From Variovorax sp. WDL1 (lineage in GTDB: Bacteria > Pseudomonadota > Gammaproteobacteria > Burkholderiales > Burkholderiaceae_C), in the NCBI RefSeq assembly GCF_001541225.1, contig NZ_LMTS01000026.1, forward strand, positions 3,504-67,503: 64,000 nt of DNA, written 5' to 3'. The notes below the pieces were generated by a model. That model was not told the DNA's origin, did no database searches, and worked only from the letters and a program-made list of their open reading frames with translations. How positions within the stretch are numbered: position 1 is the first letter of the stretch; every line of letters begins with the position of its first letter. Position numbers and translations under genes: made by a program. Of this stretch, positions 1 to 64,000 are shown piece by piece.

Positions 1-444
1 CTGCTCCTGGGTGTGGTTCGGGACTAGGGTCTGCATGAGAGGGGGCAGCCCGAGCCGGTCCTGGTTCGCGGCCTCCCATTCCTGGGCAAGCGCCGCCTCG
101 CGCTGGCGGTCACGGTACTCGAGGTCGCTCTTCGTCCGGTTGAATGCGTAGCCGCGGTGCACGATGCCGGCCGGCAGGGGCGTGTACTGGTCTTTATCGT
201 CGTCGTCGCTCTTTGCCACCAGGCGCGGAGTGTGATTCAGGGCGAGTGCGAGCAGAACGAAGGTGCTCAGGCTGGTGTCGGCGTCCTCCGCCTCAGTTCG
301 TTGGATGGTCATGCGGCTCACGCCGGCGCGACTGGCCAGTTCGGCCTGGGTGAGGCCCATGGCGGTACGTGCATTAGCCAGCTGTGACAGGAGCGTGTTC
401 TTGACGAGCGGCGCCACGTGGGTCAGGTCTTCCTTCGTTGCCAT
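1..444 (-). CDS. XRE-family transcriptional regulator (3' end outside window)
   Basis: The frame is open for 148 codons from the ATG at 444 to the window edge, so the C-terminus is missing. Residues about 15-65 form an XRE helix-turn-helix: the segment reading MGLTQAELASRAGVSRMTIQ has the expected recognition-helix pattern. The rest is charged and polar with no recognisable domain. The start codon overlaps the stop codon of the gene upstream (TGATG), so the two are probably translationally coupled. This resembles antitoxin-type pairs in which the upstream gene is the partner, but the partner is not a known toxin. DNA binding is a safe family inference; the target is unknown. Confidence 0.8.
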   Translation of the reverse strand, partial: MATKEDLTHVAPLVKNTLLSQLANARTAMGLTQAELASRAGVSRMTIQRTEAEDADTSLSTFVLLALALNHTPRLVAKSDDDDKDQYTPLPAGIVHRGYAFNRTKSDLEYRDRQREAALAQEWEAANQDRLGLPPLMQTLVPNHTQEQ

Positions 445-874
445 CAGAGAGCCTCCATCGGCAAAGTCTCTTCCTCGACGACCATGGTGTGCGATTGCAA
501 CGTGACCTTAGCGAGCCGTGCCGTTCCTCCATGCATCCGGGCGGCTTCCGCAAAGCAGCAAACCAAAAAGGCCTTCACGGCAGCGGCCGTGGGAGTTTCG
601 AAACAGTTTTCCGAATGAAGTGAAACGACCCACGCGAGCTTTCCCTCAAGCTCCTCAGCGCCCTCAGCGGCGCACAGGTCGTACGCGGGAACCTCGTACT
701 GGATGCCGCCGTCGTTGACGGCCTGGATGGCAACCGGCAGCTTGCCGATTCCAGTCCCGTACCGAAGATGGTACTGCCTCCCTCGCTGTCCTCTGACGCG
801 GGCAACTCGTTCAGAACAAACCAGAAGTTGAGGAATTGCTGCTGCAGGTATTTGGTGATGTGGAGCTGGGACAT
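444..874 (-). pseudogene. unknown protein, reading frame interrupted by one missing base
   Basis: From the ATG at 874 the frame reads sensibly for about 40 residues (MSQLHITKYLQQQFLNFWFV and on), then turns into arginine/serine-rich noise near position 755. The neighbouring frame continues sensibly (GIGKLPVAIQAVNDGG, later AWVVSLHSENCFETP) and ends in a TGA that overlaps the ATG of the XRE gene. Adding one G to the GGG run would restore one frame of about 143 codons. I do not recognise the family. The overlap with the regulator and a good upstream promoter argue that the gene was, or is, real. Whether this is a mutation or a consensus error cannot be told from the sequence. Confidence 0.65.
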
Positions 875-902
875 GTGTTATCCGTTATAAGGGTGCAGTC
901 TC

Positions 903-932
903 ATGATACACCGATGTAGCCAGGTAGGTCAA
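903..932 (-). promoter_or_regulatory. sigma70-type promoter
   Basis: On the minus strand TTGACC is followed 18 bases later by TATCAT, about 30 bases before the ATG at 874. It fits the two-gene unit that ends in the XRE regulator. Confidence 0.5.
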
Positions 933-1012
933 GGGATACGGTTGTGTGCAGTGGCCTAAAGCGCATCGCGGTTGCTACACCGTGAAGGCCAACTACTACC
1001 AAGGATATGAAC

Positions 1013-1942
1013 ATGAGTGAAGCTGCTCTCCTCGAACGACCCACTGCAGACAAGACCTACAGCAAGGACGACATCATCCCTTCGTCCGCCTGGGGCAAAG
1101 ACCACTGGTCCACCCTCTCCTACGTGGAAGCAGTTGCGACGGACTGTGCCGGCTTTCAGGTTGGCGCGGACGCGCGCATGCGCAGCACGCGGCGCAACCT
1201 CCGGGTGATGCAGAGCGAATGCCCCCGGCCGAAGCGTGCTGGCGCCCGCTCTTGGCCGCACGCAGTCGATTCCCACCACGGAACGCGCCTTCGCGACGGC
1301 TCTGAAGTCGACGGGCACGACGACTGGGCCTGCCTGCTGGACCTGGCGGCCGAAGGCCTGTTCACGTGCAACGAGCAGGACCTCGAGCCTGGAGAGGTGC
1401 TGCACCTGTCCAAGAAAGGCAAGGCATGGGCTTCTGCCCTGCGCTCGCACAAGCAGGCGGGCGGCGCCTTTTCGACGTTCACTGCCGACGGGCTCCCCCA
1501 GATGGAGCTGGAGGGCAAGGCACCACCGAAAGAGGTTTTTGTGTGGATGAACAAGCGCATCGACGTTAGCGCCATCCTTGCGGACATTGCCAGCAAGAAG
1601 CTACGCCCGAAGGAAGTGACCATGGATGCGGAGTTCGTGGCGACCTACGCCCGAACTTTCCTGGGCATCGACAAGGCCAAACGCGATGTCGACCAGATTG
1701 GTTCGCTCTTCATCGCGGTGAGCTCGAAACACGCGCTTGAGTTGCCACAAGAGGTGCTGGACCAACCGGCAATCCTCATCTATGTCGGCAAAGGAAAAGG
1801 CGTTCTCAAGACCGAAGGTGACACGGCCGACTACCTGCTGTGTGACGGCAACCACCGTTACATCCGCGCCTACATGGATGACCTCGGCGACCGAAAGGCC
1901 TACGTCCTGAGCCCGGCTCAGTCGCGGGCTTACCGGAAATAA
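1013..1942 (+). CDS. unknown protein with a ParB-like DGNHR motif
   Basis: The product is 309 residues. I chose the ATG at 1013 over the one at 1007 because AAGGA lies seven bases before it and touches the earlier ATG. Near residue 285 the sequence reads LLCDGNHRYIRAYMDD; a D-G-(N/H)-H-R motif of this kind marks the ParB/Srx nuclease-like fold. The N-terminal half has short patches (VGADARMRS, HGTRLRDGSEVDGHDDWACL) that match no family I know. The gene stands alone, has a GCTACAC box about 35 bases upstream and ends in a strong terminator. ParB-like chemistry is an inference from one motif. Confidence 0.6.
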   Translation: MSEAALLERPTADKTYSKDDIIPSSAWGKDHWSTLSYVEAVATDCAGFQVGADARMRSTRRNLRVMQSECPRPKRAGARSWPHAVDSHHGTRLRDGSEVDGHDDWACLLDLAAEGLFTCNEQDLEPGEVLHLSKKGKAWASALRSHKQAGGAFSTFTADGLPQMELEGKAPPKEVFVWMNKRIDVSAILADIASKKLRPKEVTMDAEFVATYARTFLGIDKAKRDVDQIGSLFIAVSSKHALELPQEVLDQPAILIYVGKGKGVLKTEGDTADYLLCDGNHRYIRAYMDDLGDRKAYVLSPAQSRAYRK

Positions 1943-1971
1943 GCCCTCACGAGCGCACGCTCGCTGCTTCT

Positions 1972-1999
1972 AGCACCCCGCTTTGCCGGGGTGCTTTTC
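1972..1999 (+). terminator. Rho-independent terminator
   Basis: AGCACCCCG pairs with CGGGGTGCT and is followed by TTTTCTTT, just after the ParB-like gene. Confidence 0.85.
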
Positions 2000-2042
2000 T
2001 TTGGCTCCCGTGCTCGAGCCCGGAGCGGTGCCGGAGAAACGA

Positions 2043-2066
2043 AAACCCCCGCTCTAGGCGGGGGTG
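2043..2066 (-). terminator. Rho-independent terminator
   Basis: CCCCCGC pairs with GCGGGGG; on the minus strand the stem is followed by TTTTC. It closes the DUF1653-like gene. Confidence 0.75.
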
Positions 2067-2086
2067 AATGACGCACTGGCTCTTGT

Positions 2087-2404
2087 CTATTGGGATGCGG
2101 CAGCGGCCCTGCGCTTGGCCTTGGCTGCGGTGATGGCGGCCTGCGCAGCTTCGCGGTCGCCTTTTAGCGCCTTGATGACCTCGGCTTCCGGGATGTGCTT
2201 GAAGCGCGACAGCCATTCCGACGCCGGACGAACCCAGGTGTCGGGCTCGAAAGGCCAGACGTGGCGGTAGACCACGACGTTGCTTGCATCCTCGGTGTGC
2301 TTGCCGAAGCACGTGAGAGCGTAGATGCCGCCATCGGTATGGCGAAAGTAGGTGGGAACGGCTGTAAGCACGTAGGGGCTCCATGCAGATATCGAATGTG
2401 CCAT
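2087..2404 (-). CDS. DUF1653-like small protein
   Basis: The product is 105 residues, taking the ATG at 2404, after which the sequence becomes protein-like. The order GGIYALTCFGKHTED, then VVVYRHVWPFEPDTWVRPAS, matches the DUF1653 layout (short beta strands, a VVY segment, then WVRP). The family's biochemical role is unknown. The C-terminus (from about residue 75) is an alanine/lysine-rich helix. The gene is monocistronic, with its own terminator on one side and the divergent secreted ASH protein on the other. Confidence 0.6.
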   Translation of the reverse strand: MAHSISAWSPYVLTAVPTYFRHTDGGIYALTCFGKHTEDASNVVVYRHVWPFEPDTWVRPASEWLSRFKHIPEAEVIKALKGDREAAQAAITAAKAKRRAAAASQ

Positions 2405-2578
2405 ATAGCGACCAGGTCGGCGGCCGCACCGCGCCCCGCGGCGCCATCCCAAGCGCGGCTTAGCCCGGTCGGCATACAAAACACGGGGCTACATGTGTCA
2501 CGTGGCCCAGCACCGTTGAGCTGGCAGGCACCTGGCGTTCAGGGCAGAAGCCACGACTTTGCCGACCCAGAGAACCAT

Positions 2579-3544
2579 ATGCTCAAACGACTCCCCCAGG
2601 CCCTGGCCACCGCCGCCAGCCTGTTGATGACCACCCACAGCGCAGCCGCCGGCGGTGTCATGCCGATGAGGGACCTGACCGTTCTCGGCAGCGCCGCCTT
2701 CCCTGGCTCAATGCTCCCGCCCGGCGCGCGACCGGCGCAGCCCCAAACGTCCAATCCCTCCCCCGCTCCCGGCAGCCCGACGGAAGCTGCCCCTGCGCCA
2801 GACGCAGCGGGTCCTTGGAGCGACACCCCGACGCTGACCGTGGCGCGTGCCCTACAAGCCGAGCTTCATCGAACGGATTCGCTGGTCGCGACGTTCCAGA
2901 ACACGACCGGGAAGACGCTACAGCTGAATTACCTGCCGGTCGGCGTGCTTGCCTATCCCTTCTCGTCACAGGTCGAGTCCGGGTGTCCCGCTGTCGGCGG
3001 GACGCTCGCCGTCGGCGCCACCTGCAAGCTGCTCCTCCAGTTCGCGCCCGGAGCCGGTGCGGCAGGGACCTACCAGGACGCAGAAAGCTTCTTCTTTCAA
3101 TGGCAGTTCGAGGCCTGCGCGGCTGGAGCTTGCGGTGACCCCGCTGCAGCAGGCCACAAGACGTTGGCGATTCTGACCGGGCAGGTGACTGCGCCGGCGC
3201 GCCCGGTCATGTTGGCTTTCGACCAAGGTGGCGCCCTGGGTTACTTGCCCGCAGGAACCGTTCTAACGAGGAAGGTGAAGCTCCACAACAGCGGTACGAA
3301 CAACTACCAGGTCTACAGCGTTGGCTTCTTCCAGGACGGCTCACAGGGGCAAATCAAAAACCTCAGCTCGACCTGCCAAATCGGCGTTGCCGGTGGCCAA
3401 ACCTGCGAACTGTCCTTCACCGTGGAGGTGAGCCAGTGGCAGCCGGCTGGAACCTACCGCTCGACGCTACGTGTTGGCGGCGCCGACCCGGCTGCAAACA
3501 ACTACAGCCTCAACGCGGACATCGAGGTGAGTTTCACCAAGTAG
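2579..3544 (+). CDS. secreted protein with ASH/choice-of-anchor-like domains
   Basis: The product is 321 residues. I chose the ATG at 2579 because it opens a clear signal peptide (MLKRLPQALATAASLLMTT, then AAA). A proline-rich linker covers about residues 40-80. Two beta-rich modules follow, each with a paired-cysteine motif: SGCPAVGGTLAVGATCKLLL near residue 135 and STCQIGVAGGQTCELSF near 270. The same Cys-x(6-9)-G-x(2)-Cys signature recurs in the giant protein at 42488-52135, so the two probably share an immunoglobulin-like ASH fold and an extracellular or periplasmic site. No catalytic motif is visible. Confidence 0.7.
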   Translation: MLKRLPQALATAASLLMTTHSAAAGGVMPMRDLTVLGSAAFPGSMLPPGARPAQPQTSNPSPAPGSPTEAAPAPDAAGPWSDTPTLTVARALQAELHRTDSLVATFQNTTGKTLQLNYLPVGVLAYPFSSQVESGCPAVGGTLAVGATCKLLLQFAPGAGAAGTYQDAESFFFQWQFEACAAGACGDPAAAGHKTLAILTGQVTAPARPVMLAFDQGGALGYLPAGTVLTRKVKLHNSGTNNYQVYSVGFFQDGSQGQIKNLSSTCQIGVAGGQTCELSFTVEVSQWQPAGTYRSTLRVGGADPAANNYSLNADIEVSFTK

Positions 3545-3546
3545 TG

Positions 3547-4077
3547 ATGCGCGGAAGGAACGAAAATCGCCTGGGGATGGCGACGGCCCCTGCTGACCTC
3601 GACCCTCTGAAGGAGCTCGCGCGCCTATGTCGAACCGCGGCTGTTCGCGAGACGCTCGAGCGACTTGGCAACCTGCTGTGCCACAGCCTTGATGCCGCGG
3701 GCGTGCGCTGGCAGGCGCTCGAGACGGGCCATACCGTAGCTCAGCGTGCCGACGGCTGTGACGCCTGCTGCTCCATTGCCCTCCTCGGCAAGAAGCCCGT
3801 GTACAACAGGGCCGCTCCCCTTCCCGCCCCGGAGTTTCGCCTTGACCTGAGGTTTCGGACACAACTCGCCTCAGACTGGGAGGTGACTGCCTGCCTAGCT
3901 GACAGGTCTGGCGCTTTCCCTCAGCCACCAGCTCGATTTTGGTCCCGCGAGGTGCTGCTCGGCGACCTTTGGCACCTGAACACCGACCTTGACGTCCTCG
4001 AACTGGACGGCCTTTTCGACGACTGGGAGCAAAGCTGCCTGCTCGAAGTTGCCGACTTCGTCGGCCATTCGTTCTAA
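3547..4077 (+). CDS. unknown protein
   Basis: The frame is 176 codons from the ATG at 3547; an ATG at 3577 is an alternative and neither has a convincing ribosome-binding site. The gene starts two bases after the stop of the secreted ASH gene, so the two are probably co-transcribed. The sequence is a soluble alpha/beta type with no transmembrane segment. A tryptophan- and acid-rich C-terminus (LWHLNTDLDVLELDGLFDDW) stands out. I do not recognise a family. Confidence 0.55.
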   Translation: MRGRNENRLGMATAPADLDPLKELARLCRTAAVRETLERLGNLLCHSLDAAGVRWQALETGHTVAQRADGCDACCSIALLGKKPVYNRAAPLPAPEFRLDLRFRTQLASDWEVTACLADRSGAFPQPPARFWSREVLLGDLWHLNTDLDVLELDGLFDDWEQSCLLEVADFVGHSF

Positions 4078-4098
4078 ACCCTGCGTCACCCGGCGTTT

Positions 4099-4127
4099 GC
4101 TAGACGAAGGACAAAACCACCTAGGAC
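4099..4127 (+). promoter_or_regulatory. conserved GCTAGAC ... CTAGGAC leader
   Basis: GCTAGAC at 4099-4105 and CTAGGAC at 4121-4127 precede the ATG at 4131. The first part could be an (extended) -10 element and the second carries the ribosome-binding site. The same pair recurs before unrelated genes in this window. Confidence 0.45.
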
Positions 4128-4130
4128 ATC

Positions 4131-4475
4131 ATGAAATACGCCCTCCCCTTCGACATCGAAATCGAAACTACCCTCGACGGCGCCGGCCGCATCGTGCGCT
4201 CCGGCCTCAGCAAGGAGCTTGTTGGCAACCACGGCGCAATGCCTGTGGAAGCGTGGGTGAAGCTCTCCACCCTGGAGCAACACAAGGTGTTGAGCCAGGG
4301 CGCGAAGCACCCCTTCGCCGCGCATGCTGAAGACCGGGTGGCCAGTGGCATCGTCGCCGGCATGGAGGCCCTCCTCCTGGCGCTGGCCTGTGAAGGCATC
4401 AACCTCAACTCCGTCTCGGCCGCCAAGGCCCTCGTGACCGCTGTCGAGGCCGCGGCCAAACAGCAGGCCGACTGA
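4131..4475 (+). CDS. unknown small protein
   Basis: The product is 114 residues, starting at the ATG directly after an AGGA-containing leader. The N-terminus is a predicted strand-rich region (MKYALPFDIEIETTLDG) and the C-terminus a hydrophobic, alanine-rich helix pair. There is no signal peptide. The gene is monocistronic: its own leader motif lies upstream and a terminator follows. No family was recognised. Confidence 0.6.
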   Translation: MKYALPFDIEIETTLDGAGRIVRSGLSKELVGNHGAMPVEAWVKLSTLEQHKVLSQGAKHPFAAHAEDRVASGIVAGMEALLLALACEGINLNSVSAAKALVTAVEAAAKQQAD

Positions 4476-4493
4476 GCTCCCCTCATTCCCTTC

Positions 4494-4520
4494 GAAGCCC
4501 GCTCACCGCGGGCTTCCTTA
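4494..4520 (+). terminator. Rho-independent terminator
   Basis: GAAGCCCGC pairs with GCGGGCTTC around a TCACC loop; a short CTTA follows. Confidence 0.7.
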
Positions 4521-4609
4521 TGGGCGCTTGCGCAGTGGCGCGCCCGACTCTCTAGATGACCCGAGGCCTGCTCGCTATACGGCCTAGGACAACTCACAAG
4601 GAACCAATT

Positions 4610-5740
4610 TTGGAAACACTAGCCCTCCTGCTGGTCGTGCCGCTCCTCTGGCCCTTCATCGCGAAGGCAATTTGGAAGCATGAGCTGACCGTGCGGGAAA
4701 TTGCCATCAACCTGGCCGTCGGCGCCGCCATCGTCATCCTCGGATGGGCCGGCGGACGCTATGCCCAGACGCACGATGTCGAGTTGCTCAACGGTGAAGT
4801 GCTCCGCAAGGAGTCCCATCGTGTCTCCTGCGAGCACAGTTACGAGTGCAACTGCACGTCCTCAACCAGCACCGATTCCCAGGGCCGGACCACCACAACG
4901 AAGAGCTGCTCCACTTGCTACGAGCACACTCATGACGTCGACCACACGCTGTACACCAACGTGGGGGACATCGACATCGACCGCGTTGACCGTCAAGGGC
5001 TCACAGTCCCTCCGCGCTTCACCAAGGCCGCCGTTGGGGACCCGGTGGCGAAAAGCCACAACTTCGTGAACTACGTGAAGGCTGCGCCCGAGTCGCTGTT
5101 CAACACGCTCGCCGAGAAGGCCGCGTACGCGAAATTCGACGGCCACCTGCCTCCCTATCCGGACGAAATCCATGACTACCACTACGCGAATCGTGTTCTG
5201 GTCGTCGGCGCAAAGGTGCCGGACGCAGCCGAATGGAATGCAAAGCTCGCAGGCGCCTTGAAGAAGCTCGGCCCGGCCAAGCACGCGAACGCCGTCCTGG
5301 TGTTCACCGCCGACACGGACCCGAACTACGCGCAGGCCCTGCGCCAGAAATGGCTGGGCGGAAAGAAGAACGACATTATTGTGGTCATCGGCGCGCCCAG
5401 CTACCCTGAGGTCGAATGGGCCCGCGTCGTGACCTGGTCCGACAGCCAGCTCTTCAAAGTGCAGCTCCAGGATGCCATCCAGGACCTGAAGACCGTGACG
5501 CCCGATTCCGTCATCGCCTTGCTCACAGAGCAAACGATGAAGGGCTTCGAGCGCAAGAAAATGTCCGACTTCGAGTACCTGAAATGGGAAATCGCCCCGC
5601 CTACGTGGCTGCTTGCCCTGCTGTTCGTGCTCTCGCTGGTCGCCAGCGTCGTCACGTCAATCAAGCTTGCTAACAACTCCGAATCGTCGGGCGGCTACAT
5701 GCCGCGCCGGTTCGCACGAAACGCTAAAAGCCGGCGCTAA
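4610..5740 (+). CDS. membrane protein with TPM-like domain
   Basis: I chose the TTG at 4610 (376 residues) because AAGGA stands seven bases upstream. Two N-terminal membrane segments (about residues 2-18 and 30-48) are followed by a cysteine-rich stretch (CEHSYECNC, then KSCSTCYEH), a soluble domain, and a C-terminal membrane segment near residue 340. The segment ANAVLVFTADTDPNYAQALR followed by W and IIVVIG resembles the TPM fold. The next gene is LemA-like, and TPM and LemA proteins often occur together in bacteria, which supports the reading. Function is unknown; a metal-binding role for the cysteines is a guess. Confidence 0.5.
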   Translation: METLALLLVVPLLWPFIAKAIWKHELTVREIAINLAVGAAIVILGWAGGRYAQTHDVELLNGEVLRKESHRVSCEHSYECNCTSSTSTDSQGRTTTTKSCSTCYEHTHDVDHTLYTNVGDIDIDRVDRQGLTVPPRFTKAAVGDPVAKSHNFVNYVKAAPESLFNTLAEKAAYAKFDGHLPPYPDEIHDYHYANRVLVVGAKVPDAAEWNAKLAGALKKLGPAKHANAVLVFTADTDPNYAQALRQKWLGGKKNDIIVVIGAPSYPEVEWARVVTWSDSQLFKVQLQDAIQDLKTVTPDSVIALLTEQTMKGFERKKMSDFEYLKWEIAPPTWLLALLFVLSLVASVVTSIKLANNSESSGGYMPRRFARNAKSRR

Positions 5741-5784
5741 ACGCCCCTGCCTCCCAGTTCATCAATCACCAAGGAAATCACCCC

Positions 5785-6375
5785 ATGAAGAAAAATCAAC
5801 ACGGCTCGGCCGCTGTCGGCATCCTCATCGCAATCGTCGCCCTGTTCGTGCTGATTGGCGCGGTCTTCGGTGTCAGCTACATCTCGGCCTACAACGCCGG
5901 CAACACCATGGAGCAAGGCATCAAGGCCACGCACCAGAACAACCAAAACATCCTGGCGACGTACTCGCAGAAGGTCCTGGAGGCCGCACAGGTCACAGAC
6001 ATGATGCGCGACGACCTGGTGCGGGTGACGAAGGCAGCCATCGAGGGCCGCTATGGCGCTGATGGCTCCAAGGCGGTGTTCCAGGCAATAACCGAAACCA
6101 ACCCGCAAGTGTCGGAAAAGCTCTACCTGAAGCTTCAGCAAATTGTAGAGTCCGGTCGCGACGAATTCAAGGTCAACCAGACTACGCTCATCGACAAGAA
6201 GCGCGTTTACCAGCAGGAGCTCGGCTCCTTTTGGCGCGGTATGTGGATGCGCATTGCCGGCTACCCGAAAATCAACCTCGACGACTACAAGGTTGTCATC
6301 ACCGAAGGTGTCGAAGCAACCTTCAAGAGCGGCAAGGAATCGGCACCGATTCGACTGCGCGCTCCCCAGCAATAA
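5785..6375 (+). CDS. LemA-like membrane protein
   Basis: The product is 196 residues. One membrane segment lies near the N-terminus (about residues 9-30). A helical domain follows, with the LemA-type run YNAGNTMEQGIKATHQNNQN and later QKVLEAAQVTDM; this places most of the protein outside the cytoplasm or in the periplasm. LemA proteins are about 180-200 residues, so the length fits. The gene lies 44 bases after the TPM-like gene and a terminator follows, so the two form one operon. Function in the family is not established. Confidence 0.65.
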   Translation: MKKNQHGSAAVGILIAIVALFVLIGAVFGVSYISAYNAGNTMEQGIKATHQNNQNILATYSQKVLEAAQVTDMMRDDLVRVTKAAIEGRYGADGSKAVFQAITETNPQVSEKLYLKLQQIVESGRDEFKVNQTTLIDKKRVYQQELGSFWRGMWMRIAGYPKINLDDYKVVITEGVEATFKSGKESAPIRLRAPQQ

Positions 6376-6394
6376 GCCTCTGGCTTGATTTCGA

Positions 6395-6424
6395 GCGGAC
6401 CCTCTCTGGGTCCGCTTTTCTTTG
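6395..6424 (+). terminator. Rho-independent terminator
   Basis: GCGGACCC pairs with GGGTCCGC, followed by TTTTCTTT; it ends the TPM-like/LemA-like operon. Confidence 0.85.
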
Positions 6425-6518
6425 CTCCTCGGACTGAGGCAGTCCACCGCCAAGAAAAGGCGCCCCGACGGCGCTGTGGCGGTCGGGGCGGAATGGTTGG
6501 TTTAGGCTAAGGTGGCCG

Positions 6519-7130
6519 TTAGAGGTCCTCGGTATGCTCCGCTTTGAGGCGCCGTTCTGTGAGGTCGAACCAGCCCTCCAGGCGCTGAAAGATTTCAGCT
6601 TGGGAGAACATGTCGCGGCTTTCACCAATGAGCTGCAACAGCTGAGCCTCTTTGCCGCTGTACGCGACCCAGTCGGGCATATGCCGGCAGAGGTGAGCGC
6701 AGTAAGCTGCATGGGCCTCGAAGTTGAGCTTCATGCCGAAGGCGTCGGCTAGGCGCGCTTGGATGCCATAGGTGCGGCACTCGCGCTCCGTAGCCTGGCC
6801 GGTGACAGGGTGTTCGTACTCGCGTCCCGCAATTTCGATTTTGCCCAGGTTGAAGGTGAAGCCGCCCCAGGGGTTGCAGCGTTCATCGAACCTGTCCGGG
6901 CCGAACTCGACTGCGTGGGCCAGGTCGTGGCAAATCGCTCCGAATTCTGACGAGTAGGCGTAGCGCCCACCAAACACGTATTCCCTGTAGCCCTCTTGTT
7001 CTAGGTCGAAGTGAAACCCTGGGTGCCGCATCAGCGGAATGCGCGCGAGGCGCTCGTCAAATACGCGACGCAGCCGCGGGATGCGCGATTGGGGGATGGT
7101 CTTCATCCCCAGTCCAAAAATGTCTGCCAT
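6519..7130 (-). CDS. unknown protein with HDxxH-like motif
   Basis: The product is 203 residues. A central segment, GAICHDLAHAVEFG near residue 67, contains histidines and an aspartate spaced as in metal sites, but I cannot tie it to a known metalloenzyme family. Aromatic and charged residues are evenly spread and there is no signal peptide or membrane segment. The start is uncertain: the ATG at 7130 lacks a clear ribosome-binding site and an ATG eight codons later is possible. It lies upstream of nothing in the same direction except a convergent terminator region. Confidence 0.5.
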   Translation of the reverse strand: MADIFGLGMKTIPQSRIPRLRRVFDERLARIPLMRHPGFHFDLEQEGYREYVFGGRYAYSSEFGAICHDLAHAVEFGPDRFDERCNPWGGFTFNLGKIEIAGREYEHPVTGQATERECRTYGIQARLADAFGMKLNFEAHAAYCAHLCRHMPDWVAYSGKEAQLLQLIGESRDMFSQAEIFQRLEGWFDLTERRLKAEHTEDL

Positions 7131-7191
7131 GTCGTGTGCTCAAGTGGTCCTAACGACGTCTAGCGACGAGGGCAATGCCCGCGAGCGCCCC

Positions 7192-7458
7192 CTACCTGCC
7201 GCGCGCCTCCTCTTCCTCCATGCAGGTCTCGCACCAGCCCGTGGGGTCGCCAAGATGTGCCTTGGCCAGCGCGAGTGTCGGATGGTTGACGACGTGGCCA
7301 TGTGCTTCGCAAATCGTTGCCCAGGGACCTCCGCTTTCATCCAGGTCGGCCTGGGCGGCGGAGTACAGACCCACAAGGTGTCCGGTTTTGCGGCTTTCGC
7401 GCTGCAAGACGCACCCCGCAAGGTCTGCGAACTCGTATTTCTTGACCGCTCCAGTCAT
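7192..7458 (-). CDS. small zinc-ribbon-like unknown protein
   Basis: The product is 88 residues from the ATG at 7458, preceded by AAAGGAG seven bases upstream. Cysteines and histidines fall in a pattern suited to metal binding: CVLQRE, then TICEAHGHVVNHPT, then WCETCM near the C-terminus. No family was recognised. The gene lies 61 bases upstream of the HDxxH-like gene on the same strand, so the two may be co-transcribed. Confidence 0.55.
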   Translation of the reverse strand: MTGAVKKYEFADLAGCVLQRESRKTGHLVGLYSAAQADLDESGGPWATICEAHGHVVNHPTLALAKAHLGDPTGWCETCMEEEEARGR

Positions 7459-7634
7459 CCCCGCTCCTTTCGCCAAATCAGCTAAAACTAAAACGCATCG
7501 GCGCACTTTTGAGATGCTAAAATGTATCATGCAACAATGCGCTTTAGGCGGCGGCTTCGTGCTTCGACTCCGGCGCCGCGATAAGCGCCGTCCATATACA
7601 AAGCTTCCGCTGAGAAGCGTGTTGGCCTCAAACT

Positions 7635-8444
7635 ATGAACACCCTCGAAATCCATTGCGAACTCGGCGAGCTGAGCCGCCCCTTCGTCTGCGAGCCGGTC
7701 CAACCCAACCAGCTCGTGCACCTCACGCTCACCGTCGACGGCAAGCCCTTTGCCTCCACCAAGGATGAGACCACCGACGGTCCCCGCCTTGACGGCAACA
7801 CCCTACTGGCAGGTCGACTGCGCGGGGCGCAACTCTTCCTGCTGAATTGTGAATGCGGTGTGCCTGAGTGCGCCGGCGTCTTTGAGCCGGTTCATATCCG
7901 CCGACGGACGGGAGCGGTCTCATGGACGTTCTCGCAGGCCTACTTCGATTACCTGCGCAGTCGGGGCTTCGTCCAGGGGGAGCCGCGGGAGGTGTCGTTC
8001 GAGTTCGACCGAGTCGGCTACGAGAGCCTTCTAGAGGCAGCTGAGGATTTCGCGGTAGCCGCTGAAGCGGGCGGCGGCAGGGTCGCCCTGCTTGGCGAGA
8101 GCGAGCGTCCTGTTGCCAAGTCCATCCTCATCCAGCTCGCGGCGGCGCGCCAGCTGATGGCAGCTCGGCTGGCCAGCCGGTGGTTTGTGTCCTCGGCAGC
8201 GGGCCGGCAGGGCTACGAGGTCATCCGTCCCCGCTCGGTTGCGGGGCGGACACCTGACTTCAAGGGTGCCCTGCCCGAGCGGCCCAGCGTCGACCGGGGC
8301 ATCCGCATGGGGGTGGGCTCGCCGGAGCATCACCTTGTCTACCAGTATCAATTCGACGACCGGTCAGGCACCGGTCATTGGGCCTACTCGTACACGCAGG
8401 TCGACGGCACCTTGTGCGATTTTCCGCCACCGTGGGAGGCGTGA
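7635..8444 (+). CDS. unknown protein
   Basis: The product is 269 residues and begins MNTLEIHCELGELSRPF. A compact CECGVPECAG motif near residue 75 could bind a metal. The remainder is mixed alpha/beta with no membrane segment. It is followed three bases later by another unknown gene in the same direction, so the pair forms an operon that is transcribed away from the small zinc-ribbon-like gene. No function can be assigned. Confidence 0.55.
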   Translation: MNTLEIHCELGELSRPFVCEPVQPNQLVHLTLTVDGKPFASTKDETTDGPRLDGNTLLAGRLRGAQLFLLNCECGVPECAGVFEPVHIRRRTGAVSWTFSQAYFDYLRSRGFVQGEPREVSFEFDRVGYESLLEAAEDFAVAAEAGGGRVALLGESERPVAKSILIQLAAARQLMAARLASRWFVSSAAGRQGYEVIRPRSVAGRTPDFKGALPERPSVDRGIRMGVGSPEHHLVYQYQFDDRSGTGHWAYSYTQVDGTLCDFPPPWEA

Positions 8445-8447
8445 GCC

Positions 8448-8948
8448 ATGGCCAACGTCGCGGCCCACTGCCGCCCGGGCCACCACGCTCATGCGGGCCA
8501 TACGCCGGTCTGTGCCTGGCCCGCAGATTGCTACGTCCAATGGGGGACAAAGGGACTGGTCTTGCGCCGAGACGGCGGCGAGCCATACATCACAGCCTAC
8601 TTCGAAGCGTTCCCCGAGACGTTCATCCGAGGAGAAGGCTCCAACGTAGAGGACGCGGAGCGAAACGCATTTGCCAAGTTCGAGCGCTATCAAGCTTGTC
8701 CGGGCCACGAGTTCGAGCGCCGGGGGTACACGAACGGTGCAGGGTTCTGCAAGCACTGCGGGATGTTCAAGGGCAAGGCGTTCCTTCCGGCGACCTCGTG
8801 CACCGTATGCTCAACGCCAACTGATTACAGCTACGGCGTCGATGCCAACAAGGTTTCCCATTGGTACTGCGAAGACCATGAGCAGCTGCGGCCGCGGGAC
8901 ACGCAACCGAGCTTCGTCGACCGCCTACGTGCCTCCAACGAGGACTAG
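8448..8948 (+). CDS. unknown cysteine/histidine-rich protein
   Basis: The product is 166 residues. Several likely metal ligands are visible: HCRPGHHAHAGH at the N-terminus, FCKHCG near residue 100 and SCTVC near 117, with a further HWYCEDH. The pattern suggests zinc ribbons. A stretch resembling a double-stranded-RNA- or dUTPase-like fold is not evident. It follows the preceding unknown gene by three bases and precedes the TIM-barrel pair by about 60 bases. Confidence 0.5.
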   Translation: MANVAAHCRPGHHAHAGHTPVCAWPADCYVQWGTKGLVLRRDGGEPYITAYFEAFPETFIRGEGSNVEDAERNAFAKFERYQACPGHEFERRGYTNGAGFCKHCGMFKGKAFLPATSCTVCSTPTDYSYGVDANKVSHWYCEDHEQLRPRDTQPSFVDRLRASNED

Positions 8949-9006
8949 GCCCCGGGCCAGCCCGCCTTCAAACTTCGATTTCCGAGTCATAGCCCCCAGG
9001 AGCACC

Positions 9007-9681
9007 ATGCGCCCAATTGTCCTGCCAGTCATCCACTTTGCTGAAAAGGCCCGTGCCTTCCACAACGCCGCGGTTGCTTTTGACGCCGGGTGCGACGGGG
9101 TGTGGCTCATCTCGATGGACGGGCGAGATTCGTTGCTCGAGCCCGCTGCGCTTGAAATCAAGGCTGCCTGGCCGACCAAGCAGGTCGGCATCAATTATCT
9201 GACCCTGCCGGCCGTAGAGGCCATTAGGCGCAATGTCGCAGCCGGGCTGGACATGACCTGGGCTGACAATGCGCGCGTGAATACGACGGAGGACGACGCG
9301 CTGGGCCTTCCGATTGCCGCCGAGCTACGCAAGTATCCTGGGCACGCGTTTTTTGGAGGGGTGGCGTTCAAGTACCAGGCGGCGGAGCCCAACCCGGGCC
9401 TGGCTGCGCAGCGCGCGGTTGAGTTCGGCATGATTCCAACCACGAGCGGGGAGGCGACCGGCAAGGCGGCAGACGTCGAAAAGCTGAAGCTCATGCGCGC
9501 GGCGCTGGGTGAGGCCCCGCTCGCTATCGCCAGCGGAATCACCCCGGACAACGTCAACCTGTACGCCCCCTACCTCACGCACATCTTGGTGGCAACGGGG
9601 GTCTCGGCGAGCTTCCACGACTTCGATTACGAGTTGCTAGCTCTCCTCATGGGTCGGCTCGAAATGGGGCGTGCAGCATGA
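9007..9681 (+). CDS. TIM-barrel protein, BtpA/TrpF-like fold
   Basis: The product is 224 residues from the ATG at 9007, preceded by AGGAG. The N-terminal strand-helix unit (VIHFAEKARAFHNAAVAFDA, then GCDGVWL) and the late IASGITPDNVNLY segment match the beginning and the phosphate-binding loop of (beta/alpha)8 enzymes related to BtpA and phosphoribosylanthranilate isomerase. Its stop overlaps the start of the next gene (ATGA), which encodes a second barrel of the same superfamily. The substrate is unknown, and no tryptophan-pathway gene lies nearby. Confidence 0.6.
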   Translation: MRPIVLPVIHFAEKARAFHNAAVAFDAGCDGVWLISMDGRDSLLEPAALEIKAAWPTKQVGINYLTLPAVEAIRRNVAAGLDMTWADNARVNTTEDDALGLPIAAELRKYPGHAFFGGVAFKYQAAEPNPGLAAQRAVEFGMIPTTSGEATGKAADVEKLKLMRAALGEAPLAIASGITPDNVNLYAPYLTHILVATGVSASFHDFDYELLALLMGRLEMGRAA

Positions 9682-10409
9682 GCGCCGGCGCAAGGGCTGT
9701 CCGTCGCGGCCTCGAGAGAGTCTCGCTGACAGGCCCGGATGACAACACCTCCGTCGATGCGTTGGCCGAGCTCGGACGCCGCTACCCGTTTGTCGAATGG
9801 GCGCTACTTTACCTACCCGAGAAGGAGCGGCTGGCACGCAACCCGACGAGGGCTTGGCGAGAGCGCTTTTTCGATGCGGGGGCCGCCGGCGGTTCGGCCG
9901 TTCACCTGTGCGGGCTTCAGGCTTTTGCGGAGCTGAAGGCCGGCGCCCTGCCAACGGACATCCTGCAGGCTGGTCGGCTGCAATTGAACATCAATGCGCG
10001 CGGGGTGGTATTCAGCGTGAGCGAGACGCTCGACCTCTACCGGCGCGCGCTGGACCTCGGGCCTGACCTCATCCTCCAGCGCCATGGCGGCACTACCGCG
10101 GCAATCGAGCTATTCCTCGGTCACCTCGCCGGCGATGACCGGTCGCGCGTCCACGTGCTGCTCGACGAGTCAAAGGGCCGTGGCGTGAAGCCCGATGCCT
10201 GGACCATGCCGAAGGGGCTTGGGAGCGCGTTTCTCGGTTTCGCGGGGGGCATTTCGCCAGGCAACGTCGCGACCGTGGCGCGAGCAGTCGATGAACTGAG
10301 CGTAGCTTACTGGCTGGACATGGAGTCCGGTGTGCGCACGGAAAACGAGTTCGACATCAGTAAGGCGAAAGCCGTTCTCGAAACGGTCGCCGAGTTCGTG
10401 GCGAGCTAG
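9678..10409 (+). CDS. phosphoribosylanthranilate isomerase-like TIM barrel
   Basis: The product is 243 residues and overlaps the preceding gene by four bases. The C-terminal segment FAGGISPGNVATVARAV followed by YWLDMESGVRTENEFDIS closely follows the TrpF motifs (GG-x-x-P-x-N-V phosphate loop and D-x-x-SGV(E/R)). The rest fits a (beta/alpha)8 barrel of about the usual TrpF length (200-240). Without other trp genes and with a paralogous barrel upstream, a role in tryptophan synthesis is doubtful; a sugar-phosphate isomerase acting with its neighbour is an inference. Confidence 0.65.
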   Translation: MSAGARAVRRGLERVSLTGPDDNTSVDALAELGRRYPFVEWALLYLPEKERLARNPTRAWRERFFDAGAAGGSAVHLCGLQAFAELKAGALPTDILQAGRLQLNINARGVVFSVSETLDLYRRALDLGPDLILQRHGGTTAAIELFLGHLAGDDRSRVHVLLDESKGRGVKPDAWTMPKGLGSAFLGFAGGISPGNVATVARAVDELSVAYWLDMESGVRTENEFDISKAKAVLETVAEFVAS

Positions 10410-10421
10410 CAGCTCAACCTG

Positions 10422-10709
10422 CTATTTCGCTGGCGCCAAGAGCTTCAACAGGAAAGCGGCGACCAGGAAGACAGCCCCGCCGCGCAAGCTCCAGCGGTCT
10501 ACCCAGGACCATCGTGACAGTTCGGCTTCGAGTGCAGCTATTACAACGGGCGCCATCGGGTCCTCGGGGCGTGACTTGGCCTTCGCGTCTGAGACAACCT
10601 TTCGAAGGTTGTCGACGAATCCATAGAGCCCGTCGTTGCGCCAAGCCGTCACCACGAGCAGGATGCCGCTGACGAGGCCGCACACGTCAGACCATGTTTC
10701 TAGGGACAC
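10422..10709 (-). CDS. small membrane protein, third gene of the toxin-antitoxin-like unit
   Basis: The product is 95 residues starting at a GTG. Hydrophobic segments at about residues 8-22 and 76-92 flank a soluble helix rich in charged residues (LRKVVSDAKAKSRPED). It begins nine bases after the XRE antitoxin-like gene ends and is probably translated from the same message. I do not recognise the family; holins have a similar size but nothing else here supports that. Confidence 0.5.
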   Translation of the reverse strand: MSLETWSDVCGLVSGILLVVTAWRNDGLYGFVDNLRKVVSDAKAKSRPEDPMAPVVIAALEAELSRWSWVDRWSLRGGAVFLVAAFLLKLLAPAK

Positions 10710-10718
10710 GTGGCACGC

Positions 10719-11078
10719 TCAAAGAGATATCACCCGACGCGGCTCGCTGGTTTGGCCTTCCAGGTCTTCCAGGCCAAGGACCAATCGCTTTCCGGCTGCG
10801 TGTGCCAATCGGACGAGCGTCAGCAATGAAGGACCGCGCTCCATCTCTCCTGTCTCTAGGCGGCTGATTTCGGCCTGGCCAATCCCGCTGGCTGCCTCTA
10901 GCCCCTCCTGCGACAGCGCACCTTCCTTTCGCATCTCCCGGAGGAATGCCCCAATTTGCTTCAGCATTTCGTAGTTGTCGAACCCGAACCGGACTTCTGG
11001 GTCTTGAAGCAGGCTTGCTTCAAACTCCTCAGACTCGCGCGCTTGGGCAGCGGCATCGTTTACGTTCATTCGTCCCAT
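10719..11078 (-). CDS. XRE-family antitoxin-like regulator
   Basis: The product is 119 residues from the ATG at 11078, which has AAGGAG eight bases upstream. Residues about 45-100 form a helix-turn-helix: IGAFLREMRKEGALSQEGLE, then ASGIGQAEISRLETGEMERG. This is the layout of HigA-type antitoxins, and the toxin-like gene lies just upstream, as in higBA operons. The protein would bind the toxin and repress the operon; the operator is not identified. Confidence 0.7.
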   Translation of the reverse strand: MGRMNVNDAAAQARESEEFEASLLQDPEVRFGFDNYEMLKQIGAFLREMRKEGALSQEGLEAASGIGQAEISRLETGEMERGPSLLTLVRLAHAAGKRLVLGLEDLEGQTSEPRRVISL

Positions 11079-11091
11079 GGTCTTCTCTCCT

Positions 11092-11451
11092 TCAGGTTGA
11101 CCGCCCCCACGCGCGTGCACGCGCATCCGGCGCGGACTTTGGAAGACCGACTCGTGCGGTAGCCTGCCAGGCGTCGATGGCAAGAAGGGTCACTACGCCA
11201 GCCTCGACCTGATAGACGCACTCGACTCGGCCGAACAGGTTGTATGAATACTCCACCCCGTACAGCGTAGCGTAGCCCCCGGCACCGGAGGTCAGGTATT
11301 CGCTGGGGGCCAGGGGCTCGAGGCCGAGGTCCATGGCATGGTGGCGAGCAATCATCATCCCAGTACATTGTTTCACCGCCCGGCCGGGCGCCTTGAGGAC
11401 GTCGAGCAACTCGAGCCGGGCGTCCGGGTGGTAGATGGGCAGCACGTTCAA
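11092..11451 (-). CDS. HigB/RelE-like toxin candidate
   Basis: The product is about 119 residues; the start is a TTG at 11451 or a GTG two codons later. The opening resembles RelE-superfamily toxins (a strand, then HPDARLELLDVLKAPGRA) and the middle has YNLFGRVECVYQVEAGVVTL, the beta-sheet core typical of these mRNA-interfering proteins. The XRE gene follows after 13 bases, so toxin precedes antitoxin as in higBA. Catalytic residues cannot be assigned with certainty; the call rests on fold-like patterns and gene order. Confidence 0.55.
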   Translation of the reverse strand: MNVLPIYHPDARLELLDVLKAPGRAVKQCTGMMIARHHAMDLGLEPLAPSEYLTSGAGGYATLYGVEYSYNLFGRVECVYQVEAGVVTLLAIDAWQATARVGLPKSAPDARARAWGRST

Positions 11452-11454
11452 ATT

Positions 11455-11717
11455 ATGGGCTTTTCCACATGGAATGCAAGTCTGCCCGCCAAAGCAATCC
11501 TGACCTGCTTTTTTGTGCCGGCTGCGCTCCTAGCCGCGCTCCCCCGGACGCCGGAGGGCTGCTGCTTCACAAGGCTCGGTTTCACGCCCCCGGACGAGCA
11601 TCCCGACGAATTGCGCTGGTCAGACCGGATTCGAACACCAAGGCGGAATCCATCTTCCAGTTCCTCGGGGAGCGCTACCCGAGCGATTTCACGCTCGAGA
11701 CGGTCGAGCTGTATTAG
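11455..11717 (+). pseudogene. unknown small protein, frame interrupted by one missing base
   Basis: The ATG at 11455 opens a frame with a hydrophobic N-terminus (AKAILTCFFVPAALLAALP) that reads sensibly to ELRWSD near 11625. The next 30 codons are sensible only in the frame one base back (PDSNTKAESIFQFLGERYPS, ending DFTLETVELY and a TAG). Adding one C in GACCGG would give a single 87-residue protein. It is divergent from the toxin candidate, whose start is three bases away. Family unknown. Confidence 0.45.
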
Positions 11718-12223
11718 CGGAAGCCTGCCCGGGCCAAAACGGCTCGGTCTTCCTCTACAGCCTTCGCTACCGCAGCGCAAACTGGCTCGTAGTGGCCCTG
11801 GAAGAACTCTTTGACCCGGGCGAAGCAGGACAGGGCGCGGTGAGCCGCCTTCTCGACATAGTGGCGGTCGAGCACCTCCCAGCTGGCAACCAACATGAAT
11901 GCGCCGACCACGGCTTCGTTGTTCAGTTCGGCCAGGCGCTTCTCGGGCGTGCGCCCCGTCTTCCCCACCTTCAGGAAGTCCCGCTGAAGGGGATTCCCGA
12001 CGACGTAGACGTGCCCTTGCGCCGCTTGGAGGTAGTCCCGCACCGCTTTCGTCGCGAAGTCGCGCCAGTCGTCCTCGAACGGGTGCGCGGTGAACGAGCG
12101 CATCACATCGCCCTTTCCCTGCCGTAGGGCCGAAAGAACGAGTTCTGCGGTACGGGGCGCGTCATTGGCGTCGAAGGCGCGCTCGAGGGCGGCGATTGAG
12201 ACCAGGTGAGGAAGCTGAGGCAT
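11714..12223 (-). CDS. GIY-YIG superfamily protein (T5orf172/MUG113-like)
   Basis: The product is 169 residues. Residues about 72-105 read GHVYVVGNPLQRDFLKVGKT, then GRTPEKRLAELNNEA: the VYVV strand, the K-(I/V)-G-K-T segment and the arginine-leucine helix are the signature of the T5orf172 branch of GIY-YIG nucleases. Later HYVEKAAHRAL and EFFQGHYEPV fit the rest of the domain. The N-terminal 65 residues are an unknown helical region. Nuclease activity is a family inference and the target is unknown. Confidence 0.65.
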   Translation of the reverse strand: MPQLPHLVSIAALERAFDANDAPRTAELVLSALRQGKGDVMRSFTAHPFEDDWRDFATKAVRDYLQAAQGHVYVVGNPLQRDFLKVGKTGRTPEKRLAELNNEAVVGAFMLVASWEVLDRHYVEKAAHRALSCFARVKEFFQGHYEPVCAAVAKAVEEDRAVLARAGFR

Positions 12224-12265
12224 CGCCCGTGTAGGCGGTCCGTTTAGCCGCGGCGCCGCTCGGTC

Positions 12266-12272
12266 GCTACAG
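12266..12272 (+). promoter_or_regulatory. GCTACAG leader box
   Basis: This box lies about 40 bases before the ATG at 12308 and matches the recurrent GCTA(C/G/T)A(C/G) element. An AAAGGA ribosome-binding site follows nearer the start. Confidence 0.35.
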
Positions 12273-12307
12273 GTCTCAGGACCTATTCATCACACAAAGG
12301 AAAAGAC

Positions 12308-12862
12308 ATGGGATGCTGGAGCTACGCCATCATCGGCTCGGACGACGCGCTCGACTGGGAGTGCGACCTCTTGGAACTCGCCAAGATTGACCTGGAGAAC
12401 GACGAAGCGAACACACCGCTCACGCGCGCCCGGCTCGAGGCAGCCATTCCGGAATTGTTCGCAAAGCTGGACGGTCGCCTCGGCGAGCGGGACGAAGAAC
12501 GCGAGCGCTACAACCGCTCCATCGGCTACCAGGTCCTCGGCGTCTTGCTGATGGGCGCGGGTTGCACGCTGACGGAAGAGATGCGCGAAAAGCTTGTTGC
12601 CGGCAGTACCAACTGCGGCGAATACAAGATGGCGTCCTTGACGAAGGAAAAGGTCAGGGACCGCCTCGTGGAGGTCGGTTCGACGGAAGATGAAATCGTC
12701 AGCTGCCTGAGGGCCTACGACGGTGAACGCCTGCGCGGTCGCAAGGCCGCCATTGATGGCCTGGTCGCAAACCTTCGGGAATACGACATCGCCGGTGGCA
12801 CTCAGCTGCACGTCGAGTCCCCCAGCCTCTTTGACAAGATGGCCGAGGTGCTCGGCGCATGA
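12308..12862 (+). CDS. DUF4259-like protein
   Basis: The product is 184 residues and starts MGCWSYAIIGSDDALDWECD, which follows the DUF4259 opening (G-x-W, then (S/N)DDALDW). The remainder is a helical domain rich in glutamate and arginine, with a KLDGRLGERDEERERYNR stretch likely to form a coiled coil. The ribosome-binding site AAAGGAAAAG is good. The stop overlaps the next start (ATGA), so the two genes are one operon. Function of the family is unknown. Confidence 0.5.
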   Translation: MGCWSYAIIGSDDALDWECDLLELAKIDLENDEANTPLTRARLEAAIPELFAKLDGRLGERDEERERYNRSIGYQVLGVLLMGAGCTLTEEMREKLVAGSTNCGEYKMASLTKEKVRDRLVEVGSTEDEIVSCLRAYDGERLRGRKAAIDGLVANLREYDIAGGTQLHVESPSLFDKMAEVLGA

Positions 12863-13290
12863 AAGTACAAGTTCTCGGTGACATTTCGCTCGTGTCGAGC
12901 GTCTATGTGGAACTGACGGCGCAGGGCTTCCTGCATCTGTTGGTCAACACGAAGGACCGGGGCGCCCCTTACCAGGTGTCGGGGGGCTGGTCGTTGTATG
13001 CGCAGATTGTGCAAGACGCGCAGATGCCCAAGCATCGGGTCGTCGCGATACACCCTCTCACGGACGACCGAGCCGAACTTGCCGCCATCCTGCGCGATGA
13101 CGAGGGGGACTACCGGGTTGGCGCCGAAGTGGTGCTGATTGCGGAAGGTGAAGCCGAAGGTGAGCTCGTGCAAGGCGTCGCGTACGAGGCGCAGTGCAAG
13201 GACCAAGTCGAGGTTCTGTTCGTTCCCATTCAAGCCAACCTTGCCCCCAAGGAAGTCGCCGCCTGGAAGCCGCCAGGGGCATCAACCTGA
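12859..13290 (+). CDS. unknown protein
   Basis: The product is 143 residues, beta-rich and acidic, with no membrane segment. The AEGEAEGEL stretch near residue 98 is a low-complexity acidic loop. It overlaps the DUF4259-like gene by four bases and ends just before a terminator, so it is the last gene of a two-gene operon. Family not recognised. Confidence 0.55.
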   Translation: MKVQVLGDISLVSSVYVELTAQGFLHLLVNTKDRGAPYQVSGGWSLYAQIVQDAQMPKHRVVAIHPLTDDRAELAAILRDDEGDYRVGAEVVLIAEGEAEGELVQGVAYEAQCKDQVEVLFVPIQANLAPKEVAAWKPPGAST

Positions 13291-13295
13291 TTTCC

Positions 13296-13326
13296 AGCCG
13301 CTGACCCTGTGTCAGCGGCTTTATCT
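13296..13326 (+). terminator. Rho-independent terminator
   Basis: AGCCGCTGAC pairs with GTCAGCGGCT around a short loop, followed by TTATCTTT. Confidence 0.75.
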
Positions 13327-13384
13327 TTGGTGCATACCCCACTCCTGCTTGCTACACCAGCCAGGACAACCACCGAGATTCGCA

Positions 13385-13693
13385 ATGACGACCGCTTCCC
13401 CCCAAACCCATACCGAGACCATCTACGTCGCACCAGGCCGAGCTCAATGCCGCGTCTATGCGATTCCCCACGGCATGCGGCCCAACCAGGCACCGCGCGA
13501 CCTGGCTGCCCCGTACCAGGACCTCTGGCGCGAAATTGGCCTCCTGAACCCCAAGCTCGAGCTGGTTTGTATTGAGCCCGCATACGCGGACCTGTCGGAC
13601 GACATCGCCGGCTTGATGGGCGGCACCTACTTCGAGACCACCCGTCCGGGAGAAGCTCCTGAGCTTCCCAAGGTAAACCTTTGCGCTGCATGA
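13385..13693 (+). CDS. unknown small protein
   Basis: The product is 102 residues from the ATG at 13385. A GCTACAC box and a CCAGGACAAC leader lie at 13351-13370, matching the recurrent leader element. The protein is soluble with a short LMGGTYFETTRPGEAPE tail region and no recognised domain. A terminator follows at once, so the gene is monocistronic. Confidence 0.55.
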   Translation: MTTASPQTHTETIYVAPGRAQCRVYAIPHGMRPNQAPRDLAAPYQDLWREIGLLNPKLELVCIEPAYADLSDDIAGLMGGTYFETTRPGEAPELPKVNLCAA

Positions 13694-13698
13694 ATTCC

Positions 13699-13724
13699 GA
13701 GGCCACCTAAAGGTGGCCTCTTCG
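13699..13724 (+). terminator. Rho-independent terminator
   Basis: GAGGCCACC pairs with GGTGGCCTC around TAAA, followed by TTCGCTTT. Confidence 0.75.
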
Positions 13725-13792
13725 CTTTCACAGCTAGACGCCGGCTAAACGCCGGACCTACACGTGCGCAGACCTACTGCTGCCACGTTGCC

Positions 13793-14467
13793 GTGAATTC
13801 TCTCCGACTACGCATGGGCCGGTGCGTTATCGCGCTGGCGCTGCTCTCCCCACTTGCTGCTCTCGCCGCCTGCCCCGAAGTTATCGGGACCTATGAGGTA
13901 ACCTCCGCCCAGGTCGCGCCTGAGCTCAACAACACGGTCGCCCGCGACGAGCTGACCCGGGTGGCGCAGGCTCAGCGCCCTGGCCCGGCCGACGGCCTTA
14001 CAGATGTCCAGTTCGGATTCCGCGTCAAGTTTGAGGCTGGCCCTAACCGCGACGGCTGCCCGACCACAAACATCAATGCCCGATTGGTGGCTGATACCGC
14101 GGTGGTCTACATCGCGCGCGAGCTGGACGTGAAGGGATGCCGATTCCGCGCGGTGTATGACCATGAACTGCTCCACGTGCAGATTGGCCAGCGCGCCCTT
14201 GACCAGGCGGCGTTGGCCCTGCGCGCGAGTCTCAAGCGAGCGCCTGCAGCTTTCGGGACGGAGTACATCGACGGGCTGCCCCCTGAAAGCCAACTTCGAC
14301 CCTGGCTGCGTCGAGAGCTGGAGCGGGCACTGGAGGTTGCTCGAGCGCAGTACACCAGGCACAACGACGAGCTGGACGTGCCAGAGGAGGCCCACCGCCT
14401 GGCCAACATGTGCGACACGACCATCCGGTACCACCTCGGCAGTCAGGTGTACCAGCTAGACCAGTAG
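13793..14467 (+). CDS. secreted protein with HExxH zinc-protease-like motif
   Basis: The frame gives 224 residues from a GTG at 13793; an ATG at 13814 is the alternative. A signal peptide is clear (CVIALALLSPLAALA, then ACPEV). Near residue 123 the sequence reads VYDHELLHVQIGQ, an H-E-x-x-H motif of zinc metallopeptidases, resembling secreted DUF922-type proteins. Two cysteine pairs could form disulphides. Export and metal binding are good inferences; peptidase activity is plausible but untested. A GCTAGAC box lies at 13733. Confidence 0.6.
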   Translation: MNSLRLRMGRCVIALALLSPLAALAACPEVIGTYEVTSAQVAPELNNTVARDELTRVAQAQRPGPADGLTDVQFGFRVKFEAGPNRDGCPTTNINARLVADTAVVYIARELDVKGCRFRAVYDHELLHVQIGQRALDQAALALRASLKRAPAAFGTEYIDGLPPESQLRPWLRRELERALEVARAQYTRHNDELDVPEEAHRLANMCDTTIRYHLGSQVYQLDQ

Positions 14468-14536
14468 TGCACCAATGGCGCTCGGCGCAACGTCGGACGC
14501 GCTGCTGCCGGCCTGCAAGGGCCCGAGAATCGCAAG

Positions 14537-14569
14537 AAAACGACCCGCGCAGGAGAACCTGGCGGGTCG
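14537..14569 (-). terminator. Rho-independent terminator
   Basis: On the minus strand CGACCCGC pairs with GCGGGTCG and is followed by TTTTC, just past the end of the three-gene minus-strand unit. Confidence 0.65.
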
Positions 14570-14577
14570 GTTGTGAA

Positions 14578-15072
14578 TCAGTCGACCTGGGGCATCGCGT
14601 GGACAGCGCCACAGCGGGTGCAGCTCATTCGGTCAAAGAACTGGTCTCCTCGCTCCACGGTCTCGTAGCTCTCCAGCCCGAAGTCGTGGTCGCAAGCGGG
14701 GTCGCCTTCGACCCATGTCTCTACGTTAGCAGGGCGGACGTAGCTTGGAAGCAGCTTTTCGAACTCCCGTAGCTTTCGCCCGGGCTCACCCAAGGGACGA
14801 GGGGCAAACCACGCAGGCGCTTCCAAGCCTTCGAGCACAGCGTCGGGAATTTCTCCGTTCACGACCTCGAGAATGTAGTAGCCCTGCTTTTCCAGGCCCA
14901 GCCACTCGTCAAAGAAGACGGTAGGCACGAGGCCTTGGCCGGCGTTGTGGGTCAGGTAGCGGTAGAGCGCGCTTCCCAAGTCTTCCTTGTCGAAGCCGAA
15001 GTCGAAGGTTCGAGCCTTTGGGTGGCCCACCGGTCCGTAGCCTACGTAAAGGCGGGGAATTGCAATTTTCAT
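14578..15072 (-). CDS. unknown protein with C-terminal zinc motif
   Basis: The product is 164 residues; AAAAGGA lies six bases before the ATG. The last 35 residues hold CDHDFGLESYETVERGDQFF followed by SCTRCGAVH, a likely zinc ribbon. The upstream part is alpha/beta with aromatic clusters. It is the last of three minus-strand genes at 14578-15638, of which all carry cysteine motifs. Family unknown. Confidence 0.55.
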   Translation of the reverse strand: MKIAIPRLYVGYGPVGHPKARTFDFGFDKEDLGSALYRYLTHNAGQGLVPTVFFDEWLGLEKQGYYILEVVNGEIPDAVLEGLEAPAWFAPRPLGEPGRKLREFEKLLPSYVRPANVETWVEGDPACDHDFGLESYETVERGDQFFDRMSCTRCGAVHAMPQVD

Positions 15073-15093
15073 GGATGTCCTTTTGAGGACGGC

Positions 15094-15270
15094 TCACGGC
15101 CGTCCGTAGGTCTTGATGGAACCGCAAGCCGTGCATTCGCGCATGCTGCAGGCGTTATCTTCATGCAGCAGCACGGTTTGGCTGCAGGGGCAGGCGACCC
15201 GTTGCCACCAGTTAGCAATGGCTTGCCTGAGACCCGCGAAGCGTTGTTGCACTGGCTGTCGTTTAGTCAT
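15094..15270 (-). CDS. small cysteine-rich protein
   Basis: A 58-codon frame whose ATG overlaps the TGA of the gene upstream (ATGA), which supports translation. The product is basic at the N-terminus (MTKRQPVQQRFAGLRQAI) and carries CPC, then C...C-T-A-C-G near the end, a pattern suited to a zinc knuckle. It is below the size many annotation tools accept. Function is unknown. It sits between two other cysteine-containing unknown genes in the same operon. Confidence 0.6.
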   Translation of the reverse strand: MTKRQPVQQRFAGLRQAIANWWQRVACPCSQTVLLHEDNACSMRECTACGSIKTYGRP

Positions 15271-15638
15271 GGATGGCCGCGGGAATGCTGAATACGGAAG
15301 CCCATCAGCCGCGCAAACTCGGCAGGCTCGACGGAGAGCTTGAAAGGGACGCGGTCCACGACTCCGCGGCGGTAAATCGCCAGCGCTGTCTCCGCGGCTA
15401 CAAACTGACCGTTCAGGCTGGAGATTGTGTCGGGCAGGTTCGGGCTATTGGGCGCGTACCAGCCGATTCGCAGCTCGCCGGCCGACGCTGTCGAGGTGTC
15501 GAAGCCGCCAACTTCAGTTGCGCCGCAGGCGTAGCAGTGGTACGGACCTGTCTGAACGTATCCCACCCCTACGTCTGTGAAATCAGCTTCGCAGTGAGGG
15601 TCGGCGCAGTAGGGGCAGGTTTCTTTGTCGAAAGGCAC
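15267..15638 (-). CDS. zinc-ribbon protein of unknown function
   Basis: The product is 123 residues from a GTG at 15638, preceded by AGGA seven bases upstream and a GCTACAG box further up (15666-15672). The N-terminus reads CPYCADPHCEADF, then YHCYACGATE: two C-x2-C pairs that should bind one zinc. The second half (about residues 55-120) resembles a Lar/restriction-alleviation-like or phage zinc-ribbon arrangement, but the match is too weak to name. First gene of a three-gene unit. Confidence 0.6.
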   Translation of the reverse strand: MPFDKETCPYCADPHCEADFTDVGVGYVQTGPYHCYACGATEVGGFDTSTASAGELRIGWYAPNSPNLPDTISSLNGQFVAAETALAIYRRGVVDRVPFKLSVEPAEFARLMGFRIQHSRGHP

Positions 15639-15812
15639 AGGTCGTCCTAGGTTGTTTCCTGTGACCTGTAGCGAACGACCAAAGGCGCTTGGTTACTTTG
15701 AAAACCATTGCTTGCCGCCCAGCGGAGGGAACAACGGGAAGACCAGATTCAGTGAGCCACCGGGGGCGTGCAATGCCGCTGGCGCCACCATTGCCTAGCA
15801 TTGGGGTCGCTG

Positions 15813-16418
15813 CTAGCGTAGCGGCGTGCGCACTTCCCTTTGTCCACGATTTCGGCGTGCAAGAACTCGTTCGAAGTCGTTGTCATCGACCTCGTCGATG
15901 TCGTCATCATCATCGCCGTCGCCATCGTCGTCATCGTCGTCGTCATCCCCGCCGCCGCCGACCACCCCTCGAACCCGGAGTGGCGCAATTTTGTCGGCAG
16001 CCTGGAAGCGCCTTTCCAGTTCCATCAGCTCCTGCTGAAGCGCGGATTTTTGGACTTTGGGTCCCGCAGCGATAACTTCGACGCTGCGCCGGATGCTCTC
16101 ATAGCTGTCCGCGGCCAAGCGGTGCGCTTCAGCTGTCTTGCCGTAGTTCAGGAAGGAGCTCACGGCAGTGCACAAGGCTCCAAGGAGGCTGAGCCATCCT
16201 AGACCGAGCAAGACCATTGGGTCCTTCGAGACCTGAGCAACCAATGAGCTGCCAGCAATGGTGGCGGCAGCTACCGCGACGATGCCAAGCCACATATGTC
16301 GTCGCTGGAGTCTCTCGGCCAGAGACCGGTGCTCCACCTTTAGTGCCGAAGCGCGAGCTCCCCAATTGGAAAGGAGAGTTGACTGGAAACGGGTCGTCAT
16401 GGCATCCGCGCCGCGCAC
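15813..16418 (-). CDS. SLATT-domain two-transmembrane protein
   Basis: The product is 201 residues (or 195 from the ATG six codons in). Helices before and after two membrane segments (about residues 42-62 and 68-90) carry the SLATT signature: SLAERLQRRHMWLG before, and FLNYGKTAEAHRLAADSYES after. SLATT proteins are predicted pore-forming effectors usually paired with a nucleotide-second-messenger enzyme or SLOG sensor in anti-phage systems; no such partner is seen nearby. The C-terminus is a run of aspartates encoded by a trinucleotide repeat (about 15880-15960), which could vary in length. The effector role is a family inference. Confidence 0.65.
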   Translation of the reverse strand: MRGADAMTTRFQSTLLSNWGARASALKVEHRSLAERLQRRHMWLGIVAVAAATIAGSSLVAQVSKDPMVLLGLGWLSLLGALCTAVSSFLNYGKTAEAHRLAADSYESIRRSVEVIAAGPKVQKSALQQELMELERRFQAADKIAPLRVRGVVGGGGDDDDDDDDGDGDDDDDIDEVDDNDFERVLARRNRGQREVRTPLR

Positions 16419-17210
16419 CTTGGACGGGGCTGGGCAATGTGCAGCAATGGCGGCGGCAGGTGGCCGTTAGACTCGGAAGACGTCGGGAAAATGGAGGTCA
16501 TGGGCCACTCCTGCCCCTGGCTGAGGCGTACCGGCGATTATGTAGGACCCACCCGTTCAGGCCAATGGCGCAAGGCAGGGAAAGCGCGTGCGTCCTGCGC
16601 TTCGCCAGCGGCTCCCATTACTCGTTGGCTCACCGGCCTTGGCAGCTGGTTGTTGGGGCGGCGTGGCACGGGTACGAACGTGCAGAGCTCCCGGACCTTT
16701 GGAAAGCAATTTGCCCGCCCGCGAACCCGCCCACTTGGGGCGGTCTTTCTCGCCTGGGGCATTTACAGGGCGGGACGCGGGCGGGAACCGCTCGGCACTC
16801 AAGTCACGGCACTGCGCACCAGGCGGCTCTCGTTTGGTGTTCTCCGCGGCGGCCGGCGGGCGGCCGCCCGGCAATGGAACTGCGCGCGTATGGACGTGCC
16901 CCTCTATATGCTAAGGGTTAACCCATCATTTTCCGGGGTGCCTATACGCAGTGCGACGGTTGCCTTAGGGCGGCCGTCTAGCTTACGACGATGACCCTTG
17001 CGCAAAACCGACGACCGCCTGTACCAGCGACGTGAGACCTTTTAAGGCTCACGATAGTCGGCGCAGCGCGGTCTCTTTTCCTTTCTGCCTCTACCGAAGC
17101 GTGTCTCTCAATACGTGGTTTCTTGGTTCCGGGCGGCGCTCTAGTTTTGCGCCCAATGCCGGGACGAGCAGATGTCGTTTTTTCGATTTTGACCCTCGTT
17201 CCTGTCAACC
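16419..17210 (+). other. gap without a convincing gene
   Basis: About 790 bases in which open frames exist on both strands but none has natural composition, a ribosome-binding site and a clear start. Visible structure: the palindrome GGGTTAACCC at 16915-16924 and an imperfect hairpin at 17032-17052 (GTGAG ... CTCAC). The gap may hold the promoter region of the SymE/AbrB-like gene downstream and remnants of a lost gene. Confidence 0.5.
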
Positions 17211-18365
17211 ATGTACCCCTCTCTCGCTGCTTGGCCAAAGCTGGCCGACCCCGTCGCCCGATGCGATGCCTTTCAATACGGTGCGCCGAACGCTGGGCGG
17301 CGCTTCCTCGTCATCCCTGCCCGCATGCTTGCCGCTGCTGGCCTTTCAGGCCGCGCCGCTGTTTTCGTCTCCACCTTCGGGGACGGCGCCCTTGTGACCG
17401 CGAGCTCCCGCCACGGTGGCCAGCGCCGTGCGCTTGCCGGAAGCTCGGAGCGCGGCGCCGTGCTGCAGTTGACGATGTCGCGCCTGCCTTCCGTGCTTCA
17501 CCGAGACTCCATCCTGCTAGCAGGCCCAGGCTTCGTTGCCGTCGTTTCTGGCTCGGAAGCCGCCCGCTACCAGCACCTGCCGGAGTTCGAGAAAAACGAG
17601 GGCTTGCTCAAAGAGGAGACCGTGGCCCACGTCGACGCGCCCCTGCCCGCGCGCAAGGGCCTGCTGTGGCGCGAGCTCACCACGGCGGCCTATGGTCGCG
17701 CACAGCGGTGCCTGGACGTCACCGGCAATGTGTGGAGCGTCGCAGGCTTCGAGCTTGACTCGCCGCTGCGGGTGACCCGCTACATGGACGGCGTCCTCAT
17801 CGAGCAGGTCGCCGCAGAGGAAGCCAATAGCCAGCTGCGTTCGAAGATGGCTCGGGGCAAGCGTGCCTACGGCGGCAAACGCTTCGGCCGGGCGGTCTTG
17901 TCGACCATCGAAGGTGACACGGTACGGGTTGTCGCCATGGACGGCGCAATCGCATTGGTTGGCGTGGCCAGGTCGCTGCGCGACTTTGCCCTTATCGCCG
18001 ACGACCGCCGCGACTATGACACTCCGGCGACCGCGGAAGAGGCGCTGCGGGTTTCGCCCGCGAACACAACGGTGGTGCCCCTTGACCGGGAGATGCCCAA
18101 CCTCATCGTCACGGGTGCGTGGCTGACCAACTACGGCTTCCACCCGGGCCAGCGCTACTCGCTCGAGCAGGACCCGGTTGTCCGCTCTCGAGTCCTCGCC
18201 GTCCTGGATAAGGAGGGCGCGTTTCTTGTCGGGGAGACTCCTCTCAACGCCTCGCACGCGGCGCTCGATTTGCCACTGGAGACGGTCTCGCACTTCCGAA
18301 GCCCTGCCGTCAAGGTCATTGGTACCCGTGACGGACTGCATATCCAGCAGCACTTCGCGAGTTAG
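17211..18365 (+). CDS. SymE/AbrB-like multi-domain protein, first paralogue
   Basis: The product is 384 residues. It starts MYPSLAAWPKLADPVARCDA and has repeated small beta modules. Two have the pattern hydrophobic-G-x-x-W-x-(V/T)-x-G-F: DVTGNVWSVAGFELDSPLRV near residue 167 and VTGAWLTNYGFHPGQRYSLE near 302. The second is close to SymE toxins of the AbrB fold, in which G-x-W-L-x-x-x-G-F-x-x-G is characteristic. The tail reads KVIGTRDGLHIQQHF. The same modules, in the same order, occur twice over in the next gene. A nucleic-acid-binding role is an inference; no activity is known. Confidence 0.5.
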   Translation: MYPSLAAWPKLADPVARCDAFQYGAPNAGRRFLVIPARMLAAAGLSGRAAVFVSTFGDGALVTASSRHGGQRRALAGSSERGAVLQLTMSRLPSVLHRDSILLAGPGFVAVVSGSEAARYQHLPEFEKNEGLLKEETVAHVDAPLPARKGLLWRELTTAAYGRAQRCLDVTGNVWSVAGFELDSPLRVTRYMDGVLIEQVAAEEANSQLRSKMARGKRAYGGKRFGRAVLSTIEGDTVRVVAMDGAIALVGVARSLRDFALIADDRRDYDTPATAEEALRVSPANTTVVPLDREMPNLIVTGAWLTNYGFHPGQRYSLEQDPVVRSRVLAVLDKEGAFLVGETPLNASHAALDLPLETVSHFRSPAVKVIGTRDGLHIQQHFAS

Positions 18366-18388
18366 TACCGCGACGTGACGGTCAGCAA

Positions 18389-18417
18389 GGCGGTGCTATA
18401 AGGCGCCGCTTTCGTTT
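18389..18417 (+). terminator. Rho-independent terminator
   Basis: GCGGTGC pairs with GCGCCGC (one wobble), followed by TTTCGTTTT. Confidence 0.6.
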
Positions 18418-18435
18418 TAGGCAACAGTGGCGGTA

Positions 18436-18464
18436 TTGCTAATGCATCTAAAAGACCCTACAAT
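18436..18464 (+). promoter_or_regulatory. sigma70-type promoter, copy A
   Basis: TTGCTA, a 17-base spacer containing TGCATCTAAAA, and TACAAT. It is nearly identical to the promoter at 20720-20748. Confidence 0.75.
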
Positions 18465-18499
18465 CCTGCTTTCCAACGGTCAATCCAGAAAGCAAGCCT

Positions 18500-20656
18500 G
18501 TGCGCGCTGTCCCCTATCCCGCCTCTCCGACCTGCCCCGAGCTCACCGCGCCCTTGCTGCAGCACGTGCCCAAGGTCGTGCAGCCTGCCGGCTACAGACA
18601 ATTGTTCATTCCCAACGCGGCGCTGGCAGCCGCCAGCATGGCCCACGTGCGCGAGGTGTTTGTCACCTCGTTCCAGGACATCGCGCTTGTCACGGCCGGC
18701 GGCCCGGAGGCTCTTTGCGGCGATTCCGTAGCCGTCTCGCCCAGGCTTGGTGTGCGTCTGACCAGTTCTCGCCTGCCTGCCGGACTGCAAGAGCAGTCGC
18801 TGCTGCTGATTGGTAAGGGGTACCTCCTGTTGATGCCAAGCCGGCGGGGCGTCGCCGACTTCAAGTCCGTTCCGACCCTCCCCCTGCCGAACAAGCAGGA
18901 ACTGGCGACGAGCAAGGCACCTGTGCCTTCTCGCCGCGGGCTTGCCTGGCACATCCTGCTCAAGACGCACGGAGAGCGCAAGCACCTGACGGTCTCCGGC
19001 AAGCTGTGGGAAGTCGCCGGGTTCGGACCCCAGTCGCCGACGCGCATCACCCGCCATGCCGACGGCCTCCTCATCGAACGCGTGGAGGAGCAGCGCGCCA
19101 ACGGTCGGTTGACCTACCGGCCTTCCGCGGGCGGCAAGGCCTATCCCTACTTCCGAATTGGACCCATCGGGGCCGCGTCCGTCGAGGGCGACGCCGTGCG
19201 GATGATTGCAATGGACGGTGCCGTTGCCTTGGTAGGCATGTCACGGCCGCTCTCCGACTTCGGGCTAGAGGCGCGCGAGGCCGCAGACAACGTGCCAGTG
19301 GCAACGAAGGCGGCTGCCGACGCTGGACCGTTTACGCCAGCTGAGGATAGCGAGGAACCGCCTCACGGTTGGTCGCGGGGCAGCGTTGCGGTCGGCGGTG
19401 TGCGCCTGATGTACCCGGCCCTCGCCAGCTGGCCAAGGCTTGCCAAGCCCGAGGCAGTGGTCCTGCGGGCCGATTCGCAGGGGTGCACGTCCCTGCGAGT
19501 GCCAATGCGGACGCTCCGTGCGGCCGGGCTCGAACCCCGCCAAGGCCTCAATATCGCTACCTTTGAAGGCAGAGCACTCATCTGGGCCGGCAACCGCGGC
19601 GGCATGTTTTCCGTCACCTCGGAAGGAGGCTTTGTGGTCAACCACGTTGGACTGAGCCCTGAAGTCACGCCGGCGAAGCACGCGCTGGTTCAAGGCCCAG
19701 GCTACGTCATCCTCACGACCGAAGAAGACGCGCGTAAGCTCGCCCGAGGTCTCGAGCCTACCCGGCTCGAGCGCAACCCTCGCGTAGATGATGACGTCGT
19801 TGACCTCGTCAGCGCGCCGTATCCGACCGCTGACGCTGTTGTTCTTGCGTGGAAGGACTGCAAGGTAACGGATGCCACAGGCAACCGCCTAGCCATCCTC
19901 GCCGGCCTCATCTGGAAGCTCGCAGGCATCGAGCTCAATGACCCGCTGGCCTTCACGCGATACACCAACGTCACGATGATTCGGCGCGGGAATGAGACGT
20001 CGTCGAAGACGCTGCGCCCCTACGACCAAACAAGGTCCGACATGCCCCGTCAATTCGTGGGCACCACGCTGTTCGACGTGGCGAGTACGGAAGTTGTCCG
20101 GGCGATTGTGACGCGCGACGGAATCTTGCTCACCACCCCTGACAGCGAGTTGGGCCGGCAGTGCAAGAAGGCACAACGCATCCCGCTCGGTTCCCTGAGA
20201 ATTCAGCGCTTTGTTTCCAGGCACGAGGGCGCCGCCGTCCAAGGCTCCAAGGCCCCCACGGCTTCCATAGGCGGTCTGACGGTGCCCCTCCACGCACCTT
20301 CTGGCAAGAACACGTCGCTGTACGACCTCCCGCCAGGTGAAAGCCGCATTCAGGTTCAGGGCGCATGGCTCGCAGACTACGGCTTCGTGCCAGGGGCGCG
20401 ATTCGAGCTGGTCCCGCATCCTCTGATGCCCAGCCGTCGATTGGCCAGGCTGAATGCGTGCGGGCCCCACATGGTGACAACCCACACTGGCAACACCCCG
20501 AAGCTCTACGTCCCGGCAGCGGCTGTTGCCGATTTCGACAGCGAGAAGGTCAAGGTGTTCGGCGCCGCCGACGGGCTGCACATCCAGCGACACTTCGTGA
20601 ACCGCCCGCATGTGGGAAGGCCGCGGAAGCGTTCGGAGGCCGCCGTCGCCGCCTAA
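18500..20656 (+). CDS. SymE/AbrB-like multi-domain protein, expanded paralogue
   Basis: The product is 718 residues from a GTG at 18500. Residues about 1-265 and 290-718 are two copies of the module set of the preceding gene: compare MYPALASWPRLAKPEAVVLR (residue 297 on) with the start of the 384-residue paralogue. SymE-like patterns appear at TVSGKLWEVAGFGPQSPTRI (about 166), near residue 478 (LIWKLAGIELNDPLAFTRY) and at VQGAWLADYGFVPGARFELV (about 616). The end (KVFGAADGLHIQRHF) matches the paralogue's end. Tandem duplication plus internal duplication points to an expanding family; function is unknown. Confidence 0.5.
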   Translation: MRAVPYPASPTCPELTAPLLQHVPKVVQPAGYRQLFIPNAALAAASMAHVREVFVTSFQDIALVTAGGPEALCGDSVAVSPRLGVRLTSSRLPAGLQEQSLLLIGKGYLLLMPSRRGVADFKSVPTLPLPNKQELATSKAPVPSRRGLAWHILLKTHGERKHLTVSGKLWEVAGFGPQSPTRITRHADGLLIERVEEQRANGRLTYRPSAGGKAYPYFRIGPIGAASVEGDAVRMIAMDGAVALVGMSRPLSDFGLEAREAADNVPVATKAAADAGPFTPAEDSEEPPHGWSRGSVAVGGVRLMYPALASWPRLAKPEAVVLRADSQGCTSLRVPMRTLRAAGLEPRQGLNIATFEGRALIWAGNRGGMFSVTSEGGFVVNHVGLSPEVTPAKHALVQGPGYVILTTEEDARKLARGLEPTRLERNPRVDDDVVDLVSAPYPTADAVVLAWKDCKVTDATGNRLAILAGLIWKLAGIELNDPLAFTRYTNVTMIRRGNETSSKTLRPYDQTRSDMPRQFVGTTLFDVASTEVVRAIVTRDGILLTTPDSELGRQCKKAQRIPLGSLRIQRFVSRHEGAAVQGSKAPTASIGGLTVPLHAPSGKNTSLYDLPPGESRIQVQGAWLADYGFVPGARFELVPHPLMPSRRLARLNACGPHMVTTHTGNTPKLYVPAAAVADFDSEKVKVFGAADGLHIQRHFVNRPHVGRPRKRSEAAVAA

Positions 20657-20670
20657 ACAGCGACATTCCA

Positions 20671-20694
20671 AAAAGGCGCCCTTGGGCGCTTTTT
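20671..20694 (+). terminator. Rho-independent terminator
   Basis: GCGCCC pairs with GGGCGC, flanked by A and T runs (AAAAGG before, TTTTTG after). Confidence 0.8.
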
Positions 20695-20719
20695 GTGCTT
20701 TAGATGTGCAGTGACGGTG

Positions 20720-20748
20720 TTGATAGTGCATCTAAAAGGCTCTATAAT
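20720..20748 (+). promoter_or_regulatory. sigma70-type promoter, copy B
   Basis: TTGATA, a 17-base spacer with TGCATCTAAAA, and TATAAT: a near-consensus promoter for the five-gene operon that follows. Confidence 0.85.
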
Positions 20749-20801
20749 GAACGCCGAAGCCCGCGGGACAGCTCCCGCCTTTCTCCTCTCCCCAGGCGCC
20801 T

Positions 20802-21602
20802 ATGAGCCAATCCCCTGCCTATCCCATCCTCACGCCCGAAGAAGTCATCGCGCTACGGCGAAAGACGACTTCAGGGTCCACCGAACCCTGGTCGGACACC
20901 CTCGCCTTCGCGGACGCCCTTTTCAAGGCCCTGGCCGCGAAGACGAAGGCGCCGCAGGAGGAGCCTGTCGACTGGGATGCCCTCGATGCTCTAGGCTGGC
21001 AACGGATGCAGTGCGACGTTTGCGGTGACTTGGCGCGAGCCGCACCGTACCCGTCCCGAGGCCTTCAGGATAATGCGCTGCGCTACGTCCAGCTGCGCAA
21101 GCGGGTGAGGGTCGAAGAGACGGCCGCTGGCCCTGCGTTCAAGTTTGAAGGCCTGCAACCGGCCGCCGGCGCTGGTACTTGCATCGCAAGCGACGAGCTC
21201 GACGCGGCAGTTGACGCCTTTAGGAACAGAACCCCGCCTTCGCGTGGCCAACACGAGCGCGAGGAAGCGGAATCGACCGCTGTTGGAGAGCCCAGTGGAG
21301 ATGCTGTCGCAGCTCGAGAATTCGACAGGCCCACCATCCGTGCTGTGCTCGACCTGTTCGAGGTGGAGGGCAACAGCGATGGCGTCTACTACAACGAGCC
21401 AAACGACTACGGCGTTGTGACGCTGCGCTTGCATACGGGTGACGGGGACCCCGCAAAGCTCTACCTTGGCGAGCAGGTCATGGGAGAGTTCGCGACCGGG
21501 CAGCGCGGCCTGGAGTGGCGGGGCACCGGCCGGTACAAGCTAAACGATGCCCTCGTCGACCTAGTCTGGGAGCAACTTCAGCTGCGCCAGGAGGAAAGCT
21601 GA
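20802..21602 (+). CDS. unknown protein, first gene of a five-gene operon
   Basis: The product is 266 residues. The first half has CDVCGD near residue 70 (a single C-x2-C) and the second half a beta-rich domain (VEGNSDGVYYNEPNDYGVVT, then LRLHTGDGD). No membrane segment. The gene follows promoter copy B by about 55 bases and its stop overlaps the next start (TGATG). Family not recognised. Confidence 0.55.
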   Translation: MSQSPAYPILTPEEVIALRRKTTSGSTEPWSDTLAFADALFKALAAKTKAPQEEPVDWDALDALGWQRMQCDVCGDLARAAPYPSRGLQDNALRYVQLRKRVRVEETAAGPAFKFEGLQPAAGAGTCIASDELDAAVDAFRNRTPPSRGQHEREEAESTAVGEPSGDAVAAREFDRPTIRAVLDLFEVEGNSDGVYYNEPNDYGVVTLRLHTGDGDPAKLYLGEQVMGEFATGQRGLEWRGTGRYKLNDALVDLVWEQLQLRQEES

Positions 21603-22015
21603 TGGGAGCCCGGCCCTCCTCGCTTGCCGAGCAGGTCGCTCGCGCTCAAGCGACCGTCGCAACCTGGTCGCCCGAGAAGTTGGCGTCTATGCAGCTGCAG
21701 GGCACCGACCCGTTCCATGAGCGCCGCCTGCGAGAGAAAGCCGCGGAGGGCCGCCCGGATGCGGCTGTGCAACCGAGGCATGCACTCGCGCCGATTCGAG
21801 CTTCAACGGGCAGACAAGGCGAGCTGGCCTGCTTCGGTAGGCTGGCGTTCGAGCGCATGCAGGAAGTCTCCCCGCCCTTCGGGAAACCGTTGACCTGGAA
21901 CGACATCAGCGACCGCACCCGTGAAGTGTGGGCGGACGTTGCGGGAACCATTGCAGCGGCCGCGGTTGCAGCGAACAAAACCAAACGAGAGGACCGCGAA
22001 TGCCGTGCGAACTGA
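21602..22015 (+). CDS. unknown protein, second gene of the operon
   Basis: The product is 137 residues, mostly helical and charged (LAEQVARAQATVATWSPEKL near the start). It begins at the ATG overlapping the preceding stop and runs 16 bases into the next gene. The segment PFGKPLTWNDISDRTREVWA near residue 95 looks like a small conserved domain often seen in phage and plasmid proteins, but I cannot name it. Confidence 0.5.
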   Translation: MGARPSSLAEQVARAQATVATWSPEKLASMQLQGTDPFHERRLREKAAEGRPDAAVQPRHALAPIRASTGRQGELACFGRLAFERMQEVSPPFGKPLTWNDISDRTREVWADVAGTIAAAAVAANKTKREDRECRAN

Positions 22016-22470
22016 CACGACTGCTTATGGCAGTACACCAACTGCCCTCGGACAAGGTGGCAGCTAGTCGGGAGAAGCTATTCTCGCTACTTATGTTCGC
22101 GAGCCACGCACTGGGGCTCGTGTTTGCGGCTGGGCTGCTGGCAATTCCTTGGAACGGCTACGAAGCGCCGCCGTCGGCCCTGGTTTTCCTCCCGGTGGGA
22201 GTGCTCTTGTCCGTCGGGGTAGGAGCCGTTTTCGGGGAAGCGCTTTCGGCCTGTTCGCCCTTGGCGGAATCGAAGTACTGCACTGACGCCCTCGACCTCG
22301 TGCAGCGGAGCAGCTGGGCGCGCCAGATACGCGATTCGGTGATTGCGTCGCATCGGCAGCTATACGTACGGGACTACCTGCTCATGAAGGAGGCCTCCCG
22401 GCACGAGGAAGTCGTGGAAGCGGCCTCCCTGCAGCGGCGAGCCTGTGCGGAACTGCATAGCGGGGGCTAG
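22000..22470 (+). CDS. small membrane protein, third gene of the operon
   Basis: The product is 156 residues from the ATG at 22000, with AGAGGA seven bases upstream. Two membrane segments (about residues 28-48 and 56-78) are followed by a cytoplasmic helical tail (RDYLLMKEASRHEEVVEAA). It overlaps the preceding gene by 16 bases. Function unknown. Confidence 0.55.
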   Translation: MPCELTRLLMAVHQLPSDKVAASREKLFSLLMFASHALGLVFAAGLLAIPWNGYEAPPSALVFLPVGVLLSVGVGAVFGEALSACSPLAESKYCTDALDLVQRSSWARQIRDSVIASHRQLYVRDYLLMKEASRHEEVVEAASLQRRACAELHSGG

Positions 22471-22502
22471 CCCAAGCCCCAATCACCTCAGGAACCGCCC
22501 TC

Positions 22503-22709
22503 ATGAACCACCAATCGCAGCCCGACATTTTCGAGTCCTCCCCTGGCAACAAGTTCGCCGGAGTCGAAATGCGGGTCCTTGCCTGGCCACCGCTGCCAAG
22601 TCGCACGCGCAGACCCTTCGCTGAACGCAAGGCCGAGCGCGTCGCGGCGCGGTCCGGAAACCCCCAAACCACGGACGCGCCAGCCCTTGGCCTGGCCAAC
22701 CAGCGATGA
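22503..22709 (+). CDS. small unknown protein, fourth gene of the operon
   Basis: A 68-residue product starting MNHQSQPDIFESSPGNKFAG, with AGGA eight bases upstream. It is basic and proline-rich and has no recognised domain. The stop overlaps the start of the next gene (ATGA), which supports translation. Confidence 0.45.
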   Translation: MNHQSQPDIFESSPGNKFAGVEMRVLAWPPLPSRTRRPFAERKAERVAARSGNPQTTDAPALGLANQR

Positions 22710-23212
22710 CGGCGCAAGGAGAGAACACCGGCGCCGGAGGCAGGGCCTCCGGGGTCGAACTGCGTTCTGCACCGGCTGTGACGCCGGCCGTCAGTGACCT
22801 GGACATCCTCGTGTGCTTCGCTCGCGCAGTGGGTGAAAACAAGGCCGACTACCTGGTGTCGGTTGGCCGCGCGATTCTCGACCTGGGCGACCTCGCTGCC
22901 GGCCGCCAGACGCCGCCAAACAGGCCGGTGCAGGGGAGCGTATCTGCCGCTGTTGATGGCCTGGTCGACGCTTTGGCTGTCTCCAAGGGCTGGATGCGCG
23001 ACTACGCGCGTGCCATCGTCGAGGACGCGGTGGACCGCGTCCAGCTCAGCCGGGTGACCCTGGCCACATCGGAGCGTGCCGCATTGATTCGCGCTGCGCA
23101 ATGGATGGACATTCCGGCGGATGGTTCGACAGCCGCAATGGAAGCGGCGCAAGATATCGGAGTTCTGCGCGCCCTTGCCGCCCGTCTACTGGTTGATTTC
23201 GAAGGCGCTTAA
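22706..23212 (+). CDS. unknown protein, last gene of the operon
   Basis: The product is 168 residues, helical and without membrane segments. The central part (VSDLDILVCFARAVGENKAD, then YLVSVGRAILDLGDL) has the look of a folded helical bundle. It overlaps the fourth gene by four bases. No clear terminator follows. Family not recognised. Confidence 0.5.
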   Translation: MTAQGENTGAGGRASGVELRSAPAVTPAVSDLDILVCFARAVGENKADYLVSVGRAILDLGDLAAGRQTPPNRPVQGSVSAAVDGLVDALAVSKGWMRDYARAIVEDAVDRVQLSRVTLATSERAALIRAAQWMDIPADGSTAAMEAAQDIGVLRALAARLLVDFEGA

Positions 23213-23287
23213 GCCCGTCTTTCGGCTCTCGTTCGGTTTGTCCAGAACGAGAAACATTGCATGAAATGAGAAACGCTTTAGGCCGCG

Positions 23288-23925
23288 TCAGGCGCCTGCG
23301 AGCGACGTCTCCGCCAGATAAAGGTTCGTCATCAGCCCGAGCAGCTTCTGCTCTTCCGACTCCTTGCAGGCGACGACACCAGGCACAAGGTGCGGCAAAT
23401 CGTGTTCGGCCTGGTAGTCGTAGGTTTCCTCGAAGACCTGAAAGGCAGTGCCCTCCCCCTTCAGCCCCGTGGCACGTAGGAGCTCAAAGGCCTTCACCAT
23501 GCAGTTCAGGACCGCGGGATGGATGTCCAGGACGGGCCCCCACTGACGAAATGCCTTAAACACCGCCCGCTTCGCGCATATCCGGTGCGCCGCCCCGACA
23601 TTCAGCAGCGCCGCGTGGCAATCGGTCCTCGATACCAGGCAAGCTTGGCCAATCTCTGACTCAAGCGGCGTGCCGAGCAGCGAGCGCAGTCTGATGACGT
23701 TGCGCGCATCCCGACATACCTGGCGTGGTCCAGAAGCGCGTTTAGGGCTTGATACTCTGGGAACGCCAGAAAGGTATTGCGATTCGCGGTGAGAGCCAGG
23801 GTCTCGTCGAGCATCTTCAGCTCGGCCAGCAGTTCCAACAGCGCCGCCTCCGTCGGAGCGGTGCTGTATGCGAGATAGGCCGAGAAGGCCTGGTCGATGA
23901 CGAGGGTTGCAGGTGTTGCGGACAT
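23288..23925 (-). pseudogene. unknown protein, frame interrupted by one missing base
   Basis: The ATG at 23925 opens a sensible frame (MSATPATLVIDQAFSAYLAY and on to LNALLDHA) that fails near 23705. The frame one base back then reads sensibly (QVCRDARNVIRLRSLLGTPL, later RAVFKAFRQWGPVLDIHPAV) to a stop at 23288. Adding one C in GCCAGG would restore about 212 codons. Helical, soluble, unknown family. Whether the break is mutation or consensus error is not decidable here. Confidence 0.6.
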
Positions 23926-24135
23926 GTGTTGGGTCGCGCGGTGCGCGTCGCGGCACGAGCTGCGCGGGCTTTGGGTTCCCCTCAGCGAGGGGGACGAGAG
24001 AATGAATCTTATCAAGGTCAGCTTTAGGTACTATGGGCTACATCCGTTTTAGTTAACACCCCATAAGCATCAGCCGGCTATCCGGAAGCAAATCCACGAC
24101 GCTACACAGCTCACATCCGCTCAGAAATCGACACC

Positions 24136-24939
24136 ATGGACCTCATCGACATCGGAGTCAACTTCCACACCAGCCAGCTCGCCGGCCACACCTCGGACAT
24201 CCTCGCTCGGGCCAGGGAGGCGGGCTTGGTCTCAGTGATGGCTACAGGCACTTCCCATAAGTCCAGCGTGCAAGCGCTGCACCTCGCACGTGCGGAGCGC
24301 GGCTTCGTGTTTGCAACCGCCGGCGTGCACCCTCATTCTGCAGACAACTGGAGCCCTTCGGACCTCGAGCGTTTTGCACTCTTGTGGGAAAGCCCAGAGG
24401 TCGTCGCCATAGGAGAGTGTGGCCTTGACTACAACCGGAACTTCTCCTCCCGGGAGAACCAGCGCAAGGCCTTCTCAGCGCAGCTGCGCGCCGCGGCTGC
24501 GTTCAAGAAGCCGCTCTTCTTGCACTGCAGGGACGCGTTCGAGGAGTTCCACGCCCTGGTCACCGAGCCAGGCGTGGGTGCCGTGCGCGGGGTCGTGCAC
24601 TGCTTCACGGGGACATATGACGAAGCGCTGGCCTTTCTCGCCATGGGGCTCGACATCGGCATCACAGGCTGGGTGACTGACCTTAACCGTGGTGGCGCCC
24701 TGCGCGAGGCGGTGAAGGGCATCCCGCTGGAGCGCCTTCACCTGGAAACGGATGCGCCCTACCTCAGCCCGAAGAACCTCAAACGCCGACGCACGTACAA
24801 CGAGCCCGCCAACCTCCGGTGGGTGGCGCACGAGGTCGCGTTGCTCAAGGGCCTGCCCCTCGAGGAGGTGGCGCGACGCTGCACCGAGAACTCGGGGCGC
24901 CTGTTCTCCCTCAAGACGACTCGTCCAGAAATGAGATGA
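24136..24939 (+). CDS. tatD: TatD family 3'-5' exonuclease/metal-dependent hydrolase
   Basis: The product is 267 residues, the usual TatD length. It matches Escherichia coli TatD motif by motif: MDLIDIGVNFHTSQLAG at the start, AGVHPHSADNW, EVVAIGECGLDYNRNFSSRE, LFLHCRDAFEEF, GVVHCFTGTYDEAL and LHLETDAPYLSPKNL. The histidines and acids in these motifs bind two metals. TatD degrades single-stranded DNA or RNA from 3' ends and is linked to DNA repair. It is monocistronic with a GCTACAC box 35 bases upstream and a terminator overlapping its end. It may be a second copy beside a chromosomal gene. Confidence 0.9.
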   Translation: MDLIDIGVNFHTSQLAGHTSDILARAREAGLVSVMATGTSHKSSVQALHLARAERGFVFATAGVHPHSADNWSPSDLERFALLWESPEVVAIGECGLDYNRNFSSRENQRKAFSAQLRAAAAFKKPLFLHCRDAFEEFHALVTEPGVGAVRGVVHCFTGTYDEALAFLAMGLDIGITGWVTDLNRGGALREAVKGIPLERLHLETDAPYLSPKNLKRRRTYNEPANLRWVAHEVALLKGLPLEEVARRCTENSGRLFSLKTTRPEMR

Positions 24940-24960
24940 CCCCAGCTTGCTGCCGGGGTC
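24938..24960 (+). terminator. hairpin between convergent genes
   Basis: GACCCC pairs with GGGGTC over a ten-base loop; it separates tatD from the convergent gene at 24979. Confidence 0.5.
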
Positions 24961-24978
24961 AAGAAATGAGTTTTTTAC

Positions 24979-25533
24979 TCAGATGTAAAGGACGTCACGC
25001 GCTTGGCGCTCTTGCGCCTCACGGGTGTCGATTGCAGCCCAGTCGACCTTGTTCGCAACCGGCGGAAGGTCCTCCAAGCCCTCGTTCTCGACGAGGTACT
25101 TGGCGGCAAACATGCCCCAGTTGTTGGCAGCGTAGTCCTCGGGGTCGAGGTAGCTGCTGCTGGTCGCAAAGGCGAGCGCAAGCTCGTGCCCCTTTGTGCG
25201 CAGCTCTGGGAGGCGGTCAGCGCCGACGGGGAGGTAGCGCAGGTTGCGCAGGGCGGCGTAGACGTCGTGCTTGCCCACAATGCGGTGTTCGCGCGGTAGC
25301 GCTTCTGCAAAGCCGAGGCCGAGGTAGTGGCCAGCATCGCCTTGCTCGTCGGTGAAGAAGACGGTCGTTTCGGGATGGCCGTGGTCGACAGCTGCTCCCG
25401 TCACCGCGACGGTTACGATATTCTTGATGTCTTCGTATTCTCCCAGCGACGGGTGCAGCCGGAACAGCTGTGAACCTTCGCGAAAGCGGTTAAGCGGCGG
25501 GGTGCCCAGGGATACTGCAATTCCATGTGCCAT
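24979..25533 (-). CDS. unknown protein
   Basis: The product is 184 residues from the ATG at 25533, chosen because GAAGGA lies six bases upstream; an ATG two codons earlier touches that site. The sequence is a soluble alpha/beta protein (IVTVAVTGAAVDHGHPETTV, then FFTDEQGDAGHYLGLGF) with evenly spread histidines. No family recognised. It is divergent from the YkgJ-like gene. Confidence 0.55.
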   Translation of the reverse strand: MAHGIAVSLGTPPLNRFREGSQLFRLHPSLGEYEDIKNIVTVAVTGAAVDHGHPETTVFFTDEQGDAGHYLGLGFAEALPREHRIVGKHDVYAALRNLRYLPVGADRLPELRTKGHELALAFATSSSYLDPEDYAANNWGMFAAKYLVENEGLEDLPPVANKVDWAAIDTREAQERQARDVLYI

Positions 25534-25610
25534 TGGCATTCCTTCGTGTTGATGACCTACGCCGTGTAGCCATCGCGATGCGGCCGTCGTCCAACGAGGG
25601 ATAATACGGA

Positions 25611-26294
25611 ATGCCTCACGTGCCCCAGTTCTCCGACGACGACTTTGCCGAAGTCCGCGCGATGCTCACGTCCGACAGTCGCGAGATGGTCGAGCACGTC
25701 GCAGCCGATGTTCCCGAACACATCATTCGAATCCTGCCGCATGCACAGGCCGTTGCCGAGGGCAAGGTGGCTGAGATGCGCGCCCGCCTGAAGGCTTTCG
25801 AGGCCGAGATTCAGCGCGTGCTGAATGAGGTGCTGCGGCCGTCCCTTTCGCGAAAAGCTCGCATGACGAAGCTGCGCGACTTGGCAACAAAGTTCGGGCA
25901 GGCCTTGATGCCAATCACCGCTTGCGCCGCCGGTAGCTGCGCGCATTGTTGCCACATCCCGGTGTCGGTGTCCGAAACAGAGGCCTCCCTCATTGGGGAG
26001 GCGATTGGTCGCAAGCCGAAGCGCGTATCTGCCAGCAAGGAGATGTCGACAGAGTATGGCTATCACCGTCCGTGTACGTTCCTCAGGAACAACCGCTGCA
26101 GCATCTACGCCAACCGCCCTTTTGCCTGCCGGATGCACCTCTCGTTGGATGAATCCGATAGGCTCTGCGTCCTGATTCCAGGAGTGACCGTTCCAGTTCC
26201 CTTGGTGGACACGCGCGAGTTTCAGTTGGTGTACGCGCAAGCAAGCGGCGGCGAGACGATTGCAGACCTCCGGGACTTCTTTCCTGCTTCGTAG
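25611..26294 (+). CDS. YkgJ family cysteine-cluster protein
   Basis: The product is 227 residues. The cysteine cluster is clear: CAAGSCAHCCHIPVSVSETE near residue 104, then PCTFLRNNRCSIYANRPFAC near 154. These eight or so cysteines define the YkgJ zinc/iron-chelating family (formerly UPF0153). The N-terminal 95 residues are helical and may be a separate dimerisation region. The family is thought to bind a metal; its process is unknown. Monocistronic. Confidence 0.8.
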   Translation: MPHVPQFSDDDFAEVRAMLTSDSREMVEHVAADVPEHIIRILPHAQAVAEGKVAEMRARLKAFEAEIQRVLNEVLRPSLSRKARMTKLRDLATKFGQALMPITACAAGSCAHCCHIPVSVSETEASLIGEAIGRKPKRVSASKEMSTEYGYHRPCTFLRNNRCSIYANRPFACRMHLSLDESDRLCVLIPGVTVPVPLVDTREFQLVYAQASGGETIADLRDFFPAS

Positions 26295-26382
26295 TCCTAC
26301 GCAAGGCCTCGGTCGATACGCAATGAGCACGGCTGACCGAGCGGACGGCCACCTCGTCCAGATATGACTTAAGGAGCCGCCA

Positions 26383-26718
26383 GTGAAGTTTGGGATGCGA
26401 AAGCCCTCGGTACGCAAGATGATTGGCGCGCGTACGTCGCCCAAACGCTTCGTGCGGCACAGCCTGGGCCTGAAGGCTCCCCGAGGATGGGGCTGGCTCA
26501 TCAACCCAAAGAAGGCCGCCTACAACCGAATCTACTCGCGAACGACTTTCAGCCCTTTGGGGGGTCCTCAAGGCGCTGTTCGGAGGAAGGCGCGGGTAGT
26601 CCGCTGGCCCCGGGGCCGGCAGGTTTCGGTTGCGCGGCGGGTAGGTCTTCGAATATTCGAAAAGCGGCTGGGTCGAAGTTTGCGACTGCTCTGGCATCAC
26701 TTGCCTGCCTGCGCTTGA
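26383..26718 (+). CDS. small basic protein, phage/plasmid type
   Basis: The frame is 111 codons from a GTG at 26383 with AAGGAG seven bases upstream. The first 60 residues read MKFGMRKPSVRKMIGARTSP, then a segment with NPKKAAYNRIYSRTT; a NPKKA-YN-(K/R)-(I/V)-Y-N/S-(K/R)-T-T segment is common in small proteins of phages and mobile elements. The remaining 50 residues are arginine-rich and less convincing. The 3' end overlaps the convergent gene by 22 bases. Function unknown. Confidence 0.5.
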   Translation: MKFGMRKPSVRKMIGARTSPKRFVRHSLGLKAPRGWGWLINPKKAAYNRIYSRTTFSPLGGPQGAVRRKARVVRWPRGRQVSVARRVGLRIFEKRLGRSLRLLWHHLPACA

Positions 26719-27104
26719 GCGGCGAATTTCTCCGCTTGCAGGCGCTCACGCACCTGGTCCCATCGCATCCGGCGGCCCGAGGGCCCGGTGTTGCCGAACA
26801 TGTGTCGGTTCACCAGCCGGGCACGGGCCGCGATGTTCGCTTCGCGGAGCAGGTTGTGTCCGGCGGATGAGTTGTAGTTCGAGATGCCTTCTGCTTCTGG
26901 CAGGAGGCGGTCGAGCAGCGCCAACTCGCGAGCTTCTGCATCGTCGGCAAATTCGCCAAGCGCGTTCTTCAACTCGTCGGCTGCCGCGGCTTCCGCAACC
27001 TGGTCGTACCAGGTGCCAATCCATTGCAGCGTGTGGACGATACCGTTCTTGGCCACATCGGCCAGGAACTTGGCTTGTACTTCCTGCACGTTCGTAACTG
27101 TCAT
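26697..27104 (-). CDS. unknown helical protein
   Basis: The product is 135 residues, almost wholly helical (VQEVQAKFLADVAKNGIVHT, then AEAAAADELKNALGEFADDA). A GCTATAC box lies 28 bases before the ATG on the minus strand (27132-27138) with AAAGGA in between, matching the shared leader. No domain recognised. Confidence 0.5.
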   Translation of the reverse strand: MTVTNVQEVQAKFLADVAKNGIVHTLQWIGTWYDQVAEAAAADELKNALGEFADDAEARELALLDRLLPEAEGISNYNSSAGHNLLREANIAARARLVNRHMFGNTGPSGRRMRWDQVRERLQAEKFAAQAQAGK

Positions 27105-27213
27105 GTTGTCCTTTGGTTGGGTTCTACGTGTGTATAGCCAGGCCGCACGATGGCGGGCTTTAAAATGGGAAAGCCGCCGACCTGTGAGGCCAGCGGCTCG
27201 AAAGAAGCAGTTT

Positions 27214-27924
27214 TTAGCAGTAGAGTTCTGCGTCGACCCAGCGGCGCGTGTCGGGGTCGAAGACCTTGATGACAGCCTCGCAGCGACGCAGATGAGCGGA
27301 AATCCGCACCCGGGCGCCTTCCCAGAGACTTTCTGAACGGATGAGGCTGTCAGCAGCCTTCGCGATTTTCTCGAAGAGGACCATGCCGACGGTGTAGCCG
27401 TCGCACTCAGAGAAGCGTTTCATGGCGCGGCGATAGCCGCGACGAATCCAGGCGACGAATGCGGCCTGCACCGTCGGTGACTTGTACTCGGCAACCTCCT
27501 CCTCGCTGAGCGAAGTGTCGGCAAGGATTTCATCCAAGTTGCCAAAGGCGGTCGCCACGCCGCGGACGATGGAGTCCTCGGTGTAGAAGTCCAGCTTTCT
27601 GCTGGGGATGAGCTTCGGAAGCTCGAGGTCGTCGTTGACGCAATCGCGCAGCATCCCCTCGATGTTCAGCGCCAGGTCCGCAGCGTTGTCTCGGCCGTAA
27701 GAGTGCCGCATGGCCCAGCCGTTCTCCAGGCGCAGCAGCAGAACGGAGCCGAGTGCCTCGCACTCCCCTTCGACCGGGGAGGTCTGGGTCGCGAAGTGCT
27801 CCAGCATGTCGTGCGCGCACGCCAGGCCGCTGGCCGGATTGGCGTTCTCAAACCAGGTCGGCTCGAGACCCATGATTCCAACCTCATCCCATTCCTTATA
27901 GATGAACTCACGAACGATAGGCAC
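27214..27924 (-). CDS. unknown protein
   Basis: The product is 236 residues. I chose the GTG at 27924 because AGGAGG stands six bases upstream; a much longer open frame exists but is not protein-like before this point. Soluble, with acidic helices (LSEEEVAEYKSPTVQAAFV) and a beta-rich C-terminus ending RRWVDAELYC. The gene is on the minus strand, upstream of the helical gene at 26697. Family not recognised. Confidence 0.55.
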   Translation of the reverse strand: MPIVREFIYKEWDEVGIMGLEPTWFENANPASGLACAHDMLEHFATQTSPVEGECEALGSVLLLRLENGWAMRHSYGRDNAADLALNIEGMLRDCVNDDLELPKLIPSRKLDFYTEDSIVRGVATAFGNLDEILADTSLSEEEVAEYKSPTVQAAFVAWIRRGYRRAMKRFSECDGYTVGMVLFEKIAKAADSLIRSESLWEGARVRISAHLRRCEAVIKVFDPDTRRWVDAELYC

Positions 27925-28228
27925 GGCTGCCCTCCTAAAAAGTAGTTGTCCTGAGCGGTATAGCGAGCGAGGCGTAATCCGAAATCGCGTTCGGCGCGTG
28001 ACTACGCGAGAGGACGGACGCGGGATGAGGGAGCGCCCCTCTGCCTTGGTCGCGCATGACCACGTCTCATGGCACGAGGGGCGTGTCGTGTGGCCGAGAA
28101 GCGTGAAGGCGGCTATCTGCGGTGTGACGCACTTCCGAATTTGCGCCGCAGGCGCTTTGAAGCGGAGCGCACGAAGGCCAGGATGTGGGCAGAATGGCCG
28201 ACTTTGGACTTTTTCGGACCAACTGCCT

Positions 28229-28843
28229 ATGTCTGCTCTAGTCCTTCTCATCGCGCTCGTCCCAGCCGTCGCAGTCTTCGTGGTAGCGAGCACGACCCGA
28301 AGCGTCTGGTGGACTACCGTCGCGGCGGTCTTGGCGGCGGGTGTCGGCGTTGTGATGGGGCACCCTGCGTACATGGTGCTGGATGTCCTCGCGGTCGCCG
28401 TGCTGTACTGGCTGTCGATGCGGACGCTTCTCAAAACGAAGCGCGAGGTGAAAGCAGCGCGTGCCTCGGCACTTCCTCCAGCGGCACCGCCTCCGCCAGC
28501 CCCTTCCGCCGCCAGCGGCGGCCGTGGCAAGGGGCTCCCCGGGCTTGTCCTAGGCGCGCTGGGTGTGCTCGGCTACATCGGCTACCTCGTCCTCAGTTTG
28601 GGTCTTCTGGACCGAAGCGCCCCCGTTGCGCCGACGGCGGCCGCGACCCCCGCTGCTTCGTCGCAGCCGGTCGGCCTCCCGCCAGTAGCTCCATCTCAGC
28701 GTGTTCAGCCGCCGCGAACGGTCGCTTCGCGGCCCAAAAATCTGCCGCAGAACCGTGGTTCCGTCACGAAGCAGTCGGTGGCAGCCTGCCTCCGCCTTGC
28801 TTCTGATGAGAAAATGCGGGACTGCCTGGCGCGCGCCGAATGA
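28229..28843 (+). CDS. membrane protein with proline/alanine-rich linkers
   Basis: The product is 204 residues from the ATG at 28229. Three hydrophobic segments are visible (about residues 1-20, 24-60 and 110-130). Between and after them are alanine/proline-rich linkers (ALPPAAPPPPAPSAASGGRG). The short C-terminal domain holds two cysteines (AACLRLASDEKMRDCLARAE), likely extracytoplasmic. Function unknown. Confidence 0.5.
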   Translation: MSALVLLIALVPAVAVFVVASTTRSVWWTTVAAVLAAGVGVVMGHPAYMVLDVLAVAVLYWLSMRTLLKTKREVKAARASALPPAAPPPPAPSAASGGRGKGLPGLVLGALGVLGYIGYLVLSLGLLDRSAPVAPTAAATPAASSQPVGLPPVAPSQRVQPPRTVASRPKNLPQNRGSVTKQSVAACLRLASDEKMRDCLARAE

Positions 28844-29176
28844 AAGCGGTGCGAAGGGCCTCCCCGTCACGCGAGGCTCACCGATGAGCGCGCGTCCGGC
28901 GGTGGTTGGCTCATCAAGCCGACCATAGGCTGAGAGAAGGCGCAGGGCCTGCGCCAAGTCTTGTGGAGGTTCGCTGACGGGAAATCCCTGTCATGCAGCG
29001 GAAAATCATCGTTGGTAGACTGTGGCCCGCCCCTGGCCCGCCATGTGTTTTCGCCTCAGTGCGGAACCAGGGCATTGCTTTTGCCGATTCAGACAAGGAG
29101 AAGTCCCCTCGAGCATTCACGGCTAGTGAACGATTTAAGGTCCGTTGCGTTCGATTTTCCCCACCGAAAGGCGTTG

Positions 29177-29935
29177 ATGTATCTCCACCCGCTCATCGCA
29201 GGCATTCCGCAGAGCGAACGGGCCGCTCTCGTGAAGAAGTCTGAGCTTCGTACGTTCAAGCGCAACGAAGTCATCGTTGCCTTCGATGAGAAGACCAGCT
29301 ACATCTATTGCATTGCCTCGGGGCTGGCCAGGGTGGTGGTGCCGTCGGGCGGCGAGGAGGGGGTGACCACGGAGTTCGTTCGTCAGGACGACTTTTTCAT
29401 GGGCCCAACGCTCATGGAGCCCTCGTACCATGCAGACGCCTCGTTGGTAGCTGCCTTGCCGACAACGGCATACGTGGTCCCGATAGTGGCCATGAAGGAG
29501 CTGTGTCTGAAGTACCCGGAGATATCGCTGGGTCTGTTCGAGCTTGCCCGCAAGCGGTTGGTCGTTCTGCGTGCGCAACTGCGCCGCATCGCATCTCAGT
29601 CGTCGGAGAAGTTGGTAAGTCGCATCCTTCACGAGCTGACGCAGCTCGCGCCAACGGCATCAGGCGGCTACGACAAACGCATTACGCAGTCGGTGATTGC
29701 TTCGTACTCCGGACTGTCCCGCGAGCAGGTGAACAAGACCATCCGGGACCTGGAGGGGCGGGGCCTTGTCACCAAGGACGCCGAGGGTGTCCACGTGCCG
29801 CCGGACTTCGCTGCGACCGACTTTCGAACGCTGCCCATTCAGGAATCGCTTCCGAAGGTGGAGCCCACCGTGACGACCTTCTTCCCCGACCTTTTCGACG
29901 AAGAGACGTTCGCCATCGCGCGGAAAAAGAGATAG
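29177..29935 (+). CDS. Crp/Fnr family transcriptional regulator
   Basis: The product is 252 residues from the ATG at 29177 (GAAAGG upstream). The N-terminal 130 residues fit a cyclic-nucleotide-binding-like beta barrel (VIVAFDEKTSYIYCIASGLA, then RVVVPSGGEEG), followed by a long dimer helix and a winged helix-turn-helix with TQSVIASYSGLSREQVNKTI near residue 173. The N-terminus lacks the cysteines of Fnr and the typical G-E-x-x-G-E cAMP loop, so the ligand is unknown. About 40 extra residues at the C-terminus are unusual. Monocistronic. Confidence 0.75.
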   Translation: MYLHPLIAGIPQSERAALVKKSELRTFKRNEVIVAFDEKTSYIYCIASGLARVVVPSGGEEGVTTEFVRQDDFFMGPTLMEPSYHADASLVAALPTTAYVVPIVAMKELCLKYPEISLGLFELARKRLVVLRAQLRRIASQSSEKLVSRILHELTQLAPTASGGYDKRITQSVIASYSGLSREQVNKTIRDLEGRGLVTKDAEGVHVPPDFAATDFRTLPIQESLPKVEPTVTTFFPDLFDEETFAIARKKR

Positions 29936-30389
29936 GCGGCGTTCGCCGCGGCGTCCTGCGGCATGCCAGAAGGCAAATTTCAGTGACCCCGCACGCCGGC
30001 TGAGTTCTCACGCAGGGTCCTGAGAGCCTCGTGCCGCTGCGCAGTTGTCCCGCCGGCCGCAACGTCGTTCAACGGCCGCAGCAGGCGCATTGCGACGAAC
30101 CGTAGCTCGCCTGTGTCGGCGCGCTGCGGGAGCTCCGTCAGCTTTTCGACGGCGGAAGCACTCCCCTGTCCAAAGCCAGCGCGTTTGCACCGTTCCTTCG
30201 TACAGCGGCGAGGCCTCCTCGACCACGAGACGACTCTGGACTGGCAAACGCGCGCTCTAGTCTGAAAGCCGCTCGGAAGCCCCGGGGCGCCCGCCTGGCT
30301 CCTGCCATACCGCGGCACCTCCTGCAGTTCTGCCCAGGGGGAGCTGCGCTCTCGCTACACGGAGCATCCAAACCCGCTTGGCTGCCCCA
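29936..30389 (-). other. gap with a possible broken small ORF
   Basis: Between the Crp/Fnr gene and the next secreted protein. On the minus strand about 55 codons ending at 29980 read naturally (SAVEKLTELPQRADTGELRF, then VAMRLLRPLNDVAAGG), and another frame ahead of them also looks natural, so a small gene interrupted by a frameshift is possible. Evidence is too thin for a gene call. Confidence 0.3.
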
Positions 30390-30968
30390 ATGTCGCCGCA
30401 CCCCCGCCTCCGCTCGCTCGCAGCCACGGTCTTGCTGGGCGCCGCACTCATCGCCCAGGCCGCCGAGCCTGCGAACGGCGTCAACGCTGAGGCCGCCGGG
30501 CTGATGAGCCAAGCGAACCATCTCACCCGCGCGTCGGTGCTCTATGCGCTGAAGGAAGGCCGCTGGCCATACGCTCTCACCCACCTCTCGCCGAGCTTTC
30601 TCACCGCGGTGCCAAGCCCCCCGAGAGCGTTCGGTCGCCAGGCGGAGTGGCGCACGGTCAGGCCCGGGTTCCCGGCGGCCTGGGTTCGGACCGGTGCACC
30701 AATCGACCTCTGCCGGGCGCTCAACCTCCAGGCTCGAGGCGATGACGGCATCTATAAAGCTGCGCAACCAGCCATGCCCCTGCAGTGCTACGGTCGCAGC
30801 GCACCGTTTACGGTGCTCGTGCTGTTCGCAGAAGGCGAGACCGCTGCCTTGCACAAGGCTCTTCGCAGAGCAGGCGGCTGGAAACACGGAGCTGCCGACA
30901 GGCCCCATGGAAGTTGGTCGGTGCCTCCGAACGTAAGAAGTCCGAGCTATTCGCCGGAGCACCACTGA
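30390..30968 (+). CDS. secreted protein of unknown function
   Basis: The product is 192 residues from the ATG at 30390. A signal peptide (RLRSLAATVLLGAALIAQA, then AEP) is clear. The mature part is a helix (LMSQANHLTRASVLYALKEG) followed by a beta-rich domain with two cysteines that could pair. The layout recalls small pilus-associated or periplasmic proteins but no family could be named. The long frame on the opposite strand is a shadow. Confidence 0.5.
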   Translation: MSPHPRLRSLAATVLLGAALIAQAAEPANGVNAEAAGLMSQANHLTRASVLYALKEGRWPYALTHLSPSFLTAVPSPPRAFGRQAEWRTVRPGFPAAWVRTGAPIDLCRALNLQARGDDGIYKAAQPAMPLQCYGRSAPFTVLVLFAEGETAALHKALRRAGGWKHGAADRPHGSWSVPPNVRSPSYSPEHH

Positions 30969-31123
30969 GCCTTGGACCAGGCTGCCTCGGAGCCCTGGCC
31001 ACGCGTCCTCCGAAATCATCAATGAGGGGCTGCCCCCGTCGGCTGGAGTTGGGCAGCGGGCTTGCCGTGGCCCCTTCTTCTTCGAAGCGGGCTAAGACGG
31101 CGCGAGCTCCGAGGGGGGGGTAC

Positions 31124-31609
31124 CTAGCCCTCGTACAACTCCGCCCGGATGTGCTCGCCAGCATTGCCGCCAGCCTCGCTGTCGCCAAACGGGTCGCCTA
31201 GGGAGGCGGCAGCGTCCACCACGCGCGTCGCGAAGTCGACCACGTTCTGGTCGAGCTTGTCGCCAGGCCGGATGAGCCCGCGCTGTGTTGCGAACTCGGT
31301 AAAGCGCGAGACAGGTCCGCGCGCCTGTGAACCGTCTGTGCGGAAGGACGGGTACGCACTGCGTGGCACGCCGCAGCACAACTGCTCGCGGATGCGGTCG
31401 CCCGCACTCAGGCCTGACTTGTCGTCCGCGTAGGCGTCCCCAATGGCTGCGCAAAGGCCTGCCACGTCCATCGCAAACTCGAGGAAGTTCTTGTCGAGCT
31501 TGTCACCAGCGCGGGCCAAGCCTGAATCCACCGCCATTTCGGTGAGCCCCTCAAGGCACGCGGGGTCATCGATGCCTGCGCCCACCGGGTCGTCGTCTTC
31601 GTTCTCCAT
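31124..31609 (-). CDS. unknown acidic protein with an internal duplication
   Basis: The product is 161 residues from the ATG at 31609 (AAAGGAG upstream). Two copies of a roughly 55-residue unit are visible: SGLARAGDKLDKNFLEFAMD and on to GDRIREQLCCG, then RGLIRPGDKLDQNVVDFATR and on to GEHIRAELYEG. The first and second units share about half their residues. Soluble, acidic, helical. The gene follows the interrupted XRE gene on the same strand. Confidence 0.6.
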   Translation of the reverse strand: MENEDDDPVGAGIDDPACLEGLTEMAVDSGLARAGDKLDKNFLEFAMDVAGLCAAIGDAYADDKSGLSAGDRIREQLCCGVPRSAYPSFRTDGSQARGPVSRFTEFATQRGLIRPGDKLDQNVVDFATRVVDAAASLGDPFGDSEAGGNAGEHIRAELYEG

Positions 31610-31672
31610 CTCGGAAACTCCTTTGGAACGGGGCATCGTACGGGAACTTCGAGCGTTCAAGCTGTAGGCGGC

Positions 31673-32109
31673 CTACCCCTCGTAGTGCGTTGCTGCCTGC
31701 TCGAGCCGCCCGGCCCATTCGCGCATGTGGTCCAGGCATTCCACCTCGGAAACGCCGCCACGAAGGGCGACGTGGAGCGCCGTGTCGATGAAGGCCCTGT
31801 GCACGGGCGAAAGTCGTTCGAGGTCCTGAGGCTTGACTGCTCCACCGAGGATGTCGCCCCCGCGCTTACCGACCCAGCGTCCAAGGGCTGTAGGGCTGGC
31901 ATAGGAACGCCGAGCGATTCGGCAAGGGTCAGCAAGGTGCCGACGGGGACCTTGAGCTTGCCTCGCGAAATCTTGCTGATGGTCGCCTGGGGGACGCCTG
32001 AGTGCTCCAACAGCGCTAACTGGGTCTTCAGACAAGGATGCGCCGTCATCGCTGCCAGGAGCCGATGGGAAATCTCGCGATTCAGGTCGGTTGGAACCGG
32101 ATTGCTCAT
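31673..32109 (-). pseudogene. XRE-family regulator, frame interrupted by one missing base
   Basis: The ATG at 32109 opens an XRE domain (about residues 25-75: LALLEHSGVPQATISKISRG), sensible until MPALQPL near 31880. The frame one base back then reads RWVGKRGGDILGGAVKPQDL and ends in a natural acidic helix before the stop at 31673. Adding one G in TTGGAC would restore 145 codons. The protein is probably a DNA-binding regulator of the duplicated-unit gene downstream. Confidence 0.65.
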
Positions 32110-32155
32110 GCAGTGAGGCTATCAGGATAGTGATAGAAATATCAGCATCATGTTT

Positions 32156-33475
32156 CTATTTCGGGTCGCGAGGTGTGGTTCGGACAGCGGCATCGAGCCC
32201 GCGGAGGTGCTGGAGCTTCTCCCCAATCTTGCCCTCGAGCCCACGGGAGACCGGCTGGTACCAGTCCATCTCCGGTAGGCCTTCCGGAAAGTAGTTCTCC
32301 CCTGCCGCGTAGGCGTCCGGCTCGTCGTGCGCGTACCGATAGCCCTTGTTGTGACCAAGCTGCGCCATCAGCTCTGTGGGCGCATTGCGCAGGTGCATGG
32401 GGACAGGCCTATTCGAATCCGTTCGCACGAACGCCCTGGCACGGTTCCAAGCCTTGTACACAGCGTTCGACTTCGGCGCCATCGCGATGTACACGGCCGC
32501 CTGTGCGAGGGCCAAGTCGCCCTCGGGCGAGCCGAGGCGCTCGTAGGATTCAGCAGCGTTCAGGGCTAGTTGCAGAGCCCGAGGGTCTGCGTTGCCAACC
32601 TCCTCGCTTGCCATGCGAACAAGGCGTCGTGCCACATAGCGCGCGTCAGCGCCGCCGTCCAGCATGCGTGCCAGCCAATAGAGCGCGGCATTGGGGCTTG
32701 AGCCCCGGATGGACTTGTGAAGCGCCGACACGGTGTCGTACAGGTCATCGCCGAACTTGTCGAACCGGCGCAGCGCTGCCGGGGAGGCCTCGCGCACGAA
32801 TGGTTCTGTGACTTTGGTCACCCTGGCGGCCTTTGCCGCGGTGCTGAGCTGCTCTAGCAAATTGAGGAAGCGGCGGGCATCCCCGTCAGCGAAGCCGATG
32901 GCAGCAGCGAGCGCGCCATCGTCGAACTCGAGGCCTCCGAGGGAGGGCTGCGCGCGCTTGAACAGCGCCGCCAGCTCGTCGTCGCTCAGGGACTGCAAAA
33001 CGTAGACGTGCGCACGGGAGAGCAGAGCGGAATTGACCTCAAAAGATGGGTTCTCAGTCGTGGCTCCCAAGAAAACGAAGGTTCCTGCCTCGACGAATGG
33101 GAGGAGTGCGTCTTGCTGGGCCTTGTTGAAGCGATGAATCTCGTCGATGAAAAGGATGGTCTTGCGGCCACGGTGATTCAAGGCCTGCTCAGCACGCTCG
33201 ACCGCCGCGCGAATCTCCTTCACGCCGGCCATGACCGCTGACAGCGCAATGAACTCGCAGTCCATGACCCGGGCAGTCAGGCGCGCTAAAGTCGTCTTGC
33301 CGACACCTGGGGGACCCCAAAGGATGAAGGAGTGCAGGGTTCGGGCCTCGAAGGCCAGGCGCAAGGGCTTGCCCTGCCCCACGAGGTGCTGCTGACCCAC
33401 GACGTCATCCAAACAAGTCGGGCGAAGCAGCTCCGCAAGGGGAGGAGTTGGGGCGGTGGAGAAGAGGTCCGACAT
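32156..33475 (-). CDS. rarA: replication-associated recombination protein A (AAA+ ATPase)
   Basis: The product is 439 residues, the usual RarA/MgsA length. The Walker A GPPGVGKT is at residues 54-61, Walker [11 protein letters not shown] at 107-116 and sensor GATTENPSF at 137-145. The C-terminal helical domain begins near residue 240 and includes [16 protein letters not shown] and [20 protein letters not shown], typical of the family. RarA acts at stalled replication forks and interacts with single-stranded-DNA-binding protein. A GCTATAG box lies 39 bases upstream. It may duplicate a chromosomal copy. Confidence 0.93.
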
Positions 33476-33561
33476 CCAACTTGTAGCGCATGCTGGTTAT
33501 CTCCGGCGCCCACCTATAGCTGCATGGTCGCCACGGCAGTACCATCCCGAGCATCTTGGGT

Positions 33562-33583
33562 GCTACAGGGAGGCTAGGACAAC
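33562..33583 (+). promoter_or_regulatory. conserved GCTACAG ... CTAGGACAAC leader
   Basis: GCTACAG at 33562-33568 and CTAGGACAAC at 33574-33583 lie directly before the start of the DUF4262 gene; the clearest example of the shared leader. Confidence 0.5.
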
Positions 33584-33585
33584 GA

Positions 33586-34077
33586 ATGGAATCAACAATG
33601 CCTGAAGAAATCAAAAATATCCCCGACTTCCTCGACCCGCACGCTGAAGAGCTGATTGCACGTGCAGGCTGGATGGTCCAGGGCGTCTTCCCGACAGAGG
33701 AGCATCCCGGCCCGTTCTTCTCGTACACCATCGGTCTTCACCAGCGAGGGCTTTCTGAACTCATCGTGATGGGGCTTCCCCTCGAGTACGGCCACCAGCT
33801 GCTGAACGACATCGCACGTTGGCAGCAAGAGGAACCGGTCGACGCGACACGACAAATCGGCAAGCACACGCTCGGCAGATGGCCCATGCCCTTTCACTTG
33901 GTGCCGGTGGCGCCCGAGCAGGTGAGCGACATGGTCGGACGGGCGATTCATCGCAGTCGCGGTCAGGCCAGCTTCAGCCAGGTGGCGCTGCCTGACCGTA
34001 AGGGCCACTTTCCGTGGGAGCCGGAGTGTGAAGAAGGCTGGAAACAGCATCAGCACATCCGGCGAGCCGTGCACTGA
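33586..34077 (+). CDS. DUF4262 protein
   Basis: The product is 163 residues from the ATG at 33586, with GGA eight bases upstream. DUF4262 features are clear: GWMVQGVFPTEEHPGPFFSY, then TIGLHQRGLSELIVMGLPLE and GHQLLNDIARWQQEE. The family is found in bacteria and phages; its activity is unknown. Monocistronic, next to rarA but divergent from it. Confidence 0.75.
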   Translation: MESTMPEEIKNIPDFLDPHAEELIARAGWMVQGVFPTEEHPGPFFSYTIGLHQRGLSELIVMGLPLEYGHQLLNDIARWQQEEPVDATRQIGKHTLGRWPMPFHLVPVAPEQVSDMVGRAIHRSRGQASFSQVALPDRKGHFPWEPECEEGWKQHQHIRRAVH

Positions 34078-34294
34078 GCCAAGTCTATCGATTCAGTACT
34101 TCAGACCGTCGGCACGCCCGGCGGTCTTTCCTTTTCGCGTGCTGGTCGCGCAGGACCGCCCGACGTAAGGCAAGCCTTCGGCCATTCCCCTGCGGCTGAG
34201 CGGCAATAGCCCTTCGGAGCCCATTTCGGCGCACCTGCAACGCGGCAAAGTCGAGCAGACGGTTATACGGTGCAGGACCACTCGAAATGACGAA

Positions 34295-34771
34295 ATGACA
34301 CTCACCGCTCCCTCTCTGCTCCTTCTTGCACTGGCCTTTGCGGGCATCGCCTTTCTTGGCGAGTACGTGGCGCTGGCTCAAATGCGGCGTTGCGCCTTCA
34401 GTTCCGTCCCGCTCGTGCGTACAGCACGCCGCGCGCTGTACCCAGCTCTGCTGGCTTGCGCTGGCTTCTTGCTCTACGCAGGTTCAGTCAACTTCCGGCT
34501 GACTGTTGTCTCAATGGCCATCGGAACGTTCGTGGGCTGCATCATTGCCCTTCCCTCGTTGTCGCGGGGCTTGCTGTATCAGCCGACGATGCGCCTCATC
34601 GCGCCTGTGATGCTGGTCTTCGTCGTGGGCAGCCATATCGATGGGGTAGGCGCGGCCCCGACGCTGGAACTGGGCTTGCTCCCAGCCCTATCGACCCTGC
34701 TGGTGTGCGGCCTGCTCTGGCTCATCGCGGAATACCGGCATCACCAGGACATGGAGCGCCTTCGGGACTGA
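34295..34771 (+). CDS. integral membrane protein
   Basis: The product is 158 residues with four to five membrane segments (about 5-27, 45-65, 70-90, 102-118 and 128-145) joined by short loops with arginines (QMRRCAF, LVRTARRAL). No family recognised. A strong terminator follows. Confidence 0.55.
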   Translation: MTLTAPSLLLLALAFAGIAFLGEYVALAQMRRCAFSSVPLVRTARRALYPALLACAGFLLYAGSVNFRLTVVSMAIGTFVGCIIALPSLSRGLLYQPTMRLIAPVMLVFVVGSHIDGVGAAPTLELGLLPALSTLLVCGLLWLIAEYRHHQDMERLRD

Positions 34772-34807
34772 AATCTCCGACCTCCGACGACGCCACTTCC
34801 ATTCTGA

Positions 34808-34836
34808 AGCCGCCCTTCCCCGGGCGGCTATTCTTT
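34808..34836 (+). terminator. Rho-independent terminator
   Basis: AGCCGCCC pairs with GGGCGGCT, followed by ATTCTTTT; it isolates the mini-ORF unit from upstream transcription. Confidence 0.8.
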
Positions 34837-34892
34837 TGGGCTACCGGGTACGCACCAGTGGCCCGGGAGCAGGTAAATCGCACGTCGCCATC

Positions 34893-34899
34893 GCTATAC
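34893..34899 (+). promoter_or_regulatory. GCTATAC box before the mini-ORF cluster
   Basis: This matches the shared leader element and lies 30 bases before the first mini-ORF; a likely -10 element for the cluster. Confidence 0.45.
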
Positions 34900-34928
34900 G
34901 TCGCATCAAGCAACCCAAGGAGGTGACC

Positions 34929-34964
34929 ATGCGCAAGCAAAACGGCGGCGGCAGCGGCTGCTAG
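34929..34964 (+). CDS. mini-ORF 1 (11 codons)
   Basis: AAGGAGG stands five bases before the ATG. The peptide would be MRKQNGGGSGC, ending in cysteine before TAG. It is the first of three tandem mini-ORFs in one short transcription unit. Too short for ORF finders; the near-ideal ribosome-binding site is the main support. Confidence 0.5.
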   Translation: MRKQNGGGSGC

Positions 34965-35021
34965 GCCAAACCCAACTCCATCGCCCCTTCACGGGCTCAA
35001 CTGCATATTAAGGAGGTCTCG

Positions 35022-35057
35022 ATGCGCAAGCTGCACGACGGTGACGGATTCGCATGA
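35022..35057 (+). CDS. mini-ORF 2 (11 codons)
   Basis: AAGGAGG stands five bases before the ATG. The peptide would be MRKLHDGDGFA. The first three residues equal those of mini-ORF 1, which argues that the two are related. Confidence 0.5.
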   Translation: MRKLHDGDGFA

Positions 35058-35097
35058 ATCCGCGCCACCTGCCCTGCAACCAACCAAGGAGTGCTTC

Positions 35098-35127
35098 ATG
35101 CGAACTGAAGGCTACGGCCTAGGCTGA
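35098..35127 (+). CDS. mini-ORF 3 (9 codons)
   Basis: AAGGAG stands six bases before the ATG. The peptide would be MRTEGYGLG, ending seven bases before a terminator stem. Like the other two it begins MR and is glycine-rich. Confidence 0.45.
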   Translation: MRTEGYGLG

Positions 35128-35134
35128 TTCCAAG

Positions 35135-35160
35135 CCCCCGCTATCCGGCGGGGGTTTCTT
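35135..35160 (+). terminator. Rho-independent terminator of the mini-ORF unit
   Basis: CCCCCGC pairs with GCGGGGG, followed by TTTCTTCTT. With the upstream terminator it frames the mini-ORFs as one short RNA of about 260 bases. Confidence 0.85.
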
Positions 35161-35237
35161 CTTGCCGGGAGCCCCTAGCTTTGGCCCTATCAGGCCTATA
35201 CGGGACTGCTAGGCACGGGCGGCGCGCATCAGGCATC

Positions 35238-35244
35238 GCTAGAC
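35238..35244 (+). promoter_or_regulatory. GCTAGAC leader box
   Basis: Lies 34 bases before the ATG at 35278 with AAAGGA between; part of the shared leader set. Confidence 0.4.
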
Positions 35245-35277
35245 GAATCAGACCATTGACCACAAAGGACCTGAAGC

Positions 35278-35652
35278 ATGACCATCAACTCCTGGACCAA
35301 CCTGCCCGACCCCTGCGAAGCGCCGCCGGCCGCGGTGAGCTACCGCACCTTGTTTGACGTAACTGGCGACGAGAAGGATAAGGACACACTCCTTGTGCCG
35401 CGCGAGGAGCTGCCGCCGTCGCCTGTCCTTGCCCGTGACGCTGTGCTTGAAGAAGCCGGGGCGCTCTGTGACCAGGTTGCGCTGGAGTACGGAGGCGTCG
35501 CGAGGAGCAAGTTCGCCACGGAGTTCGGCAAGCAAATCCACCAAGCCATGGCGAACGGCGCGCACAACGCAGGCACCCGTATTCGCGCGGCGCTCTCGAC
35601 TGCCCCCAAAGCCTCACCCTCGGACGAGCCCGAGTTCATTGAAATCGGCTAG
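35278..35652 (+). CDS. unknown small protein
   Basis: The product is 124 residues, soluble, with a helix-rich centre (PVLARDAVLEEAGALCDQVA) and an acidic tail. It is monocistronic, with its own leader box; no clear terminator, though an imperfect GC-rich hairpin lies at about 35665-35695. No family recognised. Confidence 0.55.
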   Translation: MTINSWTNLPDPCEAPPAAVSYRTLFDVTGDEKDKDTLLVPREELPPSPVLARDAVLEEAGALCDQVALEYGGVARSKFATEFGKQIHQAMANGAHNAGTRIRAALSTAPKASPSDEPEFIEIG

Positions 35653-35780
35653 CGCTTGATTTCCGGTCCCCTGCCTGCGCGAGCCGCAGCGGGGGATTTC
35701 TTCTCGCCTTTGCGGACCGTCCCAGCTCGGGCGTCAGCCGTTGCCTAGACGAGGAAGACCCCCTCAAGACAAAGACACAC

Positions 35781-36503
35781 ATGACCACGAAAGCCACCCT
35801 GTTGCGGCGCATTGACGCATTCCTCAAGACCAAGAAGAAGTCCGATGGCGGCTTTGCTCCCGTGGACCCGAAGGAGATGGAGGACCTGTACGCCATCGTG
35901 CGGGGCCTCATCGAAGTCAAGTACGAAGAGGACCCCGACGGTGACGTTCCCGTCGAAGTCATCCTGACCGACCGCACGCGCTTCGAGCGACCGTTGCACT
36001 TTCCGGTGCAGTACGCGCACAAGCCGGTTGATGGCAAGAGCGAGTTCGACCTGCACCTGACCGCGGCATCCTCGTATGGCGCCCTCTCGAAATGGGCAGG
36101 CGAAAATGCAAGCCGGCACCTGGATGCGGTGAAGTCAACGATACGCGATGCGACCGAGAAGCATCGACCCCTTGTTGTGCAGGGCGTGCGCTACCTGGCC
36201 AAGCAACAAGCCCCTGTGTCGGCCGTCGATGTAATCGACGTGATGACCAAAGAAGCCGTGAAGGCGTACAAGCGCAACCCCTGCCCGGTCGACTACAAAG
36301 ACCGCAACCGCTGGGCGGACGCCTTGGCGAGCGCTGGAACCAAGAAGCTGGGCATCAAGCTGCACGCGGGTTCCTGCATGCATACGACAGGCGGTGTTCG
36401 CATGTACTTCGAAGTCCCCTCGCTGGACACCACAGTCCGCGTCGAGACCGGCAGCAATCCGGAGTTCAAGCCGGCTGCCAAGAAGCCCTCCAGCCAAGAC
36501 TGA
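35781..36503 (+). CDS. unknown protein
   Basis: The product is 240 residues. The N-terminus is basic (KATLLRRIDAFLKTKKKSDG); the middle has beta-strand character (VPVEVILTDRTRFERPLHFP) and the end a lysine/proline tail. A CCTAGAC leader box lies 32 bases upstream and a terminator follows. No domain recognised. Confidence 0.55.
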   Translation: MTTKATLLRRIDAFLKTKKKSDGGFAPVDPKEMEDLYAIVRGLIEVKYEEDPDGDVPVEVILTDRTRFERPLHFPVQYAHKPVDGKSEFDLHLTAASSYGALSKWAGENASRHLDAVKSTIRDATEKHRPLVVQGVRYLAKQQAPVSAVDVIDVMTKEAVKAYKRNPCPVDYKDRNRWADALASAGTKKLGIKLHAGSCMHTTGGVRMYFEVPSLDTTVRVETGSNPEFKPAAKKPSSQD

Positions 36504-36523
36504 TTTCAACCTCCCCTCCTTCT

Positions 36524-36556
36524 AGCTCCCTCGGCAATGCCCTGGGAGCTTTTTCC
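36524..36556 (+). terminator. Rho-independent terminator
   Basis: AGCTCCC pairs with GGGAGCT over a 13-base loop, followed by TTTTTCCC. Confidence 0.75.
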
Positions 36557-36576
36557 CGCTTGACCGCGGCGTGTTC

Positions 36577-36593
36577 GCTAGACGAAGGAGGTA
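36577..36593 (+). promoter_or_regulatory. GCTAGAC box followed by GAAGGAGG
   Basis: Same box as the other leaders. AAGGAGG here lies 23 bases before the annotated ATG, too far for normal initiation, so this leader may be translated or regulated differently. Confidence 0.4.
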
Positions 36594-36614
36594 AACAAAC
36601 TTCAAGGGCACCCA

Positions 36615-37415
36615 ATGACTACTCTCGCATTCCAAATCTTCGACTGCCTCCGCGGTCACACGATAGAGCCTTTCGAATACAAACCCGGACGCCACGGCCG
36701 CCGCGGAATTGGCCTCAGGCTCGAGCCTCAGGATGCCGAGGCCTCCCCGGGCGCGCGTGCATTGCACCACGCGTGCTTCGACTACTGGCAATACTGGCGC
36801 GGGACTTCGCAGGCGCTTCTAGTCGACAGCCTGACCGCCGACCAGCGCTACCGATGGAAGGGCGACCTGACTCGCATCTACGCCAAGCTGGAGATGGCCC
36901 GCGGTGAGCTTCGGCAGGCCACGGGCGAACCCGCAACTCCGTGGATTCGGGCGCTTCTCGCGCTTCCCGCTGGCATGGACCTCGGCAGTCAGCGCGTGCT
37001 GCTGCGTGGGCCGTTGCGAGACCGGGCCGCCCAGCACCAGCGCGAAAGTGGAAAAATCGTCCTGACGGCGGAGCCTGAGGACCATCGGCGAGGCTTTGAC
37101 CTGGCCTTCCGCCTTTCAGAAGGCAATCTGGTGCACACGGGCAAGATGTCGCTCTCCAAGGGAGCGACTGAGGTGCCGCCGAAGACCTTGGGCGATGACC
37201 TTGACCGAATCATCCGCCTACGCCGAGAAGGTATTCGCGGCATCGACCACCTGATGGCGCAGTACCTGGCTGGTGAAATCTTCCCCAGCGCAATGCGTGA
37301 GGAGCAAGACCGGAGAGACGCAGCGGCCCTGGCACATCGACTGGTGCGCGGGCTGAGCATGCGGGACAAGGCCTTGCTGAAGGGCCAGATTCATTTGCTG
37401 AGCGACCTGCTCTGA
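36615..37415 (+). CDS. unknown protein
   Basis: The product is 266 residues, arginine-rich and helical, with no membrane segment. Segments such as RGIGLRLEPQDAEASPGARA and EGIRGIDHLMAQYLAGEIFP give it the look of a folded two-domain protein, but no family was recognised. It is monocistronic between two terminators. Confidence 0.55.
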   Translation: MTTLAFQIFDCLRGHTIEPFEYKPGRHGRRGIGLRLEPQDAEASPGARALHHACFDYWQYWRGTSQALLVDSLTADQRYRWKGDLTRIYAKLEMARGELRQATGEPATPWIRALLALPAGMDLGSQRVLLRGPLRDRAAQHQRESGKIVLTAEPEDHRRGFDLAFRLSEGNLVHTGKMSLSKGATEVPPKTLGDDLDRIIRLRREGIRGIDHLMAQYLAGEIFPSAMREEQDRRDAAALAHRLVRGLSMRDKALLKGQIHLLSDLL

Positions 37416-37422
37416 TTTCCCT

Positions 37423-37454
37423 AAAACGGACGCGCCTAACCGCCGTCCGTTTTC
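37423..37454 (+). terminator. Rho-independent terminator
   Basis: AAAACGGACG pairs with CGTCCGTTTT over an 11-base loop. Confidence 0.8.
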
Positions 37455-37493
37455 TTGCGCGAGTCACCCTAAAACGGTTCTAGCTCGAAAGCT

Positions 37494-37509
37494 TTATAGC
37501 TGCTATAAT
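37494..37509 (+). promoter_or_regulatory. inverted repeat overlapping a -10 element
   Basis: TTATAGC and GCTATAA form a perfect inverted repeat around one T (37494-37508), and its right arm overlaps TATAAT (37504-37509). No good -35 is visible, as in activated or tightly repressed promoters. A regulator bound here would control the gene at 37612. Confidence 0.55.
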
Positions 37510-37611
37510 GATGGCTTTTAGGGCTCTTAGGCACGCGAACCCGCGAGCCTGGAACGGGTACCCACGGGCACCCAACGAGCTCCATTCAAACAACAAATTC
37601 AGGATGTGACT

Positions 37612-38187
37612 ATGCCCGCTACCCAAGAACTGGCAAGAAAAGCTGCAGTGGACGACCACATCACGAAGGAAGTCGAACTCCTGATTCAGCGTTGCACGGC
37701 AGCTGGGATTTCCGCCGGCGAGGCACATGCCTCGCTGTGCTACCGCGTCTTTCGAATGAACATCGAGGCGGGCGCCGCCGAGGAAGCAGCGCGCGAGGGT
37801 CCGTTGAATCGACTCTTGCAGGACGCCTACGACTACCTGATGGCGGGCAAGAAGAAGCTTCACCTCGAGACGTGCGAGGCGTGGCTGCTCGCAAAATTCG
37901 GCGCCCGCATTGGCGATGTCGTTGAGATTAACCGGGACACCTGGGAGGAGCCGCGCCAGGTACTGGTGGACCGCTTTCGCATCCTGTGGATGAAGTACGA
38001 CGGCCTGCAGACGGGCTATATGTGGTTTCAGGGGCCGTGTTCGGCGACTCCCGCTTTCATGCCTAGAAAGGAATCGGGCGAGCAGGGCGTCTCCGTGTTG
38101 ACTCCGATTGAGGTCGTGAGCCCCAGCGCACGGATGCGCAACTTGTACCCGGACCGCTTCGCCCCTCGGATACGCCTGGACGACTGA
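37612..38187 (+). CDS. unknown protein
   Basis: The product is 191 residues from the ATG at 37612 (AGGA seven bases upstream; a GTG at 37606 is too close to it). Helical N-terminal half, then a beta-rich part with QTGYMWFQGPCSATPAFMPR. The long leader (about 100 bases from the TATAAT) could hold a regulatory structure. No family recognised. Confidence 0.55.
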   Translation: MPATQELARKAAVDDHITKEVELLIQRCTAAGISAGEAHASLCYRVFRMNIEAGAAEEAAREGPLNRLLQDAYDYLMAGKKKLHLETCEAWLLAKFGARIGDVVEINRDTWEEPRQVLVDRFRILWMKYDGLQTGYMWFQGPCSATPAFMPRKESGEQGVSVLTPIEVVSPSARMRNLYPDRFAPRIRLDD

Positions 38188-38256
38188 ACGGATTCCACCG
38201 CCAATAACAGATGAGCGCCCTTACGGCGCGCCTCATTTTCAATTTCTTGAGTTTCC

Positions 38257-38814
38257 ATGAGAGAGCAACCAGCACGCCCGCACGTCTACCTGGCCGGGCC
38301 TGACGTCTTCTTCCCCGAGCGCGCCGAGATTTTCAAGGCGCTGAAGGCCCATTGCGAGCAGCTCGGGATGGTTGCCCTAGTGCCGTCCGATGGCGGCCTG
38401 CCGGACGGGTTCGGGGGCACCGAGGATGAAATCGCCCAGCGAATCTACGACGCGAACATCGAGCTCATCCAGCGCGCGGACGGCATTGCAGCCAACCTGG
38501 TGAACTTTCGGGGGACCGAACCGGATTCCGGAACCGTCTATGAGGTGGGCTTCGCTGTGGCGCTCAAGAAGCCGGTCGTTGCCTACGGCGTCCCTGCCGG
38601 CACTTACGCATCCCGAGTAGCCGCCACTCTTCCCTGCGAATCGGACGGCCGCGGTGGCCAGTGCGAAACCGCCACGAAGGTTCACGTCGAAGGCCTCGGG
38701 CAGCGCCTCAACCTCATGCTGTCGCGTTCCGCCGAGATTGCGCCGTCTGCGCGCGCAGCTCTAGACCGAATTGCCAGCCACTTCCAGCAGGTTGGGCTGC
38801 TTCAGGCCCAATAG
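38257..38814 (+). CDS. nucleoside 2-deoxyribosyltransferase
   Basis: The product is 185 residues. Family motifs are clear: HVYLAGPDVFFPERAEIF at the start, DGIAANLVNFRGTEPDSGTV near residue 76, and YEVGFAVALKKPVVAYG directly after; the glutamate of YEVGFA is the catalytic residue in this family. Such enzymes cleave or exchange the base of (deoxy)nucleosides in salvage. In accessory DNA they may also act in nucleotide-depletion defence, but nothing here shows that. Confidence 0.85.
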   Translation: MREQPARPHVYLAGPDVFFPERAEIFKALKAHCEQLGMVALVPSDGGLPDGFGGTEDEIAQRIYDANIELIQRADGIAANLVNFRGTEPDSGTVYEVGFAVALKKPVVAYGVPAGTYASRVAATLPCESDGRGGQCETATKVHVEGLGQRLNLMLSRSAEIAPSARAALDRIASHFQQVGLLQAQ

Positions 38815-38900
38815 ATAAAGCTCGCTGGGTAGTTCAGTACCCCTTGTGGCGCTTAGTGAGTAATCGCAGTTGCATTCCGCGCGGAGAACGCCAGAAGCAT

Positions 38901-38930
38901 CGCCCCGACGGCTTGAAAGCCGGCGGGGCG
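38901..38930 (-). terminator. strong hairpin between convergent genes
   Basis: CGCCCCG pairs with CGGGGCG, and inside that CGGCTT with AAGCCG; it separates the deoxyribosyltransferase from the convergent gene at 38937. Confidence 0.6.
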
Positions 38931-38936
38931 AAATAA

Positions 38937-39188
38937 TCAGGCGGGGAAATCCGGCATTGGGCAGGGCGCTACATAGCGCCAGTAGTCGGAGTTCAGGTAC
39001 AAGCCTGTTCCGACGTTGCCGGAATGGCTCCATTTGCGCGCCCCCGGATTCCATTGCGCAACGACCAAGCCGAAGGAATGGCCGTCCATGTCTTTGACCT
39101 CCAGCCAGTGATGCTCGGCGGTCTTCAAGTTCGGCGGAACGGGTTGCTGGGCTTTGCGAGCCGCGAGGTCGATTCGGGGGTGCAGCAT
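38937..39188 (-). CDS. unknown small protein
   Basis: The product is 83 residues from the ATG at 39188. A GAAGGAGG lies 19 bases upstream, too far for that ATG, so the true start may be an unusual codon nearer it. The sequence is protein-like (KTAEHHWLEVKDMDGHSFGL, then WSHSGNVGTGLYLNSDYWRY). No family recognised. Confidence 0.5.
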   Translation of the reverse strand: MLHPRIDLAARKAQQPVPPNLKTAEHHWLEVKDMDGHSFGLVVAQWNPGARKWSHSGNVGTGLYLNSDYWRYVAPCPMPDFPA

Positions 39189-39394
39189 GATTGAGGGGGT
39201 GAGTTGGCCTCCTTCGTGTAGCACCAAGGCGGGCCGCGCCCTCTGGGGGCGCCGCACACAGAAACAGGGCACATGTCCAACTTTCCCGTAGCTCAGACAC
39301 ACGAAAGTGAGACCCTTGCTCCTCGGCTGGAAGGCTCCGGCCAAACCCGACTCGCCTGGAGGGGCTGCTGTACGCGCCTGAAAAGGCGCGTAAA

Positions 39395-39410
39395 CTGGAC
39401 GTCCATACAG
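39395..39410 (+). promoter_or_regulatory. LexA (SOS) box of imuA-imuB
   Basis: CTGGACGTCCATACAG fits CTG-N10-CAG, with A on the left and TA on the right (ACTGGACGTCCATACAGTA). It lies 15 bases before the imuA start. The dnaE2 box at 53732 is nearly the same. Confidence 0.8.
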
Positions 39411-39424
39411 TACCGGAGCCCGTC

Positions 39425-40267
39425 ATGGCCGCCCTTCTGGAATGGGCCGACGATGACGACGCGCCGGCCCTGCCGTCCCGCCGCGTCAAGCCCGTCCTGA
39501 AGCCGGGCGAGTTGCCCGCCTCCGTCGAGGCTGCCCTATGGCGCGGCGACCAGCTTGGCTCGCCTGTCACCAAGGTGGTTCCCACCGGCTTCGCCGCACT
39601 CGATGCAGAGTTGCCGGGCGGGGGTTGGCCGGCCCGCTCCCTGACCGAACTGCTCCAGGCCCAGCCGACCGTGCTCGAGTGGCGCCTGCTTGCCCCGGCA
39701 ATGCGCCAGGTTGTGGCTGATGGCAAGGATATCGTCATCGTGGGACCGCCGAAGGCTCCCCACCTGCCAGGCCTGCGCGATGAGGGCATCGATGAGCGCC
39801 GAATGGTCTGGATTCAGGCGGCGACGCCGGCGGAGCGCCTATGGGTCACCGAGCAATTGGTGAAGGCGAACGCAGCCGGAATGCTAGTGGCCTGGCTCCC
39901 GCAAGCGCGTCAGGAGCAGATTCGACGGCTTCAGGTGTGCGCCCAGGGATGCGACAGCCCAGTGGTCCTGTGCCGGCCCGCCGCGGCCCAGCACGAGCCC
40001 TCCGCGGCGCCGCTGCGCCTGCAGGTGAGCTATGGCGTCGACTGGGAGCTTCAGGTGCACCTGCTGAAGCGCAAAGGCAGCACCCATGACGGCGTGCTGC
40101 ACCTGCCGTCAATTCCCCGCGGCCTGGCGCCGCTCATCACGCCCCGGCTGTCGAAGCCGAGCGTGCTCCTCGCCGCGCGCAAGCCTCGCGTGACCGCTGG
40201 AGAACCATCAGATGCTCTGGGCAGCGTTACTTCCCGACAGCCAGCTCTCCGACACCCAGCGCACTGA
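39425..40267 (+). CDS. imuA: ImuA, translesion synthesis accessory protein
   Basis: The product is 280 residues. RecA-like features include KVVPTGFAALDAELPGGGWP near residue 50 and VIVGPPKAPHLPGLRDEGID near 104; the classical Walker A is degenerate, as in ImuA. ImuA acts with ImuB and DnaE2 in damage-induced mutagenesis. The next gene starts 56 bases before its stop, so imuA and imuB are coupled. Transcription is set by the SOS box just upstream. Confidence 0.85.
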   Translation: MAALLEWADDDDAPALPSRRVKPVLKPGELPASVEAALWRGDQLGSPVTKVVPTGFAALDAELPGGGWPARSLTELLQAQPTVLEWRLLAPAMRQVVADGKDIVIVGPPKAPHLPGLRDEGIDERRMVWIQAATPAERLWVTEQLVKANAAGMLVAWLPQARQEQIRRLQVCAQGCDSPVVLCRPAAAQHEPSAAPLRLQVSYGVDWELQVHLLKRKGSTHDGVLHLPSIPRGLAPLITPRLSKPSVLLAARKPRVTAGEPSDALGSVTSRQPALRHPAH

Positions 40268-41576
40268 AGCAATCCGTGGCCTGGCGGTCTGGTGCCTCCA
40301 GTTCACCCCGCGCGTCAGCATCATCGATGCGGCTTCCGCTTCTGCTGCGGTGGTGATGGAGCTGGAGGCGAGCGTGCGCCTGTTTGGCGGCAAGCGGAAG
40401 CTCGTCGAGCGGGTGAAAACCGAGGCGGAAGAGATGGGGGTGGGTCAGCTTGCCTGGGCCCCGACCAGTCTCGCCGCGGTGGCGGTCGCGCGCACGGGTC
40501 AATCGAACGGGTTTTCCAAACCCCTCCAGGCCCTGCTGGACGCCCTCCCCGTCGAAGTTCTGGCTTCCGCCGCGGCGCATGCCGCCATCCTTGAACGCAT
40601 CGGATGCCAGACCCTCGGCCAAGTGCGCGCCCTCCCCCGTGGCGGGCTGAGCCGGCGCTTTGACAAGGAACTGTTGGGGGCTTTGGACCAGGCCTATGGC
40701 CTCAAGCCGGAGGCGCATGCCTGGGTGCAACTTCCCGACACCTTTGCTGCCAAGCTCGAGCTGATGTCTCGCATCGAGATGGCGCCGGCGCTTCTCTTTG
40801 GCGCCCGTCGGCTCCTGCTCCAGCTGTGCGCCTGGTTGGCCGCAAGGCGGTCCGGGACGACAGCTTTCACGCTGAAGTGGTGTCACGACGCGATGCGCGC
40901 CAAGGCAGCCGGAGATGGCGGCGAACTGTCGGTTCGTACAGCGGAGCCAACGCGCAACATCGAGCACTTGAGCCGATTGCTGGCCGAGAACCTGGCCAAG
41001 GTCGAGCTGCTGGCGCCCGTGGGGGACCTCGCACTGGTGGCAGACGACGTTCGCCCGCTCGAAGAAAACAGTTTTTCGCTGCTGCCTGAGACGCTACCGG
41101 ACGGCGAAGGCCTGGCATTGGTGCTGGAGCGCATCGCCGCGCGGCTGGGGCCAGAGCGGGTCTTGCGACCTGTCATCCTGGAGGACCACCGGCCGGAATG
41201 GATGTGCCATTGGCAGCCTGCTCCGGACAAGCGCCCAAGGCAGGTGGCGCGCCTACTCGACTGCCCTCAGCCCACCTTCATCCTGCCCAAACCACTGCGC
41301 CTGGCCTCCCGTGAGTCACAACCCCTGTACCAAGGCCCCCTTAAGTTCTTGATAGGCCCGCATCGCATCGAGCATGGTTGGTTCGACCGGGTCGGTGAGA
41401 GCTTGACTGACCAGGCGTCGCCAGGAAAGGCCGCCACCTCCGACCAGGTCGAAACACGTCACGTTGCGCGTGACTATTTCGTCGCGCTGAGTGAGCATGC
41501 TGGCTTGCTATGGGTGTACCAAACCCGCCTTGCGAGCGAAGAAAGCGCATGGTTCCTCCATGGCGTATTCGCTTAA
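40212..41576 (+). CDS. imuB: ImuB, non-catalytic Y-family polymerase
   Basis: The product is 454 residues. Y-family features include VSIIDAASASAAVVMELEAS near residue 36 and a central helix-hairpin-helix region with GCQTLGQVRALPRGGLSRRF. The acidic residues that bind catalytic metals in DinB are not present in their usual places, which is typical for ImuB, a scaffold linking the clamp, ImuA and DnaE2. The C-terminal third holds RPVILEDHRPEWMCHWQPAP. It overlaps imuA; dnaE2 is not adjacent but 12 kb downstream. Confidence 0.85.
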   Translation: MLWAALLPDSQLSDTQRTEAIRGLAVWCLQFTPRVSIIDAASASAAVVMELEASVRLFGGKRKLVERVKTEAEEMGVGQLAWAPTSLAAVAVARTGQSNGFSKPLQALLDALPVEVLASAAAHAAILERIGCQTLGQVRALPRGGLSRRFDKELLGALDQAYGLKPEAHAWVQLPDTFAAKLELMSRIEMAPALLFGARRLLLQLCAWLAARRSGTTAFTLKWCHDAMRAKAAGDGGELSVRTAEPTRNIEHLSRLLAENLAKVELLAPVGDLALVADDVRPLEENSFSLLPETLPDGEGLALVLERIAARLGPERVLRPVILEDHRPEWMCHWQPAPDKRPRQVARLLDCPQPTFILPKPLRLASRESQPLYQGPLKFLIGPHRIEHGWFDRVGESLTDQASPGKAATSDQVETRHVARDYFVALSEHAGLLWVYQTRLASEESAWFLHGVFA

Positions 41577-41615
41577 TCGGGCGCACGACCCACCCGTTGC
41601 GAGATGCATCCGAGC

Positions 41616-41870
41616 TCAAAAGAAAGCCCCTACTCGAGGGGCTTGGAAGGAGTTCATCGGGTGCGCAGCAATGCGCGGACCCCGGGGTGTACGAGTCCTG
41701 GGGCGCTGCGGCAACTCGGCGTGGAGGTGCGGGGTTGAGGTACCCGCTGTGTTCCGACCCTGCGCCAAGCAGGCGGAGCACTCCATAGGTTTACGGGTCC
41801 GAAAGTCAATGCCGGCCATGAAACCGTCGGGGCGGAAGTAAGAGGCATGGATATTTCCTAGAGGGGGCAC
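41616..41870 (-). CDS. possible small protein
   Basis: A frame of about 84 codons from a GTG at 41870, or 67 from the ATG at 41819. It reads partly naturally (NIHASYFRPDGFMAGIDFRT, then CSACLAQGRNTAGTSTPHLH) with a C-x2-C pair. The ribosome-binding site is poor. It lies between imuB and the next minus-strand gene and may be a remnant. Confidence 0.3.
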   Translation of the reverse strand: MPPLGNIHASYFRPDGFMAGIDFRTRKPMECSACLAQGRNTAGTSTPHLHAELPQRPRTRTPRGPRIAAHPMNSFQAPRVGAFF

Positions 41871-41952
41871 ATGTCCTGTATAGAAAGTCGCGTCGCGACG
41901 CGTCGGGCCGCAGGCCCGAGCGGTGGCCCCGGCAGCGTCCCGAAGGTCCAAG

Positions 41953-41978
41953 GAAAAGCCGCCCTAGAGAGGGCGGCC
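41953..41978 (-). terminator. Rho-independent terminator
   Basis: On the minus strand GCCGCCCT pairs with AGGGCGGC, followed by TTTTCC; it ends the gene at 41986. Confidence 0.75.
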
Positions 41979-41985
41979 GAAATGG

Positions 41986-42381
41986 TTACAGCAGCGGGAT
42001 GTCGATGCCTTTGCTCTTCAGGAGCTCGTGGAAAAGTTCCGCCTCGATGGCCACCGCCAAATCATCGTCGAGGTTCGGCAGCAGCTGTGGTTCACCGACC
42101 GGCTTGCCTTCGACGGTGTAAACCTCGAGCCGCAGCGTGTTGGCGGCAGCCATGAAGCCCGCTGCTATCGGGTCCTCGGGGTAGGCAATTCGGATGCGGA
42201 AGTCGGGCAGGCCAGTCGAGCGCCGAACCGCGGCTTGCACCTCGGGAGAGCGGAGGACGAATCGATGCAGGCCGTCGTTAGGGGTCTGCGCCCCGCCCCC
42301 TCGGCACAGTCGGGCCAGGGTTCCGGTTGACTGCAAAGCACTGAACAAAGAGAAGTTCTTGACACTGAAGAGATGACTCAT
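41986..42381 (-). CDS. unknown protein
   Basis: The product is 131 residues; AGGA lies upstream and a GCTATAG box 34 bases before the ATG. Soluble alpha/beta sequence (RFVLRSPEVQAAVRRSTGLP, then FRIRIAYPEDPIAAGFMAAA). No family recognised. It lies downstream of the giant gene on the same strand but has its own leader box. Confidence 0.5.
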   Translation of the reverse strand: MSHLFSVKNFSLFSALQSTGTLARLCRGGGAQTPNDGLHRFVLRSPEVQAAVRRSTGLPDFRIRIAYPEDPIAAGFMAAANTLRLEVYTVEGKPVGEPQLLPNLDDDLAVAIEAELFHELLKSKGIDIPLL

Positions 42382-42487
42382 GGGGTTCCTGAAAGATGGA
42401 CGTTGCCTGCCGGCCTATAGCCATGCGCTGTTCATCGGCCGAAGAAGCGAACCTCCTCAGCCGCGACATACCGTGCAGGCCGCGCTT

Positions 42488-45400
42488 TCAATTCCGAAGC
42501 GCCTCGTAGCCTGCTGGCTTGCAGCGGAACGTGCCGCCCTCACCTTTGGTCAGCACCATCGACTTGGTCGCATTACTGTTTATGACGGGGTACCACGCCG
42601 AAGTGTCAGCCAAAGCCTCGGGCTTCGGGGAATACGACAACGCCTTCGCACAACCTGAAGAGGTCTGAACATAGATGTCCAACCTCCGGTTGTCGTAGTC
42701 GATGGCAATGCCGTATGCCTTGTAGGTCTCCAGTTTCAGTCGAGCGTCGGTGGCGACCGAGTACCCCGCCGGGGTGTTGTAGCCCGCGCTGAACTGGGTC
42801 CAGTATCGCGAGGTTCCGCTTTGGTAGTCATAGAACACTCCTGGGGCGAGTGCCAAGGTGTTGGTAGCGCCAGGCGTGCTGCTCCCAATGCCAACTCCCA
42901 CTTGCATCAGATTCGTCGCGTAGGTGTAGTAGTTGCGCGAGCCGTCGCCATTCGTCGTCGGGTTGACCACAGGCGGTGGCGATGCATCCGTCACCTCGAA
43001 GTACCATTTGCCGGCGCGAATCCCGCCGGCTGGCCCGATGCCCACGTAGTTGGGAGAAACAGCTGTGGCAATCAGATTGTCTTGCGAGAGGTTCCACGAG
43101 GCCTTGGGACGGAAGCGGGCAAAGCCTTGGCCGTCCGAAGCCACGGAGCCCGTGAGCTGCACGCTCTGCGAGGCGAAGCCGGCCCTGCTGACCGTCAGCG
43201 TCGCAGTGTGCCCGCTTGCGCCTGGCGTGCGCGATGGCCGGTACACCACGTTGACTGCCCCAGTGGCGCCGGCCAGCGAAGCGTTCACGGCTGCTGATTG
43301 GGCACCCTGCGAATCACTCCACAGGCTGGTACCCTGCGTACCAGCGTTGTCCGTCACGTTCACCACCGACAAGATGGAGAACTGGTCTGCATCCGGCCCA
43401 CTGAGCTCGACCGTACCCACTTGGAGAGGTGTCGTGCCGGTGGTGCGCCGGATGTACACAGGCAAGGGCGCGGACACTTGTGCCATGCTCGACAGCGAGG
43501 CACCAAACTCATAGTCGGCAATGTCGGGACGCGATGACAGCTGCATCTCTGTTTGAGCCGCACCGTTCACGCGGAACGACGTCTGGCCCCCAGGCCCGTC
43601 GTGGAAGACGGTCAATGTCGCCGTATGCGCGCCGAGGGTGGTCGGGGCGAAGGTCACGTTGAGGCCGTAGTCACTAAGAACGGCTCCGCCGGCAACGTCA
43701 GCGCCGACGTACGGCGCGGCGCCTTCCGTCACGCCTGGCGCGGCGTAGGTGAAGAGCTGCGTCTTCGACGCACCGGTGTGATGGACAGCATAGACCGTCG
43801 TGACCGCAAAGGCCGGCGAGCCTTCGACCTTGAAGCCGCTGTAGGTGACGCGTCCGCGGGACCCGGCGACCCGAAGGTTGACAAGCTTCGTGCTGGAACC
43901 GAACGCACTGTTGGCAATGCTGGCCTGTGGTGCGAAATCCGGAATGAGTCCGTTGTCAGCAAAGTCCACCGTCGCGAAGACTCCCGTCACGTCACGCTCG
44001 CCCGCCCCGGAGAGGTCCAAAGTCAAGGGCGACGTGTTAGCCCCATTGTGGTCGATGAGCAATTGCGCGGCGTGTGCCCCTGCTTTGGTTGGCTTGAACT
44101 GCAGCCGCACGTTCAGATTGGTGCTGACGTTGTTCTGCTTCAGCGAGGTGGGCGAAACATCCTGGCCTGTGTTTTCTGCACTCGAGTAGTTTGTCCAGGT
44201 CGCGAACGTGAATGCAGATGCATCTGCGCCGACGATGCGCATGCGTGGCACGCTCGCGTAGCCGACCTTGTTGGTGTTCACGAGGTAGAGGTCCTTCAGC
44301 ACCGTGCCTGCTGCCGCACCGGTCGGGCCGTTGTAAGTCGCGACCCCCATGTCGCCCGATGCAGCCGTAGGCTTCGAAACATTGGTACCAGAGAACTGCA
44401 CGATGGGCTTAATGCTGCTGCCAGAGAGAAGGAACTCGGTCTTACCCCCTGGGCCCGTATGGAAAACCGTGACTTTGGCTGTCTCAGTGCCAACTTCGGT
44501 GGGCGCGTAACGCACCGTGATGCCCAGGTCCGTGACGGCTCCGGACTTGCTGATATCCTCGCCCGCCCACGAGAACGCATCTTCACGAACGACATCAGGG
44601 TTGTAGTTCTTGACGATGCCGCCATAGCTGGTCGTGCCCTTGGGGTACTTGTTCAACGAGCTAGTCACCCCAAAGCTTGGAGAGCCCTCAACCTTGAAGC
44701 CCGTGTAGGTCACTTGGCCCTTCGTTCCAGTGACGCGGAGATAGATGAGCTTGCTCGCCGTGGTTCCAGCAACTGTCACAGGGTACGGCGCCGGGGCTTG
44801 GACGGAAGTGGCGAGGTCGCTCACCGTGACGTTAACATCGCTCGCCGCCGTGCCGGAAATTGGCAGGACCAGGGGATTCGTGTTGCCCCCGTTGTGGTAA
44901 ATGGCGACCTGCGCGGTGTGCACGCCCATGTGTGCAGGGAGGAACGTCACCTTGAAGTGAGGCCCTGTGCTGGTGGTCTGGACCATGCCTATCGGGGTTA
45001 CGTCGTTCGCAGCCGGAGCCGTCCCCTGGCCTGTCCAACTCGTGAACTGGAAGCTGCTCGCATCGGGGCCGGTGATGACCATGCGGTTCACCCGCAGGCT
45101 ACCGACGCCGGCGGTGTTCACCACGTAGTTCGTCAGAGTGGTGGGGGTGGGTGACGGATTGCTCGCGTTGTACGACACCACGCCAAAGTCAGAAATTGGT
45201 GGCGCGGGATTGGCCGCCAGGGCGCTGGCCGCTGAGAGGGCCGCAATGGGCTGCACGCCATTGCCGGTCAACAAGAACGTCGTCTTGCCGCCAGGCCCGT
45301 TGTGGGTCACCGTTACCTTTGCCACTTGCTGGCTAAGGCTGGACGGCTGGAAGGTGAACTTCAAGACTAGGTCCGTGTAGCCGCCAGTAGGAGCGACGTT

Positions 45401-48400
45401 CGCGCCCACGTAGTTGAATTCGGCACTGGCGACCCGGCTGTAGAACGCCGATGCAACGGCAGCCGTTCCGCCTTGGCGGACCAGGCCGGAACCGGTGAGT
45501 GCAATGTCCGTTGTCCCCTCGATTGAGGCACCTGTGTAGGTCACGGCACCCGCGGAACCCGTTGCCCGGAGGTAGAACGACCTTTCGTTCGAGGTGTTGC
45601 CAACAAGGGTGTCGGCAAACGGCGTTGGCTCAACGATGGTCGCGCTCGTGCCCTCGGACACGGCGAGCATCACATCACGCGAGGCCGTGCCAGACAAGGG
45701 CAGCACAACGGGCGAGATATTCATTCCGTCGTGGTAGACCTCGAGCTTTGCCTCGTGCGCCCCGAGCTTGACGGGGAAGAACTTGACCTTGAACGGCAGA
45801 GAAGCCGAAGCGGTGCCCTGGACCATTGCGGCCGGGGAGACATCGGGCGATGGGACGTAGCCCCCCGGCTGATTCGGGTACGACTCGATGGCGAATGCGG
45901 ACGCATCGGCGCCCGTAATGCGCAGACGCGTCACCCTGAGCAGCCCCAGCGTGTTCGAATTGACCACATTCAGGGTCTTCGAGACGGAACCGTTGCTCGC
46001 ATCACCGGGGGCGTTGAACCCAGCAACGCCAAGGTCGCCGCTGGCGGGCACATAGGGCGCGGCGGCCGTCGAGGAGAGGGCTGCCGCTGCACGGCGACCT
46101 TCACCCGTCAGGGTGTAAGTGGTCTTTCCGCCGGGGCCATCATGAAACACCGTTACCGTTGCCGTTTGCACCCCGGTGGTCGTGGGAGAGAACGCGAGCA
46201 GGGCACGCAGGTCGGACAGACCCATCGTGCGGGCGTCAGCGCCCACGAGATTCATGTTCACGTAGCGCGTCGAGGCCGGTTGCGCCTGCAACGCGCTTGA
46301 GCTCGTGCTACCCGTGTTCGTGAGACTCACCCCTTTGACCGAGAAGGCCTGCGAGCCGACGATTTGAATCGACTTCCAGGTGACCTGACCGAAGGTGCCG
46401 GTGTTGCGGACGTAGGTGTCCAGGGTCGAACTCGCGCCCACGCCCGTGACAGGGAATGGCGGAATGTCCGCGATGAATGGACCGCCCGAGGCCTGAACGG
46501 AGACGTCATACGCGCCGGTGCCTGTCAAGTTCACGACGGCTGGCTGCGCGTTGTCGCCGTTGTGCTCCACAACAAGCTGCGCCTCCTGGGCTCCTGCGCG
46601 CATGGGCGAGAAGGCAATTTCGACTAGGAGAGCCTCCGCGACGGACCCTTGGCGCATGTTCGCGGGGCGAACGTCCTGGGCCGGGAGCGTGCCGTCGGCG
46701 GTAGCCCGATAGGAGTACCCGGTGATGGCAAAACTCGCGGCGTCGGCGCCGATGATTGAAAGATGTGTTGCTTGCAGACGCTTCCCAGCATTGGAAGTGC
46801 TGACCAGGAAGAACTTGCGCTTGAGCGCATCGGACGTGAGCCCTGCGCCGTCGTTGAACGTCAGCGTGCCGAAGTCACCATTGGGTGCGACCACAGGATT
46901 TGCGGACGCCGTGCCAGAGAGCGCGGCGTAGCTGAAGTATTCGGCCACGCCGAATAGTGGCAGCTGTGCTCGGCTCCCCCCGTTGTAGTCAATGTTCAAC
47001 TGAGCATTGAACGTGCCCTTCGCCTTGGGGGCAAAGGTCACCACAACGCCGAGGTGCGGGTACGTGCCCGAACCCGCGTCAACCGTGGCACCGGTGGCCG
47101 TGAGGCGGTCGCCCGAGATGCTTGCCCCGCTCGAGCTGTACGAGCCGCTGTTGCTCGACTTGCGGACCTCGGTGATAGCGAACTGCCCCGCATCCGCGCC
47201 GGTGATGGTCACGGTAGCCGCGTCAATGCGCGTGCCTGCGGCCTTCAGGACGTTGTTGAGGTAGATGATTTTCTGCTGCGTTCCATTCGCGCCACCCTCT
47301 TCGCTCATTGCGATGATGGTCGGATAGTTGCCGCTGACGAGGGCCATGGACCCTGCCGTGCCAGAGAGCGCGTAGTCAGCCTGCACGAAGGAGGCAGACA
47401 GGCTGACGGAGACCTGGGTGCCCGTAGGCCCACCCGTGGAGGCGGTGAGGGTGCCGGCGACCGTGCCTTGCGCGGCATTGGAGGCAAGCACCTCGACCGT
47501 GCAACTTGCACCGACCGCGAGTGGGGCGGGAAGTGCCGTTGGGCAGGTCCCGTTGGTGCCAATGGAGAACGTTCCGCTCGGTTCGGGGGAGAGGCCCACC
47601 AGCTGCGTCGGCAGGTCTCCTGTATTGGTCAATGTGAAGATGCGGCCATAGGTTGCGCCAACTGCGATGTTGCCAAATGCGCCCTGGCCCAGGAGCTTAA
47701 GCTTGCCTTGTGGCAGGACATAGGCCAGCCCCTTGGAGAGCGTCCCGTTGCCGACGGCGGTGGTGGCGACCACGTCGACAGTGCCTGCCTCCGGGGAGAG
47801 CCGCGCCGGCACGACGACTGTTGCGCTCGAGCCGTCTGCCGAGACGGACGTCACTTGAGCGGCTTGCCCGTCGACCAGGACCTTCATGCCCTCGGCGAAA
47901 TCTCGGCCCTGCAGGAGGGTGGGCCAGCCGCCGGCGACGGAGCCGGTTGCAGGAGTTGTGCTCGCGATGACAGGGGCACCGGCGTATCGCAGGGCCTGCG
48001 GCAGCGTTGCGGTGAGGCCCGCGTCGTTCGTCATCGTGACGTCGACCACGCCAGTCGCGTGGGCAGGGGCCACGACGTCCAGCTGCGTGCTGCCACGTAC
48101 CTGGATGGTGGATGCAGCAACGTCGCCAAAGAATATCCTTGTCGCGGCGGTGAAGCCTGCACCCAGGACGGAAACGAGAGTGCCGCCGTTGCTGTCGGCA
48201 ATCGAGGGCGTCACGCGCGTGAGCTTGACCCCTTGGCCCGTGGCGCCGAGCGTCGCCGTCAGCGTCCCTGCGGTGGTCAGGACAGTCAGCGTGCTCGATT
48301 GAGGGCCAGCGGTGGTCGGAAAGACATTGAGCGCGATGTCGCAGGCCTCTCCCGCTCGCAGGGGCTGGCTGCATGCGTTGTTTTGCTGAAACCAGGTGTT

Positions 48401-51400
48401 GTCGGGGATACCGATGGAGTTGACCTTGACCGGGTAGGCTCCGGTGTTCTTCACCTGCACCACGCTCTCAGCGGTTCCGCCGACGTAGACCGTGCCGAAG
48501 TCGACGCTCGGTTGGCTCAGTGCGGCCTGCGGCAGCAGGCCTGTACCGGTCAGCGCGACATCCAGCGGGCCGCCGGAATTCGCCGTCTTCAGGCGGAGCG
48601 CGCCCGTCAATGCACCGCCAGACGCCGGCGTGAAGGACACGTACAGTGGACAGGATTGACCTGTTGCCAGGGGAGAGACGCAGTCGGACGAGACGCCGAA
48701 GCTCTCTGCGCCAGTAGCCATCGAGATGTCGTAGACGTTCAGAGGGCCGGTGCTCTCGTTTGTCAGCATGACGGTCTGGGCAGCGGAGCTTTCGCCAACC
48801 ACGACCGAGCCGAACGCGAGGCTGTTCGAGTCAACCGATGCACGGGCGGTCGGACCGTTGCCTGTCAGAGGAATCGTCAGCCGATTGCCGGTCTGTGGCA
48901 CCACCGCGAGGGCTGCCTCGTGAGCACCGCTTGCCTGCGGCGAGAAACGCACCGTGACCGAGCAGGCCTTGTCTTTGCCAAGTTGAGGGCCGCAGTCGCT
49001 GGTGAACGAAAAAGCGGTTTTGTTCAGTCCGTCCAGGGCGATGCTGGAGATTCCCACGCCACCCGGGCCCGGGTTGTAAATCGACACGACCTGCGCGGCG
49101 TGCTCGCCCATCGCAACTTGGCCAAAGGCCAGCTCGGTGGGCGTCGCGGCGACGCTGCCGAGCAAGCTGAGACCCGCGAGCGCCACCGAATAGGTGGGCA
49201 TCGTCGGGTCGTTCGACGAAATCACCAACGTGCCCGCTTGTGCTCCTCCGCTGACGGGGTTGAATCCCACTTGGATTTCGCAGGTCGCGGACGGGGCCAG
49301 CTCCGGGCCGCACGTGTTCGACTGGGTGAAGGCACCGCTGATGCCGACACCACTCAGGGCCAGGCGAGCGTTGCCGGTGTTTTGGACGGTCACGGTCTGC
49401 TGCGGGGCCGTGGCGAGGAAGTCCACGCTCCCAAAGTCCAGCGCCGTGGGGGCGACCGAGATGCGCGGCGTCGGCCCCTGGCCCGTCAGGGCAACGGCAA
49501 GGGGCTGCTGATTCTCGGCGCGCAGGTTGAGCTGTGCCGTTACCAGGCCGTCTTTGCCCGCAAGGAATCGTACGGGAAGGTCGCAGTGGGTGCCCGCGGC
49601 GATTGGCTCCCGACAATCGGTCTCGCTTGACGTGAAGTTTGTCGGGTCCGTGGAGTCCACGGAGACCAGCGATACTGCTTCAGGCCCGGCGTTGGAGATG
49701 CGCAGTGCCGCAGTAGCAGGGCTGGCCGGCGTTGCTGCTCCGAAGGAGAGCGGGTTGGGCGAGGCAGTCAGCACGGCCGCGGGCACATGGTCGACCCCCT
49801 TCCCGTAGAGCAGGACCTCGCGCTGGACGCCGCCGGCCGTCGCTACGGTCAATGCCGCAGCATGCGGCTTCAGGGCCTGTGCGGAAAAGGCGACGCTGAC
49901 AACACAGCTCTCAGAGGAGGCGAGCGTCGCGCCACAGGTCGTCGACGTCGTGAAAGCGGCTGCATCGGCGCCACTCAAGCTTGGCGCGTTGAGTGAGAGC
50001 GCTTCGCTGCCGGAATTCGACACCTGGATATCAGCGCTGGAGCCTTGGCCGACTTCGAAGGACCCGAAGTTGAGGTACCGCTTGTCGACGACCAACGCCT
50101 GGTCGGCCGTCAACCCCTCCCCGCTCAGGGAAGCCATCTGGACTCCCTGAGGCGAGTAGACGCGAAGGTAACCAGTTTCGCTGGCCGCTGCGGTGGGGGT
50201 GTATGTCACGGTTACGGTGCAACTCTCGCCCTTCGGCAGTTTTACGCCACACGTGTTCACCTGAGAGAACCCTGAGCCCTGGATGTTCACGCCAGAAATG
50301 AGCGCATTGCCGGCTCCCACGCTGGAGATGGTGATGTCCTCGGGCGCGGAGGACGAACCCATCGAAACCGAGCCGAACGCGAGCCGCGACGGAGTGAATT
50401 GCAACTCGCTGCTAAGGCCAACGCCTCTGAGGGACACGGAGGCGGCCGGATTCACCGGGTCATTCGAAACAACGAGCAGCTCGGTTTCTCGAGTGCCACT
50501 CCCGTTTGGCGTGAACTGCACGCGCACCGCGCAGGATGCGCCAGGGGCTAACGGCGACCCGCAACTGTTTTCCTGGTTGAACTCCACCGTGCTGGCGAGG
50601 CCGACGTTCGTGACCTCGAGCGGCGCGGAGCCGACGTTCGTCACCGTCACCTCTTGATAGTTGGAGGTGTCCCCCTGCGACATCGCCTCGAACTGGAGTG
50701 AGCCGGGGGCAACTTCCAGCACGGGTGCAGGCACATGCCCTTTGAGGTGAACGAGCAGGTTCTGCCCGGCCTGGGAGGCGATGACCAGGTCGCCGATGGA
50801 CCGTTCCACGGAGCTGGCCGTGTATTGCACGGTCAGGTCGCAGTATTCCCCGGCTGCCAGCGGCGCGGTGCAGCCGGTCGTGACCACAAAGTTCGCCGAG
50901 TTCGTCGCGTACGTGTGCGTGACCTCCGCGACGTCCGGACCAGCATTCGTCACGCGCACGACGCGGCTCACCGCTGTGCCGAGCGTTGTCGTGCCGAAGT
51001 CGACCTCGGACATGTTCGTGCTGAGTTGGCCCTTGGCGGCAGACGAGACGCCCTTGCCAGACAAAGCGACAGTTTTGGTGAGCGTGGTCTGTCCGGCGCC
51101 CGTCGGGATGGCCAGTTGAGCGCTGAATGTTCCGACCACGGCAGGCGAGAACGCGAGGGCGAGCTGGCAGGTAGCGTACGCGGGAAGAGTTGCCCCGCAG
51201 GTCGAGCTGGACGAAAACAAAGCCGCGTCTGGGCCACCCAAGGTGGGCGAACCCAGCGTGAGCTCCTTGGTTCCGGCGTTGGCCAAGGTGATGGTCTTCG
51301 TCGCCGGCGCTTCACCGACAACGACGTCGCCAAGCGAGACGGAGTCGGGGGCTGACAAGCGGCCGTCCACGGCACCTTCGCTGGGGTCCGTGTGGTCGCC

Positions 51401-52135
51401 GCCGAAGCCGAGCATCCCAACGTCACGGATGCTGCCGTCCCCACTCTTCACGCGGAGCGCGCCCACGCGCTGCCCCATGGCGGTCGGTATGAAGTTCACG
51501 GCAACAATACATGCGGCGCCTGGGCTGAGGCTGGTGCTGCAGTTGTGGCTCACCTTGAAGTCGGAACCCCCGTCCAGGAAGTACATCTGGCTGATGATGG
51601 CAGGGACATTCCCGACGTTCTTGACTGCAAGCTGCTTGACCGTGCTCGTCGTGCCGAGCTTCCAGGTGCCGAAGTTCCAGCCGTTTTCCGAGATTTCTAG
51701 GTCCGTGAGGAGACGTACGGCGTTGCCGATGAGAGAGCCCTCGGCGCGGCTGTTCGAGCCCTGGAGCACCAGGCTTCCGAATTGTGGGCCGGCCTCTTGT
51801 GGCATGAAGCTGACCAGCATGGTGCACTCGCCATGTGCCGGCACGGTTGAGCAGGTCTTCTCCACGGCGAAAGGAGCCGTGGCGACCGCGGTCACGTCCG
51901 TGGCGGCGCCGCCCCCGTGGTTGACGACCTTGACGGGCAAGGTCCGCATTTGGGTGCGAGCCACGTCCCCAAAATCGGTGAGCTCGGGCTGAATCTCCAG
52001 GTCAGCCTGGCCCGTCAGCTTGATGTCGATTGGAATGCGATACCGGAAATCGGACGCGGCTGCGCTGAGCGCGGGCTGGAGGACAATGGTTGCACTGAGG
52101 AGCGCGCAGACGAAGCGCTTGAAGGACGGACGCAT
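42488..52135 (-). CDS. giant secreted ASH/TIG-repeat protein with C-terminal SPRY-like domain
   Basis: The product is 3215 residues. I chose the ATG at 52135 because it opens a signal peptide (RFVCALLSATIVLQPALSA, then AA); a GCTATAG box lies 54 bases upstream. Residues about 30-1290: twelve ASH-like beta modules of about 105 residues, each with a cysteine pair such as NTCGVKLPKGESCTVTVTYT. About 1300-1480: two IPT/TIG domains (TPSIADSNGGTLVSVLGAGF). About 1500-3000: one more ASH module and four long repeats of about 280 residues, each with a VFHDGPGGKTTYTLTG-like segment. About 3000-3215: a SPRY-like domain (GGIRAGKWYFEVTDASPPPV, then LMQVGVGIGSS). An extracellular adhesive or structural role is inferred. 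No sortase or LPXTG signal is seen. Confidence 0.8.
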   Translation of the reverse strand: MRPSFKRFVCALLSATIVLQPALSAAASDFRYRIPIDIKLTGQADLEIQPELTDFGDVARTQMRTLPVKVVNHGGGAATDVTAVATAPFAVEKTCSTVPAHGECTMLVSFMPQEAGPQFGSLVLQGSNSRAEGSLIGNAVRLLTDLEISENGWNFGTWKLGTTSTVKQLAVKNVGNVPAIISQMYFLDGGSDFKVSHNCSTSLSPGAACIVAVNFIPTAMGQRVGALRVKSGDGSIRDVGMLGFGGDHTDPSEGAVDGRLSAPDSVSLGDVVVGEAPATKTITLANAGTKELTLGSPTLGGPDAALFSSSSTCGATLPAYATCQLALAFSPAVVGTFSAQLAIPTGAGQTTLTKTVALSGKGVSSAAKGQLSTNMSEVDFGTTTLGTAVSRVVRVTNAGPDVAEVTHTYATNSANFVVTTGCTAPLAAGEYCDLTVQYTASSVERSIGDLVIASQAGQNLLVHLKGHVPAPVLEVAPGSLQFEAMSQGDTSNYQEVTVTNVGSAPLEVTNVGLASTVEFNQENSCGSPLAPGASCAVRVQFTPNGSGTRETELLVVSNDPVNPAASVSLRGVGLSSELQFTPSRLAFGSVSMGSSSAPEDITISSVGAGNALISGVNIQGSGFSQVNTCGVKLPKGESCTVTVTYTPTAAASETGYLRVYSPQGVQMASLSGEGLTADQALVVDKRYLNFGSFEVGQGSSADIQVSNSGSEALSLNAPSLSGADAAAFTTSTTCGATLASSESCVVSVAFSAQALKPHAAALTVATAGGVQREVLLYGKGVDHVPAAVLTASPNPLSFGAATPASPATAALRISNAGPEAVSLVSVDSTDPTNFTSSETDCREPIAAGTHCDLPVRFLAGKDGLVTAQLNLRAENQQPLAVALTGQGPTPRISVAPTALDFGSVDFLATAPQQTVTVQNTGNARLALSGVGISGAFTQSNTCGPELAPSATCEIQVGFNPVSGGAQAGTLVISSNDPTMPTYSVALAGLSLLGSVAATPTELAFGQVAMGEHAAQVVSIYNPGPGGVGISSIALDGLNKTAFSFTSDCGPQLGKDKACSVTVRFSPQASGAHEAALAVVPQTGNRLTIPLTGNGPTARASVDSNSLAFGSVVVGESSAAQTVMLTNESTGPLNVYDISMATGAESFGVSSDCVSPLATGQSCPLYVSFTPASGGALTGALRLKTANSGGPLDVALTGTGLLPQAALSQPSVDFGTVYVGGTAESVVQVKNTGAYPVKVNSIGIPDNTWFQQNNACSQPLRAGEACDIALNVFPTTAGPQSSTLTVLTTAGTLTATLGATGQGVKLTRVTPSIADSNGGTLVSVLGAGFTAATRIFFGDVAASTIQVRGSTQLDVVAPAHATGVVDVTMTNDAGLTATLPQALRYAGAPVIASTTPATGSVAGGWPTLLQGRDFAEGMKVLVDGQAAQVTSVSADGSSATVVVPARLSPEAGTVDVVATTAVGNGTLSKGLAYVLPQGKLKLLGQGAFGNIAVGATYGRIFTLTNTGDLPTQLVGLSPEPSGTFSIGTNGTCPTALPAPLAVGASCTVEVLASNAAQGTVAGTLTASTGGPTGTQVSVSLSASFVQADYALSGTAGSMALVSGNYPTIIAMSEEGGANGTQQKIIYLNNVLKAAGTRIDAATVTITGADAGQFAITEVRKSSNSGSYSSSGASISGDRLTATGATVDAGSGTYPHLGVVVTFAPKAKGTFNAQLNIDYNGGSRAQLPLFGVAEYFSYAALSGTASANPVVAPNGDFGTLTFNDGAGLTSDALKRKFFLVSTSNAGKRLQATHLSIIGADAASFAITGYSYRATADGTLPAQDVRPANMRQGSVAEALLVEIAFSPMRAGAQEAQLVVEHNGDNAQPAVVNLTGTGAYDVSVQASGGPFIADIPPFPVTGVGASSTLDTYVRNTGTFGQVTWKSIQIVGSQAFSVKGVSLTNTGSTSSSALQAQPASTRYVNMNLVGADARTMGLSDLRALLAFSPTTTGVQTATVTVFHDGPGGKTTYTLTGEGRRAAAALSSTAAAPYVPASGDLGVAGFNAPGDASNGSVSKTLNVVNSNTLGLLRVTRLRITGADASAFAIESYPNQPGGYVPSPDVSPAAMVQGTASASLPFKVKFFPVKLGAHEAKLEVYHDGMNISPVVLPLSGTASRDVMLAVSEGTSATIVEPTPFADTLVGNTSNERSFYLRATGSAGAVTYTGASIEGTTDIALTGSGLVRQGGTAAVASAFYSRVASAEFNYVGANVAPTGGYTDLVLKFTFQPSSLSQQVAKVTVTHNGPGGKTTFLLTGNGVQPIAALSAASALAANPAPPISDFGVVSYNASNPSPTPTTLTNYVVNTAGVGSLRVNRMVITGPDASSFQFTSWTGQGTAPAANDVTPIGMVQTTSTGPHFKVTFLPAHMGVHTAQVAIYHNGGNTNPLVLPISGTAASDVNVTVSDLATSVQAPAPYPVTVAGTTASKLIYLRVTGTKGQVTYTGFKVEGSPSFGVTSSLNKYPKGTTSYGGIVKNYNPDVVREDAFSWAGEDISKSGAVTDLGITVRYAPTEVGTETAKVTVFHTGPGGKTEFLLSGSSIKPIVQFSGTNVSKPTAASGDMGVATYNGPTGAAAGTVLKDLYLVNTNKVGYASVPRMRIVGADASAFTFATWTNYSSAENTGQDVSPTSLKQNNVSTNLNVRLQFKPTKAGAHAAQLLIDHNGANTSPLTLDLSGAGERDVTGVFATVDFADNGLIPDFAPQASIANSAFGSSTKLVNLRVAGSRGRVTYSGFKVEGSPAFAVTTVYAVHHTGASKTQLFTYAAPGVTEGAAPYVGADVAGGAVLSDYGLNVTFAPTTLGAHTATLTVFHDGPGGQTSFRVNGAAQTEMQLSSRPDIADYEFGASLSSMAQVSAPLPVYIRRTTGTTPLQVGTVELSGPDADQFSILSVVNVTDNAGTQGTSLWSDSQGAQSAAVNASLAGATGAVNVVYRPSRTPGASGHTATLTVSRAGFASQSVQLTGSVASDGQGFARFRPKASWNLSQDNLIATAVSPNYVGIGPAGGIRAGKWYFEVTDASPPPVVNPTTNGDGSRNYYTYATNLMQVGVGIGSSTPGATNTLALAPGVFYDYQSGTSRYWTQFSAGYNTPAGYSVATDARLKLETYKAYGIAIDYDNRRLDIYVQTSSGCAKALSYSPKPEALADTSAWYPVINSNATKSMVLTKGEGGTFRCKPAGYEALRN

Positions 52136-52444
52136 TTTTCTAGACAGTTCGGACAGCGGCCCCCTGACGGATTCCGGGGGCTTTGGGCCTATAGCCAGGG
52201 ACCGTCTAGTGCGGGGTTTTAGGCCCCTTCTTTTCAGGCCCATCCGCGGCGCGCAGAGAGGGCACAGCCGCGTCCCTCGTTCGGGGCGGCCTGCGCACGC
52301 GCGACGAGCTCTTGGCGAGGAGTTGGCGGCGGTACTGAAGCGCGCGGTGCCAAGACCTCGCCCCACAGGGTGTTAGGGGCCGTTGCGGCGACCTTGGGCC
52401 TTCCGGAGGTCGGTGGCCGCCTGTGCCTGAAGTCGGTAGGGGCC

Positions 52445-53467
52445 TTAGGCGGTCACGATGCGGGAGCGCCGCACGTCCCCGACTTGCGCGCCGCTGACTG
52501 GCGCCGTTGAGGGCGTTGCGCGCTTCCAGGCACGACGCGACAGCTCCTTGTTGACAGAGGCGACGTCGCCACTGTCGAGCAAGCCGGTTGTGAACATGGC
52601 AACGAGATTGTTGACAAGACTTCTGACCGTGGCAGGCAGGCCCGCGAGGTAGTCCGCTTCGGATTGCGCCGGGGCGTCAATGGGGGTAGCTGGCGCGTAG
52701 CGCAGGCCTTCGGGGTCAAGCCAGTCAGCCGGCACGTCAAAGGCCTTTGCAATGCTCTGCAGGCGGTCGCTCGGCAAGCCGCGCACGCCGGATTCTGCGT
52801 GGCTGATAGCAGTGCGCAGTCCCTGAAAATCGAGCGGCTCGACCTTCATCGCAAGCTGGTTGCGGGAGACGTCGGAAGCATGACGAAGTGCGCGCAGGCG
52901 CATCGATTGAGTCGGCCGCGGGGCCTTTCCCTTGGCGCCAAGAATGAGCCAACTACCCGAAACGCCGAACTCGGTGGCAATACGGAGAATCGTGTCGGGA
53001 CGAGGGGTGGCGAGGCGCTCTTCCCACCCCTTCAGGACTGTCGCGGTGCTGTGGCCGAGGCGCGTCGCCATCTGCGCCCTGGAAAGGCCGAGCGCTTGCC
53101 GAAGGTCTCGCAGGCGGAAATGGATACCAGGCGCGATGTCGTCGAAGGACCATTCCCCTGTGACCTCAGGCAGTGCCGCGGTTTCGACATCGCCAGTGCC
53201 CTTGAGCAGAGTGGCCGAGTCCGTGGCGTAGCGGGACGCGAGCTTGTCGAGGTGGTCGAGGTTGACAACGGAGAAGACGCCTCGCTCGAGGCGGGAAACA
53301 GCGGCATGGCTGCCCTGATAGCCCAAGACCTCCTCGGCAATTTCGAGCGTGGTTTTGCCAGTCGCTTCGCGCAGCTTTCGCAGACGCGCGCCCAGCTCTA
53401 GGCGGTCGGCGAGGTCAAGCTTACGCTTGCGGGAGGTTGCATCGACCTGGTTGGCGGTGGCGGGCAT
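52445..53467 (-). CDS. regulator with three XRE helix-turn-helix domains
   Basis: The product is 340 residues. Three XRE units are visible: LRKLREATGKTTLEIAEEVL (about residues 28-85), LRDLRQALGLSRAQMATRLG (about 118-170) and LRALRHASDVSRNQLAMKVE (about 190-245). The third looks less canonical. Three in one chain is unusual; most family members have one. A palindrome overlaps the promoter, so autoregulation is likely. Divergent from dnaE2 by 300 bases; upstream of the giant gene on the same strand, which it could regulate. Confidence 0.75.
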   Translation of the reverse strand: MPATANQVDATSRKRKLDLADRLELGARLRKLREATGKTTLEIAEEVLGYQGSHAAVSRLERGVFSVVNLDHLDKLASRYATDSATLLKGTGDVETAALPEVTGEWSFDDIAPGIHFRLRDLRQALGLSRAQMATRLGHSTATVLKGWEERLATPRPDTILRIATEFGVSGSWLILGAKGKAPRPTQSMRLRALRHASDVSRNQLAMKVEPLDFQGLRTAISHAESGVRGLPSDRLQSIAKAFDVPADWLDPEGLRYAPATPIDAPAQSEADYLAGLPATVRSLVNNLVAMFTTGLLDSGDVASVNKELSRRAWKRATPSTAPVSGAQVGDVRRSRIVTA

Positions 53468-53522
53468 TGGGTCCTCGAAACTACATTGAATTTAATGCGC
53501 TGCGGTTGCGGCGCTTGGGGTT

Positions 53523-53549
53523 ATTGTACGACAGTGCTTGAACGAGCAC
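53523..53549 (-). promoter_or_regulatory. promoter with palindromic operator
   Basis: On the minus strand TACAAT (plus ATTGTA, 53523-53528) lies next to the inverted repeat GTGCT-N6-AGCAC at 53534-53549. The repeat covers the -10/-35 spacer, the usual place for a repressor site. Confidence 0.5.
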
Positions 53550-53731
53550 CATCAGTATCAGATGCAAGCATTTTAGATTTAGCTGCACCGTAGTGGCGCC
53601 GGCGCCACCTGGTTTTTCTCAGGCCCGATATGGCCCAATCTGATTGCCGCCATCGCGCCCGTCGAACCGCCCGTGCAGGCCGCGCAGGCGCGGTCCCGGT
53701 CCGATGTCGCAGGCCTGCAAGCTGTGCGATA

Positions 53732-53747
53732 CTGTACGGCCATCCAG
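53732..53747 (+). promoter_or_regulatory. LexA (SOS) box of dnaE2
   Basis: CTGTACGGCCATCCAG fits CTG-N10-CAG and lies 17 bases before the dnaE2 start. With its flanks (ACTGTACGGCCATCCAGTA) it matches the imuA box at 15 of 19 positions. Confidence 0.8.
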
Positions 53748-53764
53748 TATCCTGGCCGCCGGCA

Positions 53765-56700
53765 ATGTCCGCCCTTCCCGCTTACGCCGAGCTGCGCTGC
53801 GTCTCCAATCACACCTACCTGCGCGGCGCCAGCCAACCGGAGGAGCTGGTGGAGCGCGCTTCGCAGCTTGGCTATTCCGCTCTCGCAATCGCTGACGAGT
53901 GCAGCCTGGCGGGCATCGTGCGCGCGCACGTTGCTGCCAAGGAGCACGGCCTCAAGCTTCTGGTCGGAACCCAGGTCCAGGTTGCTTGCGGCCACCCCTT
54001 CACGTTGCTCGTCCTTGCGTGCAACCTGAACGGGTACGGGAACCTTTGTGAATTCATCACCAAGCTTCGGCGTGGCTCAGAGAAGGGAAAATACGAACTG
54101 CAGTTCGCAGACCTGACCGCCGCGGCCCTTGAGGACTGCGTCGTCGTCGCCTGCCCGAAGCGGATGTCGACCCCGGAACAGCTGGAGACAACAGGACGCT
54201 GGCTCCTGTCAGAGTTCCGGGGGCGTTGCTGGTTCGGCGTCGACCTTCTGCGCCTCATCGACGACGAGATGTGGTTGTACCGACTCCGCCAGGTGAGCGA
54301 GCTGACGGCAATTCCCTTGGTAGCCGCCGGCGACGTTCATTTTCATGTTCGCTCCAGGAAACCACTCCAGGACGTACTGACCGCTACGCGAGTTGGCCGC
54401 CCGCTGACGGAGTGCGGCCTCGACCTTCAGCCAAACGCAGAGCGGCACCTAAGAACGCGTCTTCGGCTGGCGCAAACCTACCCGGAGGATTTGCTTGCAG
54501 AGACGCTCAACGTGGCCGCGCGCTGCCAATTCAGCCTCGAGGAGCTTCGATACCAGTACCCCGACGAAGTGGTGCCGGACGGGGAGACGCCCTCCTCCTA
54601 TTTGCGGCGCCTGACCTACGAGGGCGCCGGCCGACGGTGGCCAGAAGGGGTGCCGGCGAAGGTCCAGCTACAGATTGAGCACGAGCTGACATTGATTCAG
54701 GAGCTCCGGTACGAGCATTACTTCTTGACCGTCGCTGACATCGTCCAGTTCGCGAGGTCTCGCAACATCCTGTGCCAAGGGCGCGGGAGTGCCGCCAATT
54801 CCGTCGTCTGCTATTGCGTGGGCGTCACTGAGGTCGACCCAGCGCGCATGAGCGTCCTTTTTGAGCGTTTCATTTCCAAGGAAAGGAATGAGCCGCCGGA
54901 TATCGACATCGATTTTGAGCACGAGCGTAGAGAAGAAGTTCTCCAGTACCTGTACCGGCGTTACGGACGCGACCGTGCCGCCATCACCGGTGTGGTGACC
55001 AGCTATCGGCCCAAGAGTGCGGTGAGGGACGTGGGCAAGGCGCTGGGATTTGACCTTGAGGTGGTAGACCAGCTTGCCAAGAATCATCAGTGGTTTGACG
55101 GCAAGGCGGTCATGCCGGAGCGTTTAGTGGAACTAGGCCTGTCGCTTGATGACCTGAAGGTGCGCCAGCTGATGTTGCTTACAGGGCAACTGCTAGGGTT
55201 CCCAAGGCACCTCAGCCAGCACACCGGCGGGTTCGTGCTCACAAGGACGGCGTTGTCTCGGCTGATTCCAATCGAGAACGCCTCGATGAAGGACCGAACG
55301 GTCCTGGAGTGGGACAAGGATGACCTTGACGCTTTGGGGTTTCTCAAGGTCGACTGCCTGGCTCTGGGCATGCTGACCGCCATCCGCAAATGCCTGGATT
55401 TCATCGGTCAGCGTAAGGGGTTCGTATTCGCGATGCAGGACATCCCGGCGGAGGACCCCGAGACGTACGAGATGATTTCGCGCGCGGACACCGTCGGAGT
55501 CTTCCAAATTGAGAGCCGCGCGCAGATGAGCATGCTGCCGCGGTTGAAGCCTCGGTGTTTCTACGACTTGGTGGTCGAAGTCGCGCTCGTGCGCCCCGGG
55601 CCCATCGTCGGCGGAATGGTGCACCCGTATCTGCGGCGTCGGCAGGGGCTCGAGCCCGTGACGTATCCAAGTGAAGCGCTCAAGGAGGCGCTTGGCCGCA
55701 CGTTGGGCGTGCCCGTATTTCAGGAGCAAGTAATGCAGATTGCGATGCTTGCCGCGGGGTTCACCGCCGGGGAGGCGGACGGGCTCCGCCGAGCAATGGC
55801 TGCCTGGAAGCGCAAAGGCGGTCTGGAAAAGTACCATTCCAAAATCGTCGAGGGCATGACGACGCGGGGCTATGAAAAGGCGTTCGCCGAGCAGATTTTC
55901 GAGCAAATCAAGGGCTTTAGCGAGTACGGATTTCCCGAAAGCCACGCGGCGTCGTTCGCCCTCCTCGTCTATGCGAGCTCGTGGATTAAACGGCACCACC
56001 CGGCAGAGTTCCTGACCGCAATGCTGAACTCCCAGCCATTGGGGTTTTACAGCCCAAGCCAACTGGTACAGGATGCCAAGCGGCATGGAGTCGTCGTCCG
56101 GCCGCCCGACGTCATGCACAGCAACCTGGACTGCACGCTTGAAGACCTCCCGCATGCGCCGGCGGTGCGACTTGGACTTCGGCTTCTCGCAGGGCTGCGG
56201 TGGGAATCCGCGCAGCGCATCGTCGATGAACGCGCGCGAGGGCCGTTCGACAATGCTGAGGACCTTGCCAGGAGGGCGCGGCTCGAGCTGGCTGAGATGA
56301 AGTTGCTCGCAAGCGCAGATGCCTTGATGTCGCTGAGCGGCCACCGGCGGGTCGCGGTCTGGGACGCCGCGGCTCTCCGCTCTGTGCCCGAGCTCCTGCA
56401 GGAGGCGCGCGTCGACGAAGACGTCCTGGAGCTGGCGCCGGCGCCCGAGGGTGAAGAGGTGATGTTCGACTACGCTGCGACGGGCTTGACGTTGCGCAGC
56501 CATCCACTCGCGCTGCTTCGACCGTTGCTCGCAAAACGGGGGCTGGCCACGGCCGCCGACCTGCAGGACGTTGAGAACGGGGCGGAGGTGCGCTATTGCG
56601 GACTGGTCACTCTGCGGCAGCAGCCTGAGACGGCGAACGGCGTCATCTTCGTATCGCTCGTGGATGAGACCGGCGTGGTGCAGGTGATTGCCTGGCGCAG

Positions 56701-56863
56701 CATCAAGGAGGCGCAGAGGCAGGAGCTGCTGAACGCCCGACTACTTGCCGTCAAGGGCACTTGGCAGCGCGAAGGTGAGCTCCGGAGCCTAGTCGCAGAG
56801 CGGTTGAAGGACCTGACACCATTACTTGGTCGACTGCGAACCACTTCCAGGGACTTCCATTGA
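53765..56863 (+). CDS. dnaE2: error-prone DNA polymerase DnaE2
   Basis: The product is 1032 residues, the usual DnaE2 size. I chose the ATG at 53765, just after the SOS box. The PHP domain starts at once (AYAELRCVSNHTYLRGASQP); the catalytic palm holds PPDIDIDFEHERREEVLQYL near residue 376; the C-terminal OB domain includes YCGLVTLRQQPETANGVIFV. DnaE2 is the catalytic subunit of the ImuA-ImuB-DnaE2 mutasome for translesion synthesis. In most relatives it directly follows imuB; here it stands alone with its own SOS box. Confidence 0.93.
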   Translation: MSALPAYAELRCVSNHTYLRGASQPEELVERASQLGYSALAIADECSLAGIVRAHVAAKEHGLKLLVGTQVQVACGHPFTLLVLACNLNGYGNLCEFITKLRRGSEKGKYELQFADLTAAALEDCVVVACPKRMSTPEQLETTGRWLLSEFRGRCWFGVDLLRLIDDEMWLYRLRQVSELTAIPLVAAGDVHFHVRSRKPLQDVLTATRVGRPLTECGLDLQPNAERHLRTRLRLAQTYPEDLLAETLNVAARCQFSLEELRYQYPDEVVPDGETPSSYLRRLTYEGAGRRWPEGVPAKVQLQIEHELTLIQELRYEHYFLTVADIVQFARSRNILCQGRGSAANSVVCYCVGVTEVDPARMSVLFERFISKERNEPPDIDIDFEHERREEVLQYLYRRYGRDRAAITGVVTSYRPKSAVRDVGKALGFDLEVVDQLAKNHQWFDGKAVMPERLVELGLSLDDLKVRQLMLLTGQLLGFPRHLSQHTGGFVLTRTALSRLIPIENASMKDRTVLEWDKDDLDALGFLKVDCLALGMLTAIRKCLDFIGQRKGFVFAMQDIPAEDPETYEMISRADTVGVFQIESRAQMSMLPRLKPRCFYDLVVEVALVRPGPIVGGMVHPYLRRRQGLEPVTYPSEALKEALGRTLGVPVFQEQVMQIAMLAAGFTAGEADGLRRAMAAWKRKGGLEKYHSKIVEGMTTRGYEKAFAEQIFEQIKGFSEYGFPESHAASFALLVYASSWIKRHHPAEFLTAMLNSQPLGFYSPSQLVQDAKRHGVVVRPPDVMHSNLDCTLEDLPHAPAVRLGLRLLAGLRWESAQRIVDERARGPFDNAEDLARRARLELAEMKLLASADALMSLSGHRRVAVWDAAALRSVPELLQEARVDEDVLELAPAPEGEEVMFDYAATGLTLRSHPLALLRPLLAKRGLATAADLQDVENGAEVRYCGLVTLRQQPETANGVIFVSLVDETGVVQVIAWRSIKEAQRQELLNARLLAVKGTWQREGELRSLVAERLKDLTPLLGRLRTTSRDFH

Positions 56864-56903
56864 TTTCTCAATGCCACGGCTAAACCGCTGAGCTATATCG
56901 ATA

Positions 56904-57177
56904 GGGACATCCGCACCCGCGGGAATAGCTCGAGCGCAATCCGCGATGTTGGGGAACGCATTCGGAGAAGCCCCGCGTAAGCGGGGATAGCTCGTTCGAG
57001 AGGCACCGCAGCTCGGCGTATTGAGGGCACCTCCCGCGTCGGCGGGGATACCTCGTGCCATCACCCAACGGAGTTCATAGCCGCAACGTTCCTCCAGCGT
57101 AAGCAGGGATAGCTCGTAGTGCTCGTCCTGCAGCTCTACGATGAGCTTGTCTGCCCCGCGAGAGCGGGGATGTGCTT
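56904..57177 (+). CRISPR. CRISPR array 1, decayed, about 5 repeats
   Basis: Five degenerate copies of the 29-base I-E repeat end at about 56932, 56994, 57055, 57116 and 57177, a 61-62-base period. The 3' part (GCGGGGATAGCTCG) is best kept; the first and last copies are barely recognisable. No leader precedes it and no two repeats are identical, so it is an old array that no longer gains spacers. Confidence 0.8.
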
Positions 57178-57233
57178 GGGCATAGCCCGCCCAACTCAAC
57201 GCCCCTGGGTGTCGGGTTCCGGGACGTTCGGGC

Positions 57234-57550
57234 TTATAGCTTGATGCCTATCACCGTCGCCAAGGCGTCCAAGCGATTCTCTGGCAGTGCGGCCAGGTGC
57301 ATCGCGATGCGCTCGAGCTTGGGGGGACTTTAGGAGGCTCTCCTGCTGCGTCAACGCCAGTAACGAGCCAGCGCGCACTCACCTGAAGGGCGTCTGCCAC
57401 TGCAAATGCATTGACTGCTGATACCCCGCCGGCGTCTGACTCCATCTTGCGCACGGCCTGCAGCGTGACGCCCACGAGGGCAGCTAGCTCCTTCTGCGTC
57501 ATTCCGAGCCTCTCGCGACTAGTGATGATTCTTTTCGGGAGGTTGTCCAT
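57234..57550 (-). pseudogene. XRE-family regulator beside cas3, frame interrupted by one missing base
   Basis: The frame from 57550 opens an XRE domain (RIITSRERLGMTQKELAALV, then GVTLQAVRKMESDAGG). It turns to noise after GEPPK. The frame one base back reads PPKLERIAMHLAALPENRLD and ends with a stop at 57234. The break falls in a run of six C (minus strand); a seventh would restore 105 codons. The gene is divergent from cas3, so its product could regulate the cas genes. Confidence 0.7.
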
Positions 57551-57705
57551 CTCCAAACTGTATTCGAAGTGTTGGCTCGGCCGCGCCAGCGAACGACGTT
57601 TGTCGCCGTTCCGGCGTTTTAGGACGGCCCAAGCCGCACCTGGGCGCGCAATCAGTTTAGACCGCTAAATACTCACTCTAGACGGAGCTCCACCAGGAGC
57701 TTCGT

Positions 57706-60279
57706 TTGACTGCAGATTTTCTAACCTATTGGGGCAAGGCGCACCCATTGCCCGGCACAACTGTCGCTTGGCACCCCCTTGCGTATCACAGCTTGGACGT
57801 CGCTGCGGTCGTTGGCGAGTACCTGCGGGTCAATCCTTCGCTCAGCTCGACGCTGGCTCGACTCCTGGGGATGGCCGAGGACGCTGCAATCAAGGTGGCC
57901 ATGTTCCTGGCAGGCAGCCATGATGTTGGCAAGTTCGGCCCGTTTCAAGCGAAGGTCGAGGAGCTGTTTGCTCAGCTGCAGCCGGACCAACCGGTTCCCT
58001 CTCAAGCTGCACAGCACCACTCCCAGGCCGGCATTTCCACCTTACTCGACTGGGTGTCGGCCCGGTGGTACCCCGATTCCCTCGAAGACGCGGAATTAGC
58101 GCTAGAGCCCCTTCTGAACGCTTCTTGCGGGCACCACGGCAGGCCAGTTGACCTCTCAAACTCGACAGGGGTGGGGAAGCGCACGACTGCGGCAGCCCAC
58201 GCCTACCTTGATGCCGTTGCCGACGTATTGGGGCTCGACAGTTTCGTCGACCTTTGGGACGGAGGCGGCTACCGCCAGGCGTCATCCTTGCTCGCCGGCG
58301 TGCTGACCCTCTGCGACTGGGTCGGCTCCATGCAGAGGTTCTTTCCCTATCGAGCACCGACGATGTCCTTGAAGTGCTATTTCGTCGAGGCACAAGACCA
58401 AGCGCGTACCGCGCTGGTTGAGCTCAGCCTGGCGGAAAAGCGCCCAAGCGCCAAAGCCGGGCTCTCGCACCTATTCCCTGCGTTCACGGCGAGTGCCACA
58501 CCGCTACAGCGATTTGCTGATAGCGTCGAGTTGGACCGCGCCGGCCCTTCCCTGTTCATCCTGGAGGATGAGACCGGTGCCGGCAAGACCGAGGCCGCGC
58601 TGACCCTTGCTTCGCGGCTGCTTCAGGCCGGAAGAGGCACCGGGGTGCTCGTCAGCCTACCGACACAGGCCACCGCCGATGCTCTTTGCGGGCGGCTGCT
58701 GCCTTTGGCCAACATGTTTTTTGAGGCAGAAGGCGGAGTTCCGTCGTTCTCGCTGGCACACGGAAGTGCGTCTCTGTCGCTGGCGCGGCTGCGCTCGGAG
58801 CATCTCGAAGCTGGGTCGATTTGTGCCGACCTCGACAGCTGGGCCCAGGACAGCAGCAAGACTGCCCTGCTTTCGGACGTCGGGGTGTGCACCATCGACC
58901 AGGTCGCGCTGTCTATCCTGCCGGTGAAGCACTTTTGCTTACGGCAACTGGGCATCGGGCAAAAGGTCCTGGTTGTTGACGAGGCTCACGCATGCGACGC
59001 CTACATGCTCAAGCTTCTTGAAACAGCGCTCGAGGCACATGCCATGCGCGGCGGTAGCGCCATCCTGCTGTCGGCAACGCTACCGCGGAAGCACAAGGCC
59101 GCCCTTGTCGCTGCCTTTCGGAAGGGCGCCCGTTGGACTGGCGCGCAGGCCGTCCCTGTCTCCACCGACTACCCTCTTGCCACTGTCGCCTCTTCGGGCG
59201 GCATGGTTGAGACGCCGATTGCCGCACGACGTGTGAGCAGGTTCACCCGCATTCAGCGAATCGGGGATAGCGCAACCGAAGCCCTCGTCCTGAGGCTACT
59301 TGCAGCAGGCAAGTGTGTTCTCTTGCTGCGCAACACAGTCGGCCGTGCCCAGGCGGACTTCGACACGTTCTTCGCCCTGTTGCCAGGCCAGGTGCAGCTG
59401 GCGCACGCGAAGTTTGTCGGCAAGCATCGCTCGGAAAATGACCGCAACCTGCTGGAGCAGTTCGGCAAGCGCTCGACATCCGCTACTCGCAAAGGACAGC
59501 TGGTCATCGCTACCCAGGTGGCGGAGCAGTCACTCGACGTGGACTTCGACGAGCTCATCACCGACTTGGCCCCAATCGACGCCTTGCTGCAGCGTATCGG
59601 CCGCTGGCGCCGGCACGTTCGGGACGCCGACGGGAAGATGGCGATGGCAGGCGACGATGCGCGCGGGGAAGGCCTGGTGTACGTAGTCGCGCCCGAGACT
59701 CACGGCAATGTCGACTTCCTTGCGGAGCTCCCTGCGAACACGATGTTCGTCTATCCCCTTCCTGTGGTGCTCTTTCGCACGGCACAGTTGGTTGAGGAGC
59801 GCGGTGGCTTGCAGATTCCCGCAGGCGTTCGGGAAGCCGTCGAGTTCGCGTACGACGAAGAGGCCGAGGCGCCAGCATTTCTGGCGTTTGCGGAAGAGCG
59901 GTCAGAAGGGAAGATTGAAGCAGCCAAGCGAGCGGCTAAAAACGTTCGACTGAATCTGACCGTGGGCTACTCCCAGTTGATTGCAGACGTGGCGCCTGAG
60001 CAAGCAGTGACCCGGCTGGGGGAGAAGTCGGTCCGGGTAGTGCTTTGCGACCAAGGCGGCGCCCCCTTGTTTGGCAGCATGGAGTTGTCCCGCCTAAGCC
60101 TACGAGCAAGCCTACTTGCTCTCGAGGTCGACGACACCGGGCACGCAAAGTTGAGGATGGGCGCAGCCGGCTCGGGTGAGTGGGAGATGTTGGCGGTCGA
60201 CCATGCGAGCAAGGAGCGATTGGTCCGCTACAGTCGGACCCGTGGGTTTTCGGTGGGCCCACCACAGCGGCGGAGATGA
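57706..60279 (+). CDS. cas3: CRISPR-associated nuclease/helicase Cas3, type I-E
   Basis: The product is 857 residues from a TTG at 57706, with AGGAG six bases upstream. The HD nuclease holds GSHDVGKFG at about residue 69 and GHHG near 143. The helicase has Walker A DETGAGKT near 288, DEAH near 425, SATL near 455, QVAEQSLDVDFD near 605 and QRIGRWRRH near 629. Cas3 is recruited by Cascade to degrade target DNA. All catalytic motifs look intact. It lies between two decayed arrays, separated from cse1 by cas1, cas2 and array 3, which is unusual. Confidence 0.95.
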   Translation: MTADFLTYWGKAHPLPGTTVAWHPLAYHSLDVAAVVGEYLRVNPSLSSTLARLLGMAEDAAIKVAMFLAGSHDVGKFGPFQAKVEELFAQLQPDQPVPSQAAQHHSQAGISTLLDWVSARWYPDSLEDAELALEPLLNASCGHHGRPVDLSNSTGVGKRTTAAAHAYLDAVADVLGLDSFVDLWDGGGYRQASSLLAGVLTLCDWVGSMQRFFPYRAPTMSLKCYFVEAQDQARTALVELSLAEKRPSAKAGLSHLFPAFTASATPLQRFADSVELDRAGPSLFILEDETGAGKTEAALTLASRLLQAGRGTGVLVSLPTQATADALCGRLLPLANMFFEAEGGVPSFSLAHGSASLSLARLRSEHLEAGSICADLDSWAQDSSKTALLSDVGVCTIDQVALSILPVKHFCLRQLGIGQKVLVVDEAHACDAYMLKLLETALEAHAMRGGSAILLSATLPRKHKAALVAAFRKGARWTGAQAVPVSTDYPLATVASSGGMVETPIAARRVSRFTRIQRIGDSATEALVLRLLAAGKCVLLLRNTVGRAQADFDTFFALLPGQVQLAHAKFVGKHRSENDRNLLEQFGKRSTSATRKGQLVIATQVAEQSLDVDFDELITDLAPIDALLQRIGRWRRHVRDADGKMAMAGDDARGEGLVYVVAPETHGNVDFLAELPANTMFVYPLPVVLFRTAQLVEERGGLQIPAGVREAVEFAYDEEAEAPAFLAFAEERSEGKIEAAKRAAKNVRLNLTVGYSQLIADVAPEQAVTRLGEKSVRVVLCDQGGAPLFGSMELSRLSLRASLLALEVDDTGHAKLRMGAAGSGEWEMLAVDHASKERLVRYSRTRGFSVGPPQRRR

Positions 60280-60348
60280 GAGCCGCGGCGCACGTACGTG
60301 CGCCAATGAACGGATAAAGCCGGTGGCTAAAAAATGCAGGTGCGAAAG

Positions 60349-61205
60349 ACGTTGACCGCGCAAGCGGGGATAGCTCGCCGTAGTTTCGGGTGTCGAACGA
60401 CGCGTGCGTCTCTCCCCGCGCAAGCGGGGATAGCTCAGGAGCATCGGACCGATGCCAACCGTCGCCATCGTTTATCCCGCACAAGCGGGATGATGCGCAC
60501 CGGATACGGAGGCCGCAAGCCGGCTCCCCCCCCACCAGCGCAAGCGGGGATAGCTCGGCCGGTCTCGTTCACTGATATCGCACCGAACGGCTCCCCCCCC
60601 CCGCGCTAGCGGGGATAGCTCGGTCTGCGATGCCGTCCTCTTTCGGGGTGACCGGTCTCCCCCGCCTACGCGGGGATAGCTCGGGTTGTCGCATCATCAC
60701 TTGCGGTGGCGTTGAGACTTCCCCGCGCACGCGGGGATAGCTCAGGCTGGAACCGCGAGCGCGAGCAGTATCAGGCGTCTCCCTGCGCAAGCGGGGATAT
60801 CTCGGACTTGAGGGCTGCCATTTGCTTGTCTCCTGCGTCCCCTCCGCGCAAGCGGGCATAGCTCGTTCTGTAGGACGTCGTGCACGCCGCCGCCCTCGTC
60901 TCCCCCGCGCAAGCGGGGATATCTCGGGAAGCAGCAAGTAGTCGCTCTCATTTGCGTCGTCGGCCCCGCGCGAGCGGGGATAGCTCGCCCCCCCACCAGA
61001 ACGTCCGGCCGCGCATCAGAGTCTCTCCCGCGCGAGCGGGGGTAGTTCGTGCGATTGCTCGTGCAGTGGCGAGAACCATGGGTCTCCCCCGCAAGCGGGG
61101 ACAGCTCGCTCGCCCACAGGAAATGTTCTGGATGGGGCATGTCCCCCCGGCGCAAGCGGGGACACTCGAAACGATTGCCGTCGTGCTCGCAAGCGGGAAT
61201 CGCCG
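60349..61205 (+). CRISPR. CRISPR array 2, decayed, about 14-15 repeats
   Basis: Degenerate copies of the same repeat recur with a 59-65-base period (ends at about 60377, 60437, 60498, 60557, 60622, 60683, 60744, 60804, 60865, 60926, 60987, 61049, 61108 and 61168, plus a fragment to about 61205). The hairpin core and GATAGCTCG are mostly kept; the 5' GTCTCC varies. Poly-C tracts have altered spacing in places. No leader is visible, so the array is likely inactive for acquisition but could still yield crRNAs. Confidence 0.85.
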
Positions 61206-61292
61206 GGTCACGTCAAGGCGCCCTCATTCGGCGGGATATTTGCTCTCCGCGTCAGCAGAAGACCTGGTGGTAACGCAGCGCTACACCTGGGT

Positions 61293-62113
61293 ATGAACGC
61301 CCCGCTAAAGCCTATCTATCGCCTTCAGAAGGAACGGATACCCTTCATTTTCCTGAGCTACGGCCGCCTTGACGTCAAGGACGGCGCATTTGTACTGGAG
61401 GATGCGAATGGAACTCGCGTGCAGATGCCAGTGGCTGCTTTCAATGTCTTGTTTCTTGAGCCCGGGACGAGCGTGACCCACGCTGCCTTCCAGCTCGCGG
61501 CCCAGTGTCACACTCTCATTTGCTTCGTTGGCGAGCAAGCGTGCCGTACATACTCTGTCGGGCGCCCTTCCGACGGAAACCCTACCAACCTTAAAGTGCA
61601 GGTCTTGGCATATGCCGACGAAGCCCGGAGGCTTCAGGTGGCCCGCAAGATGTTCGAGATTAGGTTCGGCGAGGCGATTCCGGCCCGACGCAGTATTGAG
61701 CAACTTCGAGGCATCGAGGGGGTGCGGGTCCGCGAGTCCTACAAATTGCTGGCTCGACAGTTCGGAGTGGACTGGAAAGGCCGAACCTACGAGCAAGGAG
61801 AGTGGGACGCTGCCGATAGCGTCAACCGGGCCCTGTCCGCAGCGAATGCGGTGGCTGTTATTCTCGCCTGCGGATACAGCCCACGATAGGGTTTGTCCAC
61901 GACGGAGGGGCCAAAAGTTTTGTATACGACATTGCAGACCTCTATAAGTTGGAGATTTGCGCACCTCTTGCGTTCAGGGCTGCCGCGGGGAGCTCGGCAT
62001 TCGCGGTGGAGACTCAAGTAAGGCGGCACCTGCGTGACCACTTTAAGCAAACGCGATTTGTTGCGCGGGTCGTGGATGACCTCAAAGGCCTGTTCGAAGA
62101 GTCGACCGCATGA
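61293..62113 (+). pseudogene. cas1: Cas1 (type I-E), frame interrupted and a short internal deletion
   Basis: From the ATG at 61293 the sequence matches E. coli Cas1 well (RIPFIFLSYGRLDVKDGAFV; RRSIEQLRGIEGVRVRESYK). A stop appears at 61889 after GYSPR; the frame one base back continues GFVHDGGAKSFVYDIADLYK to a TGA at 62113, 273 codons if one C is added. The metal-binding residues of Cas1 (the E of GIEG, the H of GFVH, the D residues of VYDIAD) are all present. About six residues found in relatives after SAAN (a CLYG-containing helix segment) are missing in frame. Cas1 with Cas2 integrates new spacers; whether this one works is open. Confidence 0.8.
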
Positions 62114-62475
62114 TGCTCGTCCTCGTCCTGACTGGTGCGCCACCTCGCTTAAGAGGCCGGCTATCAACGATACTGCTTGAGGTGCGGGCTGGCGTCTATA
62201 CCGGGCACGCGACACAGAAACTGCGTGAAGAACTATGGGCGTTGACTTGCGGCAACATCGAGGATGGCGACGCCCTGATTGTGTGGCCAGACCAAACTGA
62301 GGTTTGCGGCGTCTCGTTCCGGACGGTAGGCGTGAATCGGCGCCGGGCGGTCGAAGTCGATGGGCTGCAGCTGGTGGATTTCCCTCGGTTGAGCACAGAC
62401 GAGGTCCCTGAGTCCATTATGGATTTAGCAGGTCTAGCGGAGGTGGTTTTCCCCGGTGGACAGTGTGACAACTAA
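62110..62475 (+). CDS. cas2: CRISPR-associated protein Cas2, type I-E
   Basis: The product is 121 residues. The start MMLVLVLTGAPPRLRGRLST and LLEVRAGVYTGHATQKLREE are the signature of Cas2e. It is longer than E. coli Cas2 (94), with an acidic C-terminal extension. Its ATG overlaps the cas1 stop, as expected for the pair. Cas2 forms the structural core of the Cas1-Cas2 integrase. The array leader follows at once. Confidence 0.9.
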   Translation: MMLVLVLTGAPPRLRGRLSTILLEVRAGVYTGHATQKLREELWALTCGNIEDGDALIVWPDQTEVCGVSFRTVGVNRRRAVEVDGLQLVDFPRLSTDEVPESIMDLAGLAEVVFPGGQCDN

Positions 62476-62508
62476 AATGTTTCGCTAAATCAACGGGTTA
62501 GGGGAAGA
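62476..62508 (+). promoter_or_regulatory. leader of CRISPR array 3
   Basis: The 33 bases between cas2 and the first repeat are AT-rich (AAAATGTTTCGCTAAATC) and resemble the leader end of I-E arrays (GGTTA, then a purine-rich stretch before the first repeat). The leader probably extends back into the end of cas2. Confidence 0.6.
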
Positions 62509-63452
62509 GTCTCCCCCGCGCAAGCGGGGATAGCTCGCGCAGCGTCAGGCTTTGGCGTGCTGCGTGCGCGTCTCCCCCGCGCAAGCGGGGATAGCTCGTC
62601 TTGTGGGGCGCTGACGGCCGCTGCAACGTCGTCTCCCCCGCGCAAGCGGGGATAGCTCGTAAATCCGTTCGCACCAAGGTGAGCCGCACGCGTCTCCCCC
62701 GCGCAAGCGGGGATAGCTCGCCGTGCTGGGGCGCGCGTACCGCGCAGCTGCTGTCTCCCCCGCGCAAGCGGGGATAGCTCGCAGTCTTTGCTTCCATCTC
62801 GAGACGTCGAGTAGTCTCCCCCGCGCAAGCGGGGATAGCTCGCCGGCGTCCACCGCGTTCGACATCGTGCCCCTGTCTCCCCCGCGCAAGCGGGGATAGC
62901 TCGCGAGGCTTGTTGCATGCAAAGAAGGGGGCTTCGTCTCCCCCGCGCAAGCGGGGATAGCTCGTCGACCATCGAGAGCATCGCCATCCAGGAGCCGTCT
63001 CCCCCGCGCAAGCGGGGATAGCTCGCCGACGAGGAAGCCACCCAGACATCCGTAGACGTCTCCCCCGCGCAAGCGGGGATAGCTCGCGGCTGGTGATTGG
63101 CCTCGAGGACGCCGAGGGGTCTCCCCCGCGCAAGCGGGGATAGCTCGTGCGCTATCACCTGGCAAGCGCGCTGCATTGAGTCTCCCCCGCGCAAGCGGGG
63201 ATAGCTCGCCCTCTTCGAAGTGGTCGATGCCGGTGGACACGTCTCCCCCGCGCAAGCGGGGATAGCTCGTGAAATTGGTCGTCCTCGATTTGCTCACGCG
63301 TGTCTCCCCCGCGCAAGCGGGGATAGCTCGGTACGGGCTGCGGGCGATGAGCATTTGCTGAGGTCTCCCCCGCCCAAGCGGGGATAGCTCGCCCTTGATG
63401 GCCAAGTTCACGCCAATGAGCACGTCACCCCCGCTTGCGCGGGGATTGGAAG
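62509..63452 (+). CRISPR. CRISPR array 3, 16 repeats, 15 spacers, type I-E
   Basis: Fourteen identical 29-base repeats (GTCTCCCCCGCGCAAGCGGG, then GATAGCTCG) with 32-base spacers and a 61-base period start at 62509. The fifteenth (63363) has one change and the last (63424) is altered, with its hairpin core reversed. The orientation and the leader beside cas2 match active I-E arrays. Spacers differ from each other and show no match to one another. Confidence 0.97.
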
Positions 63453-63550
63453 TCTCGGTCGACCGCCAACGGACAGCCCGTGCCAGGCTCTTGTGCTGCG
63501 GCGTGGAGCCTGGCCTCAGCTTTTAAGGCTGTAACCTATACTCGAGCGCA

Positions 63551-63580
63551 TTGCGCTATCAGTGTCCTTTGTGATACAAT
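63551..63580 (+). promoter_or_regulatory. sigma70-type promoter of the Cascade operon
   Basis: TTGCGC, an 18-base spacer and TACAAT lie about 70 bases before the cse1 start. Confidence 0.55.
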
Positions 63581-63651
63581 GAGTGACGCTTTAGCATTCG
63601 TCGCCTACGTCATCAAGCAAGGCGGCATAATTTCACTATTTCGCTGTGCGC

Positions 63652-64000
63652 ATGAACGTACTCTTAGACCCTTGGGTCCCCCTCCTGCTGCCAGACGGTA
63701 CTGTGGCCAAGCAGCGCATGGTGGACATCCCTACCTCCGGTGCGCTTCGTGTGGAGCATGCCCGAGCCGACTACTCAGCGCTCATCACTGAGCTGGCGGT
63801 GTGCGTTTACCAGACCCTTGCGGCGCCGCACGACAGGATTGCGCGACGAGCTCTGGTGCGGGCCCCCGACCTTGCATTGCTGGACAAGGCGTTTCGAACT
63901 GCCGCGCCTGCGTTTGAAATCTTTGGTGACGGTGCACGATTCCTGCAGTCGCCAGAAGCTATTGGCGGAGAAATCCCTGTGCGTGGCCTGGTACCAGAGG
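63652..64000 (+). CDS. cse1: Cse1/CasA (Cas8e), 5' part only
   Basis: The frame is open for 116 codons from the ATG at 63652 to the window edge. The start MNVLLDPWVPLLLPDGTVAK and the later FEIFGDGARFLQSPEA match the N-terminal domain of Cse1, the large Cascade subunit that recognises the PAM and recruits Cas3. About three-quarters of the gene, and presumably cse2, cas7, cas5 and cas6e, lie outside the window. Confidence 0.9.
   Translation, partial: MNVLLDPWVPLLLPDGTVAKQRMVDIPTSGALRVEHARADYSALITELAVCVYQTLAAPHDRIARRALVRAPDLALLDKAFRTAAPAFEIFGDGARFLQSPEAIGGEIPVRGLVPE

Follow-up and report, generated by a model that had tools for sequence, protein, structure and literature searches.

On the ∼800 kb megaplasmid of linuron-degrading Variovorax, three mini-ORFs with near-consensus ribosome-binding sites follow one another in a 506 bp gap that separates annotated genes. 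We suggest, with a probability of roughly 0.4, that they form a short autonomous plasmid gene: a three-cistron mRNA whose micro-peptides are the product. Judged from the sequence, the unit appears to have its own promoter and terminator, and it is set apart from both neighbouring genes. In the proposed mechanism, a plasmid-type promoter would start the RNA near position 34905 of the window (the whole stretch of 64,000 nucleotides that was analysed), the RNA of about 259 nt would end at the terminator at 35163 and ribosomes would load independently at the three Shine–Dalgarno sites to give micro-peptides of 11, 11 and 9 residues. We infer that the unit is probably transcribed and translated; what matters may be the peptides themselves and not the act of translating them.

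The preceding gene (34295–34771) is followed by an intrinsic terminator at 34808–34839, consisting of an 8 bp stem with seven G–C pairs and then ATTCTTTTGG. The GCTATACG promoter box of the unit lies at 34893–34900 (GCTATAC at 34893–34899) and carries a CTANAC motif 35 nt before ORF1; the predicted transcription start, placed by the A conserved at position 11 of the motif, is at about A34905. Ribosome-binding site 1 (AAGGAGG, 34917–34923) precedes mini-ORF 1 (34929–34964; MRKQNGGGSGC, 11 codons, stop TAG), site 2 (AAGGAGG, 35010–35016) precedes mini-ORF 2 (35022–35057; MRKLHDGDGFA, 11 codons, stop TGA) and site 3 (AAGGAG, 35086–35091) precedes mini-ORF 3 (35098–35127; MRTEGYGLG, nine codons, stop TGA). 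In each case exactly 6 nt separate AAGGAG from ATG, giving the pattern AAGGAG-N6-ATGCG three times, and the ATG of ORF1 and ORF2 stands 5 nt from AAGGAGG. The terminator of the unit (35132–35163) is a strong hairpin that folds as an 11 bp stem with seven G–C pairs, followed by CTTCTT; it is absent from the list of a simple terminator scan, probably because the stem runs into the T run. The following gene has its own CTAGACGA promoter box at 35239–35246, 39 nt before its start at 35278. All of these features are on the forward strand. No ORF of 60 or more amino acids lies wholly inside 34941–35247, and a tRNA search found none. An earlier note on this DNA had described three ORFs of 11, 11 and 9 codons with AAGGAG(G) at five or six bases, and their coordinates and spacing were confirmed by direct reading and by script. 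The promoter-to-terminator unit that it proposed is also supported, with the GCTATAC box belonging to a plasmid-enriched motif and a terminator on either side.

All three peptides start with Met-Arg, as had been pointed out; the description of them as glycine-rich fits ORF1 (4/11) and ORF3 (3/9), and ORF2 (2/11) less so. ORF2 and ORF3 have one aromatic residue each and ORF1 has none. The peptides contain no hydrophobic or signal segment, which makes an intracellular role likelier than secretion or a membrane toxin. A type I toxin, which would require a hydrophobic membrane-spanning peptide, gains no support from the neighbouring genes or from the sequences, the three peptides being short and polar. 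The first two copies match at 78% over a stretch of 32 nt that starts at 35010 in copy 2, and the likeness of copy 3 extends over 19 nt at 74%, so that duplication of the start region is likely. What the copies have in common is mainly AAGGAG-6-ATGCG, and the remainder of the ORFs differs. A 42-codon frame (34836–34964, forward strand) that ends in ORF1 contains SGPGAGKSHVAIAI, which is Walker A-like. We attribute this to chance and reject a P-loop remnant of a decayed gene, as the frame crosses the upstream terminator and had no Pfam matches; against the PDB it gave no match better than E 0.38 (sulfite oxidases), and elsewhere than on the plasmid a single 41% match at E 8.

Within the window, AAGGAG-N3..9-ATG occurs six times, compared with 2.07 ± 1.26 in shuffled sequence, and three of the six are these mini-ORFs. 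The 800 kb plasmid holds, on both strands together, 12 mini-ORFs of 5–20 codons that start 4–8 nt after AAGGAG; three of them are here, with their starts spanning 169 bp. A fourth-order Markov simulation (24 Mb in 20 kb pieces, both strands) produced 265 such mini-ORFs, or 8.8 per 800 kb, and two of them within 250 bp on one strand never occurred in the 24 Mb. The arrangement of the three mini-ORFs is thus not chance, as the earlier note had held.

Ribosome-binding strength was compared with that of 87 of the 88 annotated genes in a 90 kb stretch of the Variovorax PBL-H6 plasmid, using duplex energies against what we take to be the 16S tail. The duplexes of ORF1 (−12.7 kcal/mol) and ORF2 (−12.8 kcal/mol) are stronger than those of all 87 genes, while that of ORF3 (−8.0 kcal/mol) is above 80 of the 87, with seven as strong, which bears out the claim that the sites are better than those of most genes. 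AAGGAG sites were found in only four of the 87. The opening energies of the start regions are 10.6, 10.0 and 7.4 kcal/mol for ORF1, ORF2 and ORF3, and 53, 48 and 27 of 86 genes, respectively, are as open or more so. With medians of 9.2 kcal/mol for genes and 14.6 kcal/mol for 300 random positions, the mini-ORF start regions open about as easily as gene starts do, and more easily than random positions.

GCTATAC of the unit is a member of a plasmid motif, CTANAC, that is enriched 30–45 nt before starts. Among 6-mers with the fourth letter free, searched 28–48 nt upstream of ATG-started ORFs of 150 or more amino acids, CTANAC had the largest excess (98 ORFs versus six in a control region further upstream). 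The stricter form T-N-[GC]-CTANAC-[GC]-N4-A-purine-purine occurs 58 times, and 53 of these sit 20–60 nt ahead of an ORF of 60 or more amino acids; 17 of the 87 annotated genes have CTANAC 26–49 nt before the start. Set against 400 kb of chromosome from the same genome, the box proves specific to the plasmid: the 30–39 nt bin contains 65 occurrences for 1262 ORFs on the plasmid versus two for 926 ORFs on the chromosome (both ORF sets include spurious frames), and total counts are 623 and 140. Of the 623 plasmid sites, 130 precede a Shine–Dalgarno-led ORF of at least 40 amino acids and four precede a mini-ORF only; that of the unit is the one among these four with AAGGAG. The promoter match of the unit is middling, in the lower part of the range: of 119 training sites, 90 reach or exceed its score of 13.4, as do 84 of 504 other CTANAC sites. 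Genes 35278, 35781 and 36615 have their own boxes 39, 36 and 37 nt before the start. The box of the unit, together with those of the following genes, gives the unit the look of a gene and speaks against an attenuator. As seen plasmid-wide, the motif reads TnGCTAnACG-N4-AGGA, with examples in the window at 34894, 35239, 35745 and 36578. No −35 element was seen in the motif column counts, and a generic σ70 scan found no promoter at the unit. Neither σ70 region 2 nor RpoB was found on the PBL-H6 plasmid; in a search for a single-subunit polymerase that might read the plasmid promoter no control matched.

The unit and its flanks are 100% identical in four PLSDB plasmid records (Variovorax PBL-H6, PBL-E5, SRS16 and WDL1; 801–839 kb each), none of which has an annotated feature under the unit. 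A 286 bp query of the unit matched at full length and 100% in three of 101 Variovorax genomes, its own included; the remaining 98 gave short matches, the best of 46 bits. There were no matches to phage records. The flanking genes 34295 and 35278 and the next gene, 35781, had matches in the same four plasmid records only; gene 35278 is present in three of the 101 Variovorax genomes, and gene 35781 in one of 200 sampled genomes of the order, its own. A Pfam search of eight neighbouring genes left most without a known family. Among the records searched, the unit is therefore known from one plasmid lineage only, and identity of 100% within one such lineage carries no information on constraint.

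No diverged copy of the unit was found in the collections searched (for GTDB contigs, among the matches listed), and hence there is no sign of selection on the peptides, which counts against the micro-peptide reading. Four loci with short BLAST matches in other Variovorax genomes were read and had no Shine–Dalgarno-led mini-ORF at the match. A scan for two consecutive sites gave 45 places in 38 of 399 genomes of an order sample, versus about 38 reversed control matches; in the 31 of the 45 places that were read, two mini-ORFs in a row occurred at the own locus only, the second start being sought only 4–8 nt after the second AAGGAG. The same scan of a family sample gave 19 places in 18 of 399 genomes, versus four for a control pattern; all 19 were read, and only the own locus had two ORFs of 30 amino acids or fewer. 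The two-site pattern yielded at least 80 stretches in GTDB contigs and 15 in viral contigs. The script had 97 matches in 94 of the 95 listed GTDB and viral loci (none in L116), and 14 of these listed loci contained two ORFs of 30 amino acids or fewer in a row. Ten were looked at further and, among the matches listed, arrays repeating one peptide of five or more residues were found only in six actinobacterial loci. In a Lachnospiraceae bin (L070) there are two ORFs, each beginning MRPE. More closely spaced runs of three consecutive sites were found in 19 viral stretches, mostly low-complexity coding repeats; two short ORFs in succession occur in two of them (L263 and L275), and none of those read (n = 19, of which L265 gave nothing) has three ATG-started ORFs of 30 amino acids or fewer. 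The exact Shine–Dalgarno–start pattern of copies 1 and 2 did not occur in viral contigs. A search of the entire PBL-H6 plasmid and of eight further burkholderial plasmids in full gave the known unit and one other place, which is the start of a long-looking coding sequence. No paper on this unit was among those listed by a literature search.

The strongest rival, although an unlikely one, is that the transcript is a translated regulatory RNA or ribosome decoy in which the strong sites matter and the peptide sequences do not; the sites would load ribosomes, protect the RNA or pair through AAGGAGG with a C-rich RNA. This would suit copies that share mainly AAGGAG-6-ATGCG and differ in the rest of the ORFs, and the predicted fold of the unit is slightly more stable than those of shuffled sequences (z = −1.84, seven of 200 shuffles equally good). 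A start codon at an exact distance and a prompt stop, three times over, nevertheless exceed what an anti-Shine–Dalgarno decoy needs, and no Rfam family fits: the whole window had no matches at the gathering threshold, and a relaxed search of 601 bases gave three matches far below threshold, so that a known Rfam RNA was rejected. Rather doubtful is a functionless remnant, in which a strong start region was duplicated between genes, possibly as what is left of a lost gene. The 78% likeness of copies 1 and 2, the adjoining genes without known family and the lack of anything similar in the other genomes sampled favour it, but AAGGAG is rare among genes (4/87), and three intact in-register AAGGAG/ATGCG sites with a promoter box and a terminator would be hard to keep without selection.

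Leader-peptide attenuators of the trpL type have a mini-ORF and then a terminator, and the terminator between the mini-ORFs and the same-strand gene at 35278 resembles this. The earlier note had named leader peptides as a candidate; as leaders for that gene they are not supported, because the gene has its own CTAGACGA box beyond the terminator; the mini-ORFs also differ from trpL-type leaders in having no run of regulatory codons, and we consider such control quite improbable, the question of an anti-terminator having been covered by one minimum-energy fold. Precursor minigenes of a modified peptide (RiPP) of the biarylitide kind, to which MR starts, tiny ORFs with their own ribosome-binding sites and a single Cys might point, are less credible still: there is no conserved core, and the aromatic residues number one in each of two peptides and none in the third. 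The proposal of signal or modified peptides likewise lost ground, as no maturation enzyme is annotated nearby or was found by Pfam among the eight neighbours, which are mostly of unknown family. We give almost no weight to a sponge RNA for CsrA/RsmA with repeated GGA motifs; four GGA motifs are present in the RNA, but CsrA (PF02599) had no matches in the own genome (a draft of 351 contigs), in a search that matched three of 14 control genomes.

The three-cistron micro-peptide mRNA remains our preferred, if tentative, reading. A more specific version, to which we attach little weight, is a micro-operon in which three distinct co-expressed peptides of 9–11 residues, under the private promoter class of the plasmid, would act jointly on the host or its ribosomes in favour of the plasmid. 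If translated, the unit would be a polycistronic gene for peptides below the reach of annotation pipelines, and promoter context and ribosome-binding strength would be shown to be able to find such genes. The plasmid-specific promoter motif offers a means of seeking more of them and prompts one to ask what polymerase or factor recognizes CTANAC promoters.

The nearest published case of multi-copy minigenes that we found is the biarylitide precursor bytA, which is reported to encode a five-residue precursor in 18 bp and to be at times multi-copy, with up to six copies in a Lysinibacillus strain (PMC13417212). The likeness lies in very small genes that sometimes occur in several copies; biarylitide precursors have an aromatic core and belong to P450 pathways, whereas the Variovorax unit encodes three different peptides and no modifying enzyme was recognized. 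According to a second source, many sRNAs have multiple ORFs (PMC5521070), and such peptide-encoding small RNAs resemble the predicted Variovorax transcript in being short with small ORFs. Compared with an example given there, whose ORFs overlap, the three separate ORFs, each with a near-consensus site, form a more ordered arrangement.

The nearest thing found in sequence, among the matches listed, is the set of actinobacterial arrays, which share head-to-tail minigenes, many of them MR-starting and, with few exceptions, each preceded by a site of the AGGAG type, at spacings of mostly 60–192 nt. The arrays repeat one peptide, whereas the three Variovorax peptides are not copies of one another, a difference that counts against the micro-peptide reading.

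These arrays (L068, L087, L113, L102, L126 and L131) consist of 2–16 minigenes with one peptide of 5–7 residues repeated. Three Actinokineospora loci have seven, 11 and 16 M(R)SRDW-type minigenes, with a few deviating copies (e.g. MSSRDW and MSRDR), Actinocatenispora has ten of MREHNWS, a Streptosporangiaceae bin has two of MRGDSWG and a Nocardiopsis bin has two of MRGEQWT. The Actinokineospora copies vary by synonymous codons, start codon and stop codon, and such variation is what selection on a peptide would be expected to look like; as the Variovorax unit has no comparable variation, the claim for it is kept modest. By Pfam, an MFS-transporter ORF is present in L113, L126 and L131 (with a homologous ORF in L068) and a GGDEF ORF in L087, L126 and L102 (with a homologous ORF in L113). 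A literature search with four of the array peptide strings found no paper, and the arrays may represent a peptide family, not yet described, with links to c-di-GMP genes.

The PBL-H6 plasmid between 334433 and 370632 carries ImuA with a Y-family polymerase, an error-prone DNA polymerase, a type I-E CRISPR–Cas set, a protein annotated as DpdB, and genes for pantetheine-phosphate adenylyltransferase and dephospho-CoA kinase, which is an odd mix for a plasmid. An ungapped comparison of positions 1–50000 of the window with this plasmid gave 14,619 mismatches, the register being lost somewhere in the stretch; since the gene coordinates of the two still match around the unit, an indel between them is likely.
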